Assembly: GCA_021161465.1 (NCBI GenBank)
Contig: JAGHAM010000003.1
Coordinates: 5,677-69,676, forward strand
From: Candidatus Iainarchaeum sp.
Lineage (GTDB): Archaea > B1Sed10-29 > WALL01 > JAGHAM01
DNA: 64,000 bases
Direction: 5' to 3'
The notes beneath the pieces are model-generated. The model saw only the letters and a program-made list of their open reading frames with translations, made no database searches and was not told the DNA's origin. Shown here piece after piece: positions 1 through 64,000 of this stretch. Position 1 is the first letter of the stretch. Every line of letters begins with the position of its first letter. The translations under genes were made by a program, and so were the position numbers.

Positions 1-828
1 GCTTTAGTTAGCTTGCTTGCCAGAGAGCATAAATTGGTTGCAGTGGACTGTGATGTGGAGACGTCAAACCTTGCATTGTTTTTTGGTCTCGAAGAAAAGG
101 ATTTCAAGAAAAAGGAGGTTAGTGCAACCAGCAAGGCTGTGCTAGTTGATGAGAGATGCACTCGTTGCAGGAAGTGCCTCGACTCATGCGCTTTTTCTGC
201 AATCTCGTGGGACGGAAAGCCTGTGTTTGATAAGTTTCTATGCACGGGCTGCGGCGCTTGTGCCATAGTTTGCCCGGAGGATGCAATAAAGCTGGAGCCA
301 ACGACCAATGCATGGATTGGAAAAAGAATATCCCCACACAGCAACAACCTAGGCATCGTGACGGGTCAGCTTTACCCCGGAGAAAGTGGCTCAGGCGAGA
401 TAGTCGCCTTGCTCAAGGAAGAAGCTGAGACTCTTGCCTCTAAAATAGGTGCTGAAATGACTTTTTTAGATGCTCCTGCTGGTGTTGGATGCCCAGTGAT
501 AGCGTCCGTCACTGGAGCTGACTACGTGATAGCAGTAACCGAGCCAACACCCCCTGCCTTCCGGGACCTGCAAAAGGCTCTTGCCGTGGTTGAGCACTTC
601 CGCATACCCTATGGACTAGTGATAAACAAGGCAGATTTGAATGAAGCTTTCACCAAGAAGATAAGAGAGTTTGCAGATTCCCATGGAATTCAGGTAATTG
701 GTGAACTTCCTTACGATAGAGCTTTCGTCGACGCTCTTGTTAACTTAAAACCTGTGGTTGACTACGATAAAAGGTTAGAACCGCAATTTAAAAGAATTCT
801 GGATGCTATAAACATTATGGGGCGATAG
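1..828 (+). CDS. MinD-superfamily P-loop ATPase with inserted ferredoxin domain (5' partial)
   Basis: The frame is open to the first base of the window, so the N-terminus with the Walker A loop lies upstream. What remains shows the MinD-like segment VDCDVETSN, then an inserted ferredoxin domain with two 4Fe-4S motifs (CTRCRKCLDSC and CTGCGACAIVC), then the rest of the MinD fold with DAPAGVGCPV and the late nucleotide-binding segment VINKADLN. This is the architecture of the COG1149 family (MinD ATPase plus ferredoxin), usually found in anaerobes and thought to act in Fe-S or redox protein assembly; the exact substrate is unknown. The next gene starts one base after its stop, so the two are probably co-transcribed. 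Confidence 0.88.
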   Translation, partial: ALVSLLAREHKLVAVDCDVETSNLALFFGLEEKDFKKKEVSATSKAVLVDERCTRCRKCLDSCAFSAISWDGKPVFDKFLCTGCGACAIVCPEDAIKLEPTTNAWIGKRISPHSNNLGIVTGQLYPGESGSGEIVALLKEEAETLASKIGAEMTFLDAPAGVGCPVIASVTGADYVIAVTEPTPPAFRDLQKALAVVEHFRIPYGLVINKADLNEAFTKKIREFADSHGIQVIGELPYDRAFVDALVNLKPVVDYDKRLEPQFKRILDAINIMGR

Positions 829-829
829 T

Positions 830-1321
830 ATGAATTTCATCGCGGACACAGCCAGGGTAATAGGTGACGTCAAGCTTGGTAAGAGTTCAAGCGTTTGGTT
901 CAGTGCAGTAATAAGAGCTGACTCTGCGCCAGTGACCATAGGTGACTACTCAAATGTTCAGGATAGCTGTGTCATACATGTTTCTCATGGGAAGGGTGTC
1001 AAAGTTGGCGATTATGTGACTATTGGCCATGGTGCAGTCTTGCACACATGTGATGTGGGCAACAACGTACTTATTGGGATGAATGCCACGGTGCTCCACA
1101 ACGCAAAAATCGGTGATAACTGCATAATCGCTGCCGGGTCTGTTGTCCCGCCAGGGATGGAGGTACCACCCGGTAGCATGGTTATGGGAGTGCCAGGAAA
1201 GGTTACCAGGACCATAACAGACAAGGAGAAGAAAACCATACACGAGAATGCAGAGCTGTATACACGAATTTCAAAAGATTATTTGGCAAAAAAATTTAAA
1301 CACAGGGAACAGCAATTATAG
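830..1321 (+). CDS. gamma-carbonic anhydrase-like hexapeptide-repeat protein
   Basis: 163 residues of left-handed beta-helix repeats (series such as IGDVKLG, VTIGDY, VKVGDYV, IGDNCII) with a short helical tail. His50, His67 and His72 match the three zinc ligands of gamma-class carbonic anhydrases (HV, GHG and LHTC contexts). Family length is typical (YrdA/PaaY/CamH group). Members hydrate CO2 or are of unknown activity; the acidic proton-shuttle loop of Cam is not obvious, so activity is uncertain. It follows the MinD-ferredoxin gene by one base. Zinc or iron enzyme is inferred from ligand conservation. Confidence 0.85.
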   Translation: MNFIADTARVIGDVKLGKSSSVWFSAVIRADSAPVTIGDYSNVQDSCVIHVSHGKGVKVGDYVTIGHGAVLHTCDVGNNVLIGMNATVLHNAKIGDNCIIAAGSVVPPGMEVPPGSMVMGVPGKVTRTITDKEKKTIHENAELYTRISKDYLAKKFKHREQQL

Positions 1322-1331
1322 TGGTGCTGTT

Positions 1332-2099
1332 TTGATACCTGGGGAAATTCCCAAAAGTCAGCGCGAGGTTGCTGTCAGCAGGGCGAAGACCATAGTAACC
1401 CTGAACCTGCTGCATGACCTAACCAGGAGAGAGTTTTCAAATAAATTAGTCGATATAGCTGCCCATTCGGGTGATATCTCAAAAGAATTTAAGTCGAGGC
1501 TAAGGAAGAGGTTGCCCAAAAAATCACAAGAAGTTTCTTTGAATGAGTTGAGAAGGTTTTTTTACGAGAATCCGCAGGAAGCTTCCCATGTCATCGATAA
1601 TTTTGAGCAGGAGCTGTTAAAAACAAGGAAAGGCGCAGATGTCCGCATTCCATTTTACAAAGACTTGAAGCAGCTGAGGCGAGGCTTGCTTCATATGGAT
1701 AGAATCCAGCTTAGGGGGAATAGGATGATTGAAAATCTGATAAAGATGGAGGAGGAGATGGCTGGAAGGCGTTTTACGGCCGCTGAGAGAAAGAAGAAAA
1801 AACAAAGCATCCTGCAGTTTGTAAAGGTATACGCAAGGGGAATAAACCCATCTGAGAAGGAAGCAGCAGAAAATGCCAAGTCACGGCTTTTGGGGAGAGT
1901 AGCTTCAAGCAGGTTTGGTAGTTTGCTTGATGCGCCTGCCTTTGAGAACCCTTCTAGTATCCTAAGTGAGTTGAATCATACGTGGTCTCCCCTGAATGGG
2001 GACACGGATAAGAGCATACGTAAACACCTGGAAGGAATTCTCTCATACACTTTTAAATCTCCTGCCACAAACAAAAAAGCCAGGGAAACAAGGTCCTGA
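1332..2099 (+). CDS. hypothetical charged helical protein
   Basis: I do not recognise this protein. It is rich in Lys, Arg and Glu, predicted mostly helical, with a very basic stretch (AAERKKKKQ) near the middle, no signal peptide and no membrane segment. An ATG at 1248 would overlap the preceding gene by 74 bases and code an uncharacteristic segment; the TTG at 1332, preceded by GGTG, looks more likely and gives 255 residues. The 3' end overlaps the convergent methyltransferase gene by 57 bases. Basic character suggests nucleic-acid binding, but this is only a guess. Confidence 0.55.
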   Translation: MIPGEIPKSQREVAVSRAKTIVTLNLLHDLTRREFSNKLVDIAAHSGDISKEFKSRLRKRLPKKSQEVSLNELRRFFYENPQEASHVIDNFEQELLKTRKGADVRIPFYKDLKQLRRGLLHMDRIQLRGNRMIENLIKMEEEMAGRRFTAAERKKKKQSILQFVKVYARGINPSEKEAAENAKSRLLGRVASSRFGSLLDAPAFENPSSILSELNHTWSPLNGDTDKSIRKHLEGILSYTFKSPATNKKARETRS

Positions 2100-2789
2100 T
2101 TTTTCACCAGTGATGACATGCCTCTTTAGGTTTAGGTCTACCACTTCTATATCAACAAGCCTTTTCTCCTTCATAGCCTCAACGACACCGTCCACCTTGG
2201 CCTCAACAGGGCAGTAAACACACATAAACCTGCCAGGCTTAAGCGCGCTCACGGTTTTCTTCACGGCTTCAACTTCCTCCAACAAGTCCAGGAAAACAGC
2301 ATCGAAGGAGTTTTCTTCAAGAGCTGCCATGAATAAATTCTCGTGGTGCAGTTCAACGTTCGTGACAACGGCATCAGCTAACTTCCTCTTTGCAAGTTCA
2401 TAGAATCGCTCGTCCTTCTCGAACGAGATTACTTTTCCAGGGTGAACCATTTGCGCGAACATAAGAGTCGCGCAGGCAGAGCCAGTTCCAGCTTCCAGCA
2501 CAACCATGCCGTTTTGCAGTGACATGAGCGCGCCTGCTATCCCTGCGTCATACTCATACAGGGGTCTTGCGCCCCGCTCCCCTTTTTGTATGATGTCCCT
2601 AAGCAGCGGTTTTATGGCCAGGAAGTGCTCCCCTTTGCTTGTTGTTATTGGCACTGCTTTGTTGCTTTCCTTGACTTTCCCTATTTCAGAGCCTAGGACC
2701 TCTCCCCACGACGTCTGGATATCCTCCCCTCTCCAGTCGCGCATGAGTGTTTTTCCAGATGAGTGGATAAGCAATATTTTCATGTGCAA
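2043..2789 (-). CDS. trmI: tRNA (adenine-N1)-methyltransferase, TrmI family
   Basis: 248 residues. An N-terminal small beta domain (about 1-75) is followed by a Rossmann methyltransferase domain with SAM-binding motif I VLEAGTGSACATL (98-110), motif II ISFEKDERFYELAK and the acidic motif DAVFLDL. The order and the YEYDAGIAGALM segment before motif I match the TrmI/Gcd14 family, which methylates N1 of A57/A58 in the tRNA T-loop; archaeal members often modify both. Start at the first ATG; a second ATG two codons later is equally possible. It is divergent from secF over a 55-base AT-rich promoter region. Confidence 0.85.
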   Translation of the reverse strand: MHMKILLIHSSGKTLMRDWRGEDIQTSWGEVLGSEIGKVKESNKAVPITTSKGEHFLAIKPLLRDIIQKGERGARPLYEYDAGIAGALMSLQNGMVVLEAGTGSACATLMFAQMVHPGKVISFEKDERFYELAKRKLADAVVTNVELHHENLFMAALEENSFDAVFLDLLEEVEAVKKTVSALKPGRFMCVYCPVEAKVDGVVEAMKEKRLVDIEVVDLNLKRHVITGEKSGPCFPGFFVCGRRFKSV

Positions 2790-2794
2790 AACCT

Positions 2795-2832
2795 AATTGT
2801 TATAAATACTTGCTTCCATAAATAAAAAACAC
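2795..2832. promoter_or_regulatory. divergent TATA region between trmI and secF
   Basis: TTATAAATA at 2800-2808 sits about 37-45 bases before the secF ATG and fits an archaeal TATA box with a short leader. On the minus strand an AT-rich TTTATTTA run at about 2818-2829 lies about 30 bases before the trmI start. Position and composition only; no transcript data. Confidence 0.5.
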
Positions 2833-2844
2833 TCTTGTGATTTT

Positions 2845-3834
2845 ATGGAATTACCAAATCCTTACGAGACGCCTTATTACAAGTATTACATACTGATAGC
2901 TCTGGTGATATTTGCGGCGATGGCGTTCCTGGCACTGCAAGGTACAAGACCCGGGATAGACTTGACTGGCGGAACCGCAATGACCGCCCCACTGAACAAG
3001 ACAATAACACACGATGAGGTAGAGTCATTTATGCATGCGCAGGGTGTTGAGGATGTTATAGTAAGGATAACAGAGGACCCCCTTACGGGGAAAAAAGGTA
3101 TAATAGTCGAGTTTACAGGCAACAAGGATATAATAAAAGCTGAAAACTTGCTTAAAACAGACCCTGGCAAGGCAGAGAGTATAGTTTCGGAATTCCTTCC
3201 TAATACAACATCCAATCTGACTGCAGCAGAGAAGGTGCAGTTGGCTGCGGAGCACTTCAAGGACAACTTGAGGCTTGAATTCGCTAAATTCATTGACGTC
3301 GATGCAAATGACATAAGTGTCACTTCTGTGGGCTCATCCATTGGGAAGATGTTTTGGGAAAGCTCTGAAAGGGCTTTGCTCCTGGCGTTTATCCTGGTAG
3401 CTGCCATTGTCTTCGTTCTTTTCAGGCAGCCTGTCCCTTCTATAGCAGTTATCCAGGCAATAATCTTTGACATGGTAACAGCTCTGGCGGGTATCTCCAT
3501 ACTGCAAATTCCGGTAACCCTCCCAACTATAGCTGCCCTACTGATGATTCTTGGTTATTCCATTGACTCAGACATAATGGTCACAGACAAGATAATGAAA
3601 AGGTCATATGGAAGCACGGCAGACAGGGCTTTTGAAGCCATGAAAACCGGTTTGACCATGACTGGAACCACTTTAGTGGTTTTAGGTGTTCTTGTTTTCT
3701 TCTCTTATTTCAGCCAGATGACAGCACTCTTCCAGATTTCTGCTGTGTTGTTCTTTGGTCTGCTTGGTGACCTGCCCTCAACTTATCTGATTAACGTGGT
3801 GATTGTTAAATGGTGGACAGACAAGAAGCAATGA
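2845..3834 (+). CDS. secF: protein-export membrane protein SecF
   Basis: 329 residues. One transmembrane segment (about 16-33), the conserved GIDLTGGT motif just after it, a roughly 140-residue external domain, then five C-terminal transmembrane segments including the D-S-D-I-M-V motif of the RND/SecDF fold. SecF with SecD uses the ion gradient to support Sec-dependent export. Archaeal order secF-secD is kept here, and the stop codon overlaps the likely secD start (ATGA). Confidence 0.95.
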   Translation: MELPNPYETPYYKYYILIALVIFAAMAFLALQGTRPGIDLTGGTAMTAPLNKTITHDEVESFMHAQGVEDVIVRITEDPLTGKKGIIVEFTGNKDIIKAENLLKTDPGKAESIVSEFLPNTTSNLTAAEKVQLAAEHFKDNLRLEFAKFIDVDANDISVTSVGSSIGKMFWESSERALLLAFILVAAIVFVLFRQPVPSIAVIQAIIFDMVTALAGISILQIPVTLPTIAALLMILGYSIDSDIMVTDKIMKRSYGSTADRAFEAMKTGLTMTGTTLVVLGVLVFFSYFSQMTALFQISAVLFFGLLGDLPSTYLINVVIVKWWTDKKQ

Positions 3835-5426
3835 GGGTCCTTAAGGACTGGAGGGTGCAGCTTTGGATAGTGACATTCATAATCATCGGCCTTTTGCCTT
3901 TGCTGGTTGGGCCTTATTTCAATAGGGGCTTACAGTTCGGTATGGATTTCAAAGGAGGGACTTTAATCCAGCTCCAGCTTGAAAAGGATGTCGATTCTGG
4001 GACAATGTCAACAATCACAACGATACTGCAGGATAGATTAAACAAATATGGCTTGAAGGATATATCTGTCAAGCCTTATGGCACGCAGTTTATAACAGTT
4101 GCTGTTTCTGCGACAGACCCAGCGTCGGTTCAGCAGGTTAAAGGCGTCCTGTCCCAACAGGGGAGGTTCGAGGCCATAATAGATGGACAGGTAGTCCTGC
4201 ACTCGAGTGATCTTGTTAAGATAATTACTGACCCCCAGAAGGGGTATGGCTACATAAGCTCAACTGGCCAGTGGAGGGTGCCTTTTGTTTTGTCCAAGGA
4301 GGGTAGCGAGAGGTTCGCTAAGATTGCAGCAGGCAGGTGCACGAAAGTTGGAGGGGAAACAAAGTGTGATAAGATATACATGTACATTGACAGGCCGGAA
4401 AACGCTGTTGCGATAGCACCCGACTGGGTTTTAGATAATGAGTCTGTTATGTCCATGAACCCCGCTAACCCTGCTGGGAAACCAATAAAACTTGAGGACC
4501 TTGAGAACAATTCTCTCACCAAGTTTGTTAAAGCCCGTGCGCTTACGCCAGATTTAGTAAGGGGTTTCGAGAATTACACAATGTTCATACTTCACCCAGA
4601 AGTTAATCTATCAGCAATCCTGAACAACACGGAGTTTAATGTCACAGGCAGTCTGGAGGAAGGCCAATTCTGGATAACGGATAAACTTACGAATAAGACC
4701 ATAAAAGTTAGGGTAGTACCAAAACCAAATTCAGGCTACTGGTCTTGGGGAGCCGTTAACCTGGAAAGTATCCTTAACTTAACACCCGGAGTTACGTCTG
4801 GCAGGCCGATAAGAGAGGCTGTGATTGAAGGTTATGCCCCAGACTGGATGACAGCAAGCCAGGAGCTAAACAGGATGGTTGTTGTGCTAAAATCCGGGAA
4901 ATTACCAGTCAGCATATCATTGGCAAGCACAAACACAGTCTCCCCCACCCTTGGTGAGTCATTCATTGGTGATATAGTAAAGATGGCTTTGATAGCATGG
5001 GTTATGGTCGCGCTTGTAACGTTCCTCAGGTACAGGGAACCAAAGATAACTCTTCTCATGATGGCGGCTAACGTGTCCGAAGTCTTGATAATACTGGGAA
5101 TTGCCGCTTTGATAGGATGGCAAATAGATATTGCCTCTGTTGCTGGTGTTATAGCTGTTGTTGGAACTGGTGTTGACCAGTTCATCATAATCACAGATGA
5201 GATAGAGATGAAGGGCGTATTTGAGGAAACAATAGTTGAGAAGGTAAAGAAAGCCTTCAGGATTATAATGGGCTCTGCCATGACGACCTTGGCAGCTATG
5301 CTGCCGTTGCTCACACTTGGCCTTGGCTTGCTAAAAGGGTTTGCGATAACAACTATTGTGGGGCTGTTTGTAGGCATTGTTATAGTCAGGCCCGCCTTCG
5401 CAAGGGTTATTGAGAAGATACTTTAG
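3831..5426 (+). CDS. secD: protein-export membrane protein SecD
   Basis: About 531 residues. One N-terminal transmembrane helix followed by GMDFKGGT, a large external domain of about 350 residues, then five transmembrane helices with GVDQFIIITDE in TM4, the proton-relay region of SecD. An ATG at 3810 is in frame, but the ATG at 3831 overlaps the secF stop in the usual ATGA arrangement and places the first helix normally, so I chose it. Works with SecF in late stages of protein translocation. Confidence 0.95.
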   Translation: MRVLKDWRVQLWIVTFIIIGLLPLLVGPYFNRGLQFGMDFKGGTLIQLQLEKDVDSGTMSTITTILQDRLNKYGLKDISVKPYGTQFITVAVSATDPASVQQVKGVLSQQGRFEAIIDGQVVLHSSDLVKIITDPQKGYGYISSTGQWRVPFVLSKEGSERFAKIAAGRCTKVGGETKCDKIYMYIDRPENAVAIAPDWVLDNESVMSMNPANPAGKPIKLEDLENNSLTKFVKARALTPDLVRGFENYTMFILHPEVNLSAILNNTEFNVTGSLEEGQFWITDKLTNKTIKVRVVPKPNSGYWSWGAVNLESILNLTPGVTSGRPIREAVIEGYAPDWMTASQELNRMVVVLKSGKLPVSISLASTNTVSPTLGESFIGDIVKMALIAWVMVALVTFLRYREPKITLLMMAANVSEVLIILGIAALIGWQIDIASVAGVIAVVGTGVDQFIIITDEIEMKGVFEETIVEKVKKAFRIIMGSAMTTLAAMLPLLTLGLGLLKGFAITTIVGLFVGIVIVRPAFARVIEKIL

Positions 5427-5440
5427 TTGCCTTAACAAAC

Positions 5441-5449
5441 TTTTAAATA
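5441..5449 (+). promoter_or_regulatory. TATA box for the membrane-protein gene at 5475
   Basis: TTTTAAATA lies 26-34 bases before the ATG at 5475 and just after the secD stop, the spacing expected for a leaderless archaeal transcript. Confidence 0.5.
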
Positions 5450-5474
5450 TTACCTCTCCCTTGTTTAGTTTAGT

Positions 5475-6389
5475 ATGGATAACATCAGTGGCGTAATAAA
5501 TAAATCTTTTAGGATTTACAGAGAGAAATGGAAAGACCTCGTCCTTGGTTCTTTTGTTTACCTTGCTCTCTCTATGTTAACATTTTCAATCTTGGTTGGT
5601 TTACCTGCTCTAGTTTTAGTGGTTCTAGGTATAGTTGGAGGCATCTCATACTCCAATTTAGTCCTACCAACGGTCATCGGCTCGTTTGTTATGCTCCTCA
5701 TATTGATGGCTTTGGCCGTGGCTGTTGTAGGTATCTTTATGGGAGGATTTCTCATATTCTGCAATGATATCATTGACGGTAAGAAGCCAAAGTGGAGCGA
5801 GATGTTATCTCCACCAAGAAGAGCCTCATTTGCTGCGGCGCCCTTTGTTCAAATTATCCCAATGGCCACATTGTTTTTATTATTTATTGGTGCAGTTGTC
5901 GCGTTCCTGTTTCTGTCTGGGTTCTCCATGGATGCTTTGGTTAGCAACCCAATGCAAGCCCTGTCTATAACCATGATTCTTATAATTGGCTTCGTTGTTT
6001 GCGTGATACTCTCTTTGGTCATATCTTTCTTCCTCATACTGACAACTTATGCTATCGCACTTGAGGGGACAGGGGCTATTGATGGAGCAAAGAGGTCAAT
6101 TTATCTGGTAAGGAATAATATCGTTGATTTTTTTGTTTTCATGCTCTTGATAGCAGCTATAATGTTTGGTCTTTCATTAGCTTTTTCTATAGTTACCATG
6201 CCAATTTCGCTGGTTGCTTCCTTCGTGCCAGGACTTTCTCTGGTGTCTAACCTACTTGGTTTTATTTTTAACGTATTTGTCATGCCAATCCCTGTTGTTG
6301 CATGGATACTTTTCTACAAGCGATTGATTGGCAAAGAAAATGCGCGCGCGGAACCCATACACTTACAACAGCCTTCTGCCCCGGTGTGA
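5475..6389 (+). CDS. polytopic membrane protein of unknown function
   Basis: 304 residues with about six to seven hydrophobic helices. An amphipathic N-terminus (SFRIYREKWKDLVLGSF) precedes the first membrane segment, and an internal loop GAIDGAKRSIYLVRNN resembles the repeated element of the glycerophosphoryl-diester-phosphodiesterase-like or DUF4013-type archaeal membrane family. Those proteins have no established reaction. The C-terminus is a short soluble Pro/Gln tail. No operon partner is evident; it has its own TATA box. Confidence 0.7.
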   Translation: MDNISGVINKSFRIYREKWKDLVLGSFVYLALSMLTFSILVGLPALVLVVLGIVGGISYSNLVLPTVIGSFVMLLILMALAVAVVGIFMGGFLIFCNDIIDGKKPKWSEMLSPPRRASFAAAPFVQIIPMATLFLLFIGAVVAFLFLSGFSMDALVSNPMQALSITMILIIGFVVCVILSLVISFFLILTTYAIALEGTGAIDGAKRSIYLVRNNIVDFFVFMLLIAAIMFGLSLAFSIVTMPISLVASFVPGLSLVSNLLGFIFNVFVMPIPVVAWILFYKRLIGKENARAEPIHLQQPSAPV

Positions 6390-6403
6390 GGAGGGAACTC
6401 CCC

Positions 6404-7138
6404 CTAAACAAGGAGCTTTACAGCAGCGGCCAGTGCCACTAGAATGAGCAGTTTTTCAACGAATTCATTTCCTTTTTTCACAGCAGTCTGAGTCCCAAGG
6501 AACGCGCCAATCGAGCAGCCAGCGCTCATTGCCAGCCAGTGAGGCCAGCTTATTATACCATCCATTATGAAATATGCACTTCCAGTAATCACTGAAAATA
6601 ATATCAGGAAAGACGCTGCTGCACTTGCTTCTATTGCTCCCATGCCAGAACCGGCTGCCAGTATCATAATTGTTAGTGTCTTTGCTGATGCCCCAAATAT
6701 TGATTTGTATGCACCCACAGCTGTTAGTACTAGCGATTCCAGCGCACGGTTCTTACCGATGAAAGAAAGGTTGATGTGCTCTCTCAGTAGCATCAGAATT
6801 ACACCAAGAAACAGGAAAGTAGCAATAGCCAGGCGAAGGATGGTGTCGTCTAGGGAAACAATGACATATGCCCCTATGAGCGCGCCCACTATGAATGGAA
6901 CAAGCAAGTAGAGAACTGGCCCGATTTTAAGCTTTCCGTGTTTGTTGTAGCTCAAAACTGCTACCAGCCCTGGGGCTATTTGCACAACAAGGTTTGTGGC
7001 GATTGCAGTCAATGGGCTCAAACCCGTGAACAGGAGTGCGGGTATGGATATCAGACTTAACCCGCCAACCATAGAGCCATAGAATGAGCCAACGAGGCCA
7101 ACGAGGAACAACAGGACATACTGGAGATAGATGAACAT
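6404..7138 (-). CDS. sulfite exporter TauE/SafE family permease
   Basis: 244 residues and about eight transmembrane helices, with the two-fold GxxxGxxxG-rich pattern of COG0730: FLVGLVGSFYGSMVGGLSLI near the start and the second repeat GAYKSIFGASAKT. Members export sulfite, sulfoacetate or other small organosulfur anions; substrate here is unknown. ATG at 7138 has a TATA-like GTTATATAG about 25 bases upstream on the minus strand, suggesting a leaderless message. Confidence 0.85.
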   Translation of the reverse strand: MFIYLQYVLLFLVGLVGSFYGSMVGGLSLISIPALLFTGLSPLTAIATNLVVQIAPGLVAVLSYNKHGKLKIGPVLYLLVPFIVGALIGAYVIVSLDDTILRLAIATFLFLGVILMLLREHINLSFIGKNRALESLVLTAVGAYKSIFGASAKTLTIMILAAGSGMGAIEASAAASFLILFSVITGSAYFIMDGIISWPHWLAMSAGCSIGAFLGTQTAVKKGNEFVEKLLILVALAAAVKLLV

Positions 7139-7175
7139 GCATTAACTATCTGTTATTCGCTATATAACTATTACT

Positions 7176-7234
7176 AAGCTCTTATCGGATGAGCTTCATC
7201 TACTTGCCAAGCTGTTATCTGATATATAGCAGCT
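7176..7234 (-). promoter_or_regulatory. two tandem hairpins/direct repeats upstream of the TauE gene
   Basis: Stem 1 pairs 7176-7181 (AAGCTC) with 7191-7196; stem 2 pairs 7210-7218 (AGCTGTTAT) with 7226-7234, with one G-U. Both carry the same core, GCTCTTATCGGAT at 7178-7190 and GCTGTTATCTGAT at 7211-7223, 33 bases apart (about three helical turns). They lie just upstream of the likely TauE TATA box and just after the glmS stop. Operator pair is an inference; a processing or termination role for glmS mRNA is the alternative. Confidence 0.4.
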
Positions 7235-7271
7235 AGAAGTTATCATTAATGGCTGCAATCTCAACAGTTGC

Positions 7272-9035
7272 CTACTTCACAGTCACAGATTTGGCGAGGT
7301 TTCTTGGGGTGTCAACTGGCCTTCCCTTGGCCACCGCTGTGTAATATGCTAACAGCTGGCATGGGATGTTGGCAAGTAGTGGGTAGAATATATAGTCTAT
7401 CTTTGGAATCTTAAGCCATTCGTCGAACATATTGCTGTTCTCATCGCTTATACCAATGACATAGGCACCTCTTGCTTTTGCCTCATGCACGTTTGCCATG
7501 GTTTCTTCATATGTGTGGTCCTTTGGGCATATTGCAATTATTGGGGTGCCCTCCTCTATAAGCGCTAGAGTCCCGTGCTTAAGTTCACCGGCAGGCATAC
7601 CCTCAGCGTGGATGTAAGATAACTCTTTCATCTTAAGCGCACCTTCAGTAGCAACAGCGAAGTTCTCACCGCGAGCTATGAAGTAAGTATCATCCCTCTT
7701 TTTCATGTATTCTGCAATCTTCTTGGTTTTCTCCTCGTTTAATGAAATGGTTTCCTCAATCATTTCCGGGATGCTCATAAGCTTCTTCAAGCCAGCTTCA
7801 AACTGGTAGATCATAGTGTAAGCTATGAGATAAAACATAGTCACCTGGGAGGTAAATGTTTTGGTTGCAGCTACACCTATCTCAGGGCCAGTGTTGAGGT
7901 AAAGGGAAACATCACTCACCCTATCAAGGGATGAGCCAACGACATTAACTATTGAAACCACCTTGCAGCCGTGCTCTTTTGCCTGTTTCACTGGCAGTAG
8001 CACATCAGCTGTTTCACCAGATTGCGAAACAGCTATGATAAGGGTGTCCTTTCCAAGCTTCTCAACAAAATACTGGAACTCAGAAGCCATGTAAACCTCA
8101 CAATATTTTTTTGTGAGTTCGGCTATAACATACCTCCCAACCAGCGAGGCGTGTCTTGATGTGCCCGCGCCAACTATGCACACCCTCGGAGCTGAATTGA
8201 CCATCCTGGCAACTTGCTCAAGCTTCTCCTTGTTTTGCCTTAAAGTTTCCTTCAGAACTAATGGTTGTTCGTGTATCTCCTTGAGCGTAAAGTGGGTGTA
8301 ATCTCCCTTTTCAGCCTGGTTTAGTTTCCACTTTATAGTATCCATGGGCTTACCGACCTCTTCACCAGTGCTTATCTTTTTTACCACTGGCTTTGAGCCT
8401 ATTACAACCATCTCACCATCGTCTATTGGCACTGTCTTGTTTGTGTATTCTAGAAATGCAGGAACATCACTTGCTAAGAAGTACTCCCCACCATTCAGCC
8501 CTAGGACAAGCGGCGATTCTTTTTTTGCTCCAACAAGCTCATTTGCATTTTTGTTTATGGCCAGCATGGCATAGCTGCCTTTTAGCTGCTTTGCAGCAGC
8601 CCTAACGGCTTCAGGGAACCCCTTGCTTTTGGAATGCTCTTCTATCAAATGAGCTATGACCTCTGTGTCGCAGTCGCTTTTAAATTTGTGACCTTTCTTC
8701 TCAAGGTCAGTTTTCAATTCATCATAATTTTCAATTATGCCATTGTGAACTACGGCTATGCTTCCATCGCAGGAAACATGCGGGTGAGCATTTTCTTTGC
8801 TAACACCTCCATGGGTTGCCCAACGTGTGTGGCTTATGGCAAGGTGTGTTTCTGTGTTGGATAGCTCATCAGGGATACCATCTATCTTCCCAACGTCTTT
8901 AGCTATATGCAAGCCGTCTTCATCAATACAGGCTATTCCCCAGGAGTCATATCCACGGTATTCTAGCCGCTTAAGCCCTGAATATACCCGATCCACAGCG
9001 TTTTTATCCCCACTGTAACCAATTATACCACACAT
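7272..9035 (-). CDS. glmS: glutamine--fructose-6-phosphate aminotransferase (isomerizing)
   Basis: 587 residues starting MCGIIGYSG, so Cys2 is the Ntn nucleophile of the glutaminase domain (about 1-220). Two SIS domains follow, with the sugar-phosphate motifs CIVGAGTSRHAS and SQSGETAD, and the C-terminus ends in the conserved PRNLAKSVTV. It makes glucosamine-6-phosphate from fructose-6-phosphate and glutamine, first step toward UDP-GlcNAc for surface glycans. Shares an AT-rich divergent promoter region with the gene at 9201. Confidence 0.96.
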   Translation of the reverse strand: MCGIIGYSGDKNAVDRVYSGLKRLEYRGYDSWGIACIDEDGLHIAKDVGKIDGIPDELSNTETHLAISHTRWATHGGVSKENAHPHVSCDGSIAVVHNGIIENYDELKTDLEKKGHKFKSDCDTEVIAHLIEEHSKSKGFPEAVRAAAKQLKGSYAMLAINKNANELVGAKKESPLVLGLNGGEYFLASDVPAFLEYTNKTVPIDDGEMVVIGSKPVVKKISTGEEVGKPMDTIKWKLNQAEKGDYTHFTLKEIHEQPLVLKETLRQNKEKLEQVARMVNSAPRVCIVGAGTSRHASLVGRYVIAELTKKYCEVYMASEFQYFVEKLGKDTLIIAVSQSGETADVLLPVKQAKEHGCKVVSIVNVVGSSLDRVSDVSLYLNTGPEIGVAATKTFTSQVTMFYLIAYTMIYQFEAGLKKLMSIPEMIEETISLNEEKTKKIAEYMKKRDDTYFIARGENFAVATEGALKMKELSYIHAEGMPAGELKHGTLALIEEGTPIIAICPKDHTYEETMANVHEAKARGAYVIGISDENSNMFDEWLKIPKIDYIFYPLLANIPCQLLAYYTAVAKGRPVDTPRNLAKSVTVK

Positions 9036-9059
9036 TCATTGCACCAGTTCATTAGATTG

Positions 9060-9200
9060 ACCTGTGATTTTTGAACTTTTAATTAAAAACTTTTAGTAAA
9101 AGAAATATCATAATATTAAAGTAATTATGTTATCTTTATTTATAAATGAAAAGCTTTTTATACTTTTTATTATAAAATATATTTTGGTATTGGTGATTGT
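9060..9200. promoter_or_regulatory. AT-rich divergent promoter region between glmS and the HTH/S-layer-like gene
   Basis: The stretch is almost entirely A and T with several TATA-like runs (TTTATAAAT near 9138; TTTTATACTTTTTATTATAAAATA near 9156-9180, i.e. just before the start at 9201). GGTGAT before the GTG at 9201 is a Shine-Dalgarno-like site. No clear single operator can be named. Confidence 0.45.
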
Positions 9201-10085
9201 GTGAAACTAGTTGACGGTAATAAGGAAATGCCCGTGAAACGGCTGCCGCCCGAGAAGCTTAAATATGCTTTGCAGGGGTTCCGCTGGAAGATTCTTCAGG
9301 AGCTTGCCAAGGAGCCACGATATCCCGCAGAGATTGCCAAGAAGTTTGGCATTCAAGAGCAAAAAGTATACTACCATTTCAAAAAACTGAAAGAAGCTGG
9401 TTTGGTCAGCCTGGTCAGGACTGAGGGAAAGCGTGGCGCTACTGCAGCTTATATGAAGGCGACTGATAGGGCTTATGCTGTTTTGCTTGATGAGTCATGG
9501 TCACCAAGGAAGAGCCAGCCGGGCGAGGTCCCGGATTTCCTTGTGGATTTTTACTCGAAGGGCATGTTCAACGCGCTTGTTGTGGTTGGGAGCCCTGACC
9601 CTCATGGGCCGCATGAAGCCAGGGCGAGGGATACTCATTACATCGGCGATTTGTGCTTGTTTTTGGGAAGTTTTTCCTCTGCGGTGGAGCCATGTGTTAG
9701 AACTGACACTGAGATAAGGGAGACTGAGCTTGAGGAGAACAACCTAGTGCTAATCGGTGGCCCAGTGGTGAACATGATTACTGCAAGAATCAACGATGAT
9801 TTGCCCATTCGGATGAAGATAGGTGAGCGGTGGGGCATTTATTCTACTAATACAGGCGAAACCTACTACGAAAATGTTGCTTTCATAGTTAAGATAGACA
9901 GCCCCTGGGCTAGCGACAAAAAAGCCCTTGTTATCGCAGGTGCCTCACGCGGTGGAACAAAGGCAGCCATACTCGCCTTGCTGAGAAGGACTAAGGATAT
10001 AGGAAAAGAGCCAGTCTACCGGATAGTTAAGGGCCTTGACAGGGATGGAGATGGCGTGATAGATTCTGTTAAGATTTTGGAGTAG
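9201..10085 (+). CDS. winged-helix protein with C-terminal S-layer-like domain
   Basis: 294 residues from a GTG start preceded by GGTGAT. Residues about 20-95 form an ArsR-type winged helix (RWKILQELAKEPRYPAEIAK, then KVYYHFKKLKEAGLV as recognition helix). The remainder contains NLVLIGGPVVNMITARI and IKIDSPW-like strands and ends in DRDGDGVIDSV, which resemble the globular domain of methanogen-type S-layer proteins, here without any signal peptide or membrane helix. That makes a cytoplasmic DNA-binding protein carrying a surface-protein-like sensor domain. Divergent from glmS, whose product feeds surface glycan synthesis; regulation of envelope genes is an inference. Tail overlaps the next minus-strand gene by 17 bases. 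Confidence 0.65.
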   Translation: MKLVDGNKEMPVKRLPPEKLKYALQGFRWKILQELAKEPRYPAEIAKKFGIQEQKVYYHFKKLKEAGLVSLVRTEGKRGATAAYMKATDRAYAVLLDESWSPRKSQPGEVPDFLVDFYSKGMFNALVVVGSPDPHGPHEARARDTHYIGDLCLFLGSFSSAVEPCVRTDTEIRETELEENNLVLIGGPVVNMITARINDDLPIRMKIGERWGIYSTNTGETYYENVAFIVKIDSPWASDKKALVIAGASRGGTKAAILALLRRTKDIGKEPVYRIVKGLDRDGDGVIDSVKILE

Positions 10086-10299
10086 CTTCTTTAGCAGGCT
10101 TGCTCAGCAACTCGTTTAGCACCATGAACACTAAAACGATGACCAGTAACCACCACGGATACCAAAAACCATCAGTACCAGCGCCGATGCCATAGAGCTC
10201 CCCAAGTATAAACGTTATAAGCAATATCGCAGCTATAGAAGATAACTGGCTTTTAGATTTGTCTATCGAGTCCTTAATGAAATCCCAGATGCTTCCCAT
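10069..10299 (-). CDS. small membrane protein
   Basis: 76 residues with two hydrophobic helices (about 20-36 and 45-62) joined by GIGAGTDGFWYPWW, a charged N-terminus (WDFIKDSIDKSKSQL) and a basic tail. Not recognised. Its 3' end overlaps the HTH gene on the other strand by 17 bases. ATG start; no strong Shine-Dalgarno. Confidence 0.55.
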   Translation of the reverse strand: MGSIWDFIKDSIDKSKSQLSSIAAILLITFILGELYGIGAGTDGFWYPWWLLVIVLVFMVLNELLSKPAKEATPKS

Positions 10300-10376
10300 G
10301 CAACAATTTTTGAACTTAAAAGTTTAAAAATCTGACACATAAAAAACCATTAAATACACAGCATACCTTGTAGCTA

Positions 10377-10889
10377 GTGGTTGATAAAGTGTTAGTAATC
10401 ACAGGAACACCGGGAACAGGCAAAACAACCCTTGCTGACAACCTTGGTGAGTTGCTTGACTTATCGGTGGTTCACACCAACGACATTGTCAAAAAGAAGA
10501 AGCTGTTCACTGGAGTTGAGGACGGCAGCCTTATCGTTAAGCTGCCTGCCTTGAAGCGCGAACTAAAAAACTTCAAAGGCATAGCTGAGGGACTCGTTCT
10601 ATGTGAGATGAAGCTGGATGGCGTTGCACTGGTCCTGCGCACCAGACCAGAAGTACTTGAAGAACGGCTCAAGGCTAGAGGTTACCACGAGGGAAAAATC
10701 CGAGAGAATGTTGAGGCAGAGGCACTCGATTACTGCGCAATCAAGGCAAGGCAAAACTATAAGAGGGTCTTTGAGGTTGACACGAGTGATAGAACACCAG
10801 CTGATACAGTAGAGCATGTGCTACTTATACTGGCCGGTATGCCGGATGACCACGTTGACTGGAGCAGCTACTTTTTGGAGGGGCACTAG
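10377..10889 (+). CDS. adenylate kinase AK6/Fap7-type NTPase
   Basis: 170 residues from a GTG start. Walker A GTPGTGKTT at 10-18, the short NMP-binding insert, the LID-like segment RTRPEVLEERLKARGYHEGKIREN, and the C-terminal VDWSSYF segment are those of the AK6/hCINAP/Fap7 family. These enzymes have adenylate kinase and ATPase activity and act in late small-subunit rRNA maturation with Rps14/uS11. The 3' end overlaps the convergent 956-residue gene by four bases. Length matches archaeal members. Confidence 0.85.
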   Translation: MVDKVLVITGTPGTGKTTLADNLGELLDLSVVHTNDIVKKKKLFTGVEDGSLIVKLPALKRELKNFKGIAEGLVLCEMKLDGVALVLRTRPEVLEERLKARGYHEGKIRENVEAEALDYCAIKARQNYKRVFEVDTSDRTPADTVEHVLLILAGMPDDHVDWSSYFLEGH

Positions 10890-13756
10890 TTTATTCTCTC
10901 CAGGGCTTTTTGGAATTTGGTTTTCTTTCTCCTTCTAAATGTCACCACTGCAGCAACTGTTACTGCACCAAAAGCGGAGAGCATAGCAGCGTCTGTATAG
11001 TTGAACATCATAGCTTCCTCAGTTGTTGGCTCTGGTAGCTGCTGTTCTTTAGCGTATCTAGAGTATGCGATTGCCCTGTTGAAAAATCCTTGGTTGTACT
11101 CACTCCTGGCTTTAGCCAACCATTTGGTGTTCCCTTGCTTGCCAGCTTCTACCTCTCTTTTTGCGTCGTGCATGAGGTTGTTCCAGATTTCAGAAAGCTC
11201 TACTTCCAGTGAGCTAAGCTCTCCATGGGTTTCAGCTTTTTCAGCCAGGCGCCTATAGTAGGAGACATCTTTTTCAGTGTATTCAAAAGGCACTGTTATG
11301 TTTACTTCAACGTTGGTATCAGCAGCCTTCTCCATAGCGCCAATGAGTTGGTTAATCCTGGTGTAGTCTAAGGTTCTGTCAGATACCTGCCCATCCTGTG
11401 CCTCCTCTACCAATGGGTGTCTCTCTTGTCTGGAACTCTCATCAATGCCTGTTGCAATTTGCCATGAGTTGTTTGCAATGCCTTTGGCTGTAACCTCTCC
11501 AACAGGTTTGTTGTTATCAAGCAGATAGACAGTGAGCGTCCGCTTTCCTTTTTTCAGATAGTATAGCTCTATACTTTTGTTTAGGACTTTTCCTTCACTT
11601 GAGTTTATAATTTTGCTTGTGAAGCTCACAGTTGCATTTGGCAAGTCAGTGAGTGCGTTTAGTTCTATTTTTTCTGAGAAAATTTGGTAGTTACCCATTG
11701 TTTCAGATAGTTCTTTTCCTAGCTTTCTACATTCAAGTGGTCTGGTTCTTGCAGTTATGTGTATCTCAGTTGAGTTCTCAGCGGGTATCTCTGGGATAAT
11801 CACACTTAGTTTCCCCCCATCGTAACTAATATTTGAGCCAGCTAGGGTAGGAATGGCATCCAGCTCAACTGTAGACTTTCTGCTTTCTTCAGGGAATGGG
11901 TTCTCTGCTTTTACTGCTATGGTTGTGGCAACCCACCTGTTGCATTCTGGGCTCTCGTGAAAGCGGTAACTTATCCCGACAAAGGATGCTGGCAGTTTTT
12001 GCATTCTCATGCTGTAATGCTTTTGCATCTCCGAGAGCCGCCCTATATTATCTGCTATGCCTGCTGGAAGCTGTGAGTACCTGTCATCAGGGAACAAGCT
12101 TCTGGTTTCAGGCAGGTTATAATATTTTATATTTGCCTTCTCGATTATATCCTCGCGCAACTGTATGGCTTTTTCGTTAATTTCTACTAGCTCTGGCAAC
12201 AACTCCCCAACAGGGAGCTGCCTTGCGCTGTCGAACCTGCTTACCAGAAGCTTGAAAGTGCTCTCCTCAACCGAAACATTAAGGTCATTTCGTGCTTTCT
12301 CTATAAGCACCTCAAGCTCATCAAGAACGCGCCTCGTGTCGTCGATAGGTGTTTCGCTTTTTGCAAGTTCGTAATCTTTTATCCCGTTTATGTAGTATCC
12401 TAGCGATTCTATCAATGGTTTTGAGTCTCCCTCTTTGCAGTGGCTTTTTATCTTTGCGTTTATCATGCGGCTTACCCAGCTGTTGCTATCTAAGCTTGAG
12501 TTCCAGCAGCGTTCTCTTGCAGTAGCTTTCAGGTCATTAAGCTCTAATTTTAGCTGTTGTAGTGTTGCTGATGCACGTCGCGCTTCTGCGTAGGCAGACT
12601 GGATATTCTCTGTTGCAAGGGCTAGATAGTTATCCATATGGCTCTCGTCTTTCAGAAGCGTTGCATTCTCCTCCCGCAGTTCTGCTTTCCTGAGTTCGCT
12701 GAGGGCGTACCAGAAATCACTGAGGACTTTTTCCTTCCCAAAGAACCCAAGCTCATCGCGTGAAACGTGTTTGAGCCCGTCAAGTCCCTCTTCAAGCTTG
12801 CTTGCTGTGTCTTCTTCTTTCTGCGTCTTCGCTAGCCACTCACTGTAGTACTCATCCATGGAGTTTATAGCATCAACCAACCCCTGCTTGAACTCAAGCA
12901 TTTCCTTTATCCCGGTCTTACCCTTATAGCCAACCAGCTTGTTATAGGGCTCGTGAAAGCTCATAGGGCTTTCTATGACTGCCTTCAAGTGTATTCCCAG
13001 CAGCCTTTGTAGTGCGTTTCCCTCTTCAGGTATTGCCCAAGCAACACGCGCTTTGCCGTGCAGTAGCCTCTCATTAATGCCAGAGTAAAACAGCATAGCA
13101 TCGTAGAATTTCTTAAGCCGTTTTTTCTCCTTAAGCTCGACAGCGGCGTTGTAGTATGTCCTGTAAGCTGGACCATGGTAGTAAAATTCGTTGGCACCTC
13201 TGTGTTCTAGTTCCCTTAGGTCACCCATGGCAAGTTCATTCAGGGCTTGCCCCGCACTTGCTGCTTCCTTGTTCCCTTGGGTTATATGTTTAATCATCCT
13301 GTTGGTTAACTGTATGCAGGAATCCGCTTTCTCGATGAATGGACAGACCCTCTCAGCTGCTGCTCTTTCTTCCTTGGCCAGCTTTATGTATTGCCAGGCC
13401 CTGAGTACGTCATCTTGGACTTCTGGCAAGTTTCCAGAATACCCTGAAAAATATTCCTTTACGTTGGTTTCTGGGTTTGCAGGCTCCTCATATCTCCACA
13501 GAGAATGGCTATCAAGCAGCGCGCGTGCCTCTGCGACATCTGTAATCAGGACAAGGCCTTCCATGAATTTTATGGCTGCGCTGAATACATCCTTCCCATC
13601 GTTTGCTATTGACTTTACTTCCTTCATCTCGCCAGATATGTCTATCCCAGTTGCAGCGACCTGGCCAAGAAGGACAATCAAGACCAGAAATAAAAAAATC
13701 TGGTTCACACTAACTACTTTATACTCTATCTTCTCTCTCCCCATTTTTCTCCCCAA
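10886..13756 (-). CDS. large membrane-anchored surface protein, mostly coiled coil
   Basis: 956 residues, not recognised. An N-terminal hydrophobic signal/anchor lies at about 18-36. The exterior portion is dominated by long charged helices (to about residue 570), followed by a beta-rich region (about 590-760) with Asn-x-Ser/Thr sites that looks like an Ig/CARDB-type module, another helical region, and a C-terminal transmembrane helix (about 922-941) with a basic cytoplasmic tail RRRKKTKFQK. Topology predicts an extracellular protein anchored by its C-terminus. Function unknown. Confidence 0.65.
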   Translation of the reverse strand: MGRKMGREKIEYKVVSVNQIFLFLVLIVLLGQVAATGIDISGEMKEVKSIANDGKDVFSAAIKFMEGLVLITDVAEARALLDSHSLWRYEEPANPETNVKEYFSGYSGNLPEVQDDVLRAWQYIKLAKEERAAAERVCPFIEKADSCIQLTNRMIKHITQGNKEAASAGQALNELAMGDLRELEHRGANEFYYHGPAYRTYYNAAVELKEKKRLKKFYDAMLFYSGINERLLHGKARVAWAIPEEGNALQRLLGIHLKAVIESPMSFHEPYNKLVGYKGKTGIKEMLEFKQGLVDAINSMDEYYSEWLAKTQKEEDTASKLEEGLDGLKHVSRDELGFFGKEKVLSDFWYALSELRKAELREENATLLKDESHMDNYLALATENIQSAYAEARRASATLQQLKLELNDLKATARERCWNSSLDSNSWVSRMINAKIKSHCKEGDSKPLIESLGYYINGIKDYELAKSETPIDDTRRVLDELEVLIEKARNDLNVSVEESTFKLLVSRFDSARQLPVGELLPELVEINEKAIQLREDIIEKANIKYYNLPETRSLFPDDRYSQLPAGIADNIGRLSEMQKHYSMRMQKLPASFVGISYRFHESPECNRWVATTIAVKAENPFPEESRKSTVELDAIPTLAGSNISYDGGKLSVIIPEIPAENSTEIHITARTRPLECRKLGKELSETMGNYQIFSEKIELNALTDLPNATVSFTSKIINSSEGKVLNKSIELYYLKKGKRTLTVYLLDNNKPVGEVTAKGIANNSWQIATGIDESSRQERHPLVEEAQDGQVSDRTLDYTRINQLIGAMEKAADTNVEVNITVPFEYTEKDVSYYRRLAEKAETHGELSSLEVELSEIWNNLMHDAKREVEAGKQGNTKWLAKARSEYNQGFFNRAIAYSRYAKEQQLPEPTTEEAMMFNYTDAAMLSAFGAVTVAAVVTFRRRKKTKFQKALERIN

Positions 13757-13806
13757 GATTATTTTATGGATTATCCTTTTTAAGACTTTTCTAAAGGGAG
13801 GGATTC

Positions 13807-14730
13807 TTACTCAGTTTCTATCTTTATGCCTCCAACCACATCAGCAAACGCATTGTATAGGAAAGAAACAATCGCTATAATTATAGACATAATGATAGGG
13901 TACCCTATGGCCACTATAACACTAAATATTATTCCAAATAGTATGGAACCACCTGCCAGAGATGAACCAACCAGAGGCATATAGGCAAACATACCACCCA
14001 TAGCAACAGCCATTACTAAGAATAACACACCGGCGCATATACCAAATATTAACCCAATTATAAAGAATATTTTTGTTGTGGGTATTATCCCAATACGCTT
14101 TATCTCTCCCTTTAGGTCGGAGGTGTTTGTCTCAATTTTAATGCCGCCTATCTTGGAAGCTAAAAACGAATATATTGGTGCAATGATCAATCCAAATGTG
14201 AACCCAGGGCCCGTTCCTGCAATGATACCATAGACTAGGAGCATGGCCCACATAATAATCAGATACATGAACCCCATAGCCCCGCCGAGTGCTACAAAAC
14301 CACCAATAGGAATGAAAGATGTAAGAGCTGCCATACCAACAATCATAAACACAGAGTAGATGATTCCAAGACTGACTGCTGCAATGATACCATATATTAA
14401 TCCATAGGTTGCTGAGAAGTCAGCAAGGAATAAAGCCTCAATTTTTTTAATCTCCCCGTTATCAACTTCTATCCCACCAATCCGCTTTGCAACGAAATTA
14501 TATGAGACGGCAGTGACAACGCCACTGACAGCACCAGAAAGGACACCAATTACTACATAGATGACCAAAATCAAGAGACCACCAATCAGAGCACCCACTA
14601 TTTGCCCTCTCAGAGCGCCACTGATAAACACAAGCAAGAATACGAGCAATCCCACAATCAACCCAAGTGTTGTTCCCAACAAGGTAAACATTTTTGTATT
14701 TGATGGGATGCCCACTTGTTTTATCTGCAT
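13807..14730 (-). CDS. triplicated integral membrane protein
   Basis: 307 residues starting at the ATG at 14730 (the frame is open further to 14934 but that part is uncharacteristic and overlaps the divergent promoter and gene). Three copies of a roughly 95-residue unit follow, each with three hydrophobic helices and ending in a short beta strand: GGIEVDNGEIKKI, GGIKIETNTSDLKGE and the C-terminal GGIKIETE. An AAGATATAAATATAG run about 25-40 bases upstream is a good minus-strand TATA box. Not recognised; function unknown. Confidence 0.6.
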   Translation of the reverse strand: MQIKQVGIPSNTKMFTLLGTTLGLIVGLLVFLLVFISGALRGQIVGALIGGLLILVIYVVIGVLSGAVSGVVTAVSYNFVAKRIGGIEVDNGEIKKIEALFLADFSATYGLIYGIIAAVSLGIIYSVFMIVGMAALTSFIPIGGFVALGGAMGFMYLIIMWAMLLVYGIIAGTGPGFTFGLIIAPIYSFLASKIGGIKIETNTSDLKGEIKRIGIIPTTKIFFIIGLIFGICAGVLFLVMAVAMGGMFAYMPLVGSSLAGGSILFGIIFSVIVAIGYPIIMSIIIAIVSFLYNAFADVVGGIKIETE

Positions 14731-14839
14731 TTCAATCGCCACTAACCATAAATGGAATCTATATTTATATCTTTTGGTTATTGGAGGAATTTTATGAAAT
14801 GTTAAATAGTTCCATGTGCATAGAATACAGGGGATTCGT

Positions 14840-15751
14840 ATGAAACTCGTGCTTTGTGTTCCTAATTTTAGTGAGGGAAGGAGCCAGGATATAATCAATG
14901 CAATTCGCGCTGAGATAGAGAAGGTCCCTAACACAAAAGTGATTTACTGTAAGGCTGATTCCGACCATAACAGGCTTGACTTAGCTTTTGTTGCCCCAAT
15001 AAAAGAAGCTAAAGAGGCCGCTTTTAGAGCAACGAGAAAGGCGGCTGGTTTGATAGATATGGACAAACACAAGGGGGAGCATCCACGCATGGGAGCAACA
15101 GATGTCATACCTTTTGTGCCTATGGGCAACACAACTATGGAAGAGTGTGTCGAGGCTGCAAGGGGTCTAGGCAAGCGCATAGGCGAGGAATTGAAAATAC
15201 CTGTTTATCTCTACGAGGAGGCAGCAACAAGGCCAGACAGGAAAAATCTAGCAGATGTCAGAAGAGGCGAGTATGAGGGATTGAAGGAAGAAGTTGGAAA
15301 AAACCCTGATAGGAAACCTGACTTCGGGCCCGAAAAGCTTGGCAAGGCTGGAGCTACTGCAGTTGGCGCGAGGATGCCATTGATTGCATTCAACGTCAAC
15401 CTGGGAACCAGCGACTTAACTGTCGCCAAAAAGATAGCCAGGGCAGTTCGACACTCCAGTGGCGGGCTTCGGTATGTCAAGGCAATGGGTTTTGAGCTGA
15501 AGGAAAGAGGAATAGTCCAAGTTTCGATGAACCTCACTAACTATAAGAAGACACCAATATTTAGAGTCTTCGAGCTAGTCCGGCGCGAGGCGAAACGCTA
15601 TGGCATCCCAGTTATCGGGAGCGAGATAGTTGGCGTGGTTCCTATGGACGCGCTTGTTAGTTGTGCTGATTTTTATTTGCAGTTAGAGAAGTTTAAGAAA
15701 GACCAAATACTTGAGAATAAGCTTTGGGGTGAGAAAAATGAAGGTAGTTGA
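14840..15751 (+). CDS. ftcD: glutamate formimidoyltransferase
   Basis: 303 residues from the ATG at 14840 (AGGGGA upstream), which begins MKLVLCVPNFSEGR, the standard N-terminus of the formiminotransferase domain. Active-site region contains HPRMGATDVIPFVP with the catalytic histidine in DxDHNR/HPRMG contexts. It transfers the formimino group from N-formiminoglutamate to tetrahydrofolate (or formyl groups in the reverse sense). The following gene encodes the cyclodeaminase partner and overlaps it by 14 bases; in animals the two are fused. Confidence 0.92.
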   Translation: MKLVLCVPNFSEGRSQDIINAIRAEIEKVPNTKVIYCKADSDHNRLDLAFVAPIKEAKEAAFRATRKAAGLIDMDKHKGEHPRMGATDVIPFVPMGNTTMEECVEAARGLGKRIGEELKIPVYLYEEAATRPDRKNLADVRRGEYEGLKEEVGKNPDRKPDFGPEKLGKAGATAVGARMPLIAFNVNLGTSDLTVAKKIARAVRHSSGGLRYVKAMGFELKERGIVQVSMNLTNYKKTPIFRVFELVRREAKRYGIPVIGSEIVGVVPMDALVSCADFYLQLEKFKKDQILENKLWGEKNEGS

Positions 15752-16355
15752 TTTTCTTGATGAATTGGCATCCTGCCTGCCTACACCAGGTGGTGGTAGT
15801 GTTTCCGCTCTTAATGGGGCTTTAAGCGCCGGGTTAATTGAGATGGTTTGCCGTCTGACAGTCCAGAACAAGCGTTACGCATCAGTTAGGGATGAGATGA
15901 CGGACATCCTTGAGCGCGCAGAGGTGCTCAGGGAAAGATTAATTGATTTAGTTGATGATGATGCTGACGCCTTTGATGGCGTTATGGCAGCATTGTCTAT
16001 GCCAAAAACTACTCCAGAGGAGAAAGAGAAGAGAAAAGCAACCCTACAGGCAGCATTGAAAGAGGCGACTGAGGTCCCGGTGGAGATAGCTGAGCGATGT
16101 CTTGAGCTGATTAAGCTGTCATCGGTTGTGGCAGAAAAAGGCAACAAGAATGCTATAACAGATGCAGGAGTTGCAGCCCTTGCAGCCAAGGCAGGCCTGG
16201 AAGGAGCCATTCTGAATGCCAGGATAAATTTAGCTTCAATAAAGGATGCGGATTATCTGAATAAAATGACGGTAAAATACAAAGAGCTGGAAACAGCTGC
16301 TGAAGTGCTTGCTAGCAAGACCTTGGGAATAGTTGATTCTGAGCTTAAAGCGTGA
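15738..16355 (+). CDS. fchA: formimidoyltetrahydrofolate cyclodeaminase
   Basis: 205 residues starting MKVVDFLDELASCLPTPGGG; the PTPGGGSVSAL motif and the all-helical remainder define the FTCD_C/cyclodeaminase family. It converts 5-formimino-H4folate to 5,10-methenyl-H4folate with ammonia release. The ATG at 15738 is within the end of ftcD, in a translationally coupled arrangement with GGGGTGAG ahead of it. Together with FolD and GlyA encoded at 52-54 kb it implies folate-based C1 chemistry in this cell. Confidence 0.92.
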   Translation: MKVVDFLDELASCLPTPGGGSVSALNGALSAGLIEMVCRLTVQNKRYASVRDEMTDILERAEVLRERLIDLVDDDADAFDGVMAALSMPKTTPEEKEKRKATLQAALKEATEVPVEIAERCLELIKLSSVVAEKGNKNAITDAGVAALAAKAGLEGAILNARINLASIKDADYLNKMTVKYKELETAAEVLASKTLGIVDSELKA

Positions 16356-16400
16356 GTTGCAAAAACTGTTGTTTGGTTTCCTAACTAATTTATTTAAGTT

Positions 16401-16447
16401 ACGTTAGATAATCAAACAAAAACTTATATAAATAAGTTTGACGTTAG
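16401..16447 (+). promoter_or_regulatory. inverted and direct repeats upstream of nrdJ
   Basis: A perfect 8-base inverted repeat AAACTTAT (16420-16427) / ATAAGTTT (16432-16439) with a 4-base spacer encloses a TATA-like core. It is flanked by two copies of ACGTTAG at 16401-16407 and 16441-16447, exactly 40 bases apart. The array is about 90 bases before the nrdJ start. It looks like a promoter with operator sites; no NrdR-box or B12-box resemblance is seen. Confidence 0.45.
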
Positions 16448-16526
16448 TTAAAGCACAATTTATCATTAGAAAATCAAAGTATTATTGCATAGAAGGGTTA
16501 AAAAGTAAACTTTTAGGGGGATTTAG

Positions 16527-18620
16527 ATGGTTATTGAGAAGGTAAAGAAGAGAGACGGACGTGTTGCTGATTTTGAGAAAGTAAGGATAACTAATGCAAT
16601 CTTCGCAGCGGCTGAGGCAGTTGGGGGCAAGGATTACAAAGAAGCTGAACGCCTGGCAGATGTTGTTACGGACTTACTAAGCAAGAAATTTAGGAGAACT
16701 ATACCAACCGTTGAACAGATACAGGATGTAGTGGAGAAGGTCTTAATAGAGGAGGGCCACGCTAGGACAGCTAAGGCCTATATCCTGTACAGGCAGAAGA
16801 GAAAAATACTTAGAGAACTCAAAGCAGAGCTTCTTGACAAACCTGTTGATGATGTTGACCGTAAGTTGTCAGTTAATGCTTTGAAGGTTTTAGAGAGAAG
16901 ATATTTGAAGAGAGACAGGAATGGAAAGGTAGTTGAAACACCAAAACAAATGTTTAGAAGGGTGGCTCATGCAGTCGCCCTTGCAGATACTTTCTACAAT
17001 GGGGGCATGAAGGATACCGAAAAAGAATTTTATGAGATGATGACTAAGTTGGACTTTGTTCCGAACTCACCGACTCTGATGAATGCTGGAACAGAGCTTG
17101 GTCAGCTTTCTGCATGTTTTGTGCTTCCTGTTGAGGATTCAATGGAAGGGATATTTGAAACCCTCAAACACACAGCCTTGATACATCAATCAGGCGGTGG
17201 AACGGGCTTCAGCTTCTCGAGACTCAGGCCTTATGGCGATGTTGTAAAAAGTTCAGGCGGCATAGCCTCTGGTCCAGTTTCATTCATGAAAGTGTTTGAC
17301 GCTGCCACAGACGTTATCAATCAGGGAGGCAAGAGAAGAGGAGCAAATATGGGAATACTCCGGGTGGACCACCCAGATATAGTGGATTTTATCACAGCGA
17401 AAGAGGATACAACGCAACTAACCAACTTTAACATATCCGTTGCAGTCACGAACGAGTTCATGGAGGCCTCGCTTAAGAACAAAAACTATAAGCTGGTAAA
17501 CCCCCACTCGAAGAAAGTTGTTAAGGAGTTACCTGCGAGAAAAATCTTTGACTTGATAATCACGATGGCGTGGAAGAATGGGGAACCAGGAATAATATTC
17601 CTAGACAAGATAAATAAGGATAACCCAACTCCATCTATCGGTGAGATAGAGAGCACAAACCCGTGTGGCGAACAGCCATTGCTACCCTATGAGTCGTGTA
17701 ACTTAGGTTCTGTAAATCTTGGCAACATGGTGGAGGATGGTAAGATAAATTGGAAAAAACTGAAGGATACTGTCTGGAAAGCTGTTCATTTCCTTGATAA
17801 TGTCATAGATGTAAACAATTTCCCCCTGCCGCAGATAGAGCAGATGACTAAGGGTAATAGGAAAATTGGCCTTGGCATAATGGGGTTTGCCGATATGCTG
17901 ATTGCGTTGGGCATACCCTATAACTCAGAGCAGGGTTTGGAGACAGCCAGGAAGGTTATGAAATTTGTTCAAACAGAGGGCAGGAAAGCCTCGCGACAGT
18001 TGGCCAAGGAAAGAGGGCCTTTCCCGAATTGCAGTAAGAGCGTGTACAAGAAGAACCCAATTAGGAATGCTACCGTTACAACTATAGCTCCAACTGGAAC
18101 TATAAGTCTAATAGCAGGCGCGTCCAGTGGTATAGAGCCGTTATTTGCCATATCTTTCATAAGGAACGTGATGGACAACACAGAGCTGCTTGAGGTGCAT
18201 CCTCTGTTTGAGAAGATAGCCAGGGATAGGGGTTTTTACTCACCTGCTTTGATGAAGAAAATAGCCCGTGTTGGCTCCATACAAAATCTGAAGGAAATCC
18301 CAAGAGACGTTAGGAGGATATTCGTAACAGCTTTGGATATATCACCAGAGTGGCATGTTAAGATGCAGGCAGCGTTCCAGGAGTACACAGACAATGCTGT
18401 ATCGAAGACCATCAACTTTCCAACTGATGCAACACCTAAGGATGTCGAGAAGGCATATATCCTTGCATATAAGCTTGCCTGCAAGGGTATAACAGTGTAC
18501 AGGTATGGTAGCAGGAAAGGACAGGTCCTTAATATAGGCAAGGTTGAGAGGGATGGGGATGTCACAGTAGACGCTGACTTTTCAGGCAAGTTGGGGGAGT
18601 GCACGAACTGCAACACTTAG
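16527..18620 (+). CDS. nrdJ: adenosylcobalamin-dependent (class II) ribonucleotide reductase
   Basis: 697 residues, ATG preceded by GGGGG. An N-terminal ATP-cone (about 5-95) is followed by the ten-stranded reductase barrel. Cys197 (LSACF) and Cys391 (ESCNLGS) form the substrate-reducing pair, and Asn378-Pro-Cys380-Gly-Glu382 holds the thiyl-radical cysteine and glutamate. The C-terminus ends CTNCNT, a minimal redox CxxC; the long zinc-type Cys tail of many NrdJ proteins is missing. Reduces ribonucleotides to deoxyribonucleotides using B12 rather than oxygen or a glycyl radical. Followed by overlapping B12-supply genes. No intein. Confidence 0.95.
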   Translation: MVIEKVKKRDGRVADFEKVRITNAIFAAAEAVGGKDYKEAERLADVVTDLLSKKFRRTIPTVEQIQDVVEKVLIEEGHARTAKAYILYRQKRKILRELKAELLDKPVDDVDRKLSVNALKVLERRYLKRDRNGKVVETPKQMFRRVAHAVALADTFYNGGMKDTEKEFYEMMTKLDFVPNSPTLMNAGTELGQLSACFVLPVEDSMEGIFETLKHTALIHQSGGGTGFSFSRLRPYGDVVKSSGGIASGPVSFMKVFDAATDVINQGGKRRGANMGILRVDHPDIVDFITAKEDTTQLTNFNISVAVTNEFMEASLKNKNYKLVNPHSKKVVKELPARKIFDLIITMAWKNGEPGIIFLDKINKDNPTPSIGEIESTNPCGEQPLLPYESCNLGSVNLGNMVEDGKINWKKLKDTVWKAVHFLDNVIDVNNFPLPQIEQMTKGNRKIGLGIMGFADMLIALGIPYNSEQGLETARKVMKFVQTEGRKASRQLAKERGPFPNCSKSVYKKNPIRNATVTTIAPTGTISLIAGASSGIEPLFAISFIRNVMDNTELLEVHPLFEKIARDRGFYSPALMKKIARVGSIQNLKEIPRDVRRIFVTALDISPEWHVKMQAAFQEYTDNAVSKTINFPTDATPKDVEKAYILAYKLACKGITVYRYGSRKGQVLNIGKVERDGDVTVDADFSGKLGECTNCNT

Positions 18621-18628
18621 TGAGAGAG

Positions 18629-19120
18629 ATGATAATCCTTTATACCGGCAATGGAAAAGGCAAGACCACGGCAGCACTTGGGCTTGCCTTAAGGAATGTT
18701 GGGCACGGCAGAAAAGTTGCTTTTATCCAGTTCATGAAGCAATCCAAGAGTGGCGAGTCAAAGGTTAGCTTGACTGGTTTCGAGCTGAAGCAGTTTGGTA
18801 GGGACAAGCTGCTGACGAGAGACACAGTTGAACAGGTTGACAAGGAGCTTGCGAATGAGGCTTTGGACTACGCGCGTTCAGTAAAATGTGACCTGCTGGT
18901 GCTTGATGAGGTGAATGTTGCCTTGTATTTTGGGTTGATAACTCTCGAAGATGTGCTGAAGCTTATAGACGAGAAAGAGCGCGAGGGAGTCCTTGTAGTG
19001 CTGACAGGCAGATACGCGCCAGATGAGCTGGTTGAGCGCGCTGACATAGTGACGGAGATGAAGGAAGTTAAGCACGCCTTCAATGAAGGCGTTCCCGCAC
19101 AGGAGGGTGTGGAATGGTGA
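18629..19120 (+). CDS. cobO: ATP:corrinoid adenosyltransferase (BtuR/CobO/CobA type)
   Basis: 163 residues from the ATG at 18629 (GAGAGAG upstream). GNGKGKTTAALGLALR is the inverted-type P-loop typical of CobA/BtuR, followed by VAFIQFMK, LLVLDEVNVAL and LTGRYAPDELVERADIVTEM, all family signatures. It adenosylates cob(I)alamin or its precursors to form the cofactor required by NrdJ just upstream. The gene starts eight bases after the nrdJ stop and its own stop overlaps the next start (ATGGTGA), so this is one operon. Confidence 0.93.
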   Translation: MIILYTGNGKGKTTAALGLALRNVGHGRKVAFIQFMKQSKSGESKVSLTGFELKQFGRDKLLTRDTVEQVDKELANEALDYARSVKCDLLVLDEVNVALYFGLITLEDVLKLIDEKEREGVLVVLTGRYAPDELVERADIVTEMKEVKHAFNEGVPAQEGVEW

Positions 19121-19566
19121 CAAAAACTGATAAACTATTGCTGGTTGCGGGAGTTGTTGTGGTTGCCCTAGTAGCCTTTATTCTTGGTGTTTACTACGGT
19201 TCTGGGTCTCCTGAGGTTCCTGTAGGTGTTGCGCGTGCTAACTCAACGGTGCACCTTATGATTGATTATGGTAACGGAACCGTGTCCAGCTACCATTTTA
19301 CCCTTAAAGGTGCCAACGCAACGAACACCAGCGCGTATGCTCTTCTGGTCGCAGCTAGCAGGGAGGATGGGTTCAAGATAGAGCAGGAGAAATATGATTT
19401 TGGTTTCCTCGTCACAGGGATAAATGGGGTGCATGGCGGGGACAAGCCGAAACACTACTGGCTTTACTGGGTTAATGCTGAATCACCAGACAAGGCCTCG
19501 AATGTGTATCTAGTCTCGCCTGGGGATGTCGTAGAATTCAAATATGGTTATGTTTCATGGTCATAA
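19114..19566 (+). CDS. membrane-anchored DUF4430 protein, putative cobalamin-binding
   Basis: 150 residues. A single N-terminal transmembrane anchor (about 7-30) is followed by one external domain with the DUF4430 pattern: AYALLVAASRE in the middle, then FLVTGINGVHGGDKPKHYWLYWVN and a late VSPGDVVEFKYG. This domain is the C-terminal domain of transcobalamin and intrinsic factor and also occurs alone in prokaryotic surface proteins. Being directly after nrdJ and cobO, a surface cobalamin-binding role is a reasonable inference. Overlaps cobO by seven bases and the next gene loosely. Confidence 0.8.
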   Translation: MVTKTDKLLLVAGVVVVALVAFILGVYYGSGSPEVPVGVARANSTVHLMIDYGNGTVSSYHFTLKGANATNTSAYALLVAASREDGFKIEQEKYDFGFLVTGINGVHGGDKPKHYWLYWVNAESPDKASNVYLVSPGDVVEFKYGYVSWS

Positions 19567-19576
19567 GGTGATTGTT

Positions 19577-20146
19577 GTGAGAATTAGAAAGGAGGATTTT
19601 TTCATCGGCGTCGTCTTGGTAGCGATAGCACTCTTTGGGAGGACTGTATTTCACATAGCTCCTAACGTTGAGTTTGTCACTGCAAGTGCACTCTTAGCCG
19701 GTGTCTTCATAAAGTCAAGATACTATTGGTTGGTCCCACTCACAACGATGGTCCTGTCAGATGCCATTATAGGAAACACATTGATATTCGTCTTCACGTG
19801 GAGCGCATTCCTGCTCCCAGCTTTCCTTGGCAGGTACATCAAGCAGTGGAAGGAATCGCCATTTAAGCTTATGTTCTCAGCAACCACTGGCGGGGTTTTT
19901 TTCTCACTACTATTTTTCCTCTGGACAAACTTTGGAGTTTGGCTCCTTGGGTGGTACCCACCAACTCTAGCAGGCCTCCTCCAGTCCTACATAATGGCCT
20001 TGCCATTCCTAAGGCTTAATCTCTTGGGCAACCTTGTGATAGTGCCATCGATGTTCTTGATAGTTCTTTGCACTCGATCGCTTGTCGTGTCCATCGCTAG
20101 ATCAGTACAGCATACTAGCTGGGTATCACCTTTCCTTGCTAAGTAA
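19577..20146 (+). CDS. putative ECF-type transporter S component (DUF6580-like)
   Basis: About 190 residues from a GTG at 19577 (AAGGTGAT ahead); the frame also reads from an ATG at 19544 inside the previous gene. Five to six hydrophobic helices, with NVEFVTASALLAG and VPLTTMVLSDAIIG matching the pattern of DUF6580/ECF S components, small membrane proteins that bind a vitamin and pair with an energy-coupling module. Placement after nrdJ, cobO and DUF4430 points to cobalamin or a corrinoid as substrate, by inference. No EcfA or EcfT genes are in the window. Confidence 0.65.
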   Translation: MRIRKEDFFIGVVLVAIALFGRTVFHIAPNVEFVTASALLAGVFIKSRYYWLVPLTTMVLSDAIIGNTLIFVFTWSAFLLPAFLGRYIKQWKESPFKLMFSATTGGVFFSLLFFLWTNFGVWLLGWYPPTLAGLLQSYIMALPFLRLNLLGNLVIVPSMFLIVLCTRSLVVSIARSVQHTSWVSPFLAK

Positions 20147-20272
20147 TCTCTCTATCCTTTCGAGTCTGGCATCTAATTCCCGTATAGCCTCAAGTATCTC
20201 TCTATGAGTAGGTTCAGCTGCTTCCATCGGCCCAAGAGGCTCGGGAGGTGTATGTCTTGGTGGTAGTGGCAT
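20126..20272 (-). CDS. 48-residue microprotein with regulator-like C-terminal coiled coil
   Basis: A small minus-strand gene with ATG at 20272 and TGA at 20126-20128. It has the best Shine-Dalgarno of the region, AGGAGGTGA about seven bases before ATG. The product starts with a proline-rich stretch (MPLPPRHTPPEPLGP) and ends in an amphipathic helix ILEAIRELDARLERIERLL. Its last ~36 residues resemble the tail of the winged-helix regulator encoded divergently at 20405: both have EPL-P, a single His, E-I-x-x-E-A and R-L-x-R-I-E. No DNA-binding domain is present. Could heterodimerise with the regulator. Its 3' end overlaps the S-component gene by 21 bases on the opposite strand. Confidence 0.7.
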   Translation of the reverse strand: MPLPPRHTPPEPLGPMEAAEPTHREILEAIRELDARLERIERLLSKER

Positions 20273-20299
20273 ACTTTTCTCACCTCCTTTAATAATCCT

Positions 20300-20324
20300 A
20301 ACACGTGTTGTGTCAGAATATTCT
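20300..20324. promoter_or_regulatory. two perfect 10-bp palindromes between microprotein and regulator genes
   Basis: AACACGTGTT at 20300-20309 and AGAATATTCT at 20315-20324 are each perfectly self-complementary, five bases apart. They lie upstream of the microprotein Shine-Dalgarno site on the minus strand and between the two divergent promoters. They are good operator candidates for the adjacent winged-helix regulator. Confidence 0.5.
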
Positions 20325-20367
20325 ATGAAATTCTATACAATTAGATATTTATATACTTTTCGGTAAG

Positions 20368-20376
20368 TTTTTATAT
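20368..20376 (+). promoter_or_regulatory. TATA box of the winged-helix regulator gene
   Basis: TTTTTATAT lies about 28-36 bases before the ATG at 20405, the expected spacing for a leaderless message. The in-frame ATG at 20375 overlaps this element and is therefore unlikely to be the start. Confidence 0.5.
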
Positions 20377-20404
20377 GCATAATCTCATAATTAGATTGAA
20401 CTAC

Positions 20405-20758
20405 ATGGATATCCATCGGGCACTCTCTAGCAGGATAAGACAGGCGGTTATCTTGTCACTTGCCGAGAAAAACAAGTACCTAACTGAACTCTCAAACGAG
20501 ATGGATAAAGCACCACAGACTCTCGATTTTCACCTTAGTATCCTGGAGGACGCAGGGATAGTTGAGGTTAAATGGGAACATGGGAAGAAATTTTATTCTT
20601 TGAAAGACAGAAAGATCTTAAAATACCTACGAGAAGGGGAACCATTACCTTATCTAATTCACCCAAAACCACCACATGAGATAGTCGTGGAGGCTTGGGA
20701 AGATATATCTGAGAGACTGGATAGAATTGAAGCCAAGTTGGATAAACTTCTGAAGTAG
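20405..20758 (+). CDS. ArsR-type winged-helix transcriptional regulator
   Basis: 117 residues starting MDIHRALSSRIRQAVI. A winged helix spans about 5-75 (LTELSNEMDKAPQTLDFHLSILEDAG as the helix-turn-helix, then VEVKWEHGKKFYSL as the wing). The C-terminal 40 residues pass through a proline-rich linker to a coiled-coil tail ERLDRIEAKLDKLL, very like that of the divergent 48-residue microprotein. No metal-binding Cys cluster is seen. Probably controls the neighbouring B12/microprotein genes and itself through the palindromes at 20300-20324; this is inferred from position. Confidence 0.75.
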   Translation: MDIHRALSSRIRQAVILSLAEKNKYLTELSNEMDKAPQTLDFHLSILEDAGIVEVKWEHGKKFYSLKDRKILKYLREGEPLPYLIHPKPPHEIVVEAWEDISERLDRIEAKLDKLLK

Positions 20759-20782
20759 AAAGGAAAACAGTGATCTCTTACT

Positions 20783-21037
20783 TTAAACTTTCCCGTTTAT
20801 CTTTATCTTGTACTTTTTGTATCTGTAGAACCCAAAGAGAAACACAAATGCGCCAAACAACACAGAGGTTCCACCTATCACCACGACATAGATATTTCCC
20901 TCAAAAATCTTTGCCAGCGCTATGCCAAATAGAAGTGATGCTAGCGATGTCCGCAAATAAGCCAGCAAAGTCCGTTCATTTGCTAGCAGTGTTCTTTGCC
21001 TTGCGAGTACGTTGTTTTGGTTTTCTTTTCCTGCCAT
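20783..21037 (-). CDS. DUF202 (YidH-type) small membrane protein
   Basis: 84 residues. The hydrophilic N-terminus with LARQRTLLANERTLLAYLRTSLA is the DUF202 signature, followed by two transmembrane helices (about 34-48 and 52-70) and a basic tail YRYKKYKIKI. Function of the family is not established. The start lies 62 bases inside the 3' end of the upstream nuclease gene on the same strand, so translation may be coupled. Confidence 0.8.
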   Translation of the reverse strand: MAGKENQNNVLARQRTLLANERTLLAYLRTSLASLLFGIALAKIFEGNIYVVVIGGTSVLFGAFVFLFGFYRYKKYKIKINGKV

Positions 21038-21851
21038 TTTTAGTCTTCTCCTTGGTTTGCTTTTTTATCTTCGCATGCTCGAAGAAGCTTCTTTTAACAA
21101 GTTTTACATCCCTTGCCTCAAGCCATAGCTCAAGGCCATCGAGATAATCGAACCAGTAGACCACCATTCCAGGGCCCCACATTTCTACATATTTGCTTAG
21201 CTGTTCCCTGTAGTCACGGCGGATTTGCCTGGTATCACCAAAAGAGCCCTTGCTTTCAATCCAATATACCAACCTTGGCTTATCCGGGTGGGTCTGGAAC
21301 TTCACCTTGAATGGCTTGTCCAGTAAGAAGTCCACGGTTTTTGGAAATTTGCCGCGCAGGTCTTTTTCTGTTCTGTATGTGATGCCCTGTGCATCCAGCC
21401 ATTTCTGGATGTTCGCTTCACCCTGCTTTCCGCGTTCTCTTTGCAGGGCATTCCCAACTGTTGAGTATACCATGTCCTTTTCGATGGCATCTTTAATTTC
21501 CGTTTTAAGCCGCCTGTCTTTGCAGTTCTCATAGTCTCTCATTATGCTGAGAGCTTCCTTTTTGGTTAATCCCTTGGCTTTGAGTAGTATCTGAGTCATC
21601 ATCACAGGCGAGAATTTGTGCTCTCTGGCGAGCTGGGTGAAAGATTTGCCTTTCTTCCATTCACTGAGCAACTTCTGGCTCTGGTTGCCGACCTGGTAAT
21701 ATTTTCTTTTCACCTCGCGAATGTGCTTCTGTGTGAATATGACAAATAGCAGTTCCTCGTCGTATTTGCCCTTGTATTTTTTGACCAGGCGCTTCACATC
21801 ATCATAACAGTCCAGTTCCCTGTAGAGTTTCTTGTATTCTTCAATATCCAT
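20976..21851 (-). CDS. CDIN1/C15orf41-like PD-(D/E)xK nuclease with HTH (TPD domain)
   Basis: 291 residues. The N-terminal half has helical HTH segments (KSFTQLAREHKFSPVMMTQILLKA). The C-terminal nuclease domain shows GEANIQKWLDAQGI, then KTVDFLL and WIESKGSFGD, the order of the TPD family to which human CDAN1-interacting nuclease 1 belongs. The family's TPD motif reads TVD here, with the catalytic Asp kept, and the E-x-K is ESK. The tail is extremely basic (KTKNGRKRKPKQRTRKAK), suggesting nucleic-acid binding. Cellular substrate unknown. Confidence 0.75.
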   Translation of the reverse strand: MDIEEYKKLYRELDCYDDVKRLVKKYKGKYDEELLFVIFTQKHIREVKRKYYQVGNQSQKLLSEWKKGKSFTQLAREHKFSPVMMTQILLKAKGLTKKEALSIMRDYENCKDRRLKTEIKDAIEKDMVYSTVGNALQRERGKQGEANIQKWLDAQGITYRTEKDLRGKFPKTVDFLLDKPFKVKFQTHPDKPRLVYWIESKGSFGDTRQIRRDYREQLSKYVEMWGPGMVVYWFDYLDGLELWLEARDVKLVKRSFFEHAKIKKQTKEKTKNGRKRKPKQRTRKAKNTASK

Positions 21852-21917
21852 TTTGAATCACTATCTAGGCATAAAATTACGAAGAGGTTTTATTAATTGT
21901 TTTTCATAAAAAACCAT

Positions 21918-22520
21918 ATGGAACTGCTTTCTCTAGAACAAGGTGAGTTTTTGGTCAAACTCGCGCGAAACGCCATCGCAGTATATCTGGCCAAGGGCGA
22001 GACCCTCAAGCCACCAGAGCATAGTGCACTTCTGGACGAGAAACGCGGCGTGTTTTGCACCTTGAAAACTACTGATGATGAGTTGCGTGGGTGTATAGGA
22101 CTACCTTATCCAGTGAAACCCCTGGCAGAGGCTGTAATCGACGCTGCGGTTTCCTCCGCTACACGGGACCCAAGGTTTCCACCTGTGGAAGCTCCAGAGC
22201 TGGACAATTTAATAGTCGAGCTGACGGTTCTTACGAAGCCTGAAAAAATTGAAGGTCCGCGCGAGGAGCTACCCAAAAAAGTTGTAGTTGGAAAGCATGG
22301 TTTGATAGTGCAGTATGGGTTCACATCAGGATTGCTTCTCCCACAGGTGGCGACTGAGAACAATTGGGACTCAAGAGAATTCCTTGATATGACCTGCTGG
22401 AAGGCAGGACTGCCAAAAAGCTGCTGGCAGCGCGATGATGTTGAAGTCCTTGCATTTGAGGGTCAAGTCTTCAAAGAGGAAACTCCCGGTGGGAAGGTTA
22501 TTGAAGAGAAAATCAGCTAG
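21918..22520 (+). CDS. AMMECR1 family protein
   Basis: About 200 residues from the ATG at 21918. The invariant LRGCIG motif, the preceding VFCTLKT strand, SSATRDPRFPPV and LLLPQVATENNWD are all AMMECR1 signatures (TIGR00296). The family is universal in archaea and often sits beside the Memo and radical-SAM AmmeMemoRadiSam proteins, but no function is proven; partners are not in this window. A TTG at 21897 is in frame but weaker. Confidence 0.92.
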   Translation: MELLSLEQGEFLVKLARNAIAVYLAKGETLKPPEHSALLDEKRGVFCTLKTTDDELRGCIGLPYPVKPLAEAVIDAAVSSATRDPRFPPVEAPELDNLIVELTVLTKPEKIEGPREELPKKVVVGKHGLIVQYGFTSGLLLPQVATENNWDSREFLDMTCWKAGLPKSCWQRDDVEVLAFEGQVFKEETPGGKVIEEKIS

Positions 22521-22566
22521 TTCTCAGCTCTTACACTGGACAGGCAAACCAAAAAGAAAAGTTTAA

Positions 22567-22601
22567 GTGGGGGCATAGGGGAGAGGAAAATACGCCCCCA
22601 C
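22567..22601 (-). terminator. GC-rich stem-loop between convergent genes
   Basis: GTGGGGGC (22567-22574) pairs perfectly with GCCCCCAC (22594-22601) around a 19-base purine-rich loop. Read on the minus strand the stem is followed by TTAAACTTTTCTTTTTGG, a T-rich run, about 95 bases after the stop of the exporter gene, so a transcription terminator is the simplest reading. A small structured RNA cannot be excluded. Confidence 0.45.
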
Positions 22602-22695
22602 TGGCGCCTCAAAGAAGCACCGAGTTATTATATGAGCAGTAATTTATAAATTTTCCTATCTGTTTTGGTGCTTATATCCTTGATAGTCCAGCGGT

Positions 22696-23664
22696 TTAAA
22701 ACCCCAATAGCAGCAGGACAGCGCCTATGCTTAAGCCAAACACAAGATTGAATGCCTTGATTAAAAGGGAGTCGTTAAGTGTGTATGAAAAGAGAGGTAA
22801 CATGCCATGCCCGTCCTGGACGATTGAGCTCGTCAGTAAAACTGAGAAGGGTATCAAGCCGCTTGCAAACATGGTGACAAATGCCATGTGTGGCCCTGAT
22901 TCTGGAATCAACCCAACCAACGCGCTTATGACGAGAACCAGCCAAATGTTTGCCCTGATAGTTTGGCTGAAGTTCCAGTATTGAAGGCCAAACCCAACAA
23001 AAATCAATGCAAACAAGGTCCAGAGGAATACTCTCCATATGTGCTTCTTAATGATGTGGTTCAGTATGTGCTCTTCCAGATAATGCTCCGAAGCAGTTGC
23101 AGTCATAACTATTGCAATAGTTGACAGGGACAATAAGATGATTCTATCAGGCTCGTCCCAGCTCTGTGGCCCCCAGGCACCAATGAGGTTCAATGCAATG
23201 ATTGCAACAAAGGCGAGAACTAGCGCATACCTTGCAGGTGATAACTTTGGGAACTCCAGCAGGACAGATGGCTTGAAAGGATTTCTCCCCTTGACTTTGT
23301 GCATCTTTTGTAGTCTGCACTCCTTGCATGGTGAGATTTTGAGGAAATTTGCTAGTTTGTCAGCTAACCAGGCACCGATGATACCTAAACCAAACAAGAT
23401 TGCAAATAGCATCAATGCTTCCTTTGGGAACATAGCTAGCATGACAAAGGACTCATCGCCTGAGGTAGCAATCATCCCTCCAACTATGGCACCAAATGTT
23501 ATGAGACCATGAACATAGAGGGATACATTCATAAATGCCCCCAAACAACCAGGAGTGGCACCCAGGAACGAGGCTATGGAATATTGTCGCAGTTTACCTC
23601 CCCGTATGGCTTTCTCAAGTTTGCCCCTTGTGACAACATCAAAATAATCGATGAGGAGCATCAT
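22696..23664 (-). CDS. putative 10-TM heavy-metal/manganese exporter (ArsP_2, DUF2899), main reading frame
   Basis: 322 residues, about nine hydrophobic helices. FLGATPGCLGAF, GMIATSGDESFVMLAMFP and the C-terminal LIPESGPHMAFV and SSIVQDGHG are signatures of the ArsP_2/DUF2899 putative exporter family; a cysteine pair CKECRLQK sits in the central cytoplasmic loop. The first TM helix is incomplete if translation starts at 23664. The missing N-terminus is encoded upstream in another frame (23717-23779), so a one-base insertion or two-base deletion near 23716-23725 is likely. Substrate is unproven for the family. Confidence 0.75.
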   Translation of the reverse strand: MMLLIDYFDVVTRGKLEKAIRGGKLRQYSIASFLGATPGCLGAFMNVSLYVHGLITFGAIVGGMIATSGDESFVMLAMFPKEALMLFAILFGLGIIGAWLADKLANFLKISPCKECRLQKMHKVKGRNPFKPSVLLEFPKLSPARYALVLAFVAIIALNLIGAWGPQSWDEPDRIILLSLSTIAIVMTATASEHYLEEHILNHIIKKHIWRVFLWTLFALIFVGFGLQYWNFSQTIRANIWLVLVISALVGLIPESGPHMAFVTMFASGLIPFSVLLTSSIVQDGHGMLPLFSYTLNDSLLIKAFNLVFGLSIGAVLLLLGF

Positions 23665-23716
23665 GACGAATACGAAAACCGTTATTATGATGGAGCGGTT
23701 GATTATAGAAACTAGC

Positions 23717-23779
23717 TCAAACGTCCATCCACACCTCCTTGATGAAATCTTCCACTGTGCTCAAAACCATCGGGAACAT
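23717..23779 (-). pseudogene. out-of-frame N-terminal fragment of the ArsP_2 exporter
   Basis: A 20-codon frame from ATG at 23779 reads MFPMVLSTVEDFIKEVWMDV and stops at TGA 23717-23719. Reading GAC then TTT GAG in the frame of the downstream gene continues as FELVSIINRSIIITVFVFV into LLIDYFDVV, giving a natural amphipathic start and complete first membrane helix. The join is at 23716-23725. Sequencing error, a real lesion or programmed frameshifting are all possible. Confidence 0.5.
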
Positions 23780-23913
23780 GAGTTGACTGTGTCGCCATTT
23801 CCAGAATACCAGAGTGATAGAAATATGCCTATCCTAGTTTAATAACCTTTTTTCGCGATGCACAACAGAGCCAATACAAAAGCATAGGGGGTGTTTTAGT
23901 TTCTTTTGTTGCC

Positions 23914-25881
23914 CTATCTAGCTTTCAAAGTGAAGGCTACAAGGTCCTCCTTTTCCAGAAGGTCATATATGGTGTCTATTGGCTTTTCCCATTCAGGAAG
24001 AATGAGCTTGGCCGCGCCGTTGCAGTATTGCTGCAGTTTTATCTCAGTGTCAATCCATTTTTCAGTGTCTGGGTAGTTGTGGGTGAAACCATTTGCTGGA
24101 TAAACCTCCTTAACTCCAAATCTGCTCTCATTCATCTTCCTGAACCTCTCTGATGCCCGCCTTGCCTCTAGACAACCAAACAACAGGAATACATCACCGG
24201 CCTCATTGAAGCTTTCAAGTTTCCTGTTTACGTAGGCTAACACTTTGTCTGCAAAAGCGAACGCGTCTGGGCTCTTGTTTATCTCTCTACCAGTGTACTC
24301 CTTGACGGCGTTGTCCAGCCCTATGACATTGACAACAGTTGGCGCGTTTTCAAGCGAGTAATACTCCTCCGCGCCAAAGCTTTGTGTCAGGAAGGAGAGT
24401 ATCTTATCCTTGTGGAGCCTTGTTTCGATTATTTTCTTCTTGGTTTCATGTGTTTTCCTGCCAGCCTCAAGGGCAGTATCCAGCTGGTTGAAGAATTGTG
24501 GGTCTTCTTTGCTAGTCATTGCTATCTTTGGAAGGTTTATTGAAATCTCCTGCAGAACACCACTCCTTATTGTAGTGAACCATTTTTTGTCTTTTCCCGG
24601 CATCAGCTGGTTCGGGAAAATCATATTAAGATTCTGTCCAAACCTTTTGTTCCTCAAATTCAGGAACGTCAGGTCGTTCTTCTGTAGGAATCTTTTTATT
24701 GGCTCTTCAAGTGCGTGGGGTATTGGGCCATCCCTAATTTTTAGAACAACCCGTGGTATATGGAAAGGCTTGCCATGCATGTCCCCCTCAGCCATCACTT
24801 CCAGGAACAAGCTTAAGAACCGTATGCTCTCCCTTTCATAGTCATAATATGTATCCTGTCCTGTTATGCCTTTTGGCAGTATTGCTTTTTCTTTTTTAAG
24901 GAAAGCCGGCGTTTCAAGCTCAAAGTTTAGGGTAGGCCTGGCAAGGACGCCTTTTGCAGCATATATCTGGTTAAGCTCGTAAAGGAATGTCTGCATGATT
25001 TGTTTCACGCCGGCTTCATCCTCGTTTATGATATATGGTGAGAGAAAGCTGTTGAAGAAGTCGAATCCCTGGCCACCCGATAGATGGGTTTCACCGGTGA
25101 TTAAAACGCGCAATGCGTGGCTCATCGCTACACCGGGCTTCTTTGCTGGTTTGGATGCTATGCTTACCTCACGGTTTCCATCAGGGACAAAACCATTCTT
25201 AAGGAACCACCGCATGTCATTCTGCAGGCTGGTTGGCCTTGTTGCAAAGCAGGATAAATCATGTATGTGGATGAGTCCAACTAAATGATATTTTGAGACT
25301 TCCTGGGGGAGAAGTTTAACCAGCGCGTACTCTTCAGCTATTGAGTCACCAAACTTCTGGTGAAGCACTTCAGGGTTTGATGGATTCTCCCTTATCACTC
25401 TAGCAACATCATATATCGGTAAGCCCAAACGTGTATACTCTTTCTTTGCCTGCATGTATTTTCGCTCTAACAGCTTTGAGTTCACCATCTCTCTTATCAA
25501 TGGAGCTGAGATATGCCTGAGTTCAAGTCTCCGTATATCAGACTCAACTTCACCAGCTATCTCCTCGCAAACACTTTTTGCCAATGTTGTTTCCCTTAAC
25601 AGGCTCTCAACAATTTTCTCCTTGCTGAAGGATGTCAAAATTCCCTCAGATGTTCTAACGTAAACCCGGTGGTAGTTCTCAAACTTGTTTGCAGATTCCT
25701 CATCCCTTTCTCTTAGCTTCTGTATTATAAGGTCGTTTATTTCCTCTTCTGACATAGCTGGGGTAACTTGGTCTTGTAGGCCAAGCGCCACCTCGGTTGC
25801 GAGCCAGAAACTCACGCCGGCCTTGGTGCACTTGTCCTGAATCACTTTTGGGTTGAACTTTTGAGCAGGAGTAGAAGCCAT
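23914..25881 (-). CDS. NrdD-like protein with tandem ATP-cones, lacking catalytic residues
   Basis: 655 residues. Two ATP-cone-like modules (about 8-72 and 73-155) precede a barrel clearly homologous to archaeal class III ribonucleotide reductase (HIHDLSCFATRP at 204-216, AKKPGVAMSHALRVL, SGGQGFDFFNSFLSPY, GDMHGKPFHIPR, SINLPKIA). The expected cysteine after TRP is Ser218 (TRPTSLQ); the cysteine cluster expected in the 408-428 region is absent (FGQNLNMIFPNQLMP); and the protein ends at LVAFTLKAR just where the zinc Cys pairs and glycyl-radical loop should begin. No activase gene is nearby. Probably not an active reductase; a dNTP/ATP-sensing role is inferred. Starts leaderless from the TATA shared with the Lrp gene. 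Confidence 0.8.
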   Translation of the reverse strand: MASTPAQKFNPKVIQDKCTKAGVSFWLATEVALGLQDQVTPAMSEEEINDLIIQKLRERDEESANKFENYHRVYVRTSEGILTSFSKEKIVESLLRETTLAKSVCEEIAGEVESDIRRLELRHISAPLIREMVNSKLLERKYMQAKKEYTRLGLPIYDVARVIRENPSNPEVLHQKFGDSIAEEYALVKLLPQEVSKYHLVGLIHIHDLSCFATRPTSLQNDMRWFLKNGFVPDGNREVSIASKPAKKPGVAMSHALRVLITGETHLSGGQGFDFFNSFLSPYIINEDEAGVKQIMQTFLYELNQIYAAKGVLARPTLNFELETPAFLKKEKAILPKGITGQDTYYDYERESIRFLSLFLEVMAEGDMHGKPFHIPRVVLKIRDGPIPHALEEPIKRFLQKNDLTFLNLRNKRFGQNLNMIFPNQLMPGKDKKWFTTIRSGVLQEISINLPKIAMTSKEDPQFFNQLDTALEAGRKTHETKKKIIETRLHKDKILSFLTQSFGAEEYYSLENAPTVVNVIGLDNAVKEYTGREINKSPDAFAFADKVLAYVNRKLESFNEAGDVFLLFGCLEARRASERFRKMNESRFGVKEVYPANGFTHNYPDTEKWIDTEIKLQQYCNGAAKLILPEWEKPIDTIYDLLEKEDLVAFTLKAR

Positions 25882-25902
25882 GATGATTTTTTATAGTTGA
25901 AA

Positions 25903-25911
25903 GTTTATAAT
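25903..25911. promoter_or_regulatory. symmetric TATA element shared by NrdD-like and Lrp genes
   Basis: GTTTATAAT at 25903-25911 is about 26 bases before the minus-strand ATG at 25881 and about 29 bases before the plus-strand ATG at 25940, so one AT-rich element could position both divergent promoters. Both messages would be leaderless. Confidence 0.45.
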
Positions 25912-25939
25912 CATAACAGCAAGAGCCTCTCTGGTTCGG

Positions 25940-26392
25940 ATGTTTAACCGTGGTTTCATGGAACTAGATGAAATAGATTTGAAGATACTTGACCTGCTTT
26001 CAAAGAATTCAAGGATGTCATACTCAGACCTAGCTAGGCATTTCGGCTTTTCGGATGTTGCCATAAGAAAGAGGATAGACAAGCTGGTCGAGAGTAAGGT
26101 CATAAAGCGGTTCACGACCGAGGTAGACCACAAGAAGCTCGGGAAAAATGTGTCTGCATTTATCTTCTTTAAAACGCGCTCTGATAAGACTCAGGAGATA
26201 GCACAGCAACTCCTGCAGCTGGATGGAATCAGCGAAGTATTTATATCCCTTGGGGTTTACGATATAATTGCAAGAGCGTATTGCGGGGATGTTGCCGAGC
26301 TGAAAGACCTTACAGAACGAAAGCTGAACGAAATTAATGGCATTCTTGAAGTCAGGCCTTCGATAGTATTCAGCGAGTTGAGGGGTGCTTAG
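25940..26392 (+). CDS. Lrp/AsnC family transcriptional regulator
   Basis: 150 residues. An N-terminal helix-turn-helix (LDEIDLKILDLLSKNSRMSY, then IRKRIDKLVESKVIKRF) is followed by an RAM/AsnC ligand domain with VSAFIFFKT, GISEVFISLGVYDIIARAY and late ELRG. A later ATG at 25958 is also possible. Divergent from the NrdD-like gene and co-linear with UPF0201, whose GTG overlaps its stop by one base. Likely autoregulatory through the shared promoter; effector unknown. Confidence 0.88.
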   Translation: MFNRGFMELDEIDLKILDLLSKNSRMSYSDLARHFGFSDVAIRKRIDKLVESKVIKRFTTEVDHKKLGKNVSAFIFFKTRSDKTQEIAQQLLQLDGISEVFISLGVYDIIARAYCGDVAELKDLTERKLNEINGILEVRPSIVFSELRGA

Positions 26393-26742
26393 TGGAAGTT
26401 AAGGTGGCTGTTACATTGAACCCAACTGAGAGTAGGGATAAAGTTTCTAAAGCAGTGGAAATGCTTTTCCCTGGTGTTAAGTTGAGTGGTGATGAACTGT
26501 TGGAGGGGGAAATACAGGACATAACCCGGTTCCGTGAGTTGTTAGCCCAGCGTAAAGTCAGGAACACCTTCGAGTCAATACTGGCTAAGAACTACTGTGC
26601 TGGCTCGACTTACCTGCTTTTGAACAAGCAGGCAGCTTTCATGGGGAAACCAAATGTATTTGCAGGCCAGGAGCTCGGGCCGATAAAGCTTGAAATAAGC
26701 TGCAAAGAGGGTGAAATTCATAAGATAATATGGGGAATCTAG
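26392..26742 (+). CDS. UPF0201 (DUF54-type) RNA-binding-like protein
   Basis: 116 residues from a GTG that overlaps the regulator's TAG by one base. The start VAVTLNPTESRDKVSKAVEM and the hallmark LLLNKQAAFMGKPN, then GPIKLEI, are those of UPF0201, an archaea-specific family with a ribosomal-protein-L5-like fold presumed to bind RNA. The next gene begins at the base after its stop, so the three genes from 25940 form an operon. Confidence 0.85.
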   Translation: MEVKVAVTLNPTESRDKVSKAVEMLFPGVKLSGDELLEGEIQDITRFRELLAQRKVRNTFESILAKNYCAGSTYLLLNKQAAFMGKPNVFAGQELGPIKLEISCKEGEIHKIIWGI

Positions 26743-27534
26743 ATGAAAGTTAGTCTTTTATTGGTTATGTTGTTGATGTTCTCAGGCGCGTATGGTTTGA
26801 TTAGGCTAGTCAGCCCCGTTGATGTTGCTTTTGAGTCACTAAATGGCACATACATATCTCCAGTTGGTCCCGGTAACGAAATCGCACTGAAGTTTAAGAG
26901 GGAAACCAGTGAGGGAATCTACTGGGATGAATTGAAGTTGTTGAATAAAATAGAGCCAGGCTGGAAAGTTTCAACAAGCTCTGATGACAAATACATATAC
27001 TACAATATAACAGTCCCAGCTGGTGCAAAGTCTGGCGAATACCCATTCAGGCTTATGATTGTGGATTATGAAGGCCTGATGCGGTCAGAGGAGGCGGTGG
27101 TCAAGCTGTTTGTTACCAATGACCCATCCAAGCTGGTTGAAGTAAAGCCTTTCAGCCAAAAGCCTGCGGTCTTTGCCGATGAGGATGGGACAGTAACACT
27201 TGAGATAACAAACAAAGCCCTGTCAGTTGCCCCCTACAAAGTGGTATGGTCTATTGATGGCATGCCTTTCCTTGAGAGGACAAAGACAGTAAAAGTTTGG
27301 CCAAATGAAACCGTTGACGTGCCATTGGCGTTTAAAATACCGACAGAGGGGAAGTACACACTGAGGGCTCTTGTGCTCAGCCCAGGGAACTTGAAGATAC
27401 ACGAATCAGAGAGAACTACTGTTTTTGTTAAGCCAACAATAACTTCAAAGTTAAGGAGTATCGGGCAAGGGTTCCCGTTCATCCCTATGACAATGGCGCC
27501 GTTCTATGCTGTGCTTGGCTTATTTAGTTTTTAG
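26743..27534 (+). CDS. secreted, C-terminally anchored protein with Ig-like domains
   Basis: 263 residues. Signal peptide MKVSLLLVMLLMFSGAYG, then two beta-sandwich-like regions (about 20-125 and 130-230; DGTVTLEITNKA and DVPLAFKIPTEGKYTLRA are typical of CARDB/NEW3-type folds) and a short C-terminal hydrophobic segment FIPMTMAPFYAVLGLFSF as anchor. Not otherwise recognised. It is ten bases ahead of elp3 and probably co-transcribed with UPF0201. Confidence 0.7.
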   Translation: MKVSLLLVMLLMFSGAYGLIRLVSPVDVAFESLNGTYISPVGPGNEIALKFKRETSEGIYWDELKLLNKIEPGWKVSTSSDDKYIYYNITVPAGAKSGEYPFRLMIVDYEGLMRSEEAVVKLFVTNDPSKLVEVKPFSQKPAVFADEDGTVTLEITNKALSVAPYKVVWSIDGMPFLERTKTVKVWPNETVDVPLAFKIPTEGKYTLRALVLSPGNLKIHESERTTVFVKPTITSKLRSIGQGFPFIPMTMAPFYAVLGLFSF

Positions 27535-27543
27535 GAGAGGCTG

Positions 27544-29091
27544 ATGGTTTTTGAAGAGCTTAAGAGAGAGATTTTATCCGGTAAGATACGGACTCGTGCC
27601 CAGCTTGAAAGGAGAAAGAAGCAGCTGTGCAAAGAGTATGGCATCAAGAGAGTGCCTCAGAGTGCGGAGATACTCGAAAAGATAGGGGTTAAAAGTGACT
27701 TACTCTTGACGAAGCCATCCAGGAGCCTTTCTGGTGTGAGCGTCATAGCCATAATGACAAAGCCACAGCCATGCCCAGGAGAATGTATATACTGCCCAAA
27801 AGGCGATGCAGCGCAGTCATATACTGGGATGGAACCAGCCGCTCTAAGAGCTAGGAGGGCTAAATTCAGCGCATTTAAGCAGACACAGGACAGGCTTAAG
27901 CAGCTGGATAAAATCGGCCACCCAACAAGCAAGATAGAGCTTATCATCATGGGTGGGACTTTTACTGCCATGCCAAAAAACTATCAGGAGAACTTTGTCT
28001 TGAATGCGTTTAATGCTTTAAATGGGAAGGAGTCCAACACAATAGCAGAAGCGCACAAGCTTAACGAACAAGCAGACCATAGGTGCATTGGGCTTACATT
28101 TGAGGTCAGGCCAGACTACTCCAAGGAGGGCGAGATAAACTCGATGCTTTCCTTTGGTGCTACCCGGGTTGAGCTTGGTGTCCAGACAATCTACAACGAC
28201 ATATACAGAAAGATAAAGCGTGGCCACACAGTGGAGGATGTTGTTGAGGCAACACAGTTGTTGAAAGATAGCTTCCTGAAGGTTGGCTACCACATAATGC
28301 CAGGGTTGCCTTTCTCCTCGAAAGAGAAAGACCTCAAGGTGTTCCAGACCATCTTCTCAGACGATAAGTTCAAGCCGGATATGCTTAAGGTATATCCATG
28401 TCTCCTGGCAAAAAAAGAATTCTACGATGAAAAAAGGCGTAAGGAGATATTTGGCCTTTATGAGAGTGGGGATTGGAAGCCCTTATCCAATGATGAGGCA
28501 GTTGAGCTGCTGGCTGATGCTGAGAGGTATTTCCCAAAATGGGTTAGGGTTATGCGCATACAGAGGGATATCCCAAAACCTTACATAGAGGCTGGGGTGA
28601 CTGCAGGGAACCTCCGTGAGCTGGTGCATAGGCGCGCCAAGGAGCTTGGCATTCGTTGTAAATGCATCCGCTGCAGGGAGATAAAAGATAAAAAGCCTGA
28701 AAAGGTGAAGCTCCTGCGTGAGGATTATGAAGCTTCGGGGGGAACTGAGATTTTCCTTAGCTTTGAGGATGTGAAGAATGACTGGCTTGTAGCGCTGCTT
28801 CGGCTTAGAGTTCCTTACAAGCCATTCAGGCCCGAGATAACTGAGGGCACCCTTGGTGTGCGGGAGTTGCACGTATATGGGCCTGAGGTTGCCCTAGGGG
28901 AAGAGGCAGAGGAGAGTCAGCAGCATAAGGGTTATGGCAAGTGGCTGTTGGACGAGGCCGAGAGAATTGCGCGGGAGGAATTCAACGCGAAAAAGCTCTT
29001 GGTGATGAGCGGCATTGGCGCGAGAGAGTATTACAGGCATTTAGGTTATGTGCTTGAGGGAGCGTATATGGGTAAGGACCTCAAGGATTAA
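27544..29091 (+). CDS. elp3: tRNA uridine(34) carboxymethyl transferase Elp3 (radical SAM/GNAT)
   Basis: 515 residues. The radical-SAM cluster is C77-P-G-E-C81-I-Y-C84. The barrel continues with GGTFTAMP and RVELGVQTIYNDI; a zinc-like segment GIRCKCIRCREI links to the C-terminal acetyltransferase (HKGYGKWLLDEAERIA). It forms cm5U34 at the tRNA wobble position from acetyl-CoA and SAM chemistry. Single-protein archaeal Elp3, full length, ATG start after AGGAGAGG. Confidence 0.97.
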   Translation: MVFEELKREILSGKIRTRAQLERRKKQLCKEYGIKRVPQSAEILEKIGVKSDLLLTKPSRSLSGVSVIAIMTKPQPCPGECIYCPKGDAAQSYTGMEPAALRARRAKFSAFKQTQDRLKQLDKIGHPTSKIELIIMGGTFTAMPKNYQENFVLNAFNALNGKESNTIAEAHKLNEQADHRCIGLTFEVRPDYSKEGEINSMLSFGATRVELGVQTIYNDIYRKIKRGHTVEDVVEATQLLKDSFLKVGYHIMPGLPFSSKEKDLKVFQTIFSDDKFKPDMLKVYPCLLAKKEFYDEKRRKEIFGLYESGDWKPLSNDEAVELLADAERYFPKWVRVMRIQRDIPKPYIEAGVTAGNLRELVHRRAKELGIRCKCIRCREIKDKKPEKVKLLREDYEASGGTEIFLSFEDVKNDWLVALLRLRVPYKPFRPEITEGTLGVRELHVYGPEVALGEEAEESQQHKGYGKWLLDEAERIAREEFNAKKLLVMSGIGAREYYRHLGYVLEGAYMGKDLKD

Positions 29092-29168
29092 TGCGCCATC
29101 ACTGCTGTAAGCTGATAATGACAGTTAAAAGCGATAATGCTTTAAATTCTAGTATCCCCTAATATAGC

Positions 29169-29363
29169 ATGCCTCTACAGAAATCACAGCTGGATACCAT
29201 AGAAATTTACCTGAGGACGATGGTTTCTAAGGAAAAGGCAGCTGATTTGATGAAGAAGGTTATAGACCTGGATGAAGAAAAAGCTGAAGAAATGATAGTG
29301 TTCTTTGAGAAAAGGGCCAACCCGCGCCTTCAGGATGTCGAGAGATTCCTGAAGAAGCAGTGA
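29169..29363 (+). CDS. small helical protein
   Basis: 64 residues, all helical, strongly charged (MKKVIDLDEEKAEEMIVFFEKR in pieces), no membrane segment. Not recognised. ATG at 29169 has a TTTAAATTCTAG run about 25 bases upstream, consistent with its own leaderless promoter, which supports it being a real gene. Confidence 0.5.
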   Translation: MPLQKSQLDTIEIYLRTMVSKEKAADLMKKVIDLDEEKAEEMIVFFEKRANPRLQDVERFLKKQ

Positions 29364-29560
29364 ATTTACTCTAGAACTATGCGTTGTTTACACTTGGCTA
29401 CCCTCAGCTTTCTTTAGAAATAATTACTCTAAATATTGTTTATACTCTGGGCTATAAACAAGATAGCAAGTCCAGAACTGCCAGTCGCGTTAGTATTTAG
29501 CAATACATATAAATTATGAAAGTCTAATAGAAACGGGCGCGTAGCATCGGGAGTGCAACC

Positions 29561-31438
29561 ATGAAGATACTAACAATCCATAGTGATTTCATAGAAGTTG
29601 AGCCGAAGAAGAAGGCCATAAAGGATGCAGAAGAAGTTGAAAAAGAGAAGAAGAGGATAGAGGAGTGCCTCGTTGTTTTCTCTGCGGTTGAGGCAGGTGA
29701 TGAGGGTAACCAAGAAGAAGTGTCTGAAAAGACCGTTGGGGAGATAGCAAAAGTTGCCAGTGAAGTGAAAACAAAGCGAATTGTCCTGTACCCCTTTGTG
29801 CATCTAACATCGAAACCATCGAAGCCAGCTGTTGCTATAAGCGTGCTTGATGATGTAACTAAACTCCTCTCAAAGCAGGGTTTTGAGGTTTATAAGGCTC
29901 CTTTCGGGTGGTACAAGGCTTTTAACCTAAAATGCAAGGGCCACCCTCTCGCAGAGCTGAGCAGGGAGATACGGCTAGGAGATGTGAAGGGGGAAGAATC
30001 CAGGGCGCTGAAGGCTGAAAGGAAGCTTAGCTCCCATTGGTTTATTCTTGATACTGATGGCAAGATGCATGAGCTGTCTATGAAGGATGGGAAAGTCAGT
30101 GGCTACGAATTTGAGGGGAATGCCAAACTGGAGAAACTTGCTGCCTATGAAATGGCGAAGAGCAGGTTGGTTAAGATGGAGCCGCCGCATGTGCAGATAA
30201 TGAAGAAGTTAGAGCTTGTTGACTATGAGGAGGGCTCAGACCCAGGAAACCTTCGTTTCCTCCCAAAAGGGAAGCTAATCAAGTCACTGCTTGAGGATTG
30301 GATTTCAGAGAGTATGGGCAACTATGGTGCTATGGAGGTTGAAACACCTATAATGTATGATTACGAACATCCAGCGCTTAAAAACTACCTGCAGAGGTTC
30401 CCTGCCAGACAGTATGTGGTGCAGTCCCCAAACAAGAGGCTTTTCCTAAGATTCAGCGCTTGCTTTGGCCAGTTCCTGCTGGCGAAGGATGCCACTATAT
30501 CTTACAAGGATATGCCTGTAAGGGTTTATGAGCTTGCCAAGAGCTTCAGAGCTGAGAAAAGGGGTGAGTTGACAGGGCTCAGGAGGTTAAGGGCCTTCAC
30601 CATGCCAGATTGCCACGCGCTTTGCATAGACTTCAAGCAAGCACGGGAGGAGCTGTTGAAACGATTCGAGCTTGCGCGGAATATTGAAAGCGGTATCGGA
30701 TTTGGTGTTCCAGATGATTTTGAGCTTGCCATCCGCGTGGTCAAGAGCTTTTTCGAGGAAAATGAGGACTATGTTAAGGGTTTGGTTAAGAGATGGGGTA
30801 AGCCAGCGTTGATAGAATTATGGGACAAGCAATTCTTCTATTTCGTCATGAAGCATGAGTGGAACTTTGTGGATGCCCTCGGCAAGGCCTCCGCGCTTAC
30901 AACGGACCAAATCGACGTTGAGAATGCTGAGCGCTACGGTCTTTCTTTCGTCAATAAGGCAGGCAAGAAGGAGCACCCCCTAATCCTCCACTTCTCCCCC
31001 GGAGCAGTTGAAAGAATAATGTATGCCCTTCTGGAGAAAGCACACATGCAGCAGGAAAAGGGAATAAAGCCTTCACTTCCTGTTTGGCTGTGCCCCACAC
31101 AGGTTAGGATATGCCCGGTGTCAGAAGGCTATCTAAAGCCGGCTGTCAAGTTGCTAAAGAAGATTAAAAGTGCAGGTATACGCGTAGACATTGACGACCG
31201 TGAGCTGACCATAGGGAAAAAGGTAAGGGACGCTGAGAAGGAATGGATACCCTTCATACTGGTCTTTGGAGAGAAGGAGAAGAACGGGTCGCTCTCTGTG
31301 AGGACAAGAAATGGCAGTCAGGAAAAGTACAGTGTTGAGGGACTGGTGGACAAGATAAAACATGAGACTAAGGATATGCCATTCAGGCAATTACCCCTTC
31401 CAGAGACGCTGAGTAGAAGGCCTGTTTTTATTGGTTAG
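29561..31438 (+). CDS. thrS: threonyl-tRNA synthetase, archaeal type
   Basis: 625 residues. The N-terminal region (about 1-145, MKILTIHSDFIEVEPKKKA) is the archaeal D-aminoacyl-tRNA-deacylase-like editing domain. The class II catalytic core follows with motif 2 YELAKSFRAEKRGELTGLRR and motif 3 region near HFSPGAVERIMYAL, and a C-terminal anticodon-binding domain (PVWLCPTQVRICPVS, GIRVDIDDR). Charges tRNA-Thr and edits serine errors. The start follows GGGAGTG; TATA-like ATATAAATTATG is at about 29508-29519. Confidence 0.95.
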   Translation: MKILTIHSDFIEVEPKKKAIKDAEEVEKEKKRIEECLVVFSAVEAGDEGNQEEVSEKTVGEIAKVASEVKTKRIVLYPFVHLTSKPSKPAVAISVLDDVTKLLSKQGFEVYKAPFGWYKAFNLKCKGHPLAELSREIRLGDVKGEESRALKAERKLSSHWFILDTDGKMHELSMKDGKVSGYEFEGNAKLEKLAAYEMAKSRLVKMEPPHVQIMKKLELVDYEEGSDPGNLRFLPKGKLIKSLLEDWISESMGNYGAMEVETPIMYDYEHPALKNYLQRFPARQYVVQSPNKRLFLRFSACFGQFLLAKDATISYKDMPVRVYELAKSFRAEKRGELTGLRRLRAFTMPDCHALCIDFKQAREELLKRFELARNIESGIGFGVPDDFELAIRVVKSFFEENEDYVKGLVKRWGKPALIELWDKQFFYFVMKHEWNFVDALGKASALTTDQIDVENAERYGLSFVNKAGKKEHPLILHFSPGAVERIMYALLEKAHMQQEKGIKPSLPVWLCPTQVRICPVSEGYLKPAVKLLKKIKSAGIRVDIDDRELTIGKKVRDAEKEWIPFILVFGEKEKNGSLSVRTRNGSQEKYSVEGLVDKIKHETKDMPFRQLPLPETLSRRPVFIG

Positions 31439-31463
31439 CCTTCCTATGGTTGGGCATAGGAAC

Positions 31464-31474
31464 TTTTTTAAATA
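31464..31474 (+). promoter_or_regulatory. TATA box for the pilus operon
   Basis: A TTTTTTTAAATAA run lies about 28-38 bases before the ATG at 31502, the first gene of the pilus locus. Confidence 0.5.
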
Positions 31475-31501
31475 ACCTTATCTTATCATTATTTGATTGT
31501 T

Positions 31502-33550
31502 ATGGGATATTTGGATGGTCTTCTCCACAGGGCTAAAAAACCTTCACCCGATGAAAAAGGGGTACCAGCACCAGAAGTTGAACCATCACCGCAGCCATTA
31601 CCAGAACCAACAGCTGCTGCACCTAAAGTCCCTCCGCCTGTTAGCCAGCCACCAAAACCCCCAAGACTGGCTAAGCCACAAGCCCTATCACCTATAGGCC
31701 CACCACCAAAACCTGCACCAGAGGCCCCCATAGCTCCTCCCACAGTTAAGCTTAACGTTGAGAAGGTCGTCCCACCAAAACCAAAAGGCCAACCAGTGCT
31801 CTCAGAGAAACCAGCAGGGTTTATAGAGAAAATTGAGGTGCCAAAGGCTGAGGAGAAGACATTGCCAGCTAAGCAACCCTTACCCCCTGCTAACAAGCCA
31901 CCAGTGAAGGAGCAAGAGGCAAGGCTTAAAGAATTACCTGAGCCAAAAGCAGCGCCTGTGCCAGCTCTGGAGAAAGAGCCACCTACACTAGTTCAGAAGG
32001 AAGCAGCACCACCCAAACAGCCTGTTGCTACAAAGAAACGAAGAGCGCCAACCCCGCCACCAAGCTTTAAGCCCGAGGATGTTCCAGAGGAAATAAAACG
32101 TGGGATGAAGGGGGACCTGCCCTCCGGCAGAAAACTGCTCGCGGCCTATGGGGTTTGTGAGATATATGAGCTGCCAGGCCACAAGAGATTATATGCTATT
32201 CCAGTTCCAAAGCCACATGGTCCGGAAAGGGAGATAATAAACACTGTAAAGGAAGCAGCGACTAGGCTCATAACCATATCCCCTGATGAGATAAAGGACC
32301 CTGAGAAGCGGTGGTCATTTTTCAAGAAAAGAGTTCTTGAGATTATGGAGTCTTCACCAGAGCTAGGTATCCCAGCGGCAAAGCTTGATTTCTATGCCGA
32401 GACGGTTGTCAGGGAGATGATAGGGTACGGCGCGTTGGATTTGTTGCTCCAAGACGACAAGCTTGAAGATATAATGGTTAATGGTCCAGACAAGCCCGCA
32501 TATGTTTTCCATAGGGATTTTGAGATGCTCCCGACAAACTTAATCTTTGGCAAGGATGAGGAGATACAAGGGGTAATTGATAGGATTGCCAGAGATGTTG
32601 GGAGGAGGATTGACATTAGGGAGCCATTGCTTGATGCAAGGTTGCCAGATGGGTCCAGAGTGAATGCAACGATACCGCCCATCTCGCTTGCAGGCTCTAC
32701 AATAACTATAAGGAAGTTTAGGCAGGATCCCTTTACTGTTGTGGATTTGGTGAAGATGGGAACAATAAGCACAGAGTTGGCAGCATTCTTATGGGTTGCC
32801 GTTGAAGGGGCGTCCGCGAAGCCAGCCAACATACTTGTGGCAGGTGGGACAGCTTCAGGTAAGACCACAACACTGAACGTGTTGGCATCGTTTATACCAA
32901 GGAACGAAAGGATAATAACTATCGAGGACACTGCTGAAATACAGTTACCGATGGAGCATTGGGTCAGGTTTGAAACCAGGCCCCCAGGCATAGAAGGCCA
33001 GGGCGAGATAAACATGGATACCCTTTTGAAAAATTCCCTGAGAATGCGTCCAGATAGGGTTGTAGTTGGAGAAGTTAGGGGTGGTGAAGCTTTCTCGCTT
33101 TTCACAGCCATGAATACAGGACACGATGGTTCCATGGGTACAGTCCACGCAAACAATGCACAGGAAACTGTTGTTAGGCTGAAGAGCCCACCAATGAACG
33201 TTCCTGAAACGATGCTTTCAGCCCTTGACATAATAATAATACAAAAAAGGATACACGACAGAAGAAAGGGCGTGATAAGGAGAGTTTCCGAAGTTGCCGA
33301 ATTGTCTGGCGTTCTGGAAGGTGAACCCAAGTTCAATTATCTCTTTGAATGGGATGCCGCTACAGATACCATAAAGGCCTCTTATGACACAAGTCAATAC
33401 TTACATGAGTTAAGCAGATTCACAGGCATGTCACATACCGCCCTGCGGCAGGAGATAAGCAGGAGAGAGGAGTTTATAAAGGACATGATAAGGAGAAACG
33501 TACGGGGCATAGGTGCTGTCTGTGATGAGGTACATAACCTAGTGGAATAA
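31502..33550 (+). CDS. type IV pilus assembly ATPase, TadA/FlaI type, with proline-rich N-terminus
   Basis: About 682 residues from ATG 31502 (a TTG at 31493 is in frame). Residues about 10-200 are a Pro/Ala/Lys-rich, probably disordered region. The secretion ATPase follows: N2 domain with KLEDIMVNGPDKPAYV and RIDIREPLLDARLPDGSRVN, Walker A VAGGTASGKTT near residue 445, Asp box, Walker B RPDRVVVGEVRGGEA, and the His box GTVHANNA. It powers pilin extraction from the membrane. Next to two TadC proteins and many class III prepilins, so it belongs to an adhesive pilus rather than the archaellum (no fla/arl accessory genes). Confidence 0.93.
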   Translation: MGYLDGLLHRAKKPSPDEKGVPAPEVEPSPQPLPEPTAAAPKVPPPVSQPPKPPRLAKPQALSPIGPPPKPAPEAPIAPPTVKLNVEKVVPPKPKGQPVLSEKPAGFIEKIEVPKAEEKTLPAKQPLPPANKPPVKEQEARLKELPEPKAAPVPALEKEPPTLVQKEAAPPKQPVATKKRRAPTPPPSFKPEDVPEEIKRGMKGDLPSGRKLLAAYGVCEIYELPGHKRLYAIPVPKPHGPEREIINTVKEAATRLITISPDEIKDPEKRWSFFKKRVLEIMESSPELGIPAAKLDFYAETVVREMIGYGALDLLLQDDKLEDIMVNGPDKPAYVFHRDFEMLPTNLIFGKDEEIQGVIDRIARDVGRRIDIREPLLDARLPDGSRVNATIPPISLAGSTITIRKFRQDPFTVVDLVKMGTISTELAAFLWVAVEGASAKPANILVAGGTASGKTTTLNVLASFIPRNERIITIEDTAEIQLPMEHWVRFETRPPGIEGQGEINMDTLLKNSLRMRPDRVVVGEVRGGEAFSLFTAMNTGHDGSMGTVHANNAQETVVRLKSPPMNVPETMLSALDIIIIQKRIHDRRKGVIRRVSEVAELSGVLEGEPKFNYLFEWDAATDTIKASYDTSQYLHELSRFTGMSHTALRQEISRREEFIKDMIRRNVRGIGAVCDEVHNLVE

Positions 33551-33561
33551 TGTGAGTTAAA

Positions 33562-34788
33562 ATGGTCACGGATGATGAGAAGAAAGATAAGAAGCTTATA
33601 AAGCTAATAGCTGGTGAGAAGAAGACAGAGCCAAAAGGAATAAGGAGGATAGGAACATCATCTGGGATAACTCCAACCTACAAAGAAACCAGTGTTGAAG
33701 ATATAGTCAGTAGAATGGAGAAGAAGTACAAAGAAAGAGGGATACTCGAAGAAGGCGGAGTGGAACTAACCAAGGGAGAAGAGCTTAAAGAAATGGTAGT
33801 TGGTGTAACCCCTCTCCAACTTGATAGGAGAACCCCAGATTTGCTGGTCCACGAGAGTTCGCCGTTTTTAAGATTTGTTGGTTCTCTCTACTCGACTATC
33901 AAGCCACTCAATTCTCTCAATAATGACATATTGACTATGAGCATTTCTGAGTCTTTGCCTGTAGACCTGAATAAAGCTAACATACCCTATAGCAGCAAGC
34001 AATTTGCTTCAGTAGCTCTAGTGGTCACTATAATTGCAACTGTCTTCATGTTTTTTCTGACCACCATACTCTCACTTACTCTGTTATCCCCTATCATAGA
34101 CATTTCAATTGGGGCTCTGCCACAGCCAGTTCCCATCCTGCTTAAGATAACGCTCTCTGGTCTTTTCTCGTTTGTATCTGGCGCGATGGTGCTAGTCATA
34201 GCGCTTAAATACCCGGTCATAGTTGCTGGCAAAAGAAAAACAGATATAGAACGCATATTACCTTTCGCTTTGAGGCAGATGGCAACTGAGATAAAATCAG
34301 GGATTGGGATACACGGCAGCCTTAAGTCAATAGTGCGATCTAACTATGGGGCATTATCAGAAGAGTTCGAAAGGGTGTTGAAGGACATAGAGAAGGGGAA
34401 GTCAACTGAGGATGCTCTTGATGAACTGGTTCTCCGTTCTCCCTCAGAGAGTTTGGCCACAGCGGGTATACACATGATTAGAGCCATAAGGACTGGGGGT
34501 AACTTATCTGATGTTATATATGCCATAGCTGATGAAGTTGCATTTAGGCTTAGGATGAAGATGCAGGAGTTTGTGAGCAAACTAAACCTAGTGAGTTTAA
34601 TCTATATGATGGTTGGGGTTATCTTCCCTGTGCTAGTTGCTGTCCTGGCCTCGGTTTTCACAGCAGTTCCCACTCTTGGCCTTGGGTCAGCAATTGGGCC
34701 TGAAATGCTGTTCATGTTATATTTTGTACTTATACCAGCAGTGCTTGGTGTCATACTTTATTTCATAAAAGCTTTCCAGCCGATGTGA
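33562..34788 (+). CDS. type II/IV secretion platform protein, TadC/FlaJ family (first copy)
   Basis: 408 residues. A soluble N-terminus (about 1-145) precedes two transmembrane helices, a conserved cytoplasmic four-helix domain (PFALRQMATEIKSGIGIHGSLK, then ESLATAGIHMIRAIRTGGNLSD), and two further helices. This is the T2SSF fold that anchors the pilus motor in the membrane. The pair with the next gene follows the Tad-like two-platform arrangement. Confidence 0.9.
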   Translation: MVTDDEKKDKKLIKLIAGEKKTEPKGIRRIGTSSGITPTYKETSVEDIVSRMEKKYKERGILEEGGVELTKGEELKEMVVGVTPLQLDRRTPDLLVHESSPFLRFVGSLYSTIKPLNSLNNDILTMSISESLPVDLNKANIPYSSKQFASVALVVTIIATVFMFFLTTILSLTLLSPIIDISIGALPQPVPILLKITLSGLFSFVSGAMVLVIALKYPVIVAGKRKTDIERILPFALRQMATEIKSGIGIHGSLKSIVRSNYGALSEEFERVLKDIEKGKSTEDALDELVLRSPSESLATAGIHMIRAIRTGGNLSDVIYAIADEVAFRLRMKMQEFVSKLNLVSLIYMMVGVIFPVLVAVLASVFTAVPTLGLGSAIGPEMLFMLYFVLIPAVLGVILYFIKAFQPM

Positions 34789-34792
34789 TAAG

Positions 34793-35653
34793 ATGGAGTT
34801 ATATAACTCATATGTGCGTTCCGTGAAGTTTGCGTTGGGCGATGTAGAGCCCGACTACTTGCTACTCGGCGCGCTTTTTGCATCGTCTTTAGCGCTGACC
34901 TACATTGGTGTTTTCGTTGATATGATATTCGGTGGTTTGATAGCTGTATTTTGCTTGGATTTGGCAGTCGGTTATCCCTTGTACAAACGTTCCAAAAGGA
35001 TTGCACAGATGGAGAGGGCATTACCAGATGTAATGACCAGCATGGCAGCTACGCTTCAGGCAGGGGGTACCATAGAGAGCTCGCTTAAGGATGCAAGCCG
35101 TGGCAGATACGGGCCAATAAGCGAGGAGTTAAGGCGGATGTTGAGGGAAGTCAAGCGTGGGAAAACTTTTGAGGCGGCTTTCTCAGACTTTGCCAGGAGA
35201 ACGGAGTCGGTGAACATTCAGAGGAGTGTGGATGTCATAATCTCCGCTAAGAGAACTGGTGGTGGCCTGGTGCAGGCCTTGAGGAGCATCGCTGACGACC
35301 TGAAAAACAACCAGAGGCTCATTGAGGAGAGGAAATCTATAACCCTGCTCCAGATAATCTTCATAATTGTAGCTGCTGATATCATTGGACCAGCGATTCT
35401 TGGCTTGGTTTCCGGGATTACTGTGTTTTTAGCTAGTATTGGAGGAAATGAATCTAATCCTGTCTTGGGAACAGTTGTGTTCTACCTTAAGGGATATATA
35501 GTAGTTTCAGCAATTTTCTCAGCTCTTGCAGCAGCTGTCATAAGAGAGGGAGATGTGACTAAGTCGGTTTTATATTTACCAATACTGTTAACGTTAGCAT
35601 ACACAATTTATGTGGGAGTTGGTATAGTTGCAAAAATGTGGTTTGGCTTCTGA
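34793..35653 (+). CDS. type II/IV secretion platform protein, TadC/FlaJ family (second copy)
   Basis: 286 residues. Two N-terminal transmembrane helices, then the T2SSF cytoplasmic domain (LPDVMTSMAATLQAGGTIESSLKD in part, VDVIISAKRTGGGLVQALR) and three C-terminal hydrophobic helices. It starts four bases after the first copy stops. It likely forms a hetero-oligomeric inner-membrane platform with that protein. The following prepilin gene overlaps its 3' end. Confidence 0.9.
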   Translation: MELYNSYVRSVKFALGDVEPDYLLLGALFASSLALTYIGVFVDMIFGGLIAVFCLDLAVGYPLYKRSKRIAQMERALPDVMTSMAATLQAGGTIESSLKDASRGRYGPISEELRRMLREVKRGKTFEAAFSDFARRTESVNIQRSVDVIISAKRTGGGLVQALRSIADDLKNNQRLIEERKSITLLQIIFIIVAADIIGPAILGLVSGITVFLASIGGNESNPVLGTVVFYLKGYIVVSAIFSALAAAVIREGDVTKSVLYLPILLTLAYTIYVGVGIVAKMWFGF

Positions 35654-35810
35654 GGAGAAAGCGCAGGTGTCAATAGAATACCTGGTAATAATAGGTGCAG
35701 CGATAACACTGGTGGTCCTAATCAGTCTTTTGATTAAGAACTCTTTCCTAAGGAACTGGTTGCATCTCGGTGGGGAGAACGTTAACAGAACATTGGGTAA
35801 CACCACTTAG
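35643..35810 (+). CDS. class III signal peptide prepilin 1
   Basis: About 55 residues from a TTG at 35643 (an upstream TTG at 35628 is also in frame). EEKAQVSIEYLVIIGAAITL carries the Q-x-S-x-E-Y class III prepilin motif, with cleavage expected before the Q, followed by one hydrophobic helix and a short tail LRNWLHLGGENVN. The overlap with the platform gene argues for coupled translation. Small size suggests a minor or core pilin. Confidence 0.8.
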   Translation: MASEEKAQVSIEYLVIIGAAITLVVLISLLIKNSFLRNWLHLGGENVNRTLGNTT

Positions 35811-36090
35811 ACAGGTATTCATGTGCACTCTGCTGTATCCACCAATTAATCCTCTAGAGTTGGTTTAGGGGCGTATTCCTAGAGTGTGTTCTCTGCTGTG
35901 CAGTCCACTAGTAAGTTCCCACTAGCTGGAACTCTTGTAGAAGGGGGCTCCATCAGTCCTGCTATGCGGTCCAATAGTAGGTTCCCACCTAAAACAGTGA
36001 TTTGAGAACCGAGATGGCATTCTGTATATCTTAGATTACTGGCACTCAGTAAAGTTTATAAATCAGAACCACATATTTTAAAGTGGATAT
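35811..36090 (+). other. non-coding spacer with a 30-nt imperfect direct repeat
   Basis: No ORF of note. The segment CTGCTGTGCAGTCCACTAGT... at 35893-35922 recurs at 35959-35988 with 26 of 30 matches, 66 bases apart; both end in GTTCCCAC. A related GGTAGGTTGAACTCCCACC element is at about 36983-37001 in the next pilin spacer. The function is unknown (structured leader RNA, decayed pilin cassette or regulatory repeats). Confidence 0.45.
36054..36063 (+). promoter_or_regulatory. TATA box for prepilin 2
   Basis: GTTTATAAAT lies about 45 bases before the ATG at 36106. Because the gene also has a strong Shine-Dalgarno (GGAGG at 36093-36097, eight bases from ATG), the message has a leader, unlike most promoters here; this suggests high expression. 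Confidence 0.5.
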
Positions 36091-36105
36091 CTGGAGGCGT
36101 CAAAT

Positions 36106-36510
36106 ATGTTTAAATTAAAGGGCCAAAGAGGTCAGGGTTCCATTGAGTACTTAATGATTTTAGCTGCAGTGCTTGCCATTGCAGTAGTGGTAGTTGTGCT
36201 TGCTACTACCTTCTTCACAAGATACCAGGAGCCTGCGCAGGTTTCGAGCGACAAAAGTGTTTGTGGTGCCGCTCAGATACAGTTGATGAACTACTTCCAA
36301 AGATATGAAAACGCAACAGATGCAGGGGACAAGCTGAAGATAAAGTATCTGGGCAAGGTTGCAAATTGTTCGTATGTAGCTGACACTAGCAGCTTGGGTA
36401 TGACTGCATCTACCTCATGTAAGATAGGGACAACTAAGAATACACAAATAGTTGTCTTTGCTGGTATGGATGGTGGAGATGCAGTTTGTAAGGTAGCAGA
36501 TGTACCTTAG
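36106..36510 (+). CDS. class III signal peptide prepilin 2 (probable major pilin)
   Basis: 134 residues. MFKLKGQRGQGSIEYLMILA carries the class III motif QGSIEY; cleavage before Q leaves a hydrophobic helix (about 12-36) and a globular domain of about 95 residues with four cysteines, two of them in VANCSYVADT and STSCKIG contexts. Own TATA box and a strong GGAGG site. The first 69 bases including the leader are nearly identical to those of the next pilin gene. Confidence 0.9.
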   Translation: MFKLKGQRGQGSIEYLMILAAVLAIAVVVVVLATTFFTRYQEPAQVSSDKSVCGAAQIQLMNYFQRYENATDAGDKLKIKYLGKVANCSYVADTSSLGMTASTSCKIGTTKNTQIVVFAGMDGGDAVCKVADVP

Positions 36511-36568
36511 GGTTGCATTGGTGGTGTCATACCGAGAGTGAAAGGTCAGGTTCCTGGAGGCGTCAAAT

Positions 36569-36940
36569 ATGTTTAAATTAAAAGGCCAAAGAGGTCAGGG
36601 TTCCATTGAGTACTTAATGATTCTTGCAGCAGTGGTAGCTATAGCAGCTGTGGTGATTGCTATCATGATGGGGATTCTTGATACAAAAGGGCCAGTCATC
36701 AAGAGCCAGAAGGCAAGGTGTAGCACTAATGGAATAGAGTTGCCAAACTATAATGATTTTCCCCAAAATGCAACAGATGCGGCGAATGCTCTTTTGGTGA
36801 ATTATGGTGGCAATCAGATGACATGTGATACTACTAGTGAGCATTTAGATAGCTTAAAGGCATCATGCGAGATAGGGAATCCAGACAAGCCTTTGATAAC
36901 ACTTGAGGTTAATGCCACGAACTGTAGATTCCTTGAGTAA
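36569..36940 (+). CDS. class III signal peptide prepilin 3 (paralogue of prepilin 2)
   Basis: 123 residues with the same first 18 residues as prepilin 2 (MFKLKGQRGQGSIEYLMI) but a different head domain ending in ATNCRFLE. From 36554 to 36622 it matches 36091-36159 at 68 of 69 bases, while the rest diverges strongly. GGAGG at 36556-36560. Likely alternate or companion pilin subunit. Confidence 0.9.
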   Translation: MFKLKGQRGQGSIEYLMILAAVVAIAAVVIAIMMGILDTKGPVIKSQKARCSTNGIELPNYNDFPQNATDAANALLVNYGGNQMTCDTTSEHLDSLKASCEIGNPDKPLITLEVNATNCRFLE

Positions 36941-37169
36941 CCCTATGAGTATTGAAGCCCTTCGGGCTGATGATAGTAGATTGGTAGGTTGAACTCCCAC
37001 CAAGAGAAGCGAGTTTCTTGATCATAATAGAAAATAACTGAGCCTTAGGTTGTTGCTATTAACTCATCTGGCTAGTAACGTTGACACCTAGGGTGCTATG
37101 GTAACCTATATTATACTGGCAGCTCCACCAGGGTAAACTATTTTATACCTCTTACCCGTAAGTTAGAAC
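36941..37169 (+). other. non-coding spacer with hairpin and short repeat
   Basis: AGCCCTTCGGGCT at about 36957-36969 folds into a compact GC hairpin shortly after the prepilin 3 stop. GGTAGGTTGAACTCCCACC at about 36983-37001 resembles the repeats upstream of prepilin 2. CTATTTTATACCTC near 37138-37150 is a TATA-like element for the next gene. No reading frame supported. Confidence 0.45.
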
Positions 37170-37370
37170 ATGCCTTCAATGTTGGAGTTAGTTTCGGAGG
37201 AGAAATCTCAGTCATCTCTGGAATACTTATACTTAACAGCGTTTGCTGTTGGCATAGTGGCGGTTGTTGCAATACTTCTGAACGATATACTATCAATCCA
37301 GGAAAGGGCAAAGAACAAGGTCATTGCATATAAGGAAGACGTCTTTCGAATGATAAATGTAACCGGCTAG
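37170..37370 (+). CDS. class III prepilin-like small protein 4
   Basis: 66 residues. SEEKSQSSLEYLYLTAFAVG has Q-S-S-L-E-Y, a slight variant of the class III motif, then one membrane helix and a charged tail ERAKNKVIAYKEDV. ATG 37170 lies about 25 bases after a TATA-like element; ATG 37179 is the alternative. Minor pilin candidate; directly upstream of the prepilin peptidase. Confidence 0.75.
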   Translation: MPSMLELVSEEKSQSSLEYLYLTAFAVGIVAVVAILLNDILSIQERAKNKVIAYKEDVFRMINVTG

Positions 37371-37376
37371 ATTTAA

Positions 37377-37937
37377 ATGAACATCTTTTTTATGGTTAGT
37401 GCGACTATTACAGTTGCTGGTTTATTGATTGCTAGTTATACAGACTTAAAGGAGCGATTAGTTTCTAACAAATTGAATTATTCCTTACTGCTGGCCGGCC
37501 TGCTTTTGTATGGAGTTGAATCCATGTATACTGGTTCTATACTGCCATTTGCCTATTCACTTGGTGGTGCAACTATAGCGTTTGTCTTCTCTTTGTTCCT
37601 TTACAAAGTTGGGGCCTGGGCTGGCGGTGATGTTAAATTATTCACCGCTTTAGGGGCGTTGCTGCCCATGGCGCCAGAGCACCTCATAGGTTCCAGAGTG
37701 CCAAGCTTCTATGCTAGCTACCCTTTATTCCCTTTTTTGATAGTTGAGGACAGTGTTTTAATTGCATTCCCTTTCATAATGGCATACATCTTCTGGAAAA
37801 CTTTTAGGAAGAGGGCACTTAGGGATGATTTCAAGAAGATGGGTATAGGAGTTGTTGTAAAATCTCTTGTGCTGTCCGCGAACGCCTATGGTATCTTGGC
37901 TCTGTTGCCTCTCGCTGGTCTCCCCACCTGTTCATAA
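37377..37937 (+). CDS. A24-family prepilin peptidase, N-terminal part
   Basis: 186 residues, membrane-embedded. The aspartate motifs are SYTDLKERL (first catalytic Asp) and GAWAGGDVKLFTALGAL (GxGD-type, second Asp), as in FlaK/PibD/TFPP enzymes that remove class III leader peptides. The frame stops at TAA 37935-37937, and after one codon the same frame continues as the gene at 37941. Archaeal A24 enzymes with an extra C-terminal domain are about 350 residues, which equals both parts together. Confidence 0.85.
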   Translation: MNIFFMVSATITVAGLLIASYTDLKERLVSNKLNYSLLLAGLLLYGVESMYTGSILPFAYSLGGATIAFVFSLFLYKVGAWAGGDVKLFTALGALLPMAPEHLIGSRVPSFYASYPLFPFLIVEDSVLIAFPFIMAYIFWKTFRKRALRDDFKKMGIGVVVKSLVLSANAYGILALLPLAGLPTCS

Positions 37938-37940
37938 GTA

Positions 37941-38432
37941 TTGTTCTTAATCCTCCTGGCTTTCCTGCCGAGGCAATTGTGGTATCCATCAGCAGTGATT
38001 TTGTTTGCTACTGGCTTGTTGTGTGGAAGCAACTTAACCGTGTTTATATCTCTTCTGGTTACTAGTATTTTTGGTTTCGGGTTCTTTGAAGCTATAACCC
38101 ATGGGAGAAAGGCACTTCAGAAAAGGGTCCCCACAGGTAAGCTTAAGGAAGGCATGATTTCAGCTGAGTTGGTTTTTGTTGAGAACGGAAAACTAAAAAG
38201 GCTTTCTCGCTCATGGTTAGAGAGAATTCACCTTTTTGAGCCGCCGGGAACGATTGTGTCTGACCTAAGCGCAGCTGGATTAACGCCCGAGCAAATAAAA
38301 AAGCTTAAGGAGCTTAATGTCAAGAGTTTGTTAATCAAAGAATCAGTTCCGATGATACCAATACTTTTATTAGGATGTATTACATCATTAGTTCTTGGTG
38401 ATTTGGTTTGGCTAATTATGGGCTTGTTGTGA
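37941..38432 (+). CDS. A24-family peptidase C-terminal domain (separate ORF after in-frame stop)
   Basis: 163 residues counted from a TTG at 37941. Two hydrophobic helices, a soluble domain (VPTGKLKEGMISAELVFVENGK, then GLTPEQIKKLKELNV) and a final membrane helix pair, the pattern of the C-terminal domain attached to archaeal prepilin peptidases. It is in the same frame as the preceding peptidase ORF with only TAA GTA between them, and no Shine-Dalgarno precedes the TTG. Either the protein is made as two chains, the stop is read through, or the stop is a mutation or error. Confidence 0.65.
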   Translation: MFLILLAFLPRQLWYPSAVILFATGLLCGSNLTVFISLLVTSIFGFGFFEAITHGRKALQKRVPTGKLKEGMISAELVFVENGKLKRLSRSWLERIHLFEPPGTIVSDLSAAGLTPEQIKKLKELNVKSLLIKESVPMIPILLLGCITSLVLGDLVWLIMGLL

Positions 38433-38893
38433 ACGCAAAGGGCCAGATAACCATAGAATATATACTTATAATAGTCATTGCTCTTGCGATTCTTGGCTCG
38501 GTTACATTCCCTGCAGTGAATGATATGACAGATGCCGCTAAGGATACTTCTATGGCGGTTTTGCTCGCCTCAGCTCAGCAGAGGATAATAAACACAGCAG
38601 AGGAAGTTTCAATGGCAAGTTGCGGCTCGTTCAAGAACATATACATCTACATACCCCCGAAGTACATACAAGCGCCGAATGTCTTATGGGATAAAGATTA
38701 TGTATGGGGCAATTTCGCAAATTCAAGCGGAGATGTAAATTCCATAGGCAAGCTTGGTTTCCCGGATTACATAAAAATAACTGGGAGTTGTCCCTCTGCT
38801 GTGAACAACACCTTTAAGGTTACAATAACCAAGGACTGCACTAACTCGCGGCCGACGGCCTCTGGTGGGGTAGGGGTTGATGTTTGTACATGA
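38429..38893 (+). CDS. class III signal peptide prepilin 5
   Basis: About 154 residues from a GTG overlapping the previous stop (GTGA). NAKGQITIEYILIIVIALAIL contains Q-I-T-I-E-Y, a Ser-to-Thr variant of the class III motif. A globular domain with SCGSFKNIYIYIPPKY and TGSCPSAVNN follows, ending with two cysteines. Overlap with the next gene's ATG (ATGA). Confidence 0.85.
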   Translation: MNAKGQITIEYILIIVIALAILGSVTFPAVNDMTDAAKDTSMAVLLASAQQRIINTAEEVSMASCGSFKNIYIYIPPKYIQAPNVLWDKDYVWGNFANSSGDVNSIGKLGFPDYIKITGSCPSAVNNTFKVTITKDCTNSRPTASGGVGVDVCT

Positions 38894-39288
38894 GAAAGGG
38901 GCAAATTTCAGCTGAATATATACTCATCGCAATAATGATTTTAGGAAGCTCTTTTATTGCGTTTAAATACTTCCAGGCAGAGGGGTTCAATTTAGTTACA
39001 GATTCATTGTTGAAGACGAGTGTTGACTGGGAGCTTGCCAGCTCGGCTTTAGAGCACCCAAAGTGTGACATATTCCTTGGTGGTATATACGCTAATAGGA
39101 CCAAATACACAAGCACGTTCCAGGTACAGGCGAGTAACTCAACGGGGGCAGACCCGTATTGCACCAGTGTGGTGCTAAGCCGCTCTGTGAGGAACAGGAT
39201 ACAAGGCTTGATTTCTTCAGCTCTTGGCTGTGACCCCTCTACAAATGGCTCATGTAAGGGCCATATATACACTATTGGCACCAGATAG
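38890..39288 (+). CDS. class III signal peptide prepilin 6
   Basis: 132 residues from ATG 38890. MRKGQISAEYILIAIMIL carries Q-I-S-A-E-Y, then a hydrophobic helix and a head domain with several Cys (EHPKCDIF, ADPYCTSV, ALGCDPSTNGSCKG) likely forming disulfides. Translationally coupled to prepilin 5. Probably a minor pilin. Confidence 0.85.
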   Translation: MRKGQISAEYILIAIMILGSSFIAFKYFQAEGFNLVTDSLLKTSVDWELASSALEHPKCDIFLGGIYANRTKYTSTFQVQASNSTGADPYCTSVVLSRSVRNRIQGLISSALGCDPSTNGSCKGHIYTIGTR

Positions 39289-39327
39289 CTGTTAGTTTAA
39301 TATTCTTAAATTTCCACAAGGAAACTT

Positions 39328-39894
39328 ATGGGGTTTAATTTTTTCAGGGATAGGATAAAAGAGCAAGGTGGGAGTGAAGCTGAATATATAATTCTAAGAA
39401 CACAGCTGGCGACCCTAACCCTATTCATATTTGCGATTTTCACAGTATTCTCCCAGTCGTACATCCTACTCTCCGCTGTGGTCTTGCTGTTCTTGCTTAA
39501 CGTTTACTCGGTTATCAAACAGCTGAAGACTAGGGACAAGCGTGCCTATGAGTACTTCTTCATCGGCTTGAATGTTTTGGGTGTTTTACTGGCAGCGTTC
39601 AACTTTGTCTTTCCGGGATTTCATCCCATATATGCTTTAGCTTATCTCGGAATTTTTTTCATATTCCTGATAGTCTTTCATGTGTTTTTCAAAAGGAACT
39701 TCACGTATGGGGAAGTTTTGGTTTCTGATGGCGAGTGGGCGGTTGTTAAGGCGCATTATGATTTGTGCTCCGGAGTGAAAAATGGCTTTTATGCTGTCAG
39801 GAGCAAGAAAGGTATAAAAAAGGGAAAAGAGGTAAAAATAAGCGTTAAAGGATTCTTAGGGGAGAGGAGAATGCCTTGGAAGGTAATAGGGTAG
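39328..39894 (+). CDS. DUF2101-type membrane protein
   Basis: 188 residues: four transmembrane helices (about 28-65 as two, 76-95 and 105-125) and a C-terminal beta-rich cytoplasmic domain (SDGEWAVVKAHYDLCSG, VKISVKGFLGER). Resembles the archaeal DUF2101 family by topology. Curiously the N-terminus reads GGSEAEYIIL, echoing a prepilin motif before the first helix. Own TATA-like TTTAATATTCTTAAA upstream. Function unknown; carried within the pilus locus. Confidence 0.6.
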   Translation: MGFNFFRDRIKEQGGSEAEYIILRTQLATLTLFIFAIFTVFSQSYILLSAVVLLFLLNVYSVIKQLKTRDKRAYEYFFIGLNVLGVLLAAFNFVFPGFHPIYALAYLGIFFIFLIVFHVFFKRNFTYGEVLVSDGEWAVVKAHYDLCSGVKNGFYAVRSKKGIKKGKEVKISVKGFLGERRMPWKVIG

Positions 39895-40208
39895 TATTTT
39901 GGGTATGTCTAATAGTTTCAGTTCTAGGTGTAGTCTTAGCTAGCTTAGGGGTTCCTAGAGAGGTGACTGCACTATCACCAGAGCTCGTTGGCCAGGATGT
40001 TGTTCTTATAGGAACCATAAACACTATTCGCATGCACAATGGCAATGCTTTTCTTTCAGTTAATGGATTCAGAGTGGTTATCTTCAGCAAGGATGCCCAT
40101 AGGCTTGGTGTAACAAGTTTGACCACCGGAACCAGAGTGGCCCTCCTAGGTTCTGTTAGGGAATATCATGGCGAGATAGAGCTGGTTGTGAGGGATTTAG
40201 TTGATTGA
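39876..40208 (+). CDS. membrane-anchored OB-fold protein
   Basis: 110 residues from a TTG at 39876, overlapping the previous gene by 19 bases. One N-terminal hydrophobic helix (about 7-24) then an OB-fold-like beta barrel (ELVGQDVVLIGTINTIRMHNG, RVALLGSVREYHGEIELVV) like the nucleic-acid-binding tRNA_anti fold, here outside or periplasmic. Not further recognised. The next gene's TTG overlaps its end. Confidence 0.6.
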   Translation: MEGNRVVFWVCLIVSVLGVVLASLGVPREVTALSPELVGQDVVLIGTINTIRMHNGNAFLSVNGFRVVIFSKDAHRLGVTSLTTGTRVALLGSVREYHGEIELVVRDLVD

Positions 40209-41316
40209 GCTGGTTATTGCTATCTTGGCAGGTGTTTTGTGTGGTGTTTTGACTGGTTTGGTTCCAGGACTGCACATAAACACGTTCATACCCTTCCTCT
40301 TTTTGCTGAGGGGTAGCTGGCTGACTGGCTTCGTGCTTGGGGTTGTGGTATCTCATTCGCTGTTTGACTTCTTCCCAGCGATTTTTCTTGGTGTGCCCGA
40401 GGAGTCTACGGCATTATCCATACTCCCAGCGCATAAGATGGTTCTAAGGGGGAAGGCTCTAAAAGCGTTCCAACTTTCTTTGTTTGGTGGGCTGTTTTCT
40501 TCACTCTTCGCGGTTGCTTCGGTGCCTTTTTTAATTCCTTTAAGCAAGCTCGACTTGAGAATCCCTGTGCTGGCAGTACTGGTGGCCACCATTCTTTTTA
40601 TGCTCCTGTCATCCAGCAGGAAGATTCTCACCGCGGCAATCTTTGTTCTTGCTGGTATACTCGGCCTAAATACCCTTGGTGAACCCAACTCATTCTTAGC
40701 GCTGTTCTCTGGCTTTTTTGGGGCAAGTACAATTATAAATTCCCTTATGTCAAATCCAGAAGTTCCAAAGCAGAAGTTAGTTGAGGCTAGGGTGCCTGCG
40801 TTCAAGCCAGTCTTCCTTGGTAGCCTTGCAGGGCTATTTTCAGGACTTACTCCAGGGATAAGTTCTTCAATATCAGGACTGGCTGTTAAGAAGCTTGGAA
40901 AGGTTAGTGATGAAGACTTTCTGGTGGTGTTGGGTGGCGCCAATACAGTTTATGCTTTCATGGCGATAGCTGCTATCTTTATCATAGGTAGGCCAAGAAG
41001 TGGTGCAGGGCTCCTGCTGGGTGATAGTGCTGGCATGTTCATGCTTGTTGGGGGGTTCCTCCTTGCTCTTGGCTTGGCTTCGTTCCTTGCGTGGAAGCTT
41101 GCTCCAATGGTTGTATTGGTTTTCAACACGCTGCCAACAAAGGGATTGAACATAGTAGCACTTGGCTTTCTGGTCGCGCTTACCCTCTGGTTTGGGGTTT
41201 TTCCCTTATTCATTGTGAGCACTTCTCTCGGGCTAGTTTGCTTGCTCTCTGGTGTTAGAAGGAATACATGCATGGCAAGTATTTTATTACCGGCGGTTCT
41301 ATACTACCTTCCGTGA
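40201..41316 (+). CDS. TctA-like predicted permease (COG1784)
   Basis: 371 residues and ten or so transmembrane helices. GLVPGLHINTFIPFLFLL near the start and the second-half GLTPGISSSISGLAVKKL are the paired motifs of the TctA/DUF112 fold; archaeal single-protein members form COG1784. No TctB/TctC partners are nearby, so the transport substrate and mechanism are unknown. Start TTG overlapping the OB-fold gene by eight bases; translational coupling likely. Confidence 0.8.
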   Translation: MIELVIAILAGVLCGVLTGLVPGLHINTFIPFLFLLRGSWLTGFVLGVVVSHSLFDFFPAIFLGVPEESTALSILPAHKMVLRGKALKAFQLSLFGGLFSSLFAVASVPFLIPLSKLDLRIPVLAVLVATILFMLLSSSRKILTAAIFVLAGILGLNTLGEPNSFLALFSGFFGASTIINSLMSNPEVPKQKLVEARVPAFKPVFLGSLAGLFSGLTPGISSSISGLAVKKLGKVSDEDFLVVLGGANTVYAFMAIAAIFIIGRPRSGAGLLLGDSAGMFMLVGGFLLALGLASFLAWKLAPMVVLVFNTLPTKGLNIVALGFLVALTLWFGVFPLFIVSTSLGLVCLLSGVRRNTCMASILLPAVLYYLP

Positions 41317-41320
41317 GTTT

Positions 41321-41668
41321 ATGAAGATAAAAGAAGACACCTTGGATTTCATACTGGAGGCTTGCCGGAATACCTATCCAAACGAGTTCTTAGGTCTCCT
41401 CAGGGCAAAAGGAGGCACCATAACTGAGGTTTTGCTGATTCCAGGGAGCAAGTTTGAGCACACAAGCTCAACTTTAAGGAGGGATATGGTTCCATTGGAC
41501 CCAACTATAGTCGGTTCAGTTCACTCGCACCCTGGCAGGCCGATACCCTCCAAAGCAGACCTTAACTTCTTCTCTAAGTTTGGGAAAATACATCTAATTG
41601 TGGGTTATCCTTTCACAAGGGATACCATTGCTGTGTTCGGCCCTGAACGGTTGGAAATAGTTAAATAG
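41321..41668 (+). CDS. JAMM/MPN metalloprotease-like protein
   Basis: 115 residues from ATG 41321. All JAMM ligands are present: Glu22 (NEFLGLL), then H68-S-H70-P-G...S77-x-x-D80. Family members are zinc isopeptidases such as Rpn11 or archaeal/bacterial desampylases that cleave ubiquitin-like modifiers. No ubiquitin-like or E1 gene lies in the window. It sits between the TctA-like gene and pilin-like genes; role in the pilus locus is unknown. Confidence 0.88.
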   Translation: MKIKEDTLDFILEACRNTYPNEFLGLLRAKGGTITEVLLIPGSKFEHTSSTLRRDMVPLDPTIVGSVHSHPGRPIPSKADLNFFSKFGKIHLIVGYPFTRDTIAVFGPERLEIVK

Positions 41669-41690
41669 AACAATAGGTTAATAGTGATTA

Positions 41691-42194
41691 ATGGAAAAGG
41701 CAATGTTGTCTCTGGACCTGTTAGTTAGCCTAATTGGTTTAGTTATGGTTGGAGGGGCATTGGCTTCTCTTGGCTTCATCCAGGCGGAGAGCGCGGTCTC
41801 GAATTCATTGCAGTTCAAGGCAGAGTCCATGGCAATGGCAGTAGGTTCTGCTATAAATAATTTTGATGCCATAAACCCAGAAACAGGCTCAAACTTGACA
41901 CTTAACCTATCCGACCCTGAGCCAATTTCAAGCAATACCTTGTCTTCGGGCTGGCCGCCAGTCGGCAGGGTCAGCTTTGACTCCTGTAAGGTCAGCTTCG
42001 AATCCTCTGGTTCAGCACGGTTTGTCGTAGTGAATATCAGTTTTTACAGGTGGGATTCCAACATGGAAGAGTCCGTGGTTGGAAAATATCCAATTGTGAA
42101 TACAGTTCAGGTTATTGGTGGGACAAATCCAATGAACTGCAATGGGACCATATTTGTTAATAAAGATATGAACGTGAGGTTGTATGACTATTAA
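41691..42194 (+). CDS. pilin-like minor subunit A
   Basis: 167 residues. The N-terminus MEKAMLSLDLLVSLIGLVMVGG is a short charged segment and one hydrophobic helix as in type IV pilins, but with S-x-D in place of the S-x-E-Y of class III motifs. The head domain has two cysteines (FDSCKVSF, NPMNCNG). Overlaps the next gene by 11 bases. Predicted minor pilin or pseudopilin. Confidence 0.65.
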   Translation: MEKAMLSLDLLVSLIGLVMVGGALASLGFIQAESAVSNSLQFKAESMAMAVGSAINNFDAINPETGSNLTLNLSDPEPISSNTLSSGWPPVGRVSFDSCKVSFESSGSARFVVVNISFYRWDSNMEESVVGKYPIVNTVQVIGGTNPMNCNGTIFVNKDMNVRLYDY

Positions 42195-42543
42195 AGTTTG
42201 CAAAACAAATGAGAGGGCACAAGTCATCTCAACAGATTTGCTGGTGTCTTTGATAGTTGTTACGTTGGCTATGGGTTTGAGTGTACAGGCACTCGGGGAG
42301 CATTACAGGCAGGCCGCGTCCACATTTGAGGGTGCGAAGATGCACCAGATAGCCTTGGATGCAGCGGCAATAAACTATTACAAGGGCATGGATGGTGAGG
42401 CAGCCGGTTACGATGGCTTGGATGTTTCAGCTGAGAAACTGGGCTACACCTTAGCTGACCATCAGGCCCCCTTATCAAGTTCATGTGTTGTTAGTTCACG
42501 TGGAACAGGTGCCCACCCCACTGTGGTTTACGTTTGCAGGTGA
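42184..42543 (+). CDS. pilin-like minor subunit B
   Basis: 119 residues. NERAQVISTDLLVSLIVVTLA repeats the S-x-D-L-L-V-S-L motif of subunit A, so they are paralogues. Head domain is small, with Cys in SSCVVSSRG and a C-terminal VYVCR. Start may be internal to the overlap. Predicted minor pilin. Confidence 0.65.
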   Translation: MTIKVCKTNERAQVISTDLLVSLIVVTLAMGLSVQALGEHYRQAASTFEGAKMHQIALDAAAINYYKGMDGEAAGYDGLDVSAEKLGYTLADHQAPLSSSCVVSSRGTGAHPTVVYVCR

Positions 42544-42547
42544 TGAT

Positions 42548-42847
42548 TTGAGGAAAGGAATTTTCTTTTCAATGGAGGCTACCTACCTGTTGATTGCTAC
42601 GTTCGTGGTAGTTGAGGCCATGATTATGTTCCTCCCAAATGTAAACCAGCCAAACTATGACATGATTTCAGCTCTTAAGGTGGCACATGACATGGGGCAG
42701 AACAACACTTCTTCACCACCGGAAATATCACCAGCTCTCAAAAGCAACTACGATTTTGGTGTTGCATGTGGAAACAGAAACGACACCATCAAGATTGCGT
42801 ACTATGATTATGGGGCTGCAACAGACGAGAGGGTGTGCACAAAATGA
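42548..42847 (+). CDS. pilin-like minor subunit C
   Basis: 99 residues from a TTG at 42548 after GGTGATGA; the frame is open upstream to 42485 over the end of subunit B. MRKGIFFSMEATYLLIATFVVVEAM has F-S-M-E-A-T-Y, close to a pilin motif, then one helix and a small domain with two cysteines (GVACGNR, RVCTK). ATGA overlap with the next gene. Confidence 0.6.
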   Translation: MRKGIFFSMEATYLLIATFVVVEAMIMFLPNVNQPNYDMISALKVAHDMGQNNTSSPPEISPALKSNYDFGVACGNRNDTIKIAYYDYGAATDERVCTK

Positions 42848-44091
42848 GGAAAGGGTTTATAATATCGTCAGCAGTGATGGTCTTTGTATTTGCAGTGATG
42901 GTAGCCCTTTTCATGTTTGTCCTGAGCGAGAATGAACTTCATAATACAGCCATGACTGGTCTTGCAGTTGAGAAAACCCGTTGGATATCCGATGCTGATG
43001 ATTATTTTTGTAAGAAAGATATTACCGATACTTCAGATTGGGATGTCAATGATTACAACTCCTTTTCAGATAAGGGCCCGACAGAGTATCTAAACGTATT
43101 TAAAGATGCCTATTCTAGAAATGGAAACAAATCTCACTTCGTTCCTTTCGCCACGTCAGGTTCCCTATCTTTTGACTTTTTTGAACCTTATGGTGGATTT
43201 CAAGTCAATTATGTCCATGACAACCCTCCCCATATAGCTCTCGTAGACCCTAAACCAGGTGACGTTATTGAGATATCTGCAACCAGCCATCCCGATGGAT
43301 TATATGATTTCAACTACGATGTATGCGATGCAGAGTCACCAATTTCAGATTTGAGGTTTTGGATTTATTATCGCCCCAACTCTGGAGGAAGTTGGACGCC
43401 TGTAGTAGACGAGTCTGGCAATAGGATAGCTAACGTCCCATGGACCAACTCACAGTCTTTCAAAGTTAACTTGAGTGAAACTCCCGGAGTTACAGGCGAT
43501 AGGTGGTGTTTCAAAATAGTTGTTCAGGACCCCTATGGATTGAACAACACAGAGAATGCAACTAGCTGTTATGTGAATGTTTCTACTAGTGGTTGCAAGA
43601 GCGCTGCTGATTGCGATGATGGCAACGAATGCACAACAGATACCTGCAATACTGCTGATGGAACATGTTCACATTCACCAGAACTTGACAATACTCCATG
43701 TAGTGGAGGTATATGTTGTAGTGGAAGCTGCACCACACCCACATGCTACAGCAACTCTGAGTGCGATTCTGGCAATCCAGACACTTACTGCTATCAATCA
43801 GTGTGCAATAATGCTGGTAAGTGTAATGCAGACTGTTCATATTCCCCAATAAATCGTTGTGGTGACGGAGTCAAAAACTGTGGAGAAGCATGTGATCCTA
43901 ATGCCAGCCCAACAGGTTGTCTTTTAGGGACTTGCACACCTGACTGTACCTGTATTGACCCTTGTGAAGGAGCCACATGCTCATGGGGACTACCTTACAA
44001 GTGTACTAGATGCCCAGATGGTTCTATTGAGGGTTGGTGCTGTCATAGTGCCTCAGGAGTAGAGACTTGTAGCTTCAACGCTTGCCATTAA
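42844..44091 (+). CDS. cysteine-rich pilus-tip or adhesin-like protein
   Basis: 415 residues from ATG 42844. N-terminal MRKGFIISSAVMVFVFAVM is a pilin-like anchor. A middle domain (about 120-245) looks like a beta-sandwich (PPHIALVDPKPGDVIEISA). The last 165 residues hold 30 cysteines in repeated C-x4-6-C patterns, including CGDGVKNCGEACDP, the DUF4215-type disulfide repeat, and TTDTCNTADGTC. Last gene of the pilus operon; a tip adhesin is inferred. Its end overlaps the convergent gene by 17 bases. Confidence 0.65.
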   Translation: MRKGFIISSAVMVFVFAVMVALFMFVLSENELHNTAMTGLAVEKTRWISDADDYFCKKDITDTSDWDVNDYNSFSDKGPTEYLNVFKDAYSRNGNKSHFVPFATSGSLSFDFFEPYGGFQVNYVHDNPPHIALVDPKPGDVIEISATSHPDGLYDFNYDVCDAESPISDLRFWIYYRPNSGGSWTPVVDESGNRIANVPWTNSQSFKVNLSETPGVTGDRWCFKIVVQDPYGLNNTENATSCYVNVSTSGCKSAADCDDGNECTTDTCNTADGTCSHSPELDNTPCSGGICCSGSCTTPTCYSNSECDSGNPDTYCYQSVCNNAGKCNADCSYSPINRCGDGVKNCGEACDPNASPTGCLLGTCTPDCTCIDPCEGATCSWGLPYKCTRCPDGSIEGWCCHSASGVETCSFNACH

Positions 44092-44962
44092 TGTGCGTCT
44101 TAAAATGTTTTTCTTTCTCGGATTTCTTCATGAGCAGTGCAGTTTTGTTTAGATTACGCCGACTGATTGTCATTACTTTTCTTATTACTTTATCAACTCC
44201 AGAACCATATTGCGCGGCTTTTTTGGGTCTCCAGGCAACTTCCTTGGGAACGCCCAGCTCCAGAGCGATTTCTCTTAAAACAAGTTTCTTAACAGGTGGC
44301 TCCAGTTTTATCTTCCTCTCAGCGGGGATTCCAAGCGAAACGGCAATAACTTTCTCATCAAGGAATGGCACGCGAAGGCCTTTGTTGAACGCCTTGGCCA
44401 CCGCCGTGTCGCGGGTGATGTCCCTTTCCCACATACTCTTCAAGCCTTTGACTATCTCTTCTTCAACGGTTCTGTATCCTCCTTGCCTTAGCGCGTTCTC
44501 ATGCCTATGGTAGCCAGCGAATAACTCTTCCGTCCCCAATCCAGAGAAAAATACCTTTTCCTTAGCCTCGCGCATGCAGAAGTAAAATGGTGTCGCAACA
44601 CCAACTTTCATAATATTTGGACCAACAAGTTTGACGATTTTGGGAAGCTCCTGCTCAAGCTCTTCTTTTGTTATTATTATGGTTTTTAGGTTTAGACCAA
44701 GTTCCTTTGCAACACGCTTGGACCACTCTAAATCCTGACTACCTTGAATTCCAGCACAGTAGCAGTGCAGGTTAAGGCGGTCGCGTAGCAGCACTGCCAG
44801 CAGCGTGGAATCAACCCCGCCAGAGAAAAGCAGGCCGGCTTCTTTAAGGCCTTTACAGTTTTTGTCGATGGATGCGACTATTGATTTTTTAAGTTCTCCC
44901 TTCCCTCCTTTAGCTGGCTTTGGTGGGTTATCCAGCAAGTAGTGCAACTCTTCAGCTATCAT
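44075..44962 (-). CDS. asparagine-synthetase-like PP-loop ATPase without glutaminase domain
   Basis: 295 residues. PP-loop SGGVDS at 47-52 (LLFSGGVDSTLLAVLL), then FSGLGTEELFAGYHRHE and the C-terminal RVPFLDEKVIAVSLGIP are those of the asparagine synthase C-terminal domain. The N-terminal Ntn glutaminase domain is absent, so ammonia or another donor, or another substrate, must be used. Start overlaps the PRC-barrel stop by four bases (ATGA), indicating coupling with it. Confidence 0.82.
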   Translation of the reverse strand: MIAEELHYLLDNPPKPAKGGKGELKKSIVASIDKNCKGLKEAGLLFSGGVDSTLLAVLLRDRLNLHCYCAGIQGSQDLEWSKRVAKELGLNLKTIIITKEELEQELPKIVKLVGPNIMKVGVATPFYFCMREAKEKVFFSGLGTEELFAGYHRHENALRQGGYRTVEEEIVKGLKSMWERDITRDTAVAKAFNKGLRVPFLDEKVIAVSLGIPAERKIKLEPPVKKLVLREIALELGVPKEVAWRPKKAAQYGSGVDKVIRKVMTISRRNLNKTALLMKKSEKEKHFKTHINGKR

Positions 44963-45249
44963 TTCTTCCCGCGTTTTCTCTTAGGTTTGCGCGCTTTCTC
45001 TATTGGCTTTATCCCATGTTTTATTTCATCCAGTGTTCTCCTGAGGACTATGACTTCAGAAATGCTTGCAACATCATCCATCTTAATTTCATCTTTTTTG
45101 CGGGCCAGGATACGCATAACGCCTTTAGGCATAACTAGTATTCTAGTTACCTCGCCCCTTTCACCAATGTCAACATCCTCGACGACGCCAATAGTAGTTC
45201 CATCTCGGTCTATTACCTCTTTGCCTCGAATTTCCTTCCTGAATAGCAT
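44959..45249 (-). CDS. PRC-barrel domain protein
   Basis: 96 residues from ATG 45249 (ORF open to 45270). MLFRKEIRGKEVIDRDGTTIGVVEDV is the PRC-barrel signature; a C-terminal very basic tail (KARKPKRKRGKK) follows. Family members act in RNA metabolism or photosynthetic reaction centres; archaeal ones are unassigned. Divergent from the gene at 45293 with TATA-like AATATAAAAATT between them. Confidence 0.85.
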   Translation of the reverse strand: MLFRKEIRGKEVIDRDGTTIGVVEDVDIGERGEVTRILVMPKGVMRILARKKDEIKMDDVASISEVIVLRRTLDEIKHGIKPIEKARKPKRKRGKK

Positions 45250-45292
45250 AAGGTATTTATGACATAGCAATATAAAAATTAATTGTGTTTGT

Positions 45293-46060
45293 ATGGTTAG
45301 TCACAAATCTCTTGATGGGCTTGTGAGGGCAATCAATGAGAGAGGGTTTGAGGAAGTCCTAGGGGAACAGAAGGTTCCGGACCTTGAGAAAATCGTTAAG
45401 CAGGCCATGCGCTTGGGAACTACCCGTAATAGTGGAGGAACTTACGAGCGAGTTGATAAGAAAAGAACTCTTGATGTTGGGGATTTGGATGAGATGTACT
45501 TGAAGGTTGGCTTGCTCCACGATGTGGTTGCGGAGCTGTTGTCCAGGCACGAAGGCAGGCAGCCGAAGGACGAGAAAGTGCTAACAACTCTCAGGAAGCT
45601 CGATGAGGGCTTAAGTTCGAAGAAGGAGAGTATAAAACGGTTGTACCCTTCTGCTGGAAAGCTCAAGATAAACACCATAAAACAGCTTAGGGAATTAGCG
45701 AATGAGGGCTACATACCAGAGGAGTTGCACAGTAACATACCAGTATCTGACCTCAGGGATATGTTAATGGAAGTTACCCGTTCGCCAGAGCCAGCTCTCG
45801 TATCAGATAAGTTCCACCATAGCGAATGGCCGAAAGATATGGACAAAGAGAGAGCGCTTAGGATATGTTCTGATATAGGCATGCTCAAAAAACTTTATGA
45901 AGGCAAGATTAACTACCTCAAAAAATACTCTCCAGATGTCTCAAAGCCTTTTATTGACTTGATGAAGAGGGATTTAGGGACACTTGAATCAGTGAAAAAG
46001 AGGGTTGAAAAGAGATACCTTCATGGCAGTTTTGGCCGAAGAATGGTAGAGCTAAAATGA
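45293..46060 (+). CDS. hypothetical charged helical protein
   Basis: 255 residues, helical, soluble, rich in Lys/Glu; TRNSGGTYERVDKKRTLDVGDLDEM and a helical C-terminal region SVKKRVEKRYLHGSFGRRM. Not recognised. ATG 45293 is about 25 bases from a TATA-like element. Ends nine bases inside the convergent ABCE1 gene. Confidence 0.55.
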   Translation: MVSHKSLDGLVRAINERGFEEVLGEQKVPDLEKIVKQAMRLGTTRNSGGTYERVDKKRTLDVGDLDEMYLKVGLLHDVVAELLSRHEGRQPKDEKVLTTLRKLDEGLSSKKESIKRLYPSAGKLKINTIKQLRELANEGYIPEELHSNIPVSDLRDMLMEVTRSPEPALVSDKFHHSEWPKDMDKERALRICSDIGMLKKLYEGKINYLKKYSPDVSKPFIDLMKRDLGTLESVKKRVEKRYLHGSFGRRMVELK

Positions 46061-47791
46061 GTAGTAATACTCACCCTCTTGCTTTTGCTCTATGTCCTTC
46101 TGGCTTTTCGGCTTGTTCGCGCGTGGCCTTCCTGTTTCCGGGTCTCTCCTGTATGTGATTTCCATTTTTTTCAGGAATTTGTTCATGCCGGAGTGCATCG
46201 ATTCCGGCGAATGAGCTCTACCTTCCTTCCCCGGCACTCCTTCAAAAACCATCAATCTGTTTGAAACATAGTCCTGGAAAACTATATCATGGTCAACAAC
46301 CATTGTGGCGCTTCTTCGCTTCTCAGTGATTTTCTTTGTGATTTCAGCGAAGCGTATCCTCTGCTCAACATCAAGGAAGGCGCTTGGCTCATCCAGGAGG
46401 TAAAGGTCAGCGTCACGCGAAAGTGCCAGTGCGACAGCAACTCGCTGTATCTCCCCACCACTCAGTTCGTTGACGTTCTTATCATACAAGTCTATAATCT
46501 CTTTCTTCAGGAAGTACTCGAACAGCTCTTTGTTCATCTCTGTTTTCGTGATTAGCTGTTTCACAGTCCCATCAAAATCAGCACTTACATATTGCGGCTT
46601 GTAGGATATCTTGTATGTGTCTTTTATCTCCCCTTCTGTAGGTTTCTCAACCCCAGCCAGAACCCTCATAAACGTAGACTTGCCTATTGCATTTGGCCCA
46701 ACTATACCAATGACCTCCCCTTCCACAAGCTCTCCCCCATCTACCTTCAACACAAACCCCTCATATTTTTTGATGAATTTCGGGATGGTAGCGTAGGGCT
46801 TGCCTTTCCATTCCTCTGCTGGTGGCTTTAGCTCAAATTTCATGGCGTGGTCTCTAAATCTCATATTCTCTGCTCTTAGATAACCTTCCAAGAACTCATT
46901 GATGCCAACCCTGACACTCTTTAAGGAGGAGACTATGCCATAAACACCGCCCTTGCCATACATTACGTGCACGTAATCGCTTAGGTAGTCAAGTACAGCC
47001 AGGTCATGTTCAACGAGTATAACTTTTCTATTCTCGGATAATTTCCTTATGACTTTGGCGATGGATAACCTCTGCCTGGCATCGAGATAGCTGCTTGGTT
47101 CATCAAAGAAGTACAAATCAGCCTTTTTCTGGAGTGTTGCTGCGATAGCCACTCTTTGCAGTTCCCCACCGCTTATATCACTTATATCTCTGTCCAGAAT
47201 TTCATCCAGTTCAAGTGGCGCTAAATCCACATTCCTCTCGTGTGTTTCTTCAAGCAGCCCTTTGACTGTGCCATTGAAGTTTTTCTGTATCAAGTCAACA
47301 TTCTGCGGCTTGAAGGCAACTCTTAGCTCTCCCTTGCTGAGCGCCTCAAGATGAGTTTGTATCTCTTGACCTCTAAACAGTTCTATGAGCTCATCCCAGG
47401 ATACCTTTTTGTTTGGGTTTCCTAGGTTTGGGACCAGCCTGCCAGCAACTATCGACATAACAGTAGTCTTACCTATCCCGTTTGGTCCAATGATACCAAC
47501 CACTCCTTTTTTTGGCACGGGCAGGCCGAAAACCCTAAAAGCATTCACACCGAAAGTGTGAATAGGTTTACCCAGTTCTTCTGGGAGATTGACTATTGAG
47601 ATTGCATGGAATGGGCACTTCTTGACGCATATGCCGCAGCCGGTGCATAAAGTTTCAGATATGACTGGTCTGCCCTGCTCGTCTTTGGTTATGGTTTCAT
47701 CACCCATTCGGACTCCAGGGCAGTATTTTATGCATTCATATGCACAGCGTTTTGGCTGGCATTTGTCCCTGTCTATAACTGCTACCCTCAT
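46052..47791 (-). CDS. ribosome recycling ATPase ABCE1 (Rli1)
   Basis: 579 residues. An N-terminal ferredoxin-like Fe-S domain (CQPKRCAYECIKYCP and CTGCGICVKKCP) precedes two ABC domains: Walker A GPNGIGKTT with signature LSGGE-type ISGGELQRVA, and GPNAIGKST with ELSGGEIQRVA. Archaeal/eukaryotic ABCE1 splits ribosomes after termination or with Pelota. The Pelota gene is 2 kb away on the other strand. Confidence 0.97.
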   Translation of the reverse strand: MRVAVIDRDKCQPKRCAYECIKYCPGVRMGDETITKDEQGRPVISETLCTGCGICVKKCPFHAISIVNLPEELGKPIHTFGVNAFRVFGLPVPKKGVVGIIGPNGIGKTTVMSIVAGRLVPNLGNPNKKVSWDELIELFRGQEIQTHLEALSKGELRVAFKPQNVDLIQKNFNGTVKGLLEETHERNVDLAPLELDEILDRDISDISGGELQRVAIAATLQKKADLYFFDEPSSYLDARQRLSIAKVIRKLSENRKVILVEHDLAVLDYLSDYVHVMYGKGGVYGIVSSLKSVRVGINEFLEGYLRAENMRFRDHAMKFELKPPAEEWKGKPYATIPKFIKKYEGFVLKVDGGELVEGEVIGIVGPNAIGKSTFMRVLAGVEKPTEGEIKDTYKISYKPQYVSADFDGTVKQLITKTEMNKELFEYFLKKEIIDLYDKNVNELSGGEIQRVAVALALSRDADLYLLDEPSAFLDVEQRIRFAEITKKITEKRRSATMVVDHDIVFQDYVSNRLMVFEGVPGKEGRAHSPESMHSGMNKFLKKMEITYRRDPETGRPRANKPKSQKDIEQKQEGEYYYSF

Positions 47792-47880
47792 GAAGACATC
47801 ACAAAATCCTTAGGTTTTAACCTTAGAGTTAGTAACTTATTTAAATAAATGGACGTTATTAAGTGTTATGGGTGCTAAAC

Positions 47881-49773
47881 ATGAAAAAATTATTCTTCCT
47901 GCTGTTCATGCTTTCAACTGCAGTGGCGCTGTCGTGCTCCTTTAACGATACGTCACTAAAGTACTCTTTCAATGAGGTTTCATTCAAAGTTGATGGGGCT
48001 GGCAGTTTTACACTGGATGCCTCTTTCAATATCCTGCCTGATGCCAACCTGACCAGAGTTTATCTAATCAGCGCGAACAAAAATATGTTTGTAAGTTATT
48101 CCAGCATGCCGATTTATTTCGATGGAAATGGTTATTTCATATATCTTAACGAAAGCGGGAATATTACAGTTAGAGGCAGAATCGACTACGCGCGTTCAAC
48201 CAAGATAACCTTCCCGTCGCCAATAATGCGCTTGAAGATTGCTACCCCAACATATTCAGGTGAGTTCTATTCGGTGATAGGAAAGGAAATAACACTTAAC
48301 AAATATCAAGCCGAGCCAGAGGAGCAAAGGATTACTCCCACCTACAACATCTTTATAGGGAGGCACAATTCTGATTTTGCTTATACCCTTGACTTAAGTG
48401 TCGTAACACAGGAAATCAAATTGCCTTTGTACAACAATGAAATCATAGATTCAGTTTCGGGTGTCGAGAACCATAAGATTTCTGGCAATACTCTCATACT
48501 TTACCCAAACAAAAATAGGGTAACCGTTTATGGGCACTTCCCTGGCAACCTGACCTTTTTCAAGCCTGGATTATCCCTACCAGGTTATGTTACAATCCAG
48601 TACCCAGGTGAGCTGGAGGTGAAAGTTTCCACCAGTGCAACTCAGGTGGATGAATCCAAAGTGTCTGGCATAGAGGTAAGATATGCCAACAGACGTTCCT
48701 ACGAAGTTTACCCATCACACACCTTCTCAATCACAGCGGCAAAACTTGAAACCTTCCCCAGCTTGGTATTCGCTGTTGACAATGTTAACAACAAGCTCTC
48801 AATATCAGAGAATGGTGTTATCCTTCAGAACACGAAGGTCTACTTTGATAATACAGGGCTGGATTATGTTTCTCTGTACGCGACAGATTTGAAGCCGCTT
48901 TATGCAGGCATCAATGGCGCGCCTACTTTCCTGACGAAGAAGGGGGACGATATGTATTTTGCAGTGCAGAAAAGGAGAAACCAGAACCTTGAGCTGATTA
49001 CACTTGATAAGAAGCCGGATTTAGGCTTGTTCAGCATGATTGATTTCGATGTTCCTAAAATCGACTATCCTATAACAACTTTCTCGAATACTATATACTA
49101 TCCAAAAGACTACCAGCTTGTATACTCCTCAGAGGGCATGCACTTCAACTGGGAGTCCTGGCTGGTCCTTCTTGTTGTCTTTACAGGAGTGTTGTACATT
49201 GTGATACCAGGAAAGACAAAGAAGAGGAGGCTCATTTTATCCTTCCTAGCAACACTTGCGTTGATAGCACTGGCTGAAGCGTCAGGCGTGTTTATCTTCT
49301 TTGGCATAATAGGATACGCCTATGCCCTGGCTAAGAAATACAAGGACCAGGTTAACAAGAGCAAGAAAGTACTTGCCATAGTGCTTCTCTTGATTGGGGC
49401 GCTGGCTGCAGTTGTGGTAGTCTTAGCGCTGGCTGGAACATTCCTAGCAGGATTTGCTTCACCAAGGTATTCTGCTCCTGCCATGGTGAATGAAGGGATA
49501 TCAAGGGCAGCAGTTGCGAAGGACCTTGCGGTTGAAAAGGCATCTCCAACAGCAGAGATGGGGCTTGTGACTAAGCCTGAGATATTGCCTGTAAAGATTA
49601 GCCTGCCAACGTACTCAAAAAGCCTTTCGATAACTTCAAAAATGGTGACCAAGGATAAGCCGTTGCATGTTAGCTTGCTTTTGGTTAAAGGCTGGCTGGT
49701 AAAGCTGATATGGTTGCTGGTTGGGAGTCTGCTCATCGTCATTGCCTGGTGGAAGGCTGCAAGGAGCAGCTAA
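47881..49773 (+). CDS. secreted/membrane protein with large ectodomain
   Basis: About 630 residues from ATG 47881, MKKLFFLLFMLSTAVALSC, a signal peptide (ORF open to 47863). A beta-rich ectodomain of about 420 residues with many Asn-x-Ser/Thr sites follows, then three hydrophobic helices near 425-445, 455-480 and 495-525, a linker, and a last helix near the C-terminus. Not recognised as a known family; surface-located by topology. Confidence 0.65.
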   Translation: MKKLFFLLFMLSTAVALSCSFNDTSLKYSFNEVSFKVDGAGSFTLDASFNILPDANLTRVYLISANKNMFVSYSSMPIYFDGNGYFIYLNESGNITVRGRIDYARSTKITFPSPIMRLKIATPTYSGEFYSVIGKEITLNKYQAEPEEQRITPTYNIFIGRHNSDFAYTLDLSVVTQEIKLPLYNNEIIDSVSGVENHKISGNTLILYPNKNRVTVYGHFPGNLTFFKPGLSLPGYVTIQYPGELEVKVSTSATQVDESKVSGIEVRYANRRSYEVYPSHTFSITAAKLETFPSLVFAVDNVNNKLSISENGVILQNTKVYFDNTGLDYVSLYATDLKPLYAGINGAPTFLTKKGDDMYFAVQKRRNQNLELITLDKKPDLGLFSMIDFDVPKIDYPITTFSNTIYYPKDYQLVYSSEGMHFNWESWLVLLVVFTGVLYIVIPGKTKKRRLILSFLATLALIALAEASGVFIFFGIIGYAYALAKKYKDQVNKSKKVLAIVLLLIGALAAVVVVLALAGTFLAGFASPRYSAPAMVNEGISRAAVAKDLAVEKASPTAEMGLVTKPEILPVKISLPTYSKSLSITSKMVTKDKPLHVSLLLVKGWLVKLIWLLVGSLLIVIAWWKAARSS

Positions 49774-49813
49774 ATCCAGCAAGTTTTTTTAGCGCGGGAG
49801 CCTTAATAGATGC

Positions 49814-50851
49814 ATGAAGGTTTTGAAAAAGGATTTAAGGCAGGGTCTGGTTGTAGTGGTACCAGAGTCGCTGGATGACCTCTGGGTGTTAGATAAAGTT
49901 CTAGAGAAAGGCGATTTGGTCAGTGCAAAGACTACACGTAAGTTTGTCAGTGACAGCGGAAAGACAGATAGAAAAGAAATCAAAGTCAAACTTACTCTTG
50001 AGGACATACAGTTCAAGTCATCACCGGGGAGGCTTCACCTGCTTGGAACCATAGTTGAGGGCTATCCGGAGAAGTTTGTTAGCATAGGGTCACACCATTC
50101 GTTTGAAGTTGAGCCCGGCGTGTCCATAGGCGTGCAAAAGGAATGGAAGAGATACCAGCTTGAAAAGATTGATGAGGCGGTTAGGGCGACCAGGAAGCCA
50201 AATATCGTGCTGGTTGCCATGGATGACGACGAGGCTGAGATAGCCCTGCTTTCGCATTTTAACATCAGGACAAAAGCTACCATCCAATCAGGTAAATCTG
50301 GCAAACAATTCAAAAGCGAGGACAAAAAAGGCAGTTACTTCTCGGAAATCGCGAATATACTGAAGGAAACTGGGGTTAACAAGTTTATAGTTGCCGGCCC
50401 TGGTTTTGCAAAAGACGAGTTTAAGAAATATTGTAGCGAGAAGTTCCCAGAATTGGCATCACAGATGCTGGTTGAAGGCATTGGTCATACTGGCTCTACA
50501 GGCATTCAGGAAATCTTAAAACGGGGTATAGCTGACAAAGTGGCGAATGAGTCAAGGCTGGCAAGCGAAGCAGCCCTTGTGGAGGAAGTCTTGACTGAAC
50601 TCGCGCAGGATGGGCCCGTAACTTATGGGCATAAGGAAGTCGAGAAGGCTATTTCCTACAAAGCTGTCAGCAAGCTGATTTTGACAGACAAGTTCTTCCA
50701 GGAGAACAGGGATTCAGTTGAAGCCATGCTAAACAAGGCTAGCAAGACGAGAGCAGAAGTGCATATAATCAATAGCGAGCAGGAGGCAGGGAAAAAACTT
50801 GATTCCCTTGGCGGGATAGTGGCTCTCCTTCGTTTTAAAGTTGATAGTTAG
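49814..50851 (+). CDS. pelA: mRNA surveillance protein Pelota
   Basis: 345 residues. N-terminal Sm-like domain (MKVLKKDLRQGLVVVVPESLDDLW...), a central eRF1-like domain 2 (IVLVAMDDDEAEIALL) and a C-terminal domain ending SKLILTDKFFQ, NSEQEAGKKLDSLGGIVALLRF. The NPGDD-like GGQ loop is absent, as in Dom34/Pelota. Recognises stalled ribosomes and triggers splitting with ABCE1. Confidence 0.96.
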   Translation: MKVLKKDLRQGLVVVVPESLDDLWVLDKVLEKGDLVSAKTTRKFVSDSGKTDRKEIKVKLTLEDIQFKSSPGRLHLLGTIVEGYPEKFVSIGSHHSFEVEPGVSIGVQKEWKRYQLEKIDEAVRATRKPNIVLVAMDDDEAEIALLSHFNIRTKATIQSGKSGKQFKSEDKKGSYFSEIANILKETGVNKFIVAGPGFAKDEFKKYCSEKFPELASQMLVEGIGHTGSTGIQEILKRGIADKVANESRLASEAALVEEVLTELAQDGPVTYGHKEVEKAISYKAVSKLILTDKFFQENRDSVEAMLNKASKTRAEVHIINSEQEAGKKLDSLGGIVALLRFKVDS

Positions 50852-50925
50852 CTGTTGCAACCTAACATATGTGGAAATCATGCCAGTTAGGTTCAAAATA
50901 GCGGGTTAGTTATTGCTGTTGTAAT

Positions 50926-51777
50926 CTAACCCCAGAACCCAGGTTTCTTTGGTTTTTGGGATTTGAAGCCACCAGGTTTAGAGGTATTCCAGTTTTTGGT
51001 GGTGCCTGCTGTTTTGACAGCTTTCCATACTATCATGATAATGACTATGAAGATGATTAATGGGATGAGCAGAGGGAGGAGCATAAACAGTATGGAGAAT
51101 AGGATGAGGAATATGATTGACCCAGCGTCTGCGTCTTTACTTGGTCTACGTGCTCCAACCGCGCCGGATTTCGTTGCTGGTTCCACTTTAACTTCCGACC
51201 AGTCTACGTGACAGCCCATCAGGTCCAACTTTCTATAATCATAAATACCAGGTGAAGAAGCATTTAAGAATTTGCCTGTTGCATAGCAGTCATCTATCTC
51301 TACCCTAACCAGCCTAACTTCTCTGGTTTCGGATGGGAGGTATGCAGTGTAATCACACACTCTACCACTCTTACATTCTATGGAACCTAGTGGGTGTGTT
51401 TTTTCCCCACCCCAAACGTTTATCTTAACCTTGGCTCTGCTGTTGTAAACCCTTGATGGTGGCTGGCTGTTGGATATGCCTTTTATCTCACTGAATGGTA
51501 TAACCTCATTGTACTCCTCTGGCACTGAAACGTTGACTTTAACCGTTAGTTTGATTTGGCTAGAAGTGTTAAATTTAGCGTTAACCTCGTGAACGTGTGT
51601 TTCTTGCCCATAACAACAGTCAACTTTGGTGCAATTTTCGTTGTATGGACCTGGTGCAGAATAGCCAATGCCGTTATCACATACATCATAATAAAACCCG
51701 CCAGTCGAGTTGTAGAGAGAGCTGGCTAGCGGAACAATCAAAAGGACAAGCAGAAGAGACAAAGCTCTTTTTTCCAT
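50926..51777 (-). CDS. secreted membrane-anchored protein, C-terminal TM
   Basis: 283 residues from ATG 51777 (MEKRALSLLLVLLIVPLASS, a signal peptide; the frame extends to 51840). A beta-rich ectodomain with about eight cysteines (YDVCDNG, NENCTKVDCCYG, KSGRVCDY, DDCYATG, MGCHVD), then one long hydrophobic helix (about 218-250) and a basic cytoplasmic tail ending KPKKPGFWG. Not recognised. Confidence 0.65.
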   Translation of the reverse strand: MEKRALSLLLVLLIVPLASSLYNSTGGFYYDVCDNGIGYSAPGPYNENCTKVDCCYGQETHVHEVNAKFNTSSQIKLTVKVNVSVPEEYNEVIPFSEIKGISNSQPPSRVYNSRAKVKINVWGGEKTHPLGSIECKSGRVCDYTAYLPSETREVRLVRVEIDDCYATGKFLNASSPGIYDYRKLDLMGCHVDWSEVKVEPATKSGAVGARRPSKDADAGSIIFLILFSILFMLLPLLIPLIIFIVIIMIVWKAVKTAGTTKNWNTSKPGGFKSQKPKKPGFWG

Positions 51778-51802
51778 GTTTAGAGATACTTCTTTTTGGT
51801 AT

Positions 51803-52420
51803 TTAACTCTTGCCAAGGATTTTCGCCCTGCCATCATCAAGCTTTATCCTTCCGTCTGCGAACCAGTTGATTGCTTTTAGGATTATCTCCTGCTCAGCTG
51901 CTTGCACCTTAGGTTTGAGAGTTTCAACGGTTTCATCTTCACTGATTGGAACGCATTTTTGGGCGATTATTGGCCCAGAGTCGACTTCTTCCGTTACAAA
52001 ATGAAGTGTGCAGCCAGTGACTTTGCAGCCGAAGTCAAGCACGGCCTGGTGCACATCCTTATCCATGGCTCCACCAAAGGCAGGCAACAGGCTTGGGTGG
52101 ATATTCATGGCTTTCCCATACCACTTTTTCACGAACCAGCCCGATATTATCTTCATGTAGCCAATGAGTAGCACCAGCTCAACACCATGCTTCTCAAGCT
52201 CTGCATCCACCTCCCGGTCAAACTCTTCGCGCGTCTTTCCCTTTGGATTTATGAAGACTGACAGTATACCCTGCTTACTGGCACGCTCCAGTATATACGC
52301 GTTTTCTTTGTTGCTTATCACCACAGCTACTTCGGCGTCCAGTTTTTTGTTCTTTGTGGCATCTATTATGGCTTGCAGGTCTGTGCCGCTGGTTGAGCCA
52401 AGCACCCCCAGTTTAATCAT
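51803..52420 (-). CDS. purN: phosphoribosylglycinamide formyltransferase
   Basis: About 205 residues from ATG 52420. [16 protein letters not shown] is the substrate phosphate loop, MNIHPSLLPAFGGAMDKD with catalytic Asn/His, and the GCTLHFVTEEVDSGPIIAQ segment are PurN signatures. Uses 10-formyl-H4folate to formylate GAR in purine synthesis. Overlaps folD by eight bases; operon glyA-folD-purN. Confidence 0.94.
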   Translation of the reverse strand: MIKLGVLGSTSGTDLQAIIDATKNKKLDAEVAVVISNKENAYILERASKQGILSVFINPKGKTREEFDREVDAELEKHGVELVLLIGYMKIISGWFVKKWYGKAMNIHPSLLPAFGGAMDKDVHQAVLDFGCKVTGCTLHFVTEEVDSGPIIAQKCVPISEDETVETLKPKVQAAEQEIILKAINWFADGRIKLDDGRAKILGKS

Positions 52421-53264
52421 GGTTGTTCGCCCTCCAGTTCTTGCTTCTCCTCGCGCATTCAACTGTATTTTTCAGCAGCATAGCCACAGTCATTGGCCCC
52501 ACGCCACCAGGAACAGGCGTTATGGCAGATACTTTCTCATTAACTGCATCAAACACGACATCACCCAGAAGCTCACCACCTACTTTTGTGATTCCGATAT
52601 CCACGACTATCGCGCCATCTTTAACCATATCAGCGGTTATTAGCCCCGGCTTGCCAACTGCACTTATCAAAACGTCTGCTTCTTTGGTATGTTTGGACAG
52701 GTTTTGCGTCTTGATATGGCACACAGTAACTGTGGACCATTCCTTTAACAGCAGTAGTGCCATGGGCTTTCCAACTATCGCACTGTGCCCAACTACAACA
52801 GCGTTTTTCCCATCTAAGCTTATGTTATAATATTTCAGCAGTTCAATAACACCTGAGGGGGTGCATGGTGCTATGCCTGCTCTTTCCGTAACCAGCCTGC
52901 CTAAGTTCAATGGGTGAAGCCCCTCAACATCCTTGGAGGGGTAAACAAATTCTGTAATCCCATTAGCATCAAGGTGAGCTGGGAGCGGAAGCTGTATAAG
53001 AATTGCGTGGATGTCTTTCTCCCTGTTGAGTTCCTCTATAGTTGATATCAGGACAGACCTTTTTGCATCTATAGGTAGCTCTCTGGTTATGGTGTTTATA
53101 CCAACCCTTTTACAGGCCTTATCTTTTGCCTGAACATAGACTTTTGATGCTGGGTCTTCACCAACAATAATCGTGGCCAGAGTTGGAGTGAAATCTAGCT
53201 TGTCGATTTCCTGCTTTACACGTTCCTCAATCAACTTGGCTGGTTTCCTGCCATCAAGAATCAA
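52413..53264 (-). CDS. folD: methylenetetrahydrofolate dehydrogenase/cyclohydrolase FolD
   Basis: 283 residues. [15 protein letters not shown] contains the catalytic Lys, and the Rossmann part has [20 protein letters not shown] and the late [15 protein letters not shown]. It interconverts 5,10-methylene-, methenyl- and 10-formyl-H4folate. Overlaps glyA by four bases. Supplies 10-formyl-H4folate to PurN. Confidence 0.96.
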
Positions 53265-54520
53265 CCCTGCACCTCCATATCAGGATAAAGCGGAAACTTT
53301 GAGCAAAGTTCCTTTACATCTTCCCTTATGCCTGCTTTTACAAGGGAATTCTCTGGATTATCAAGCGCTTTGACTATGAGCTCAGCTAGGTACTCCATTT
53401 CGCTTTCTTCCATCCCTCTGCTTGTAAGGGCTGGCGTGCCTAGCCGTATACCACTTGGGTCAAATGGTTTCCTTGGGTCAAATGGAATCATATTCTTGTT
53501 TACAGTTATGCCAACTTCCTCAAGCAACTCTTCTGCCTGCTTTCCTGAGAGCCCTTTTGAGGTCACATCTGCAAGCACCAGATGATTGTCAGTTCCACCA
53601 GTGATTATATCCAATCCATTCTCCATCAACCTATCAGCAAGCACTTTACAGTTCTTAACTATCTGTTTGGCGTACTTCTTGAAGTCTTCTCCCATGGCCT
53701 CCTTGAAACATATGGCCTTTCCAGCAATTACATGCTCATGTGGCCCTCCTTGGAGTGAGGGGAATACTGCATGGTCTATAGCTTTTGCATATTCCCTCTT
53801 TGACAGTATCAATCCACCTCTTGGCCCCCTCAATGTTTTGTGTGTGGTTGAGGTAACAACATCAGCATGTGGAAACGCGTTTGGGTGAACGCCACCAGCT
53901 ATCAACCCTGCTATGTGAGCCATGTCCACTAATAAATATGCTTCTGCCTCCTGAGCTATCTCTCCAAAGGCTTTGAAGTCGTACTTTCTTGGGTATGCTG
54001 TGGCACCAGCGATAATTAGCTTCGGTTTCTCCTGTAGCGCAATCTTCTTAACCTCATCATAATCTATTAGATGGCTCTCTTTGTCTACACCATAGTGAAC
54101 AGCTTTGTAGTACTTTGAGGAGAAACTCACTCTATGGCCATGCGTTAGGTGCCCACCGTGTGCAAGGCTCATACCCATTATTTTATCCCCTGGCTCGAGG
54201 AGCGCGTAATAGACAGCCATGTTTGCAGGGCTCCCTGAGTATGGCTGAACATTGGCATGTTCGGCACCAAATAGTTGCTTTGCCCTTTCTATTGCCAGGT
54301 TTTCAACAGCGTCTACAAATTCCTGCCCGCCGTAATACCTTTTACCTGGATAACCTTCGGAGTATTTTGAGTTGAATATGGAGGCCATCGCCTTGAGCAC
54401 TGCAGTGCTGCAGTAATTCTCTGAGGGAATCATCTCCAGTGTACTCCTCTGTCTCTCAAGTTCACCGTGTATTGCATCAAAAACTTCCCGGTCAGCTTTT
54501 TTTATCTCATTGTAATCCAT
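53261..54520 (-). CDS. glyA: serine hydroxymethyltransferase
   Basis: 419 residues. [24 protein letters not shown], the PLP-lysine motif [15 protein letters not shown] and the C-terminal [12 protein letters not shown] are GlyA signatures. Converts serine and H4folate to glycine and methylene-H4folate (archaeal enzymes may use H4MPT, but the folD/purN context argues for a folate-type carrier). First gene of the operon. Confidence 0.96.
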
Positions 54521-54616
54521 CCAGTTACCCCCATATTTTTTAAGAATGAGATTGTTTAAAACGGTTTCTAAGGCCTAGGCAAAACTTTAATATTCATATA
54601 AGCCCTAACTAAAAGC

Positions 54617-55282
54617 ATGCCCGAGAAAGAAGTCAGCAAGATGAATTTTGATGAGTTTGAGGAGCATATAAAGAAGCTAAGTCCAGGGAAGCGTGGTTTC
54701 AAGAAACGTGCGTTTAATCATTTTGATGAACTTTTTGAGAAAAAATTTGGGTTTAAAGACAGCGAGCACAGGAAGAAAGTAATTCACCAAATATTGGATA
54801 GGCTTAATGTTGGGGATTCCCTGTACACAGCTATGAACGAAACTGCTGTTGTTCCACTTTCTTTGAAGGAAAAAGAGCTCAAGTATTACGGCAATATCGA
54901 AAGAGATTGGGTTGGAGAGCATATAGAAAGGATAAGATTCTCAAAAGACGGGATAGTGAAATATCCTAGGGAATCGCTGAGAGAAGCTTACACGCCAGCA
55001 GAACTCAAAAAACAAATCAAAGCATATCTCGATACAAGTGCAGGTCCAGAGCACGGATATCATATAGAAGATACTATGGCAAAGGCATTGGCAAGCTTGG
55101 CATGTGAAGGAATAACAACAAGTTTTGATGAATTGAAGCATTACCTAAATGTCCCAGGGGTACCACAGGAAAGCAGAAAGAAAATTGAAAAATGGCTTGA
55201 AACGTCTAGGTATCACAGGGAAGCAGAGTCATTGAGAGGACGGAGAGAAGCAAGGTCACATTCCAGGGGGAGCAGGCAATAG
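54617..55282 (+). CDS. hypothetical charged protein
   Basis: 221 residues, soluble, helical, strongly charged; LSPGKRGFKKRAFNHFDELF and an Arg/Ser/Glu-rich tail SLRGRREARSHSRGSR. Not recognised. ATG 54617 follows a CTTTAATATTCATATAAG promoter-like stretch. Basic tail suggests nucleic acid contact. Confidence 0.55.
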   Translation: MPEKEVSKMNFDEFEEHIKKLSPGKRGFKKRAFNHFDELFEKKFGFKDSEHRKKVIHQILDRLNVGDSLYTAMNETAVVPLSLKEKELKYYGNIERDWVGEHIERIRFSKDGIVKYPRESLREAYTPAELKKQIKAYLDTSAGPEHGYHIEDTMAKALASLACEGITTSFDELKHYLNVPGVPQESRKKIEKWLETSRYHREAESLRGRREARSHSRGSRQ

Positions 55283-55331
55283 TTATTTAACCCATAGATT
55301 ATAAATTAATAAGATTCTCTAGGTAATATTT

Positions 55332-56693
55332 ATGTGTGGTATAATCGGAATTAGTGACGGGGATTCAACACAGGTTTATGCTGGTCTATATGCACTGCAG
55401 CATCGTGGGCAGGACAGCTGTGGCATATTAACTTATGATAAAGAGGAGTTCTACCTTAAGAAGGCGCCAGGCCTAGTTACCGAGGCTTTCACGGAGAATA
55501 GCTTGCGGGAACTTAAGGGCAACATGGGGATTGGCCAGGTTAGGTACCCTACTGTAGGCGGTGATTTCTCGAGGGATGCGCAACCATTCTTTTCAACATC
55601 GCCAGTTAGCATTGGTATAGCCCACAATGGAAACATAGCTAACTATGCGAAGATACGGAAAAAGGTTGGTAAACTAACTTCGTGGTGCGATGTTGAAGTT
55701 ATCCTAAATATCCTGGCAAATGAGTTATCAGCAGAGAAGGACATTTTTGCTGCAGTTGCCAGTGTTATGAGCCAGGTTAACGGCGCTTATTCTGTGGTTA
55801 GCATTGTGGACAAGGTAGGCATGGTTGTTTTCAGGGACCCATTCGCAATAAGGCCTCTGGTTGAGGGTGAGGGCGTGTTCGCCTCAGAGAGTGTCGCGCT
55901 TGATATAATTGGCAAGAAGCTTGAGGGCGATGTCAAACCAGGCGAGTGTATAGTGATAAACGATGGTTCTGTTGAGAGGAGAAGGCTGGTTAAGGAGAAA
56001 CCAAGGCATTGCATGTTTGAGTATGTTTATTTTAGCAGGCCTGATTCCATAGTTGAGGGCAAGAGTGTTTATGAGGTAAGGGTAAACATGGGTAGGGAGC
56101 TTGCCAAGAAGTGGGATAAAGATGCAGATGTTGTTGTTCCTGTCCCGGATACTGCAAGGGCCGCTGCTTTTGGATTCTCTGAGGAAACTGGAATACCCTA
56201 TAGGGAAGGTTTGATAAAGAACAGGTATGTTGGGAGGACTTTTATAATGCCAAGCCAGTCAAGCAGGGAGAATGCCGTTAGGATAAAATTAAACCCGATA
56301 AAAAACGTCCTGAAAGGGAAAAAGGTAGTTCTGGTGGAGGATTCTGTTGTAAGAGGCACTACATCAAAGAACCTGATAGACCTTGTGAGGAGTGCAGGCG
56401 CAAAGGAGGTGCACTTTGCAGTTTCCTGCCCGCCAATCCGTTGGCCATGTTTCTACGGGATAGACATGACGCGCAAGGGAGAACTGTTCGCAGCTAATGT
56501 TGAAGACGCTGAAAAAGAACTAGCTAAAAAGATAGGTGCAGACTCAGTGATTTACCAAACACTGGATGGCCTGAAGAAGGCGATAGGCATACCAAACCTT
56601 TGCACTGCCTGTATCGATGGGAACTACCCAACGGATGTTTCGTTCCTGCTGAATAATCATAAGGAGGGCAAGCGACCTTACGAGGAGGACTAA
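55332..56693 (+). CDS. purF: amidophosphoribosyltransferase
   Basis: 453 residues starting MCGIIGISDG, so Cys2 is the glutaminase nucleophile without a propeptide. The phosphoribosyltransferase part has VVLVEDSVVRGTT, the PRPP-binding motif. Cysteines at HCMFEYVYF, SCPPIRWPCFYG and NLCTACIDG match ligands of the 4Fe-4S form. Catalyses the first step of purine synthesis. purD begins at the next base. Confidence 0.96.
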   Translation: MCGIIGISDGDSTQVYAGLYALQHRGQDSCGILTYDKEEFYLKKAPGLVTEAFTENSLRELKGNMGIGQVRYPTVGGDFSRDAQPFFSTSPVSIGIAHNGNIANYAKIRKKVGKLTSWCDVEVILNILANELSAEKDIFAAVASVMSQVNGAYSVVSIVDKVGMVVFRDPFAIRPLVEGEGVFASESVALDIIGKKLEGDVKPGECIVINDGSVERRRLVKEKPRHCMFEYVYFSRPDSIVEGKSVYEVRVNMGRELAKKWDKDADVVVPVPDTARAAAFGFSEETGIPYREGLIKNRYVGRTFIMPSQSSRENAVRIKLNPIKNVLKGKKVVLVEDSVVRGTTSKNLIDLVRSAGAKEVHFAVSCPPIRWPCFYGIDMTRKGELFAANVEDAEKELAKKIGADSVIYQTLDGLKKAIGIPNLCTACIDGNYPTDVSFLLNNHKEGKRPYEED

Positions 56694-58091
56694 ATGAGGG
56701 CTTTGTTAGTCGGGAACGGTGCGAGAGAGCACTCAATTGCGGAAGCTCTTGCAAGAGACAGCGATGTTTATGCTTTTATGAAGGCAAAGAACCCAGGGAT
56801 TGCACGAATAGCAAAGGAGCATACTTTGGGTGACTTAAATGACAATTCAGCCATAGCTAGCTTTGCAGAGGAAGTCAATCCTGATTTTGTGATAGTCGGT
56901 CCGGAAAATCCACTTGCAAATGGGGTTACGGATGTATTAGAAGAGAAAGGTTTTAAGGTGGTTGGCCCGGACAAGCAGCTTGCAAAGCTTGAGTCAGACA
57001 AAAGCTTCACCCGCGAGTTCATGAAAAGGCAGAATGTCTTTGGCGCGCCTGATTTTCAGGTCTGCAGGTCGTATGATGAAGCAGTCGATGCTATAGACCG
57101 CATACAGAATGTGGTTGTCAAGGCAGCTGGTCTTGTTGGCGGGAAGGGAGTTAAGGTTCTTGGTGACCAATTGAAGAGCCTGGATGAAGCAAAGGCTTAT
57201 GCAAAAGATGTGCTTGACTGCAAAATCGGCCCAATTCCACGTGTTGTCATAGAAGAGAAGTTAGAGGGTGAGGAGTTTTCACTACAGGCTTTTGTGGATG
57301 GGAAGCACGTCATACCAATGCCACTAGCTCAGGACCACAAGCGCGCATACGACGATGATAAAGGTCCAATGACCGGTGGTATGGGCTCTTATTCGGATTC
57401 AGACCACCTATTGCCGTTTGTTACTGAGGAAGACAGGGCGAAGGCTTTAAGGATAATGCAGGAGACAGTTGAGGCGCTGTATAAGGAAACTTGGAAGTAT
57501 TACAAAGGCGTTCTGTATGGTGGATTCATGCTAACAGCTGATGGGCCGCGGCTGCTTGAATACAATGTTCGTTTCGGTGACCCAGAGGCAATGAACGTGC
57601 TCCCAATAATGGAAAACCCGCTTACGGAAGTCTGCCAGCAAATAGTGGATGGGACTTTAACCAGTGTTGATTTTCAGGAAAAGGCAACTGTCTGCAAATA
57701 TGTGGTGCCAAAAGGCTACCCAACAAGCCCTGTTGGCGGAGCTAAGATAGAGGTTACACCAGTGGAAGGTGTCCGGACTTATTATTCCTCGGTTGATGAG
57801 CGCGAGGATGGCCTCTATATGACTTCATCACGCGCTGTCGCCTTTCTGGGAATAGCCGATATGATTGAGGAAGCTGAAAAGCAAGCCAGGCGCGCACTTT
57901 CAGGAGTTAGCGGGCCCGTGTTCTACAGGGATGACATAGGGACGCGCGAGCTTATACAAAAGCGCATTGAGCATATGCAGAAGTTAAGGTCAGCTGGTAC
58001 AGCAGCCCAGCAGGCTACAGATTCAACCCCATCGGAGACCAAGTCAGTTTCTCAGCAACCAACAAGCAAAATCAATACAGAAGAGCTATGA
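56694..58091 (+). CDS. purD: phosphoribosylamine--glycine ligase
   Basis: 465 residues. MRALLVGNGAREHSIAEAL, then the ATP-grasp region VVKAAGLVGGKGVKV, GEEFSLQAFVDGK and LEYNVRFGDPEAMNVLP. Ligates phosphoribosylamine and glycine to GAR, the PurN substrate. The protein is longer than usual by about 35 residues, due to a low-complexity Gln/Ser/Thr C-terminal tail. Forms an operon with purF. Confidence 0.95.
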   Translation: MRALLVGNGAREHSIAEALARDSDVYAFMKAKNPGIARIAKEHTLGDLNDNSAIASFAEEVNPDFVIVGPENPLANGVTDVLEEKGFKVVGPDKQLAKLESDKSFTREFMKRQNVFGAPDFQVCRSYDEAVDAIDRIQNVVVKAAGLVGGKGVKVLGDQLKSLDEAKAYAKDVLDCKIGPIPRVVIEEKLEGEEFSLQAFVDGKHVIPMPLAQDHKRAYDDDKGPMTGGMGSYSDSDHLLPFVTEEDRAKALRIMQETVEALYKETWKYYKGVLYGGFMLTADGPRLLEYNVRFGDPEAMNVLPIMENPLTEVCQQIVDGTLTSVDFQEKATVCKYVVPKGYPTSPVGGAKIEVTPVEGVRTYYSSVDEREDGLYMTSSRAVAFLGIADMIEEAEKQARRALSGVSGPVFYRDDIGTRELIQKRIEHMQKLRSAGTAAQQATDSTPSETKSVSQQPTSKINTEEL

Positions 58092-58164
58092 TAGCAACTG
58101 CACAACTTAGCTTTGTAGATGGTGTGTTAATGGCTGATTGATGGTTTGCTACATAACGCCGTAC

Positions 58165-60837
58165 TCATCCTGTGAAATTCTCCGTCCACTCTGGCTCACC
58201 GGGCGGGCTGGTTTTCAGGAGGTCGCGCCACTTCTCGTCTGTTAACCTTTCCTCCATTGGATGCTTGAATTCATAGTAGCTGAACGCAGGCCCAGCTCCC
58301 ATAAGGACGCGCCCGTCCGGAACCTTATATGCAACCACGATGAGCTTGACATACCCAACTCCCTCCTCAAGCACATTCCCACTGTTAGTGTCTGTATGCA
58401 CATCTGCAACTATGGTGGTTTTTTTGGCTTTTTCATCAACATCACTTATAACTCCATTCAACTCTTTGCCAAAATTGTTGATGAAGTTGTAATCTTCCTC
58501 AGTGAGCTCTTCGTTGTTCAGTTCCTTATCTGAGATGTTCTCGAGCTTCTCCAGTACTGTTTCAAGGTTTTTCAGTCTACTCTTGGAGTTCTCATCTAGT
58601 ACGCCCCTCTCATCAAGACCTTTGTTGGTCATTCGCGTGAGCGCTAACAGCCTCGCGTAAAACTCTGGAACTGGCTCAACATACCCAACGACATTTTTTG
58701 GTTTTGGAGGTGGCATACTCATCGCTATCGGTGTGTAACTTTGCTTTGCATAAAGGATAGTATCATGCCTCAACTCTGTCCATGAGGCTAGCGCTGTTGT
58801 CAGTTCCTTATCCTGCCACGCTTTGGTTTGCATGAAGGTTGGGTATCCATCACCGTATTCTTTGAGGAGTGGCTTTAAGGAATACAACCATGCCCAATAT
58901 AAGTTCTTCTGCCACTGACTTTCATTAAGCGAGTCAAACTCATTTTTAAGTTTCTCGTGTTGAACTGTGTAGTTTACATAGTTGGAGTCATCAAGTTCAC
59001 CAAGCAACTCTTTTGCTCTTTTGGAGCCAAGTATACCCATCACGTCAAGACCTCTTGGGAAACCCCTTATTGGTCCAGCTGCTGGCGATATGACGAGTGT
59101 GAATGGTCTCTCATTGCCATTGTAACCGTCAACTGCGGGCCACACTAAATTCTGGAACATGTACGAGTCTGGGATGAACCTCTGCCCCATTAAGCGGAAG
59201 CCCTTAGTCTTCTCGAGAAGTTTCTTCAAGTCCTCTTCAGTTGCCTCGGGTGAGAGGCCAACGTTCCCTGTTCCGCCATAAATTGCTGGGGTTCTGCATT
59301 GATTTAACTCGTTTTTCATTTCTTCAATTTTTTCAGGAGTTATATCACTTAGCGACAAGGAACCTCCAAACACCTTGTTCATAGCTTCCACGTACTCATA
59401 TGGCCCCAAGTCGTCTGAGTATCCCACATAGAACGCAGTCACTGAGTAAATTCTATCCCACTTATTCATTGCGTCTTCGTCTGAGCTTAAGTCCTTTGCT
59501 ATGAGTGTTGCTCCAGCAGTCTGTATCGTTGCGTTTTCAGGGTCAACCGGCCAGGGCTCCATGCATCCCGCTGGCTCACCTCCATTCAACAGGAAGCTCA
59601 TCCTTCCGTACCACATCATGGCTTTGAAATAATTCTTGAGTTTCTCCGAACGGGTATAGTGACCTCTTGGCACATACTGGGAGTAATCCTCACAGTACTT
59701 GAATATTAGTGATTCTGAGAATCCTTGATGTTCGCTTATAAGTTTAAGTTCTCCTAGGACTTTCTCTTTAACGTAGTCAGGAACTGTGAATGTGTGATTC
59801 TTAACTTCATCCTCGGAAAAGTATTGGTCACCACATCTCCAATAAGCTTCCTCACCTTTGTAAGGACAAGTCTGATTCTCTTTTGGTTGTAATAGACTCA
59901 GAGCTACAGAGAAGAAAGCCACGTTTCTTTTAGCGGCTTCTTTAACATCACCACTTGAACTCCTGTAATCCTCTTCAGCCTTTCTAAGTAGCGCTTTGCT
60001 TATGTTCCATATATCATCGTAGAACTCTTTCTCCTCAATCTGCCTCAGCGTTTCGTCGAATTGTATGTGATACAAATGGAGAAGTGAATCTGATGTGATA
60101 AAGATTGGAACTTGCCTTTCCTTTAAAACATCGTAAGGGCCAGTTATATCTTCCTCCTGCCCATAAGGATAGTCAATCACAACGAAGCCGTTCCCACTTA
60201 GTTTTGCGGTTTGGTTTTGGCCAAGTGGAATAGCACCTGTGAACTCTTTGTAATTGTAAACTTCGTTAACATCGAGAGGCAGAGGGTATTGGGCCACATG
60301 AGGGGTTACATCTACCCCAACTGGGGAGTAATAAGCAGCAAACAATGCTTTATTGGTTGCATTCTTGATCTCAGTTGGTGCTGATTCGTTCTGGGATATC
60401 CACCCTTTCTTGATTTCCTTCAATTCTATATCGTAATCTTTTTTCTCCAACCCGGTGAATTTGTAAGTCAGCTCATGCGCACATATGCAATTAGCACAAA
60501 CTCCTTTAACTGTGCATGGCGTGTACTCGTACTTCAAAATAAGCTTGTTTCCAGAAAGCCCATAATCTCCCTTTTCAATTTCCTCTGCGCAGTTGATGCT
60601 GACTATTGCCTTTAGTTCGAGAGTTGTATCGTTAATCCAGTTTACTTCTTTGATACCAAGTTCACTCTGGTTGAAAGGATTTATGTGTTCGCTACATTCC
60701 CCAGTTGAAAACTCAAACTTTACTTTAGATGGCTTCTCCTCAACACACCCTACCAGCAGGGTAGCGGTGAGAGCCCCTAGGATTACTATCACAAGCAAAA
60801 TGGACAATGTTTTCCTCACTTGCACCAACTCCAACAT
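58165..60837 (-). CDS. DUF3160 lipoprotein-like protein
   Basis: 890 residues. VRKTLSILLVIVILGALTATLL leads to a lipobox LLVGC, so an anchored exported protein. The large region from about 230 has FITSDSLLHLYHIQFDETLRQIE, PTFMQTKAWQDKELTTALASWTELRHDT and YVEPVPEFYARL, signatures of the DUF3160 family (PF11369), which has no established function. An N-terminal Cys-bearing extension (ECSEHINPF, CTVKGVCANCICAHE) precedes it. Confidence 0.82.
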   Translation of the reverse strand: MLELVQVRKTLSILLVIVILGALTATLLVGCVEEKPSKVKFEFSTGECSEHINPFNQSELGIKEVNWINDTTLELKAIVSINCAEEIEKGDYGLSGNKLILKYEYTPCTVKGVCANCICAHELTYKFTGLEKKDYDIELKEIKKGWISQNESAPTEIKNATNKALFAAYYSPVGVDVTPHVAQYPLPLDVNEVYNYKEFTGAIPLGQNQTAKLSGNGFVVIDYPYGQEEDITGPYDVLKERQVPIFITSDSLLHLYHIQFDETLRQIEEKEFYDDIWNISKALLRKAEEDYRSSSGDVKEAAKRNVAFFSVALSLLQPKENQTCPYKGEEAYWRCGDQYFSEDEVKNHTFTVPDYVKEKVLGELKLISEHQGFSESLIFKYCEDYSQYVPRGHYTRSEKLKNYFKAMMWYGRMSFLLNGGEPAGCMEPWPVDPENATIQTAGATLIAKDLSSDEDAMNKWDRIYSVTAFYVGYSDDLGPYEYVEAMNKVFGGSLSLSDITPEKIEEMKNELNQCRTPAIYGGTGNVGLSPEATEEDLKKLLEKTKGFRLMGQRFIPDSYMFQNLVWPAVDGYNGNERPFTLVISPAAGPIRGFPRGLDVMGILGSKRAKELLGELDDSNYVNYTVQHEKLKNEFDSLNESQWQKNLYWAWLYSLKPLLKEYGDGYPTFMQTKAWQDKELTTALASWTELRHDTILYAKQSYTPIAMSMPPPKPKNVVGYVEPVPEFYARLLALTRMTNKGLDERGVLDENSKSRLKNLETVLEKLENISDKELNNEELTEEDYNFINNFGKELNGVISDVDEKAKKTTIVADVHTDTNSGNVLEEGVGYVKLIVVAYKVPDGRVLMGAGPAFSYYEFKHPMEERLTDEKWRDLLKTSPPGEPEWTENFTG

Positions 60838-60972
60838 CTAGTATAAAATGAATCTGCCCATTTAAACGTTTTTTCAAATAGTTAGGTTTTGGCCGAAGTC
60901 TAGCAAGAATTAAAAGCAGACCCGCAGAAGGCGTGTTAGACGGTGGTTCTCCAAGACTCGCACATAAGCACA

Positions 60973-61551
60973 TTACTTTCTAATTCCATCCCCGAACTCT
61001 TTCTTGAATTCTTCGGCAAACCTCTCCCACATCTTAGTGTTTTTCAGTTTCTTCTTGTTTGCCTCTTCAATGACCAGCTTGAAGTAGTCTTCAGAAACCA
61101 GTATCCTGTTCCCTTTTTTAACTGGCAGTTCCATCTTGTATGTGCCCTCAAGCTCTATCTGGACGCGCTCCTCTGATATACTGAAAATCCCTCCTCTTTT
61201 TATTCCGGCGCGTGTTTTGGCTTTCAGTAGCCTGCTAGCGGTTTCAATATCCTTGCACGAGACATGCAGTATTAACGGGTCAACCTTGAACCACACGAAT
61301 TTACCCTTACACTCATTCAGTGCGCGCCATACATCCTCTGGGTTGGCAGGCTGGTGAGTTTTCCACAGGAACTTGGCGTTCTTCTTTGTGTAATCCGGCA
61401 GGTCAATCAATAGCATTCGCCCATAACAGGATGAGCTGGTGACCAAGTTTGGTACTGAGTTCACTAAATCCAGATAGGGTTCAACCTCTTGGTCGCAACC
61501 CTCACGCTCAAGCTTTTCAACTAACTTCTGCTTTAGCTCGCCCCATAACAT
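60973..61551 (-). CDS. taw3: tRNA wybutosine-synthesis methyltransferase Taw3 (TYW3)
   Basis: About 192 residues from ATG 61551 (GAGGT ahead; TTG 61569 overlaps the upstream RFC stop). LVTSSSCYGRMLLIDL, KTHQPANPEDVW and the LILHVSCKDIETAS segment are TYW3 signatures (Ser/Cys and His motif). It methylates the N4 of the imidazopurine of wyosine-type base 37 in tRNA-Phe. Follows the RFC small subunit by four bases. Confidence 0.85.
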   Translation of the reverse strand: MLWGELKQKLVEKLEREGCDQEVEPYLDLVNSVPNLVTSSSCYGRMLLIDLPDYTKKNAKFLWKTHQPANPEDVWRALNECKGKFVWFKVDPLILHVSCKDIETASRLLKAKTRAGIKRGGIFSISEERVQIELEGTYKMELPVKKGNRILVSEDYFKLVIEEANKKKLKNTKMWERFAEEFKKEFGDGIRK

Positions 61552-61555
61552 AACC

Positions 61556-62518
61556 TCACTTCTTTCCAATGAGTGCTAGCTGAGCTAGAAACGCTTCTAT
61601 CTGGATTCTTTCATTTGAACCTTCTGTCAGCCTAAAATCTGTTTCGCCTATGGCTTTAACTAGTTCCAGTTTTGCTTTATCCTCTATACTGTCATCGCTG
61701 ACAACTTCGGAATAAACCTGTGATATGACGTCCTCCCCAGAAAGCGAGTATTCATAGAGTAGTTTGTCCAGCTGGCTTCTTGCCTTTATGAAATCACCCT
61801 TGATGGCTAGTTGAATCATCTTTTTAACTTCCTCCGGCCTTGCCCTGGATGCTACTTTGTAGATAGTGTCTTCGGTTATCTTCTTTGAAGTCGCGCTTGC
61901 CACCTGCAGGGTGTTTATTGCTTTCCTCATGTCCCCATCAGCAACGTAAACCAGTGCATCCAGTGCTTTCTCATCCACATGCAAGCCTTCCTTTTCTGCA
62001 ATGTAGTTCAACCTTTGCTTGACCTGGCCTTCAGTTAGCGGTGAGAACCTGAAGAGCGCGCATCTGGACTGTATGGGCGGAATTAACTTGGAGGAGTAGT
62101 TGCAGCTAAGGATGAAACGACAAGTGCGGGAGTATTTCTCCATAGTTCTCCTTAAAGCATTTTGGGCGTCTTTAGTTAGGGCATCGCTTTCGTCGAGAAA
62201 TATAATCTTGAATGGGACATCACCCAGCGAGAGTGTAGCAGCGAAATCTTTTATCTTACCACGGATTATGCCTATCCCCCTTTCATCTGAAGCGTTCAGT
62301 TCCAGGAAGTTCCTGCCAAATTCATCACCATAAAGCTCGTGAGCTAAAGCAATAGCAGCTGCGGTCTTGCCTATGCCAGCCCGACCTGCAAAGAGAAGGT
62401 TTGGTAAGTTCTTAGCACTGGCGTAGGACTCAAGTCTCTTAACGATTTCCTCCTGGCCAACTAACTCTTTCAGCTTCTTTGGTCTGTACTTTTCAGTCCA
62501 TGGTAGGTCTGCTTCCAT
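61556..62518 (-). CDS. rfcS: replication factor C small subunit
   Basis: About 320 residues. MEADLPWTEKYRPKKL opens the protein; Walker A LFAGRAGIGKTAAAIAL, Walker B FLDESDALT, sensor SCNYSSKLIPPIQSRC with the SRC finger, and C-terminal collar. Loads PCNA onto primed DNA with RFC large subunit (not in window). ATG 62518 follows GGTGAGGATG; a GTG at 62527 is in frame. Confidence 0.95.
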   Translation of the reverse strand: MEADLPWTEKYRPKKLKELVGQEEIVKRLESYASAKNLPNLLFAGRAGIGKTAAAIALAHELYGDEFGRNFLELNASDERGIGIIRGKIKDFAATLSLGDVPFKIIFLDESDALTKDAQNALRRTMEKYSRTCRFILSCNYSSKLIPPIQSRCALFRFSPLTEGQVKQRLNYIAEKEGLHVDEKALDALVYVADGDMRKAINTLQVASATSKKITEDTIYKVASRARPEEVKKMIQLAIKGDFIKARSQLDKLLYEYSLSGEDVISQVYSEVVSDDSIEDKAKLELVKAIGETDFRLTEGSNERIQIEAFLAQLALIGKK

Positions 62519-62583
62519 CATCCTCACCTAGCTTATTATTCAACGCAAAAGTATTTAAAACATGAGCGAGCTATATACTTGTT

Positions 62584-62955
62584 ATGCCAGCTAAAAAAAA
62601 CGGGAAGGAGTCAGAGGAAGAGCTGGAAGGGATTCCAGTTGTTACCAGTGACTTTATCCCAGGGTTTGCCATCAATGGATATAAGGGTTTCGTTTGGGGA
62701 ACCACAGTGCGGGCCAGGTTCGTTGGACACGACATACTCGCAGCATTAAAAACCTTTATTGGTGGGGAGATACCCGAGTATACCAAAATGATAAACGATG
62801 CAAAACTCATAGCCATACACAAGATGGTTGAAAACGCTAAGAGCCTTGGGGCTGATGCTGTAATTAGCGTGCGGATGGGAACCACACAGGTTATACCCGG
62901 GACCGTTGAGATATTTTGCTATGGGACAGCAGTGACGGTAGTCAAGAAGAAGTGA
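62584..62955 (+). CDS. YbjQ/UPF0145 heavy-metal-binding-domain protein
   Basis: 123 residues. VVTSDFIPGFAINGYKGFVWG, then SLGADAVISVRMGTTQVIPGTVEIFCYGTAV is the DUF74/YbjQ signature. The pentameric family has no settled role, often linked to metal or stress response. ATG is preceded by an AT-rich divergent promoter shared with rfcS (TTTAAAACATG...GCTATATACTT). Confidence 0.85.
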   Translation: MPAKKNGKESEEELEGIPVVTSDFIPGFAINGYKGFVWGTTVRARFVGHDILAALKTFIGGEIPEYTKMINDAKLIAIHKMVENAKSLGADAVISVRMGTTQVIPGTVEIFCYGTAVTVVKKK

Positions 62956-62960
62956 TCCAT

Positions 62961-63380
62961 ATGGAAAGTGGCTTGTCAAAGAGTGTTGCATTTACTGTTT
63001 CTGGATTGGTTTTTATCATAGTCTCTCTGGTCGTGCTTTACTATTTGAATCTGCTTTATTTGCCATTAGTTGCAATCTCACTCGGTGTTTTTTTCATAGG
63101 CTTTGGTTTTCCGGATATGATATCCGATATGAAATACTCGCACACACTATGGCTTCAAGTCGGGATGACGCTTGCTGGGATAGCTGGTTATGCCCTCCTA
63201 TTCGGTGATAAAGCCCTAAATATTTTGACGGCGACAAACTGGTGTTTAAAGCAACCTTGTTATCCGCTGGGTTTGCCTTTCTTATTCTTCTTCTTGGGCA
63301 ATCTGGCAAATTGGACAGGTTGGTTTATGGCTGGCTACCGTTGGGATGTTATAGAAGGCGGGGAGCTTAAGCGAGAATAA
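62961..63380 (+). CDS. four-helix membrane protein
   Basis: 139 residues from ATG 62961 (frame open to 62916). Four hydrophobic helices at about 8-30, 35-55, 65-82 and 100-120, with a cytoplasmic tail WDVIEGGELKRE. Not recognised. Starts six bases after the YbjQ-like gene, probably co-transcribed. Its last codons are duplicated just downstream (see repeat 63363-63460). Confidence 0.55.
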   Translation: MESGLSKSVAFTVSGLVFIIVSLVVLYYLNLLYLPLVAISLGVFFIGFGFPDMISDMKYSHTLWLQVGMTLAGIAGYALLFGDKALNILTATNWCLKQPCYPLGLPFLFFFLGNLANWTGWFMAGYRWDVIEGGELKRE

Positions 63381-63460
63381 AATTAAAAGAGCTTTAACGC
63401 AGCACATGACAACCCCACCCCAGAGCTTAAGCAAGAATAAAACTAAAAGGGCTTTAAAGC
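63363..63460 (+). repeat. 60-bp-spaced tandem duplication around a stop codon
   Basis: GAGCTTAAGCGAGAATAAAA at 63363 onward (38 bases, to 63400) recurs at 63423-63460 with 34 of 38 matches. Copy 1 codes the last residues ELKRE and the stop of the membrane-protein gene; copy 2 reads ELKQE plus stop outside any gene. Local duplication; both copies contain the self-complementary GCTTAAGC. Confidence 0.6.
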
Positions 63461-63480
63461 ACAAACAGCACAAATAGCTT

Positions 63481-64000
63481 ATGCGCGCCTACGTTGAGAC
63501 ACATGGCTGCACGTTAAATCAGGCAGACTCAGTCATAATCAAGAATATCCTCCAGCAAGAGGGGGTAATGCTTGTTGATGACCCTACAAAGGCTGATTGG
63601 ATTTTCCTAAACACCTGTGCAGTTAAAAACGCTACTGAAAATCGCATGTTATCAAGAATTCGCGAGCTTAATAAGCTGGAAGGCCAGCTTGTAATTTGTG
63701 GCTGCCTGCCAAAGATAAACTTAGATGCGATAAAAATCATAGGTGATTTTTCAATTCTGGATACAAATTCCCTTGATAAAATACCCGAGTTGTTGCATGG
63801 GAAGAAGCGTGTTTTCTTTTCGGATGAGCATTTAAACAAGCTGGAGCTTCCACTCCTTAACCAGGGAACCACTGCTGCGATACCAATATCCGAGGGCTGC
63901 CTTGGCTCGTGCTCCTTCTGTGCCACCCTGAACTCGCGCGGAAGGCTAACCAGCGATCCTATTAAGGATGTTCGTCTCGCTGTTGAGAGAGCAGTTAGTG
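63481..64000 (+). CDS. MiaB/CDKAL1-type tRNA methylthiotransferase (3' partial)
   Basis: Runs off the window end. MRAYVETHGCTLNQADS is the UPF0004 N-terminal start with the first Fe-S cysteine; FLNTCAVKNATENRM and LVICGCLPKI supply the other two. The radical-SAM cluster is CLGSCSFCAT (C-x3-C-x2-C). Archaeal members make 2-methylthio-N6-threonylcarbamoyladenosine (ms2t6A) at tRNA position 37. ATG at 63481, preceded by the duplicated AT-rich repeat. Confidence 0.92.
   Translation, partial: MRAYVETHGCTLNQADSVIIKNILQQEGVMLVDDPTKADWIFLNTCAVKNATENRMLSRIRELNKLEGQLVICGCLPKINLDAIKIIGDFSILDTNSLDKIPELLHGKKRVFFSDEHLNKLELPLLNQGTTAAIPISEGCLGSCSFCATLNSRGRLTSDPIKDVRLAVERAVS

Follow-up and report, generated by a model that had tools for sequence, protein, structure and literature searches.

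A catalytically dead class III ribonucleotide reductase homologue and its divergent Lrp/AsnC neighbor: a proposed control module for archaeal ribonucleotide reductase genes

The pseudo-nrdD locus and the elements that it has lost

The window analyzed here is a stretch of 64,000 nucleotides, numbered from its first letter, from genome G000 (976 kb, 93% complete). Its minus strand carries pseudo-nrdD, which encodes a homologue of the class III ribonucleotide reductase (RNR) NrdD, with the following features.

23914..25881, minus strand (25881->23914): pseudo-nrdD, class III RNR homologue, 655 aa (ORF, Pfam, alignment, and structural match)
25903..25911, minus strand: TATA-like element of pseudo-nrdD, about 26 bp before the ATG (sequence)
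25672..25860, minus strand: remnant of a first ATP-cone, residues 8-70, helical part only (alignment and model)
25438..25671, minus strand: second ATP-cone, residues 71-148, complete and the most conserved region of the clade (Pfam and conservation)
25228..25230, minus strand: codon of Ser218, at the position of the catalytic Cys171 of P. copri NrdD (alignment)
24580..24651, minus strand: former radical-Cys loop, residues 411-434, Cys-free (alignment)

Residues 167-623 matched the Pfam NRDD model (PF13597, 2.6e-58), with the match ending at profile position 470 of 562, and residues 74-148 matched the ATP-cone model (PF03477, 8.9e-10). Against TIGR02487, the NCBI equivalog model of NrdD, the protein scored 197, below the cut-off of 326. 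The AlphaFold2 model (pLDDT 87.7) found its best structural match in P. copri NrdD (8p2s_A, Z 36.1, 2.2 Å over 452 residues), and membership of the NrdD barrel fold is met by this match and by that to PF13597. The structural match stopped at residue 675, one residue short of the glycyl-radical domain (GRD), which comprises residues 676-739 of P. copri NrdD (PMC11226230). A first-pass annotation, made from the letters of the window alone, had described an NrdD homologue without catalytic cysteines whose chain ends before the zinc/glycyl-radical region, and the second part of that description agrees with the structural match.

The first part was borne out by an alignment with six canonical archaeal NrdDs and ten members of the window's order, in which the roles of the catalytic and structural elements were taken from the P. 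copri NrdD structure (PMC11226230). The first catalytic Cys is replaced by Ser218, and all 10 order members aligned carry Ser. The loop that bears Cys416 at its tip in the P. copri enzyme is rewritten and Cys-free, with Pro423 aligned to the canonical Cys, and the four Zn cysteines, the Gly, and the entire GRD are missing from all aligned order members. The losses go beyond those annotated earlier: the NxN substrate flap is deleted as well, and the PAES triphosphate loop and the GxNE motif are altered. What pseudo-NrdD shares with class III RNR (NrdD; PF13597, TIGR02487) is the 10-stranded barrel, an ATP-cone, HxHD (205-208), and the active-site Asn (N449), and DxRxF and the interface helix (Q294, Q297, F299) are also kept, whereas equivalents of Cys171 and Cys416, the NxN flap, the Zn ribbon, and the GRD are absent. 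All four tests of an active class III RNR were failed (first Cys, loop-tip Cys, Zn ribbon plus GRD in cis or in trans, and NxN flap). Thus, the protein is a relative of NrdD that lacks the features by which the active enzyme is defined, and, judged by its alignment, it is a catalytically dead class III RNR homologue. The only models that such proteins hit are those of NrdD and the ATP-cone, and automated annotation could take them for reductases.

Orthologues were found in 11 of 11 genomes of the order and in 17 of the 19 genomes of the class, and they carry identical losses, so a local error does not account for them. Identity to the nearest-genus orthologue was 72%, versus 67% for the neighboring Elp3 and 65% for ThrRS. 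By this comparison, pseudo-nrdD is conserved at the level of a housekeeping gene and is not decaying, which upholds the earlier view of it as a pseudo-enzyme, its catalytic losses being clade-wide and the protein nevertheless conserved. Just downstream lies a gene for an ArsP_2-type putative heavy-metal exporter (22696-23664, minus strand), which was not seen at this place in relatives.

Of the two ATP-cone-like modules annotated earlier, the second is complete, and the test for ATP-cone proteins, at least one cone, is met by it. The first proved degenerate: it begins past the usual V-x-K-x-D-G hairpin, and in the alignment and the AlphaFold2 model the beta-hairpin roof is gone and the module is all-helical. 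We therefore infer that nucleotide binding of the kind found in normal cones has probably been lost here. The second cone is the best-conserved region between the order and other class members (0.52, versus 0.42 within canonical NrdDs), while the C-terminal part is the worst conserved (0.16 to 0.19, versus about 0.50 in canonical NrdDs). On these values, constraint has shifted away from the catalytic half and toward the second ATP-cone. The barrel is barely recognizable in the most distant clade members, but even there the cone and linker retain an invariant set of residues: V75, S78, F85, I90, S93, E97, T98, I108, R130, N134, L137, Y149, R151, G153, P155, and D158.

RNR components in the genomes that carry pseudo-NrdD

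The only RNR found in G000 is encoded within the window and is a putative target of the regulation proposed below.

16527..18620, plus strand: nrdJ, class II RNR with an ATP-cone (profile matches)

No other NRDD match was found in G000 (93% complete). The same genome, with the same limit of completeness, yielded no separate GRD, a possibility that the first-pass annotation had left room for, and the domain was also undetected in G003, G011, and G014. Across genomes, pseudo-NrdD co-occurs with NrdJ alone (G000, G003, G008, G011, G014, and G018), with canonical NrdD alone, or with both; therefore, it is not the reductase of the cell and has no single RNR partner. NrdJ was rejected as the sole partner, since a match to it was present in only 8 of the 19 class genomes. 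NrdR (TIGR00244) had no match above the cut-off in these 19 genomes.

An intact NrdG2-like protein is encoded directly downstream of pseudo-nrdD in G003 and G006 and is also present in G000. Genes for a ComEB-like dCMP deaminase, an NrdG2-like radical SAM protein, and a 2'-5' RNA ligase-like protein are clustered at L111 (3740-5659, contig C30 of G000) and L038 (9934-12166); this cluster directly follows pseudo-nrdD in G004 and occupies a separate contig in G000. NrdG2-like proteins without the radical-SAM Cys triad were seen at L035 (15167-15757), L033 (14326-14886), L073 (G010), and L069 (G016). In G005 and G007 the triad-less genes lie in one cluster with the dead NrdD, and the orthologues in G002, G003, G004, G006, and G000 keep the triad. 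The NrdG2-like protein was rejected as an obligate partner: no close copy was found in several class genomes with pseudo-NrdD, and in two order genomes it is cysteine-less.

Separately, we observed split class III RNRs in which the GRD is a small ORF directly downstream of nrdD (about 47 to 107 aa, longer where fused) and the Zn site apparently spans two chains. These occur in the window's class (L050, L045, L051, L044, L047, L043, L042, and L067) and in other archaea (L100, L103, L029, and L031), with the separate GRD fused to a thioredoxin-like domain at L029 and L031.

The Lrp/AsnC neighbor and the palindromic sites

Divergent from pseudo-nrdD lies a gene for a putative regulator, and palindromic sites were located in the promoter between the two genes and upstream of nrdJ.

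25940..26392, plus strand: Lrp/AsnC-family regulator, divergent from pseudo-nrdD (Pfam and orthologues)
25933..25949, no strand: putative operator GGTTCGGATGTTTAACC in the divergent Lrp/pseudo-nrdD promoter, core 25934-25948 (motif search)
16371..16385, no strand: putative nrdJ operator 1, 17.5 bits, the best site of the window (weight matrix)
16403..16417: putative nrdJ operator 2, 14.2 bits, 32 bp from operator 1 and a few bases upstream of the TATA box (about 16424-16435)
16465..16479: putative nrdJ operator 3, 11.6 bits, 62 bp from operator 2, in the leader

The neighbor met the test for an Lrp/AsnC protein, with matches to HTH_AsnC (PF13404, 3.6e-13) and to the ligand-binding domain (PF01037, 2.8e-11). 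Its true start is probably 25958, because the orthologues begin at the second Met (MELDEID). An Lrp gene is divergent from the gene for a Cys-less NrdD in every order member with upstream sequence and in five further class members, and the same pairing was found beyond the class in G019, G041, G037, G058, G040, G122, G325, G084, G065, G241, G103, G340, G173, G207, G289, G224, G255, G305, and G157. The paired Lrps of these archaeal families form one coherent Lrp/AsnC subfamily. Counting only rows with a known upstream flank, a divergent Lrp accompanied 31 of 36 Cys-less or GRD-less NrdDs versus 2 of 17 canonical ones (Fisher 2.6e-7, uncorrected for relatedness). A comparison of Lrp presence and catalytic loss by independent pairs had no power, with three pairs possible on the tree. 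Pseudo-NrdDs without an Lrp neighbor were present in the genus of G050 (L097-L099), in G112 (L138), in G111 (L141), and in G130 (L133), and active-looking NrdDs stood beside an Lrp in G258 and G100; therefore, an Lrp neighbor and the loss of catalysis do not strictly go together. The GRD-less NrdDs of the G050 genus retain the first Cys (RPYC).

The NrdD of G258 has all catalytic parts and an Lrp neighbor, and it branches just outside 13 Lrp-paired dead NrdDs and beside the active, Lrp-less NrdD of G330. Because of these features and this position in the tree, it looks as if the Lrp was acquired first and catalysis was lost later. A single origin of all Lrp-paired pseudo-NrdDs was rejected by the AU test (p 0.0004), a result that is soft given the long branches.

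The operator consensus is a 15-bp palindrome, GTTMGGAWTCCKAAC, and the counterpart in the Lrp/pseudo-nrdD promoter of G005 is GGTTCGGAAAGCGAACC. Sites were scored with a 15-bp symmetric weight matrix from which the tested genome was left out (leave-one-genome-out). With the model trained on other genomes, sites in the nrdJ promoter ranked first and second in the 64-kb window. The three nrdJ sites lie at -156, -124, and -62, and in eight sister genomes canonical nrdD is preceded by arrays of sites, in most of them at about -153, -122, and -60. Thus, the promoters of the working RNR carry helically phased operator pairs (31/63 bp): one operator precedes the TATA box by a few bases, and another falls within the leader. 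Phased pairs reaching 10 bits appeared in 0 of 60 simulated windows, and among relatives' loci, about 150 kb in all, they were found only upstream of nrdD and of the NrdG2-like operon. The site in the divergent promoter of the window is weak (9.6 bits, eighth of the window). In other archaeal families that bear the pair, the order-trained matrix found sites in nrdD promoters (Fisher 5e-11) and in Lrp/pseudo-nrdD promoters (2e-13), the p values being against composition shuffles, with related genomes treated as independent; at 18 nrdD promoters of archaea without the pair, the same matrix showed no enrichment (combined p 0.16).

Simpler searches were less telling. The GGTT-N9-AACC pattern alone was as frequent in the window as expected by chance, and a stricter consensus run over whole genomes was no clearer than the reversed control in several of them. 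The case for the operator is therefore built on the weight matrix, the spacing, and the promoter tests. Looking in other families for near-perfect 15-bp palindromes yielded no useful information, and the intergenic DNA is AT-rich, a caveat for the operator as a whole. There are no binding data, and the operator is assigned to the Lrp only via its location in the Lrp's own promoter and its co-occurrence with the pair across lineages. The arrangement resembles that of the archaeal Lrp/AsnC proteins Ptr2, LrpA, and Ss-LrpB, which likewise combine HTH_AsnC with a ligand-binding domain and have phased palindrome clusters, one of them upstream of TATA.

A dead NrdD is also found fused to a DNA-binding domain. 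In G014 and in 57 of 61 genomes of another archaeal family, a single chain combines a winged HTH (ArsR-type), an ATP-cone, a degenerate NrdD barrel, and a Zn ribbon. The gene (L108, L109, L176-L195) adjoins nrdJ, directly upstream and on the same strand in the loci of the other family that were checked and on the opposite strand in G014. The fused protein thus offers, by domain content and gene position, an independent case in which a dead ATP-cone NrdD is connected with both DNA binding and an RNR gene, as is proposed for the Lrp-paired form; in contrast to the latter, the fused form (L108/L109) is one chain with an ArsR-type HTH and one cone, and it keeps the Zn ribbon. We regard the HTH-fused proteins as a candidate archaeal RNR regulator family of their own. 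The AlphaFold2 model of the fused protein (pLDDT 68) was too poor for claims about its fold.

A proposed control module and the competing readings

Our preferred reading, which we hold with moderate confidence, is that the dead class III RNR and its divergent Lrp form a control module for RNR gene expression; nucleotide binding, contact with the Lrp, and binding of the Lrp to DNA are all inferred. The Lrp would bind the palindromes: at the site upstream of TATA it would act as an activator, and it would repress once higher oligomers fill the leader site too. Pseudo-NrdD would bind ATP or dATP via the second ATP-cone, and perhaps also a dNTP at the s-site of the dimer interface. Once loaded with nucleotide, it may alter its shape or oligomer state and so change Lrp assembly on the DNA, and RNR transcription would thereby track the dNTP/ATP ratio. 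The first-pass annotation had suggested a dNTP sensor working with the Lrp or with NrdJ, and this is supported as far as sequence can go by the constraint on the second cone, the Lrp pairing, and the common operator.

The job of the module would be that of NrdR, which in most bacteria is loaded with ATP/dATP and binds paired boxes about three helix turns apart at RNR promoters (PMC9110341). We propose that the module works like NrdR without being NrdR. Both have an ATP-cone and involve RNR promoters with paired palindromes about three helix turns apart (PMC9110341), whereas NrdR joins its cone to a Zn ribbon and is absent from the class, and here a dead RNR barrel bears the cone, a separate Lrp is the putative DNA binder, and the operator is a different one. 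The literature that we searched, which left out most subscription journals, contained no report of an inactive NrdD clade, of its pairing with an Lrp, or of this operator, and none of an Lrp that regulates RNR genes or is paired with an RNR-like sensor; nor did we find in it an answer to how RNR expression is adjusted to dNTP pools in archaea that lack NrdR. The module offers a concrete candidate set of regulator, sensor, operator, and target promoters, for whose test in vitro two proteins and short DNA would suffice. If true, it would clearly exemplify an enzyme that gave up catalysis and was put to new use as the sensor that governs its own pathway; the active, Lrp-paired NrdD of G258 would be a living intermediate, and another lineage has a fused version.

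The main rival reading is that pseudo-NrdD makes no contact with the Lrp and is merely a further target of an RNR-regulating Lrp, acting at the protein level as a regulatory or decoy subunit of NrdJ or NrdD or as a dNTP buffer. It accommodates the operator that the pseudo-nrdD promoter has in common with nrdJ and nrdD, as well as the kept interface helices, NrdDs being dimeric, and the active NrdDs beside an Lrp (L119 and L155) would fit an Lrp that started as a plain nrdD regulator. However, no single partner RNR suits a protein that occurs with NrdJ alone or with NrdD alone, the Lrp neighbor is retained despite very deep divergence of the barrel, and elsewhere an HTH is fused to the dead NrdD, and we consider this reading improbable, though worth keeping in play.

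We give rather less credence to the idea that the palindromes belong to a different, unidentified regulator of RNR genes and that the Lrp/pseudo-NrdD pair does something unrelated. The absence of binding data and the weak site at the pair in the window leave room for it, but the type, spacing, and position of the sites fit archaeal Lrp practice, and the motif tracks the pair across families and is absent at the nrdD of archaea without it.

That pseudo-NrdD is still an enzyme, performing ribonucleotide reduction or some new chemistry with a radical received in trans from a separate glycyl-radical peptide or from the NrdG2-like radical SAM protein, whose gene often lies downstream, seems very unlikely. 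Separate glycyl-radical ORFs do adjoin canonical nrdD in sister genomes, and the intact NrdG2-like protein downstream in G003 and G006 and present in G000 could be read in the same way. Against this, both catalytic cysteines and the substrate flap are lost, no GRD is detectable in G000, G003, G011, and G014, the radical SAM partner lacks its Cys triad in G005 and G007, and no close NrdG2-like copy was found in G011, G014, G017, and G018, which bear pseudo-NrdD. A decaying pseudogene or an assembly error, which the missing domain and catalytic residues might suggest, is refuted by the orthologues, given the intact frame, the same losses across the class (17/19), and the housekeeping-level conservation.

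Beyond the control module proposed for the window's class, the Lrp-paired and winged-HTH-fused forms raise the broader possibility that archaea repeatedly made class III RNRs into dead, nucleotide-sensing co-regulators that control RNR genes in place of NrdR, a generalization that we see as evenly poised. The herpesvirus R1-like proteins without RNR activity, which are likewise RNR large-subunit pseudoenzymes in a new role, differ from pseudo-NrdD in that they are class I and viral and act in host cell-death signaling.
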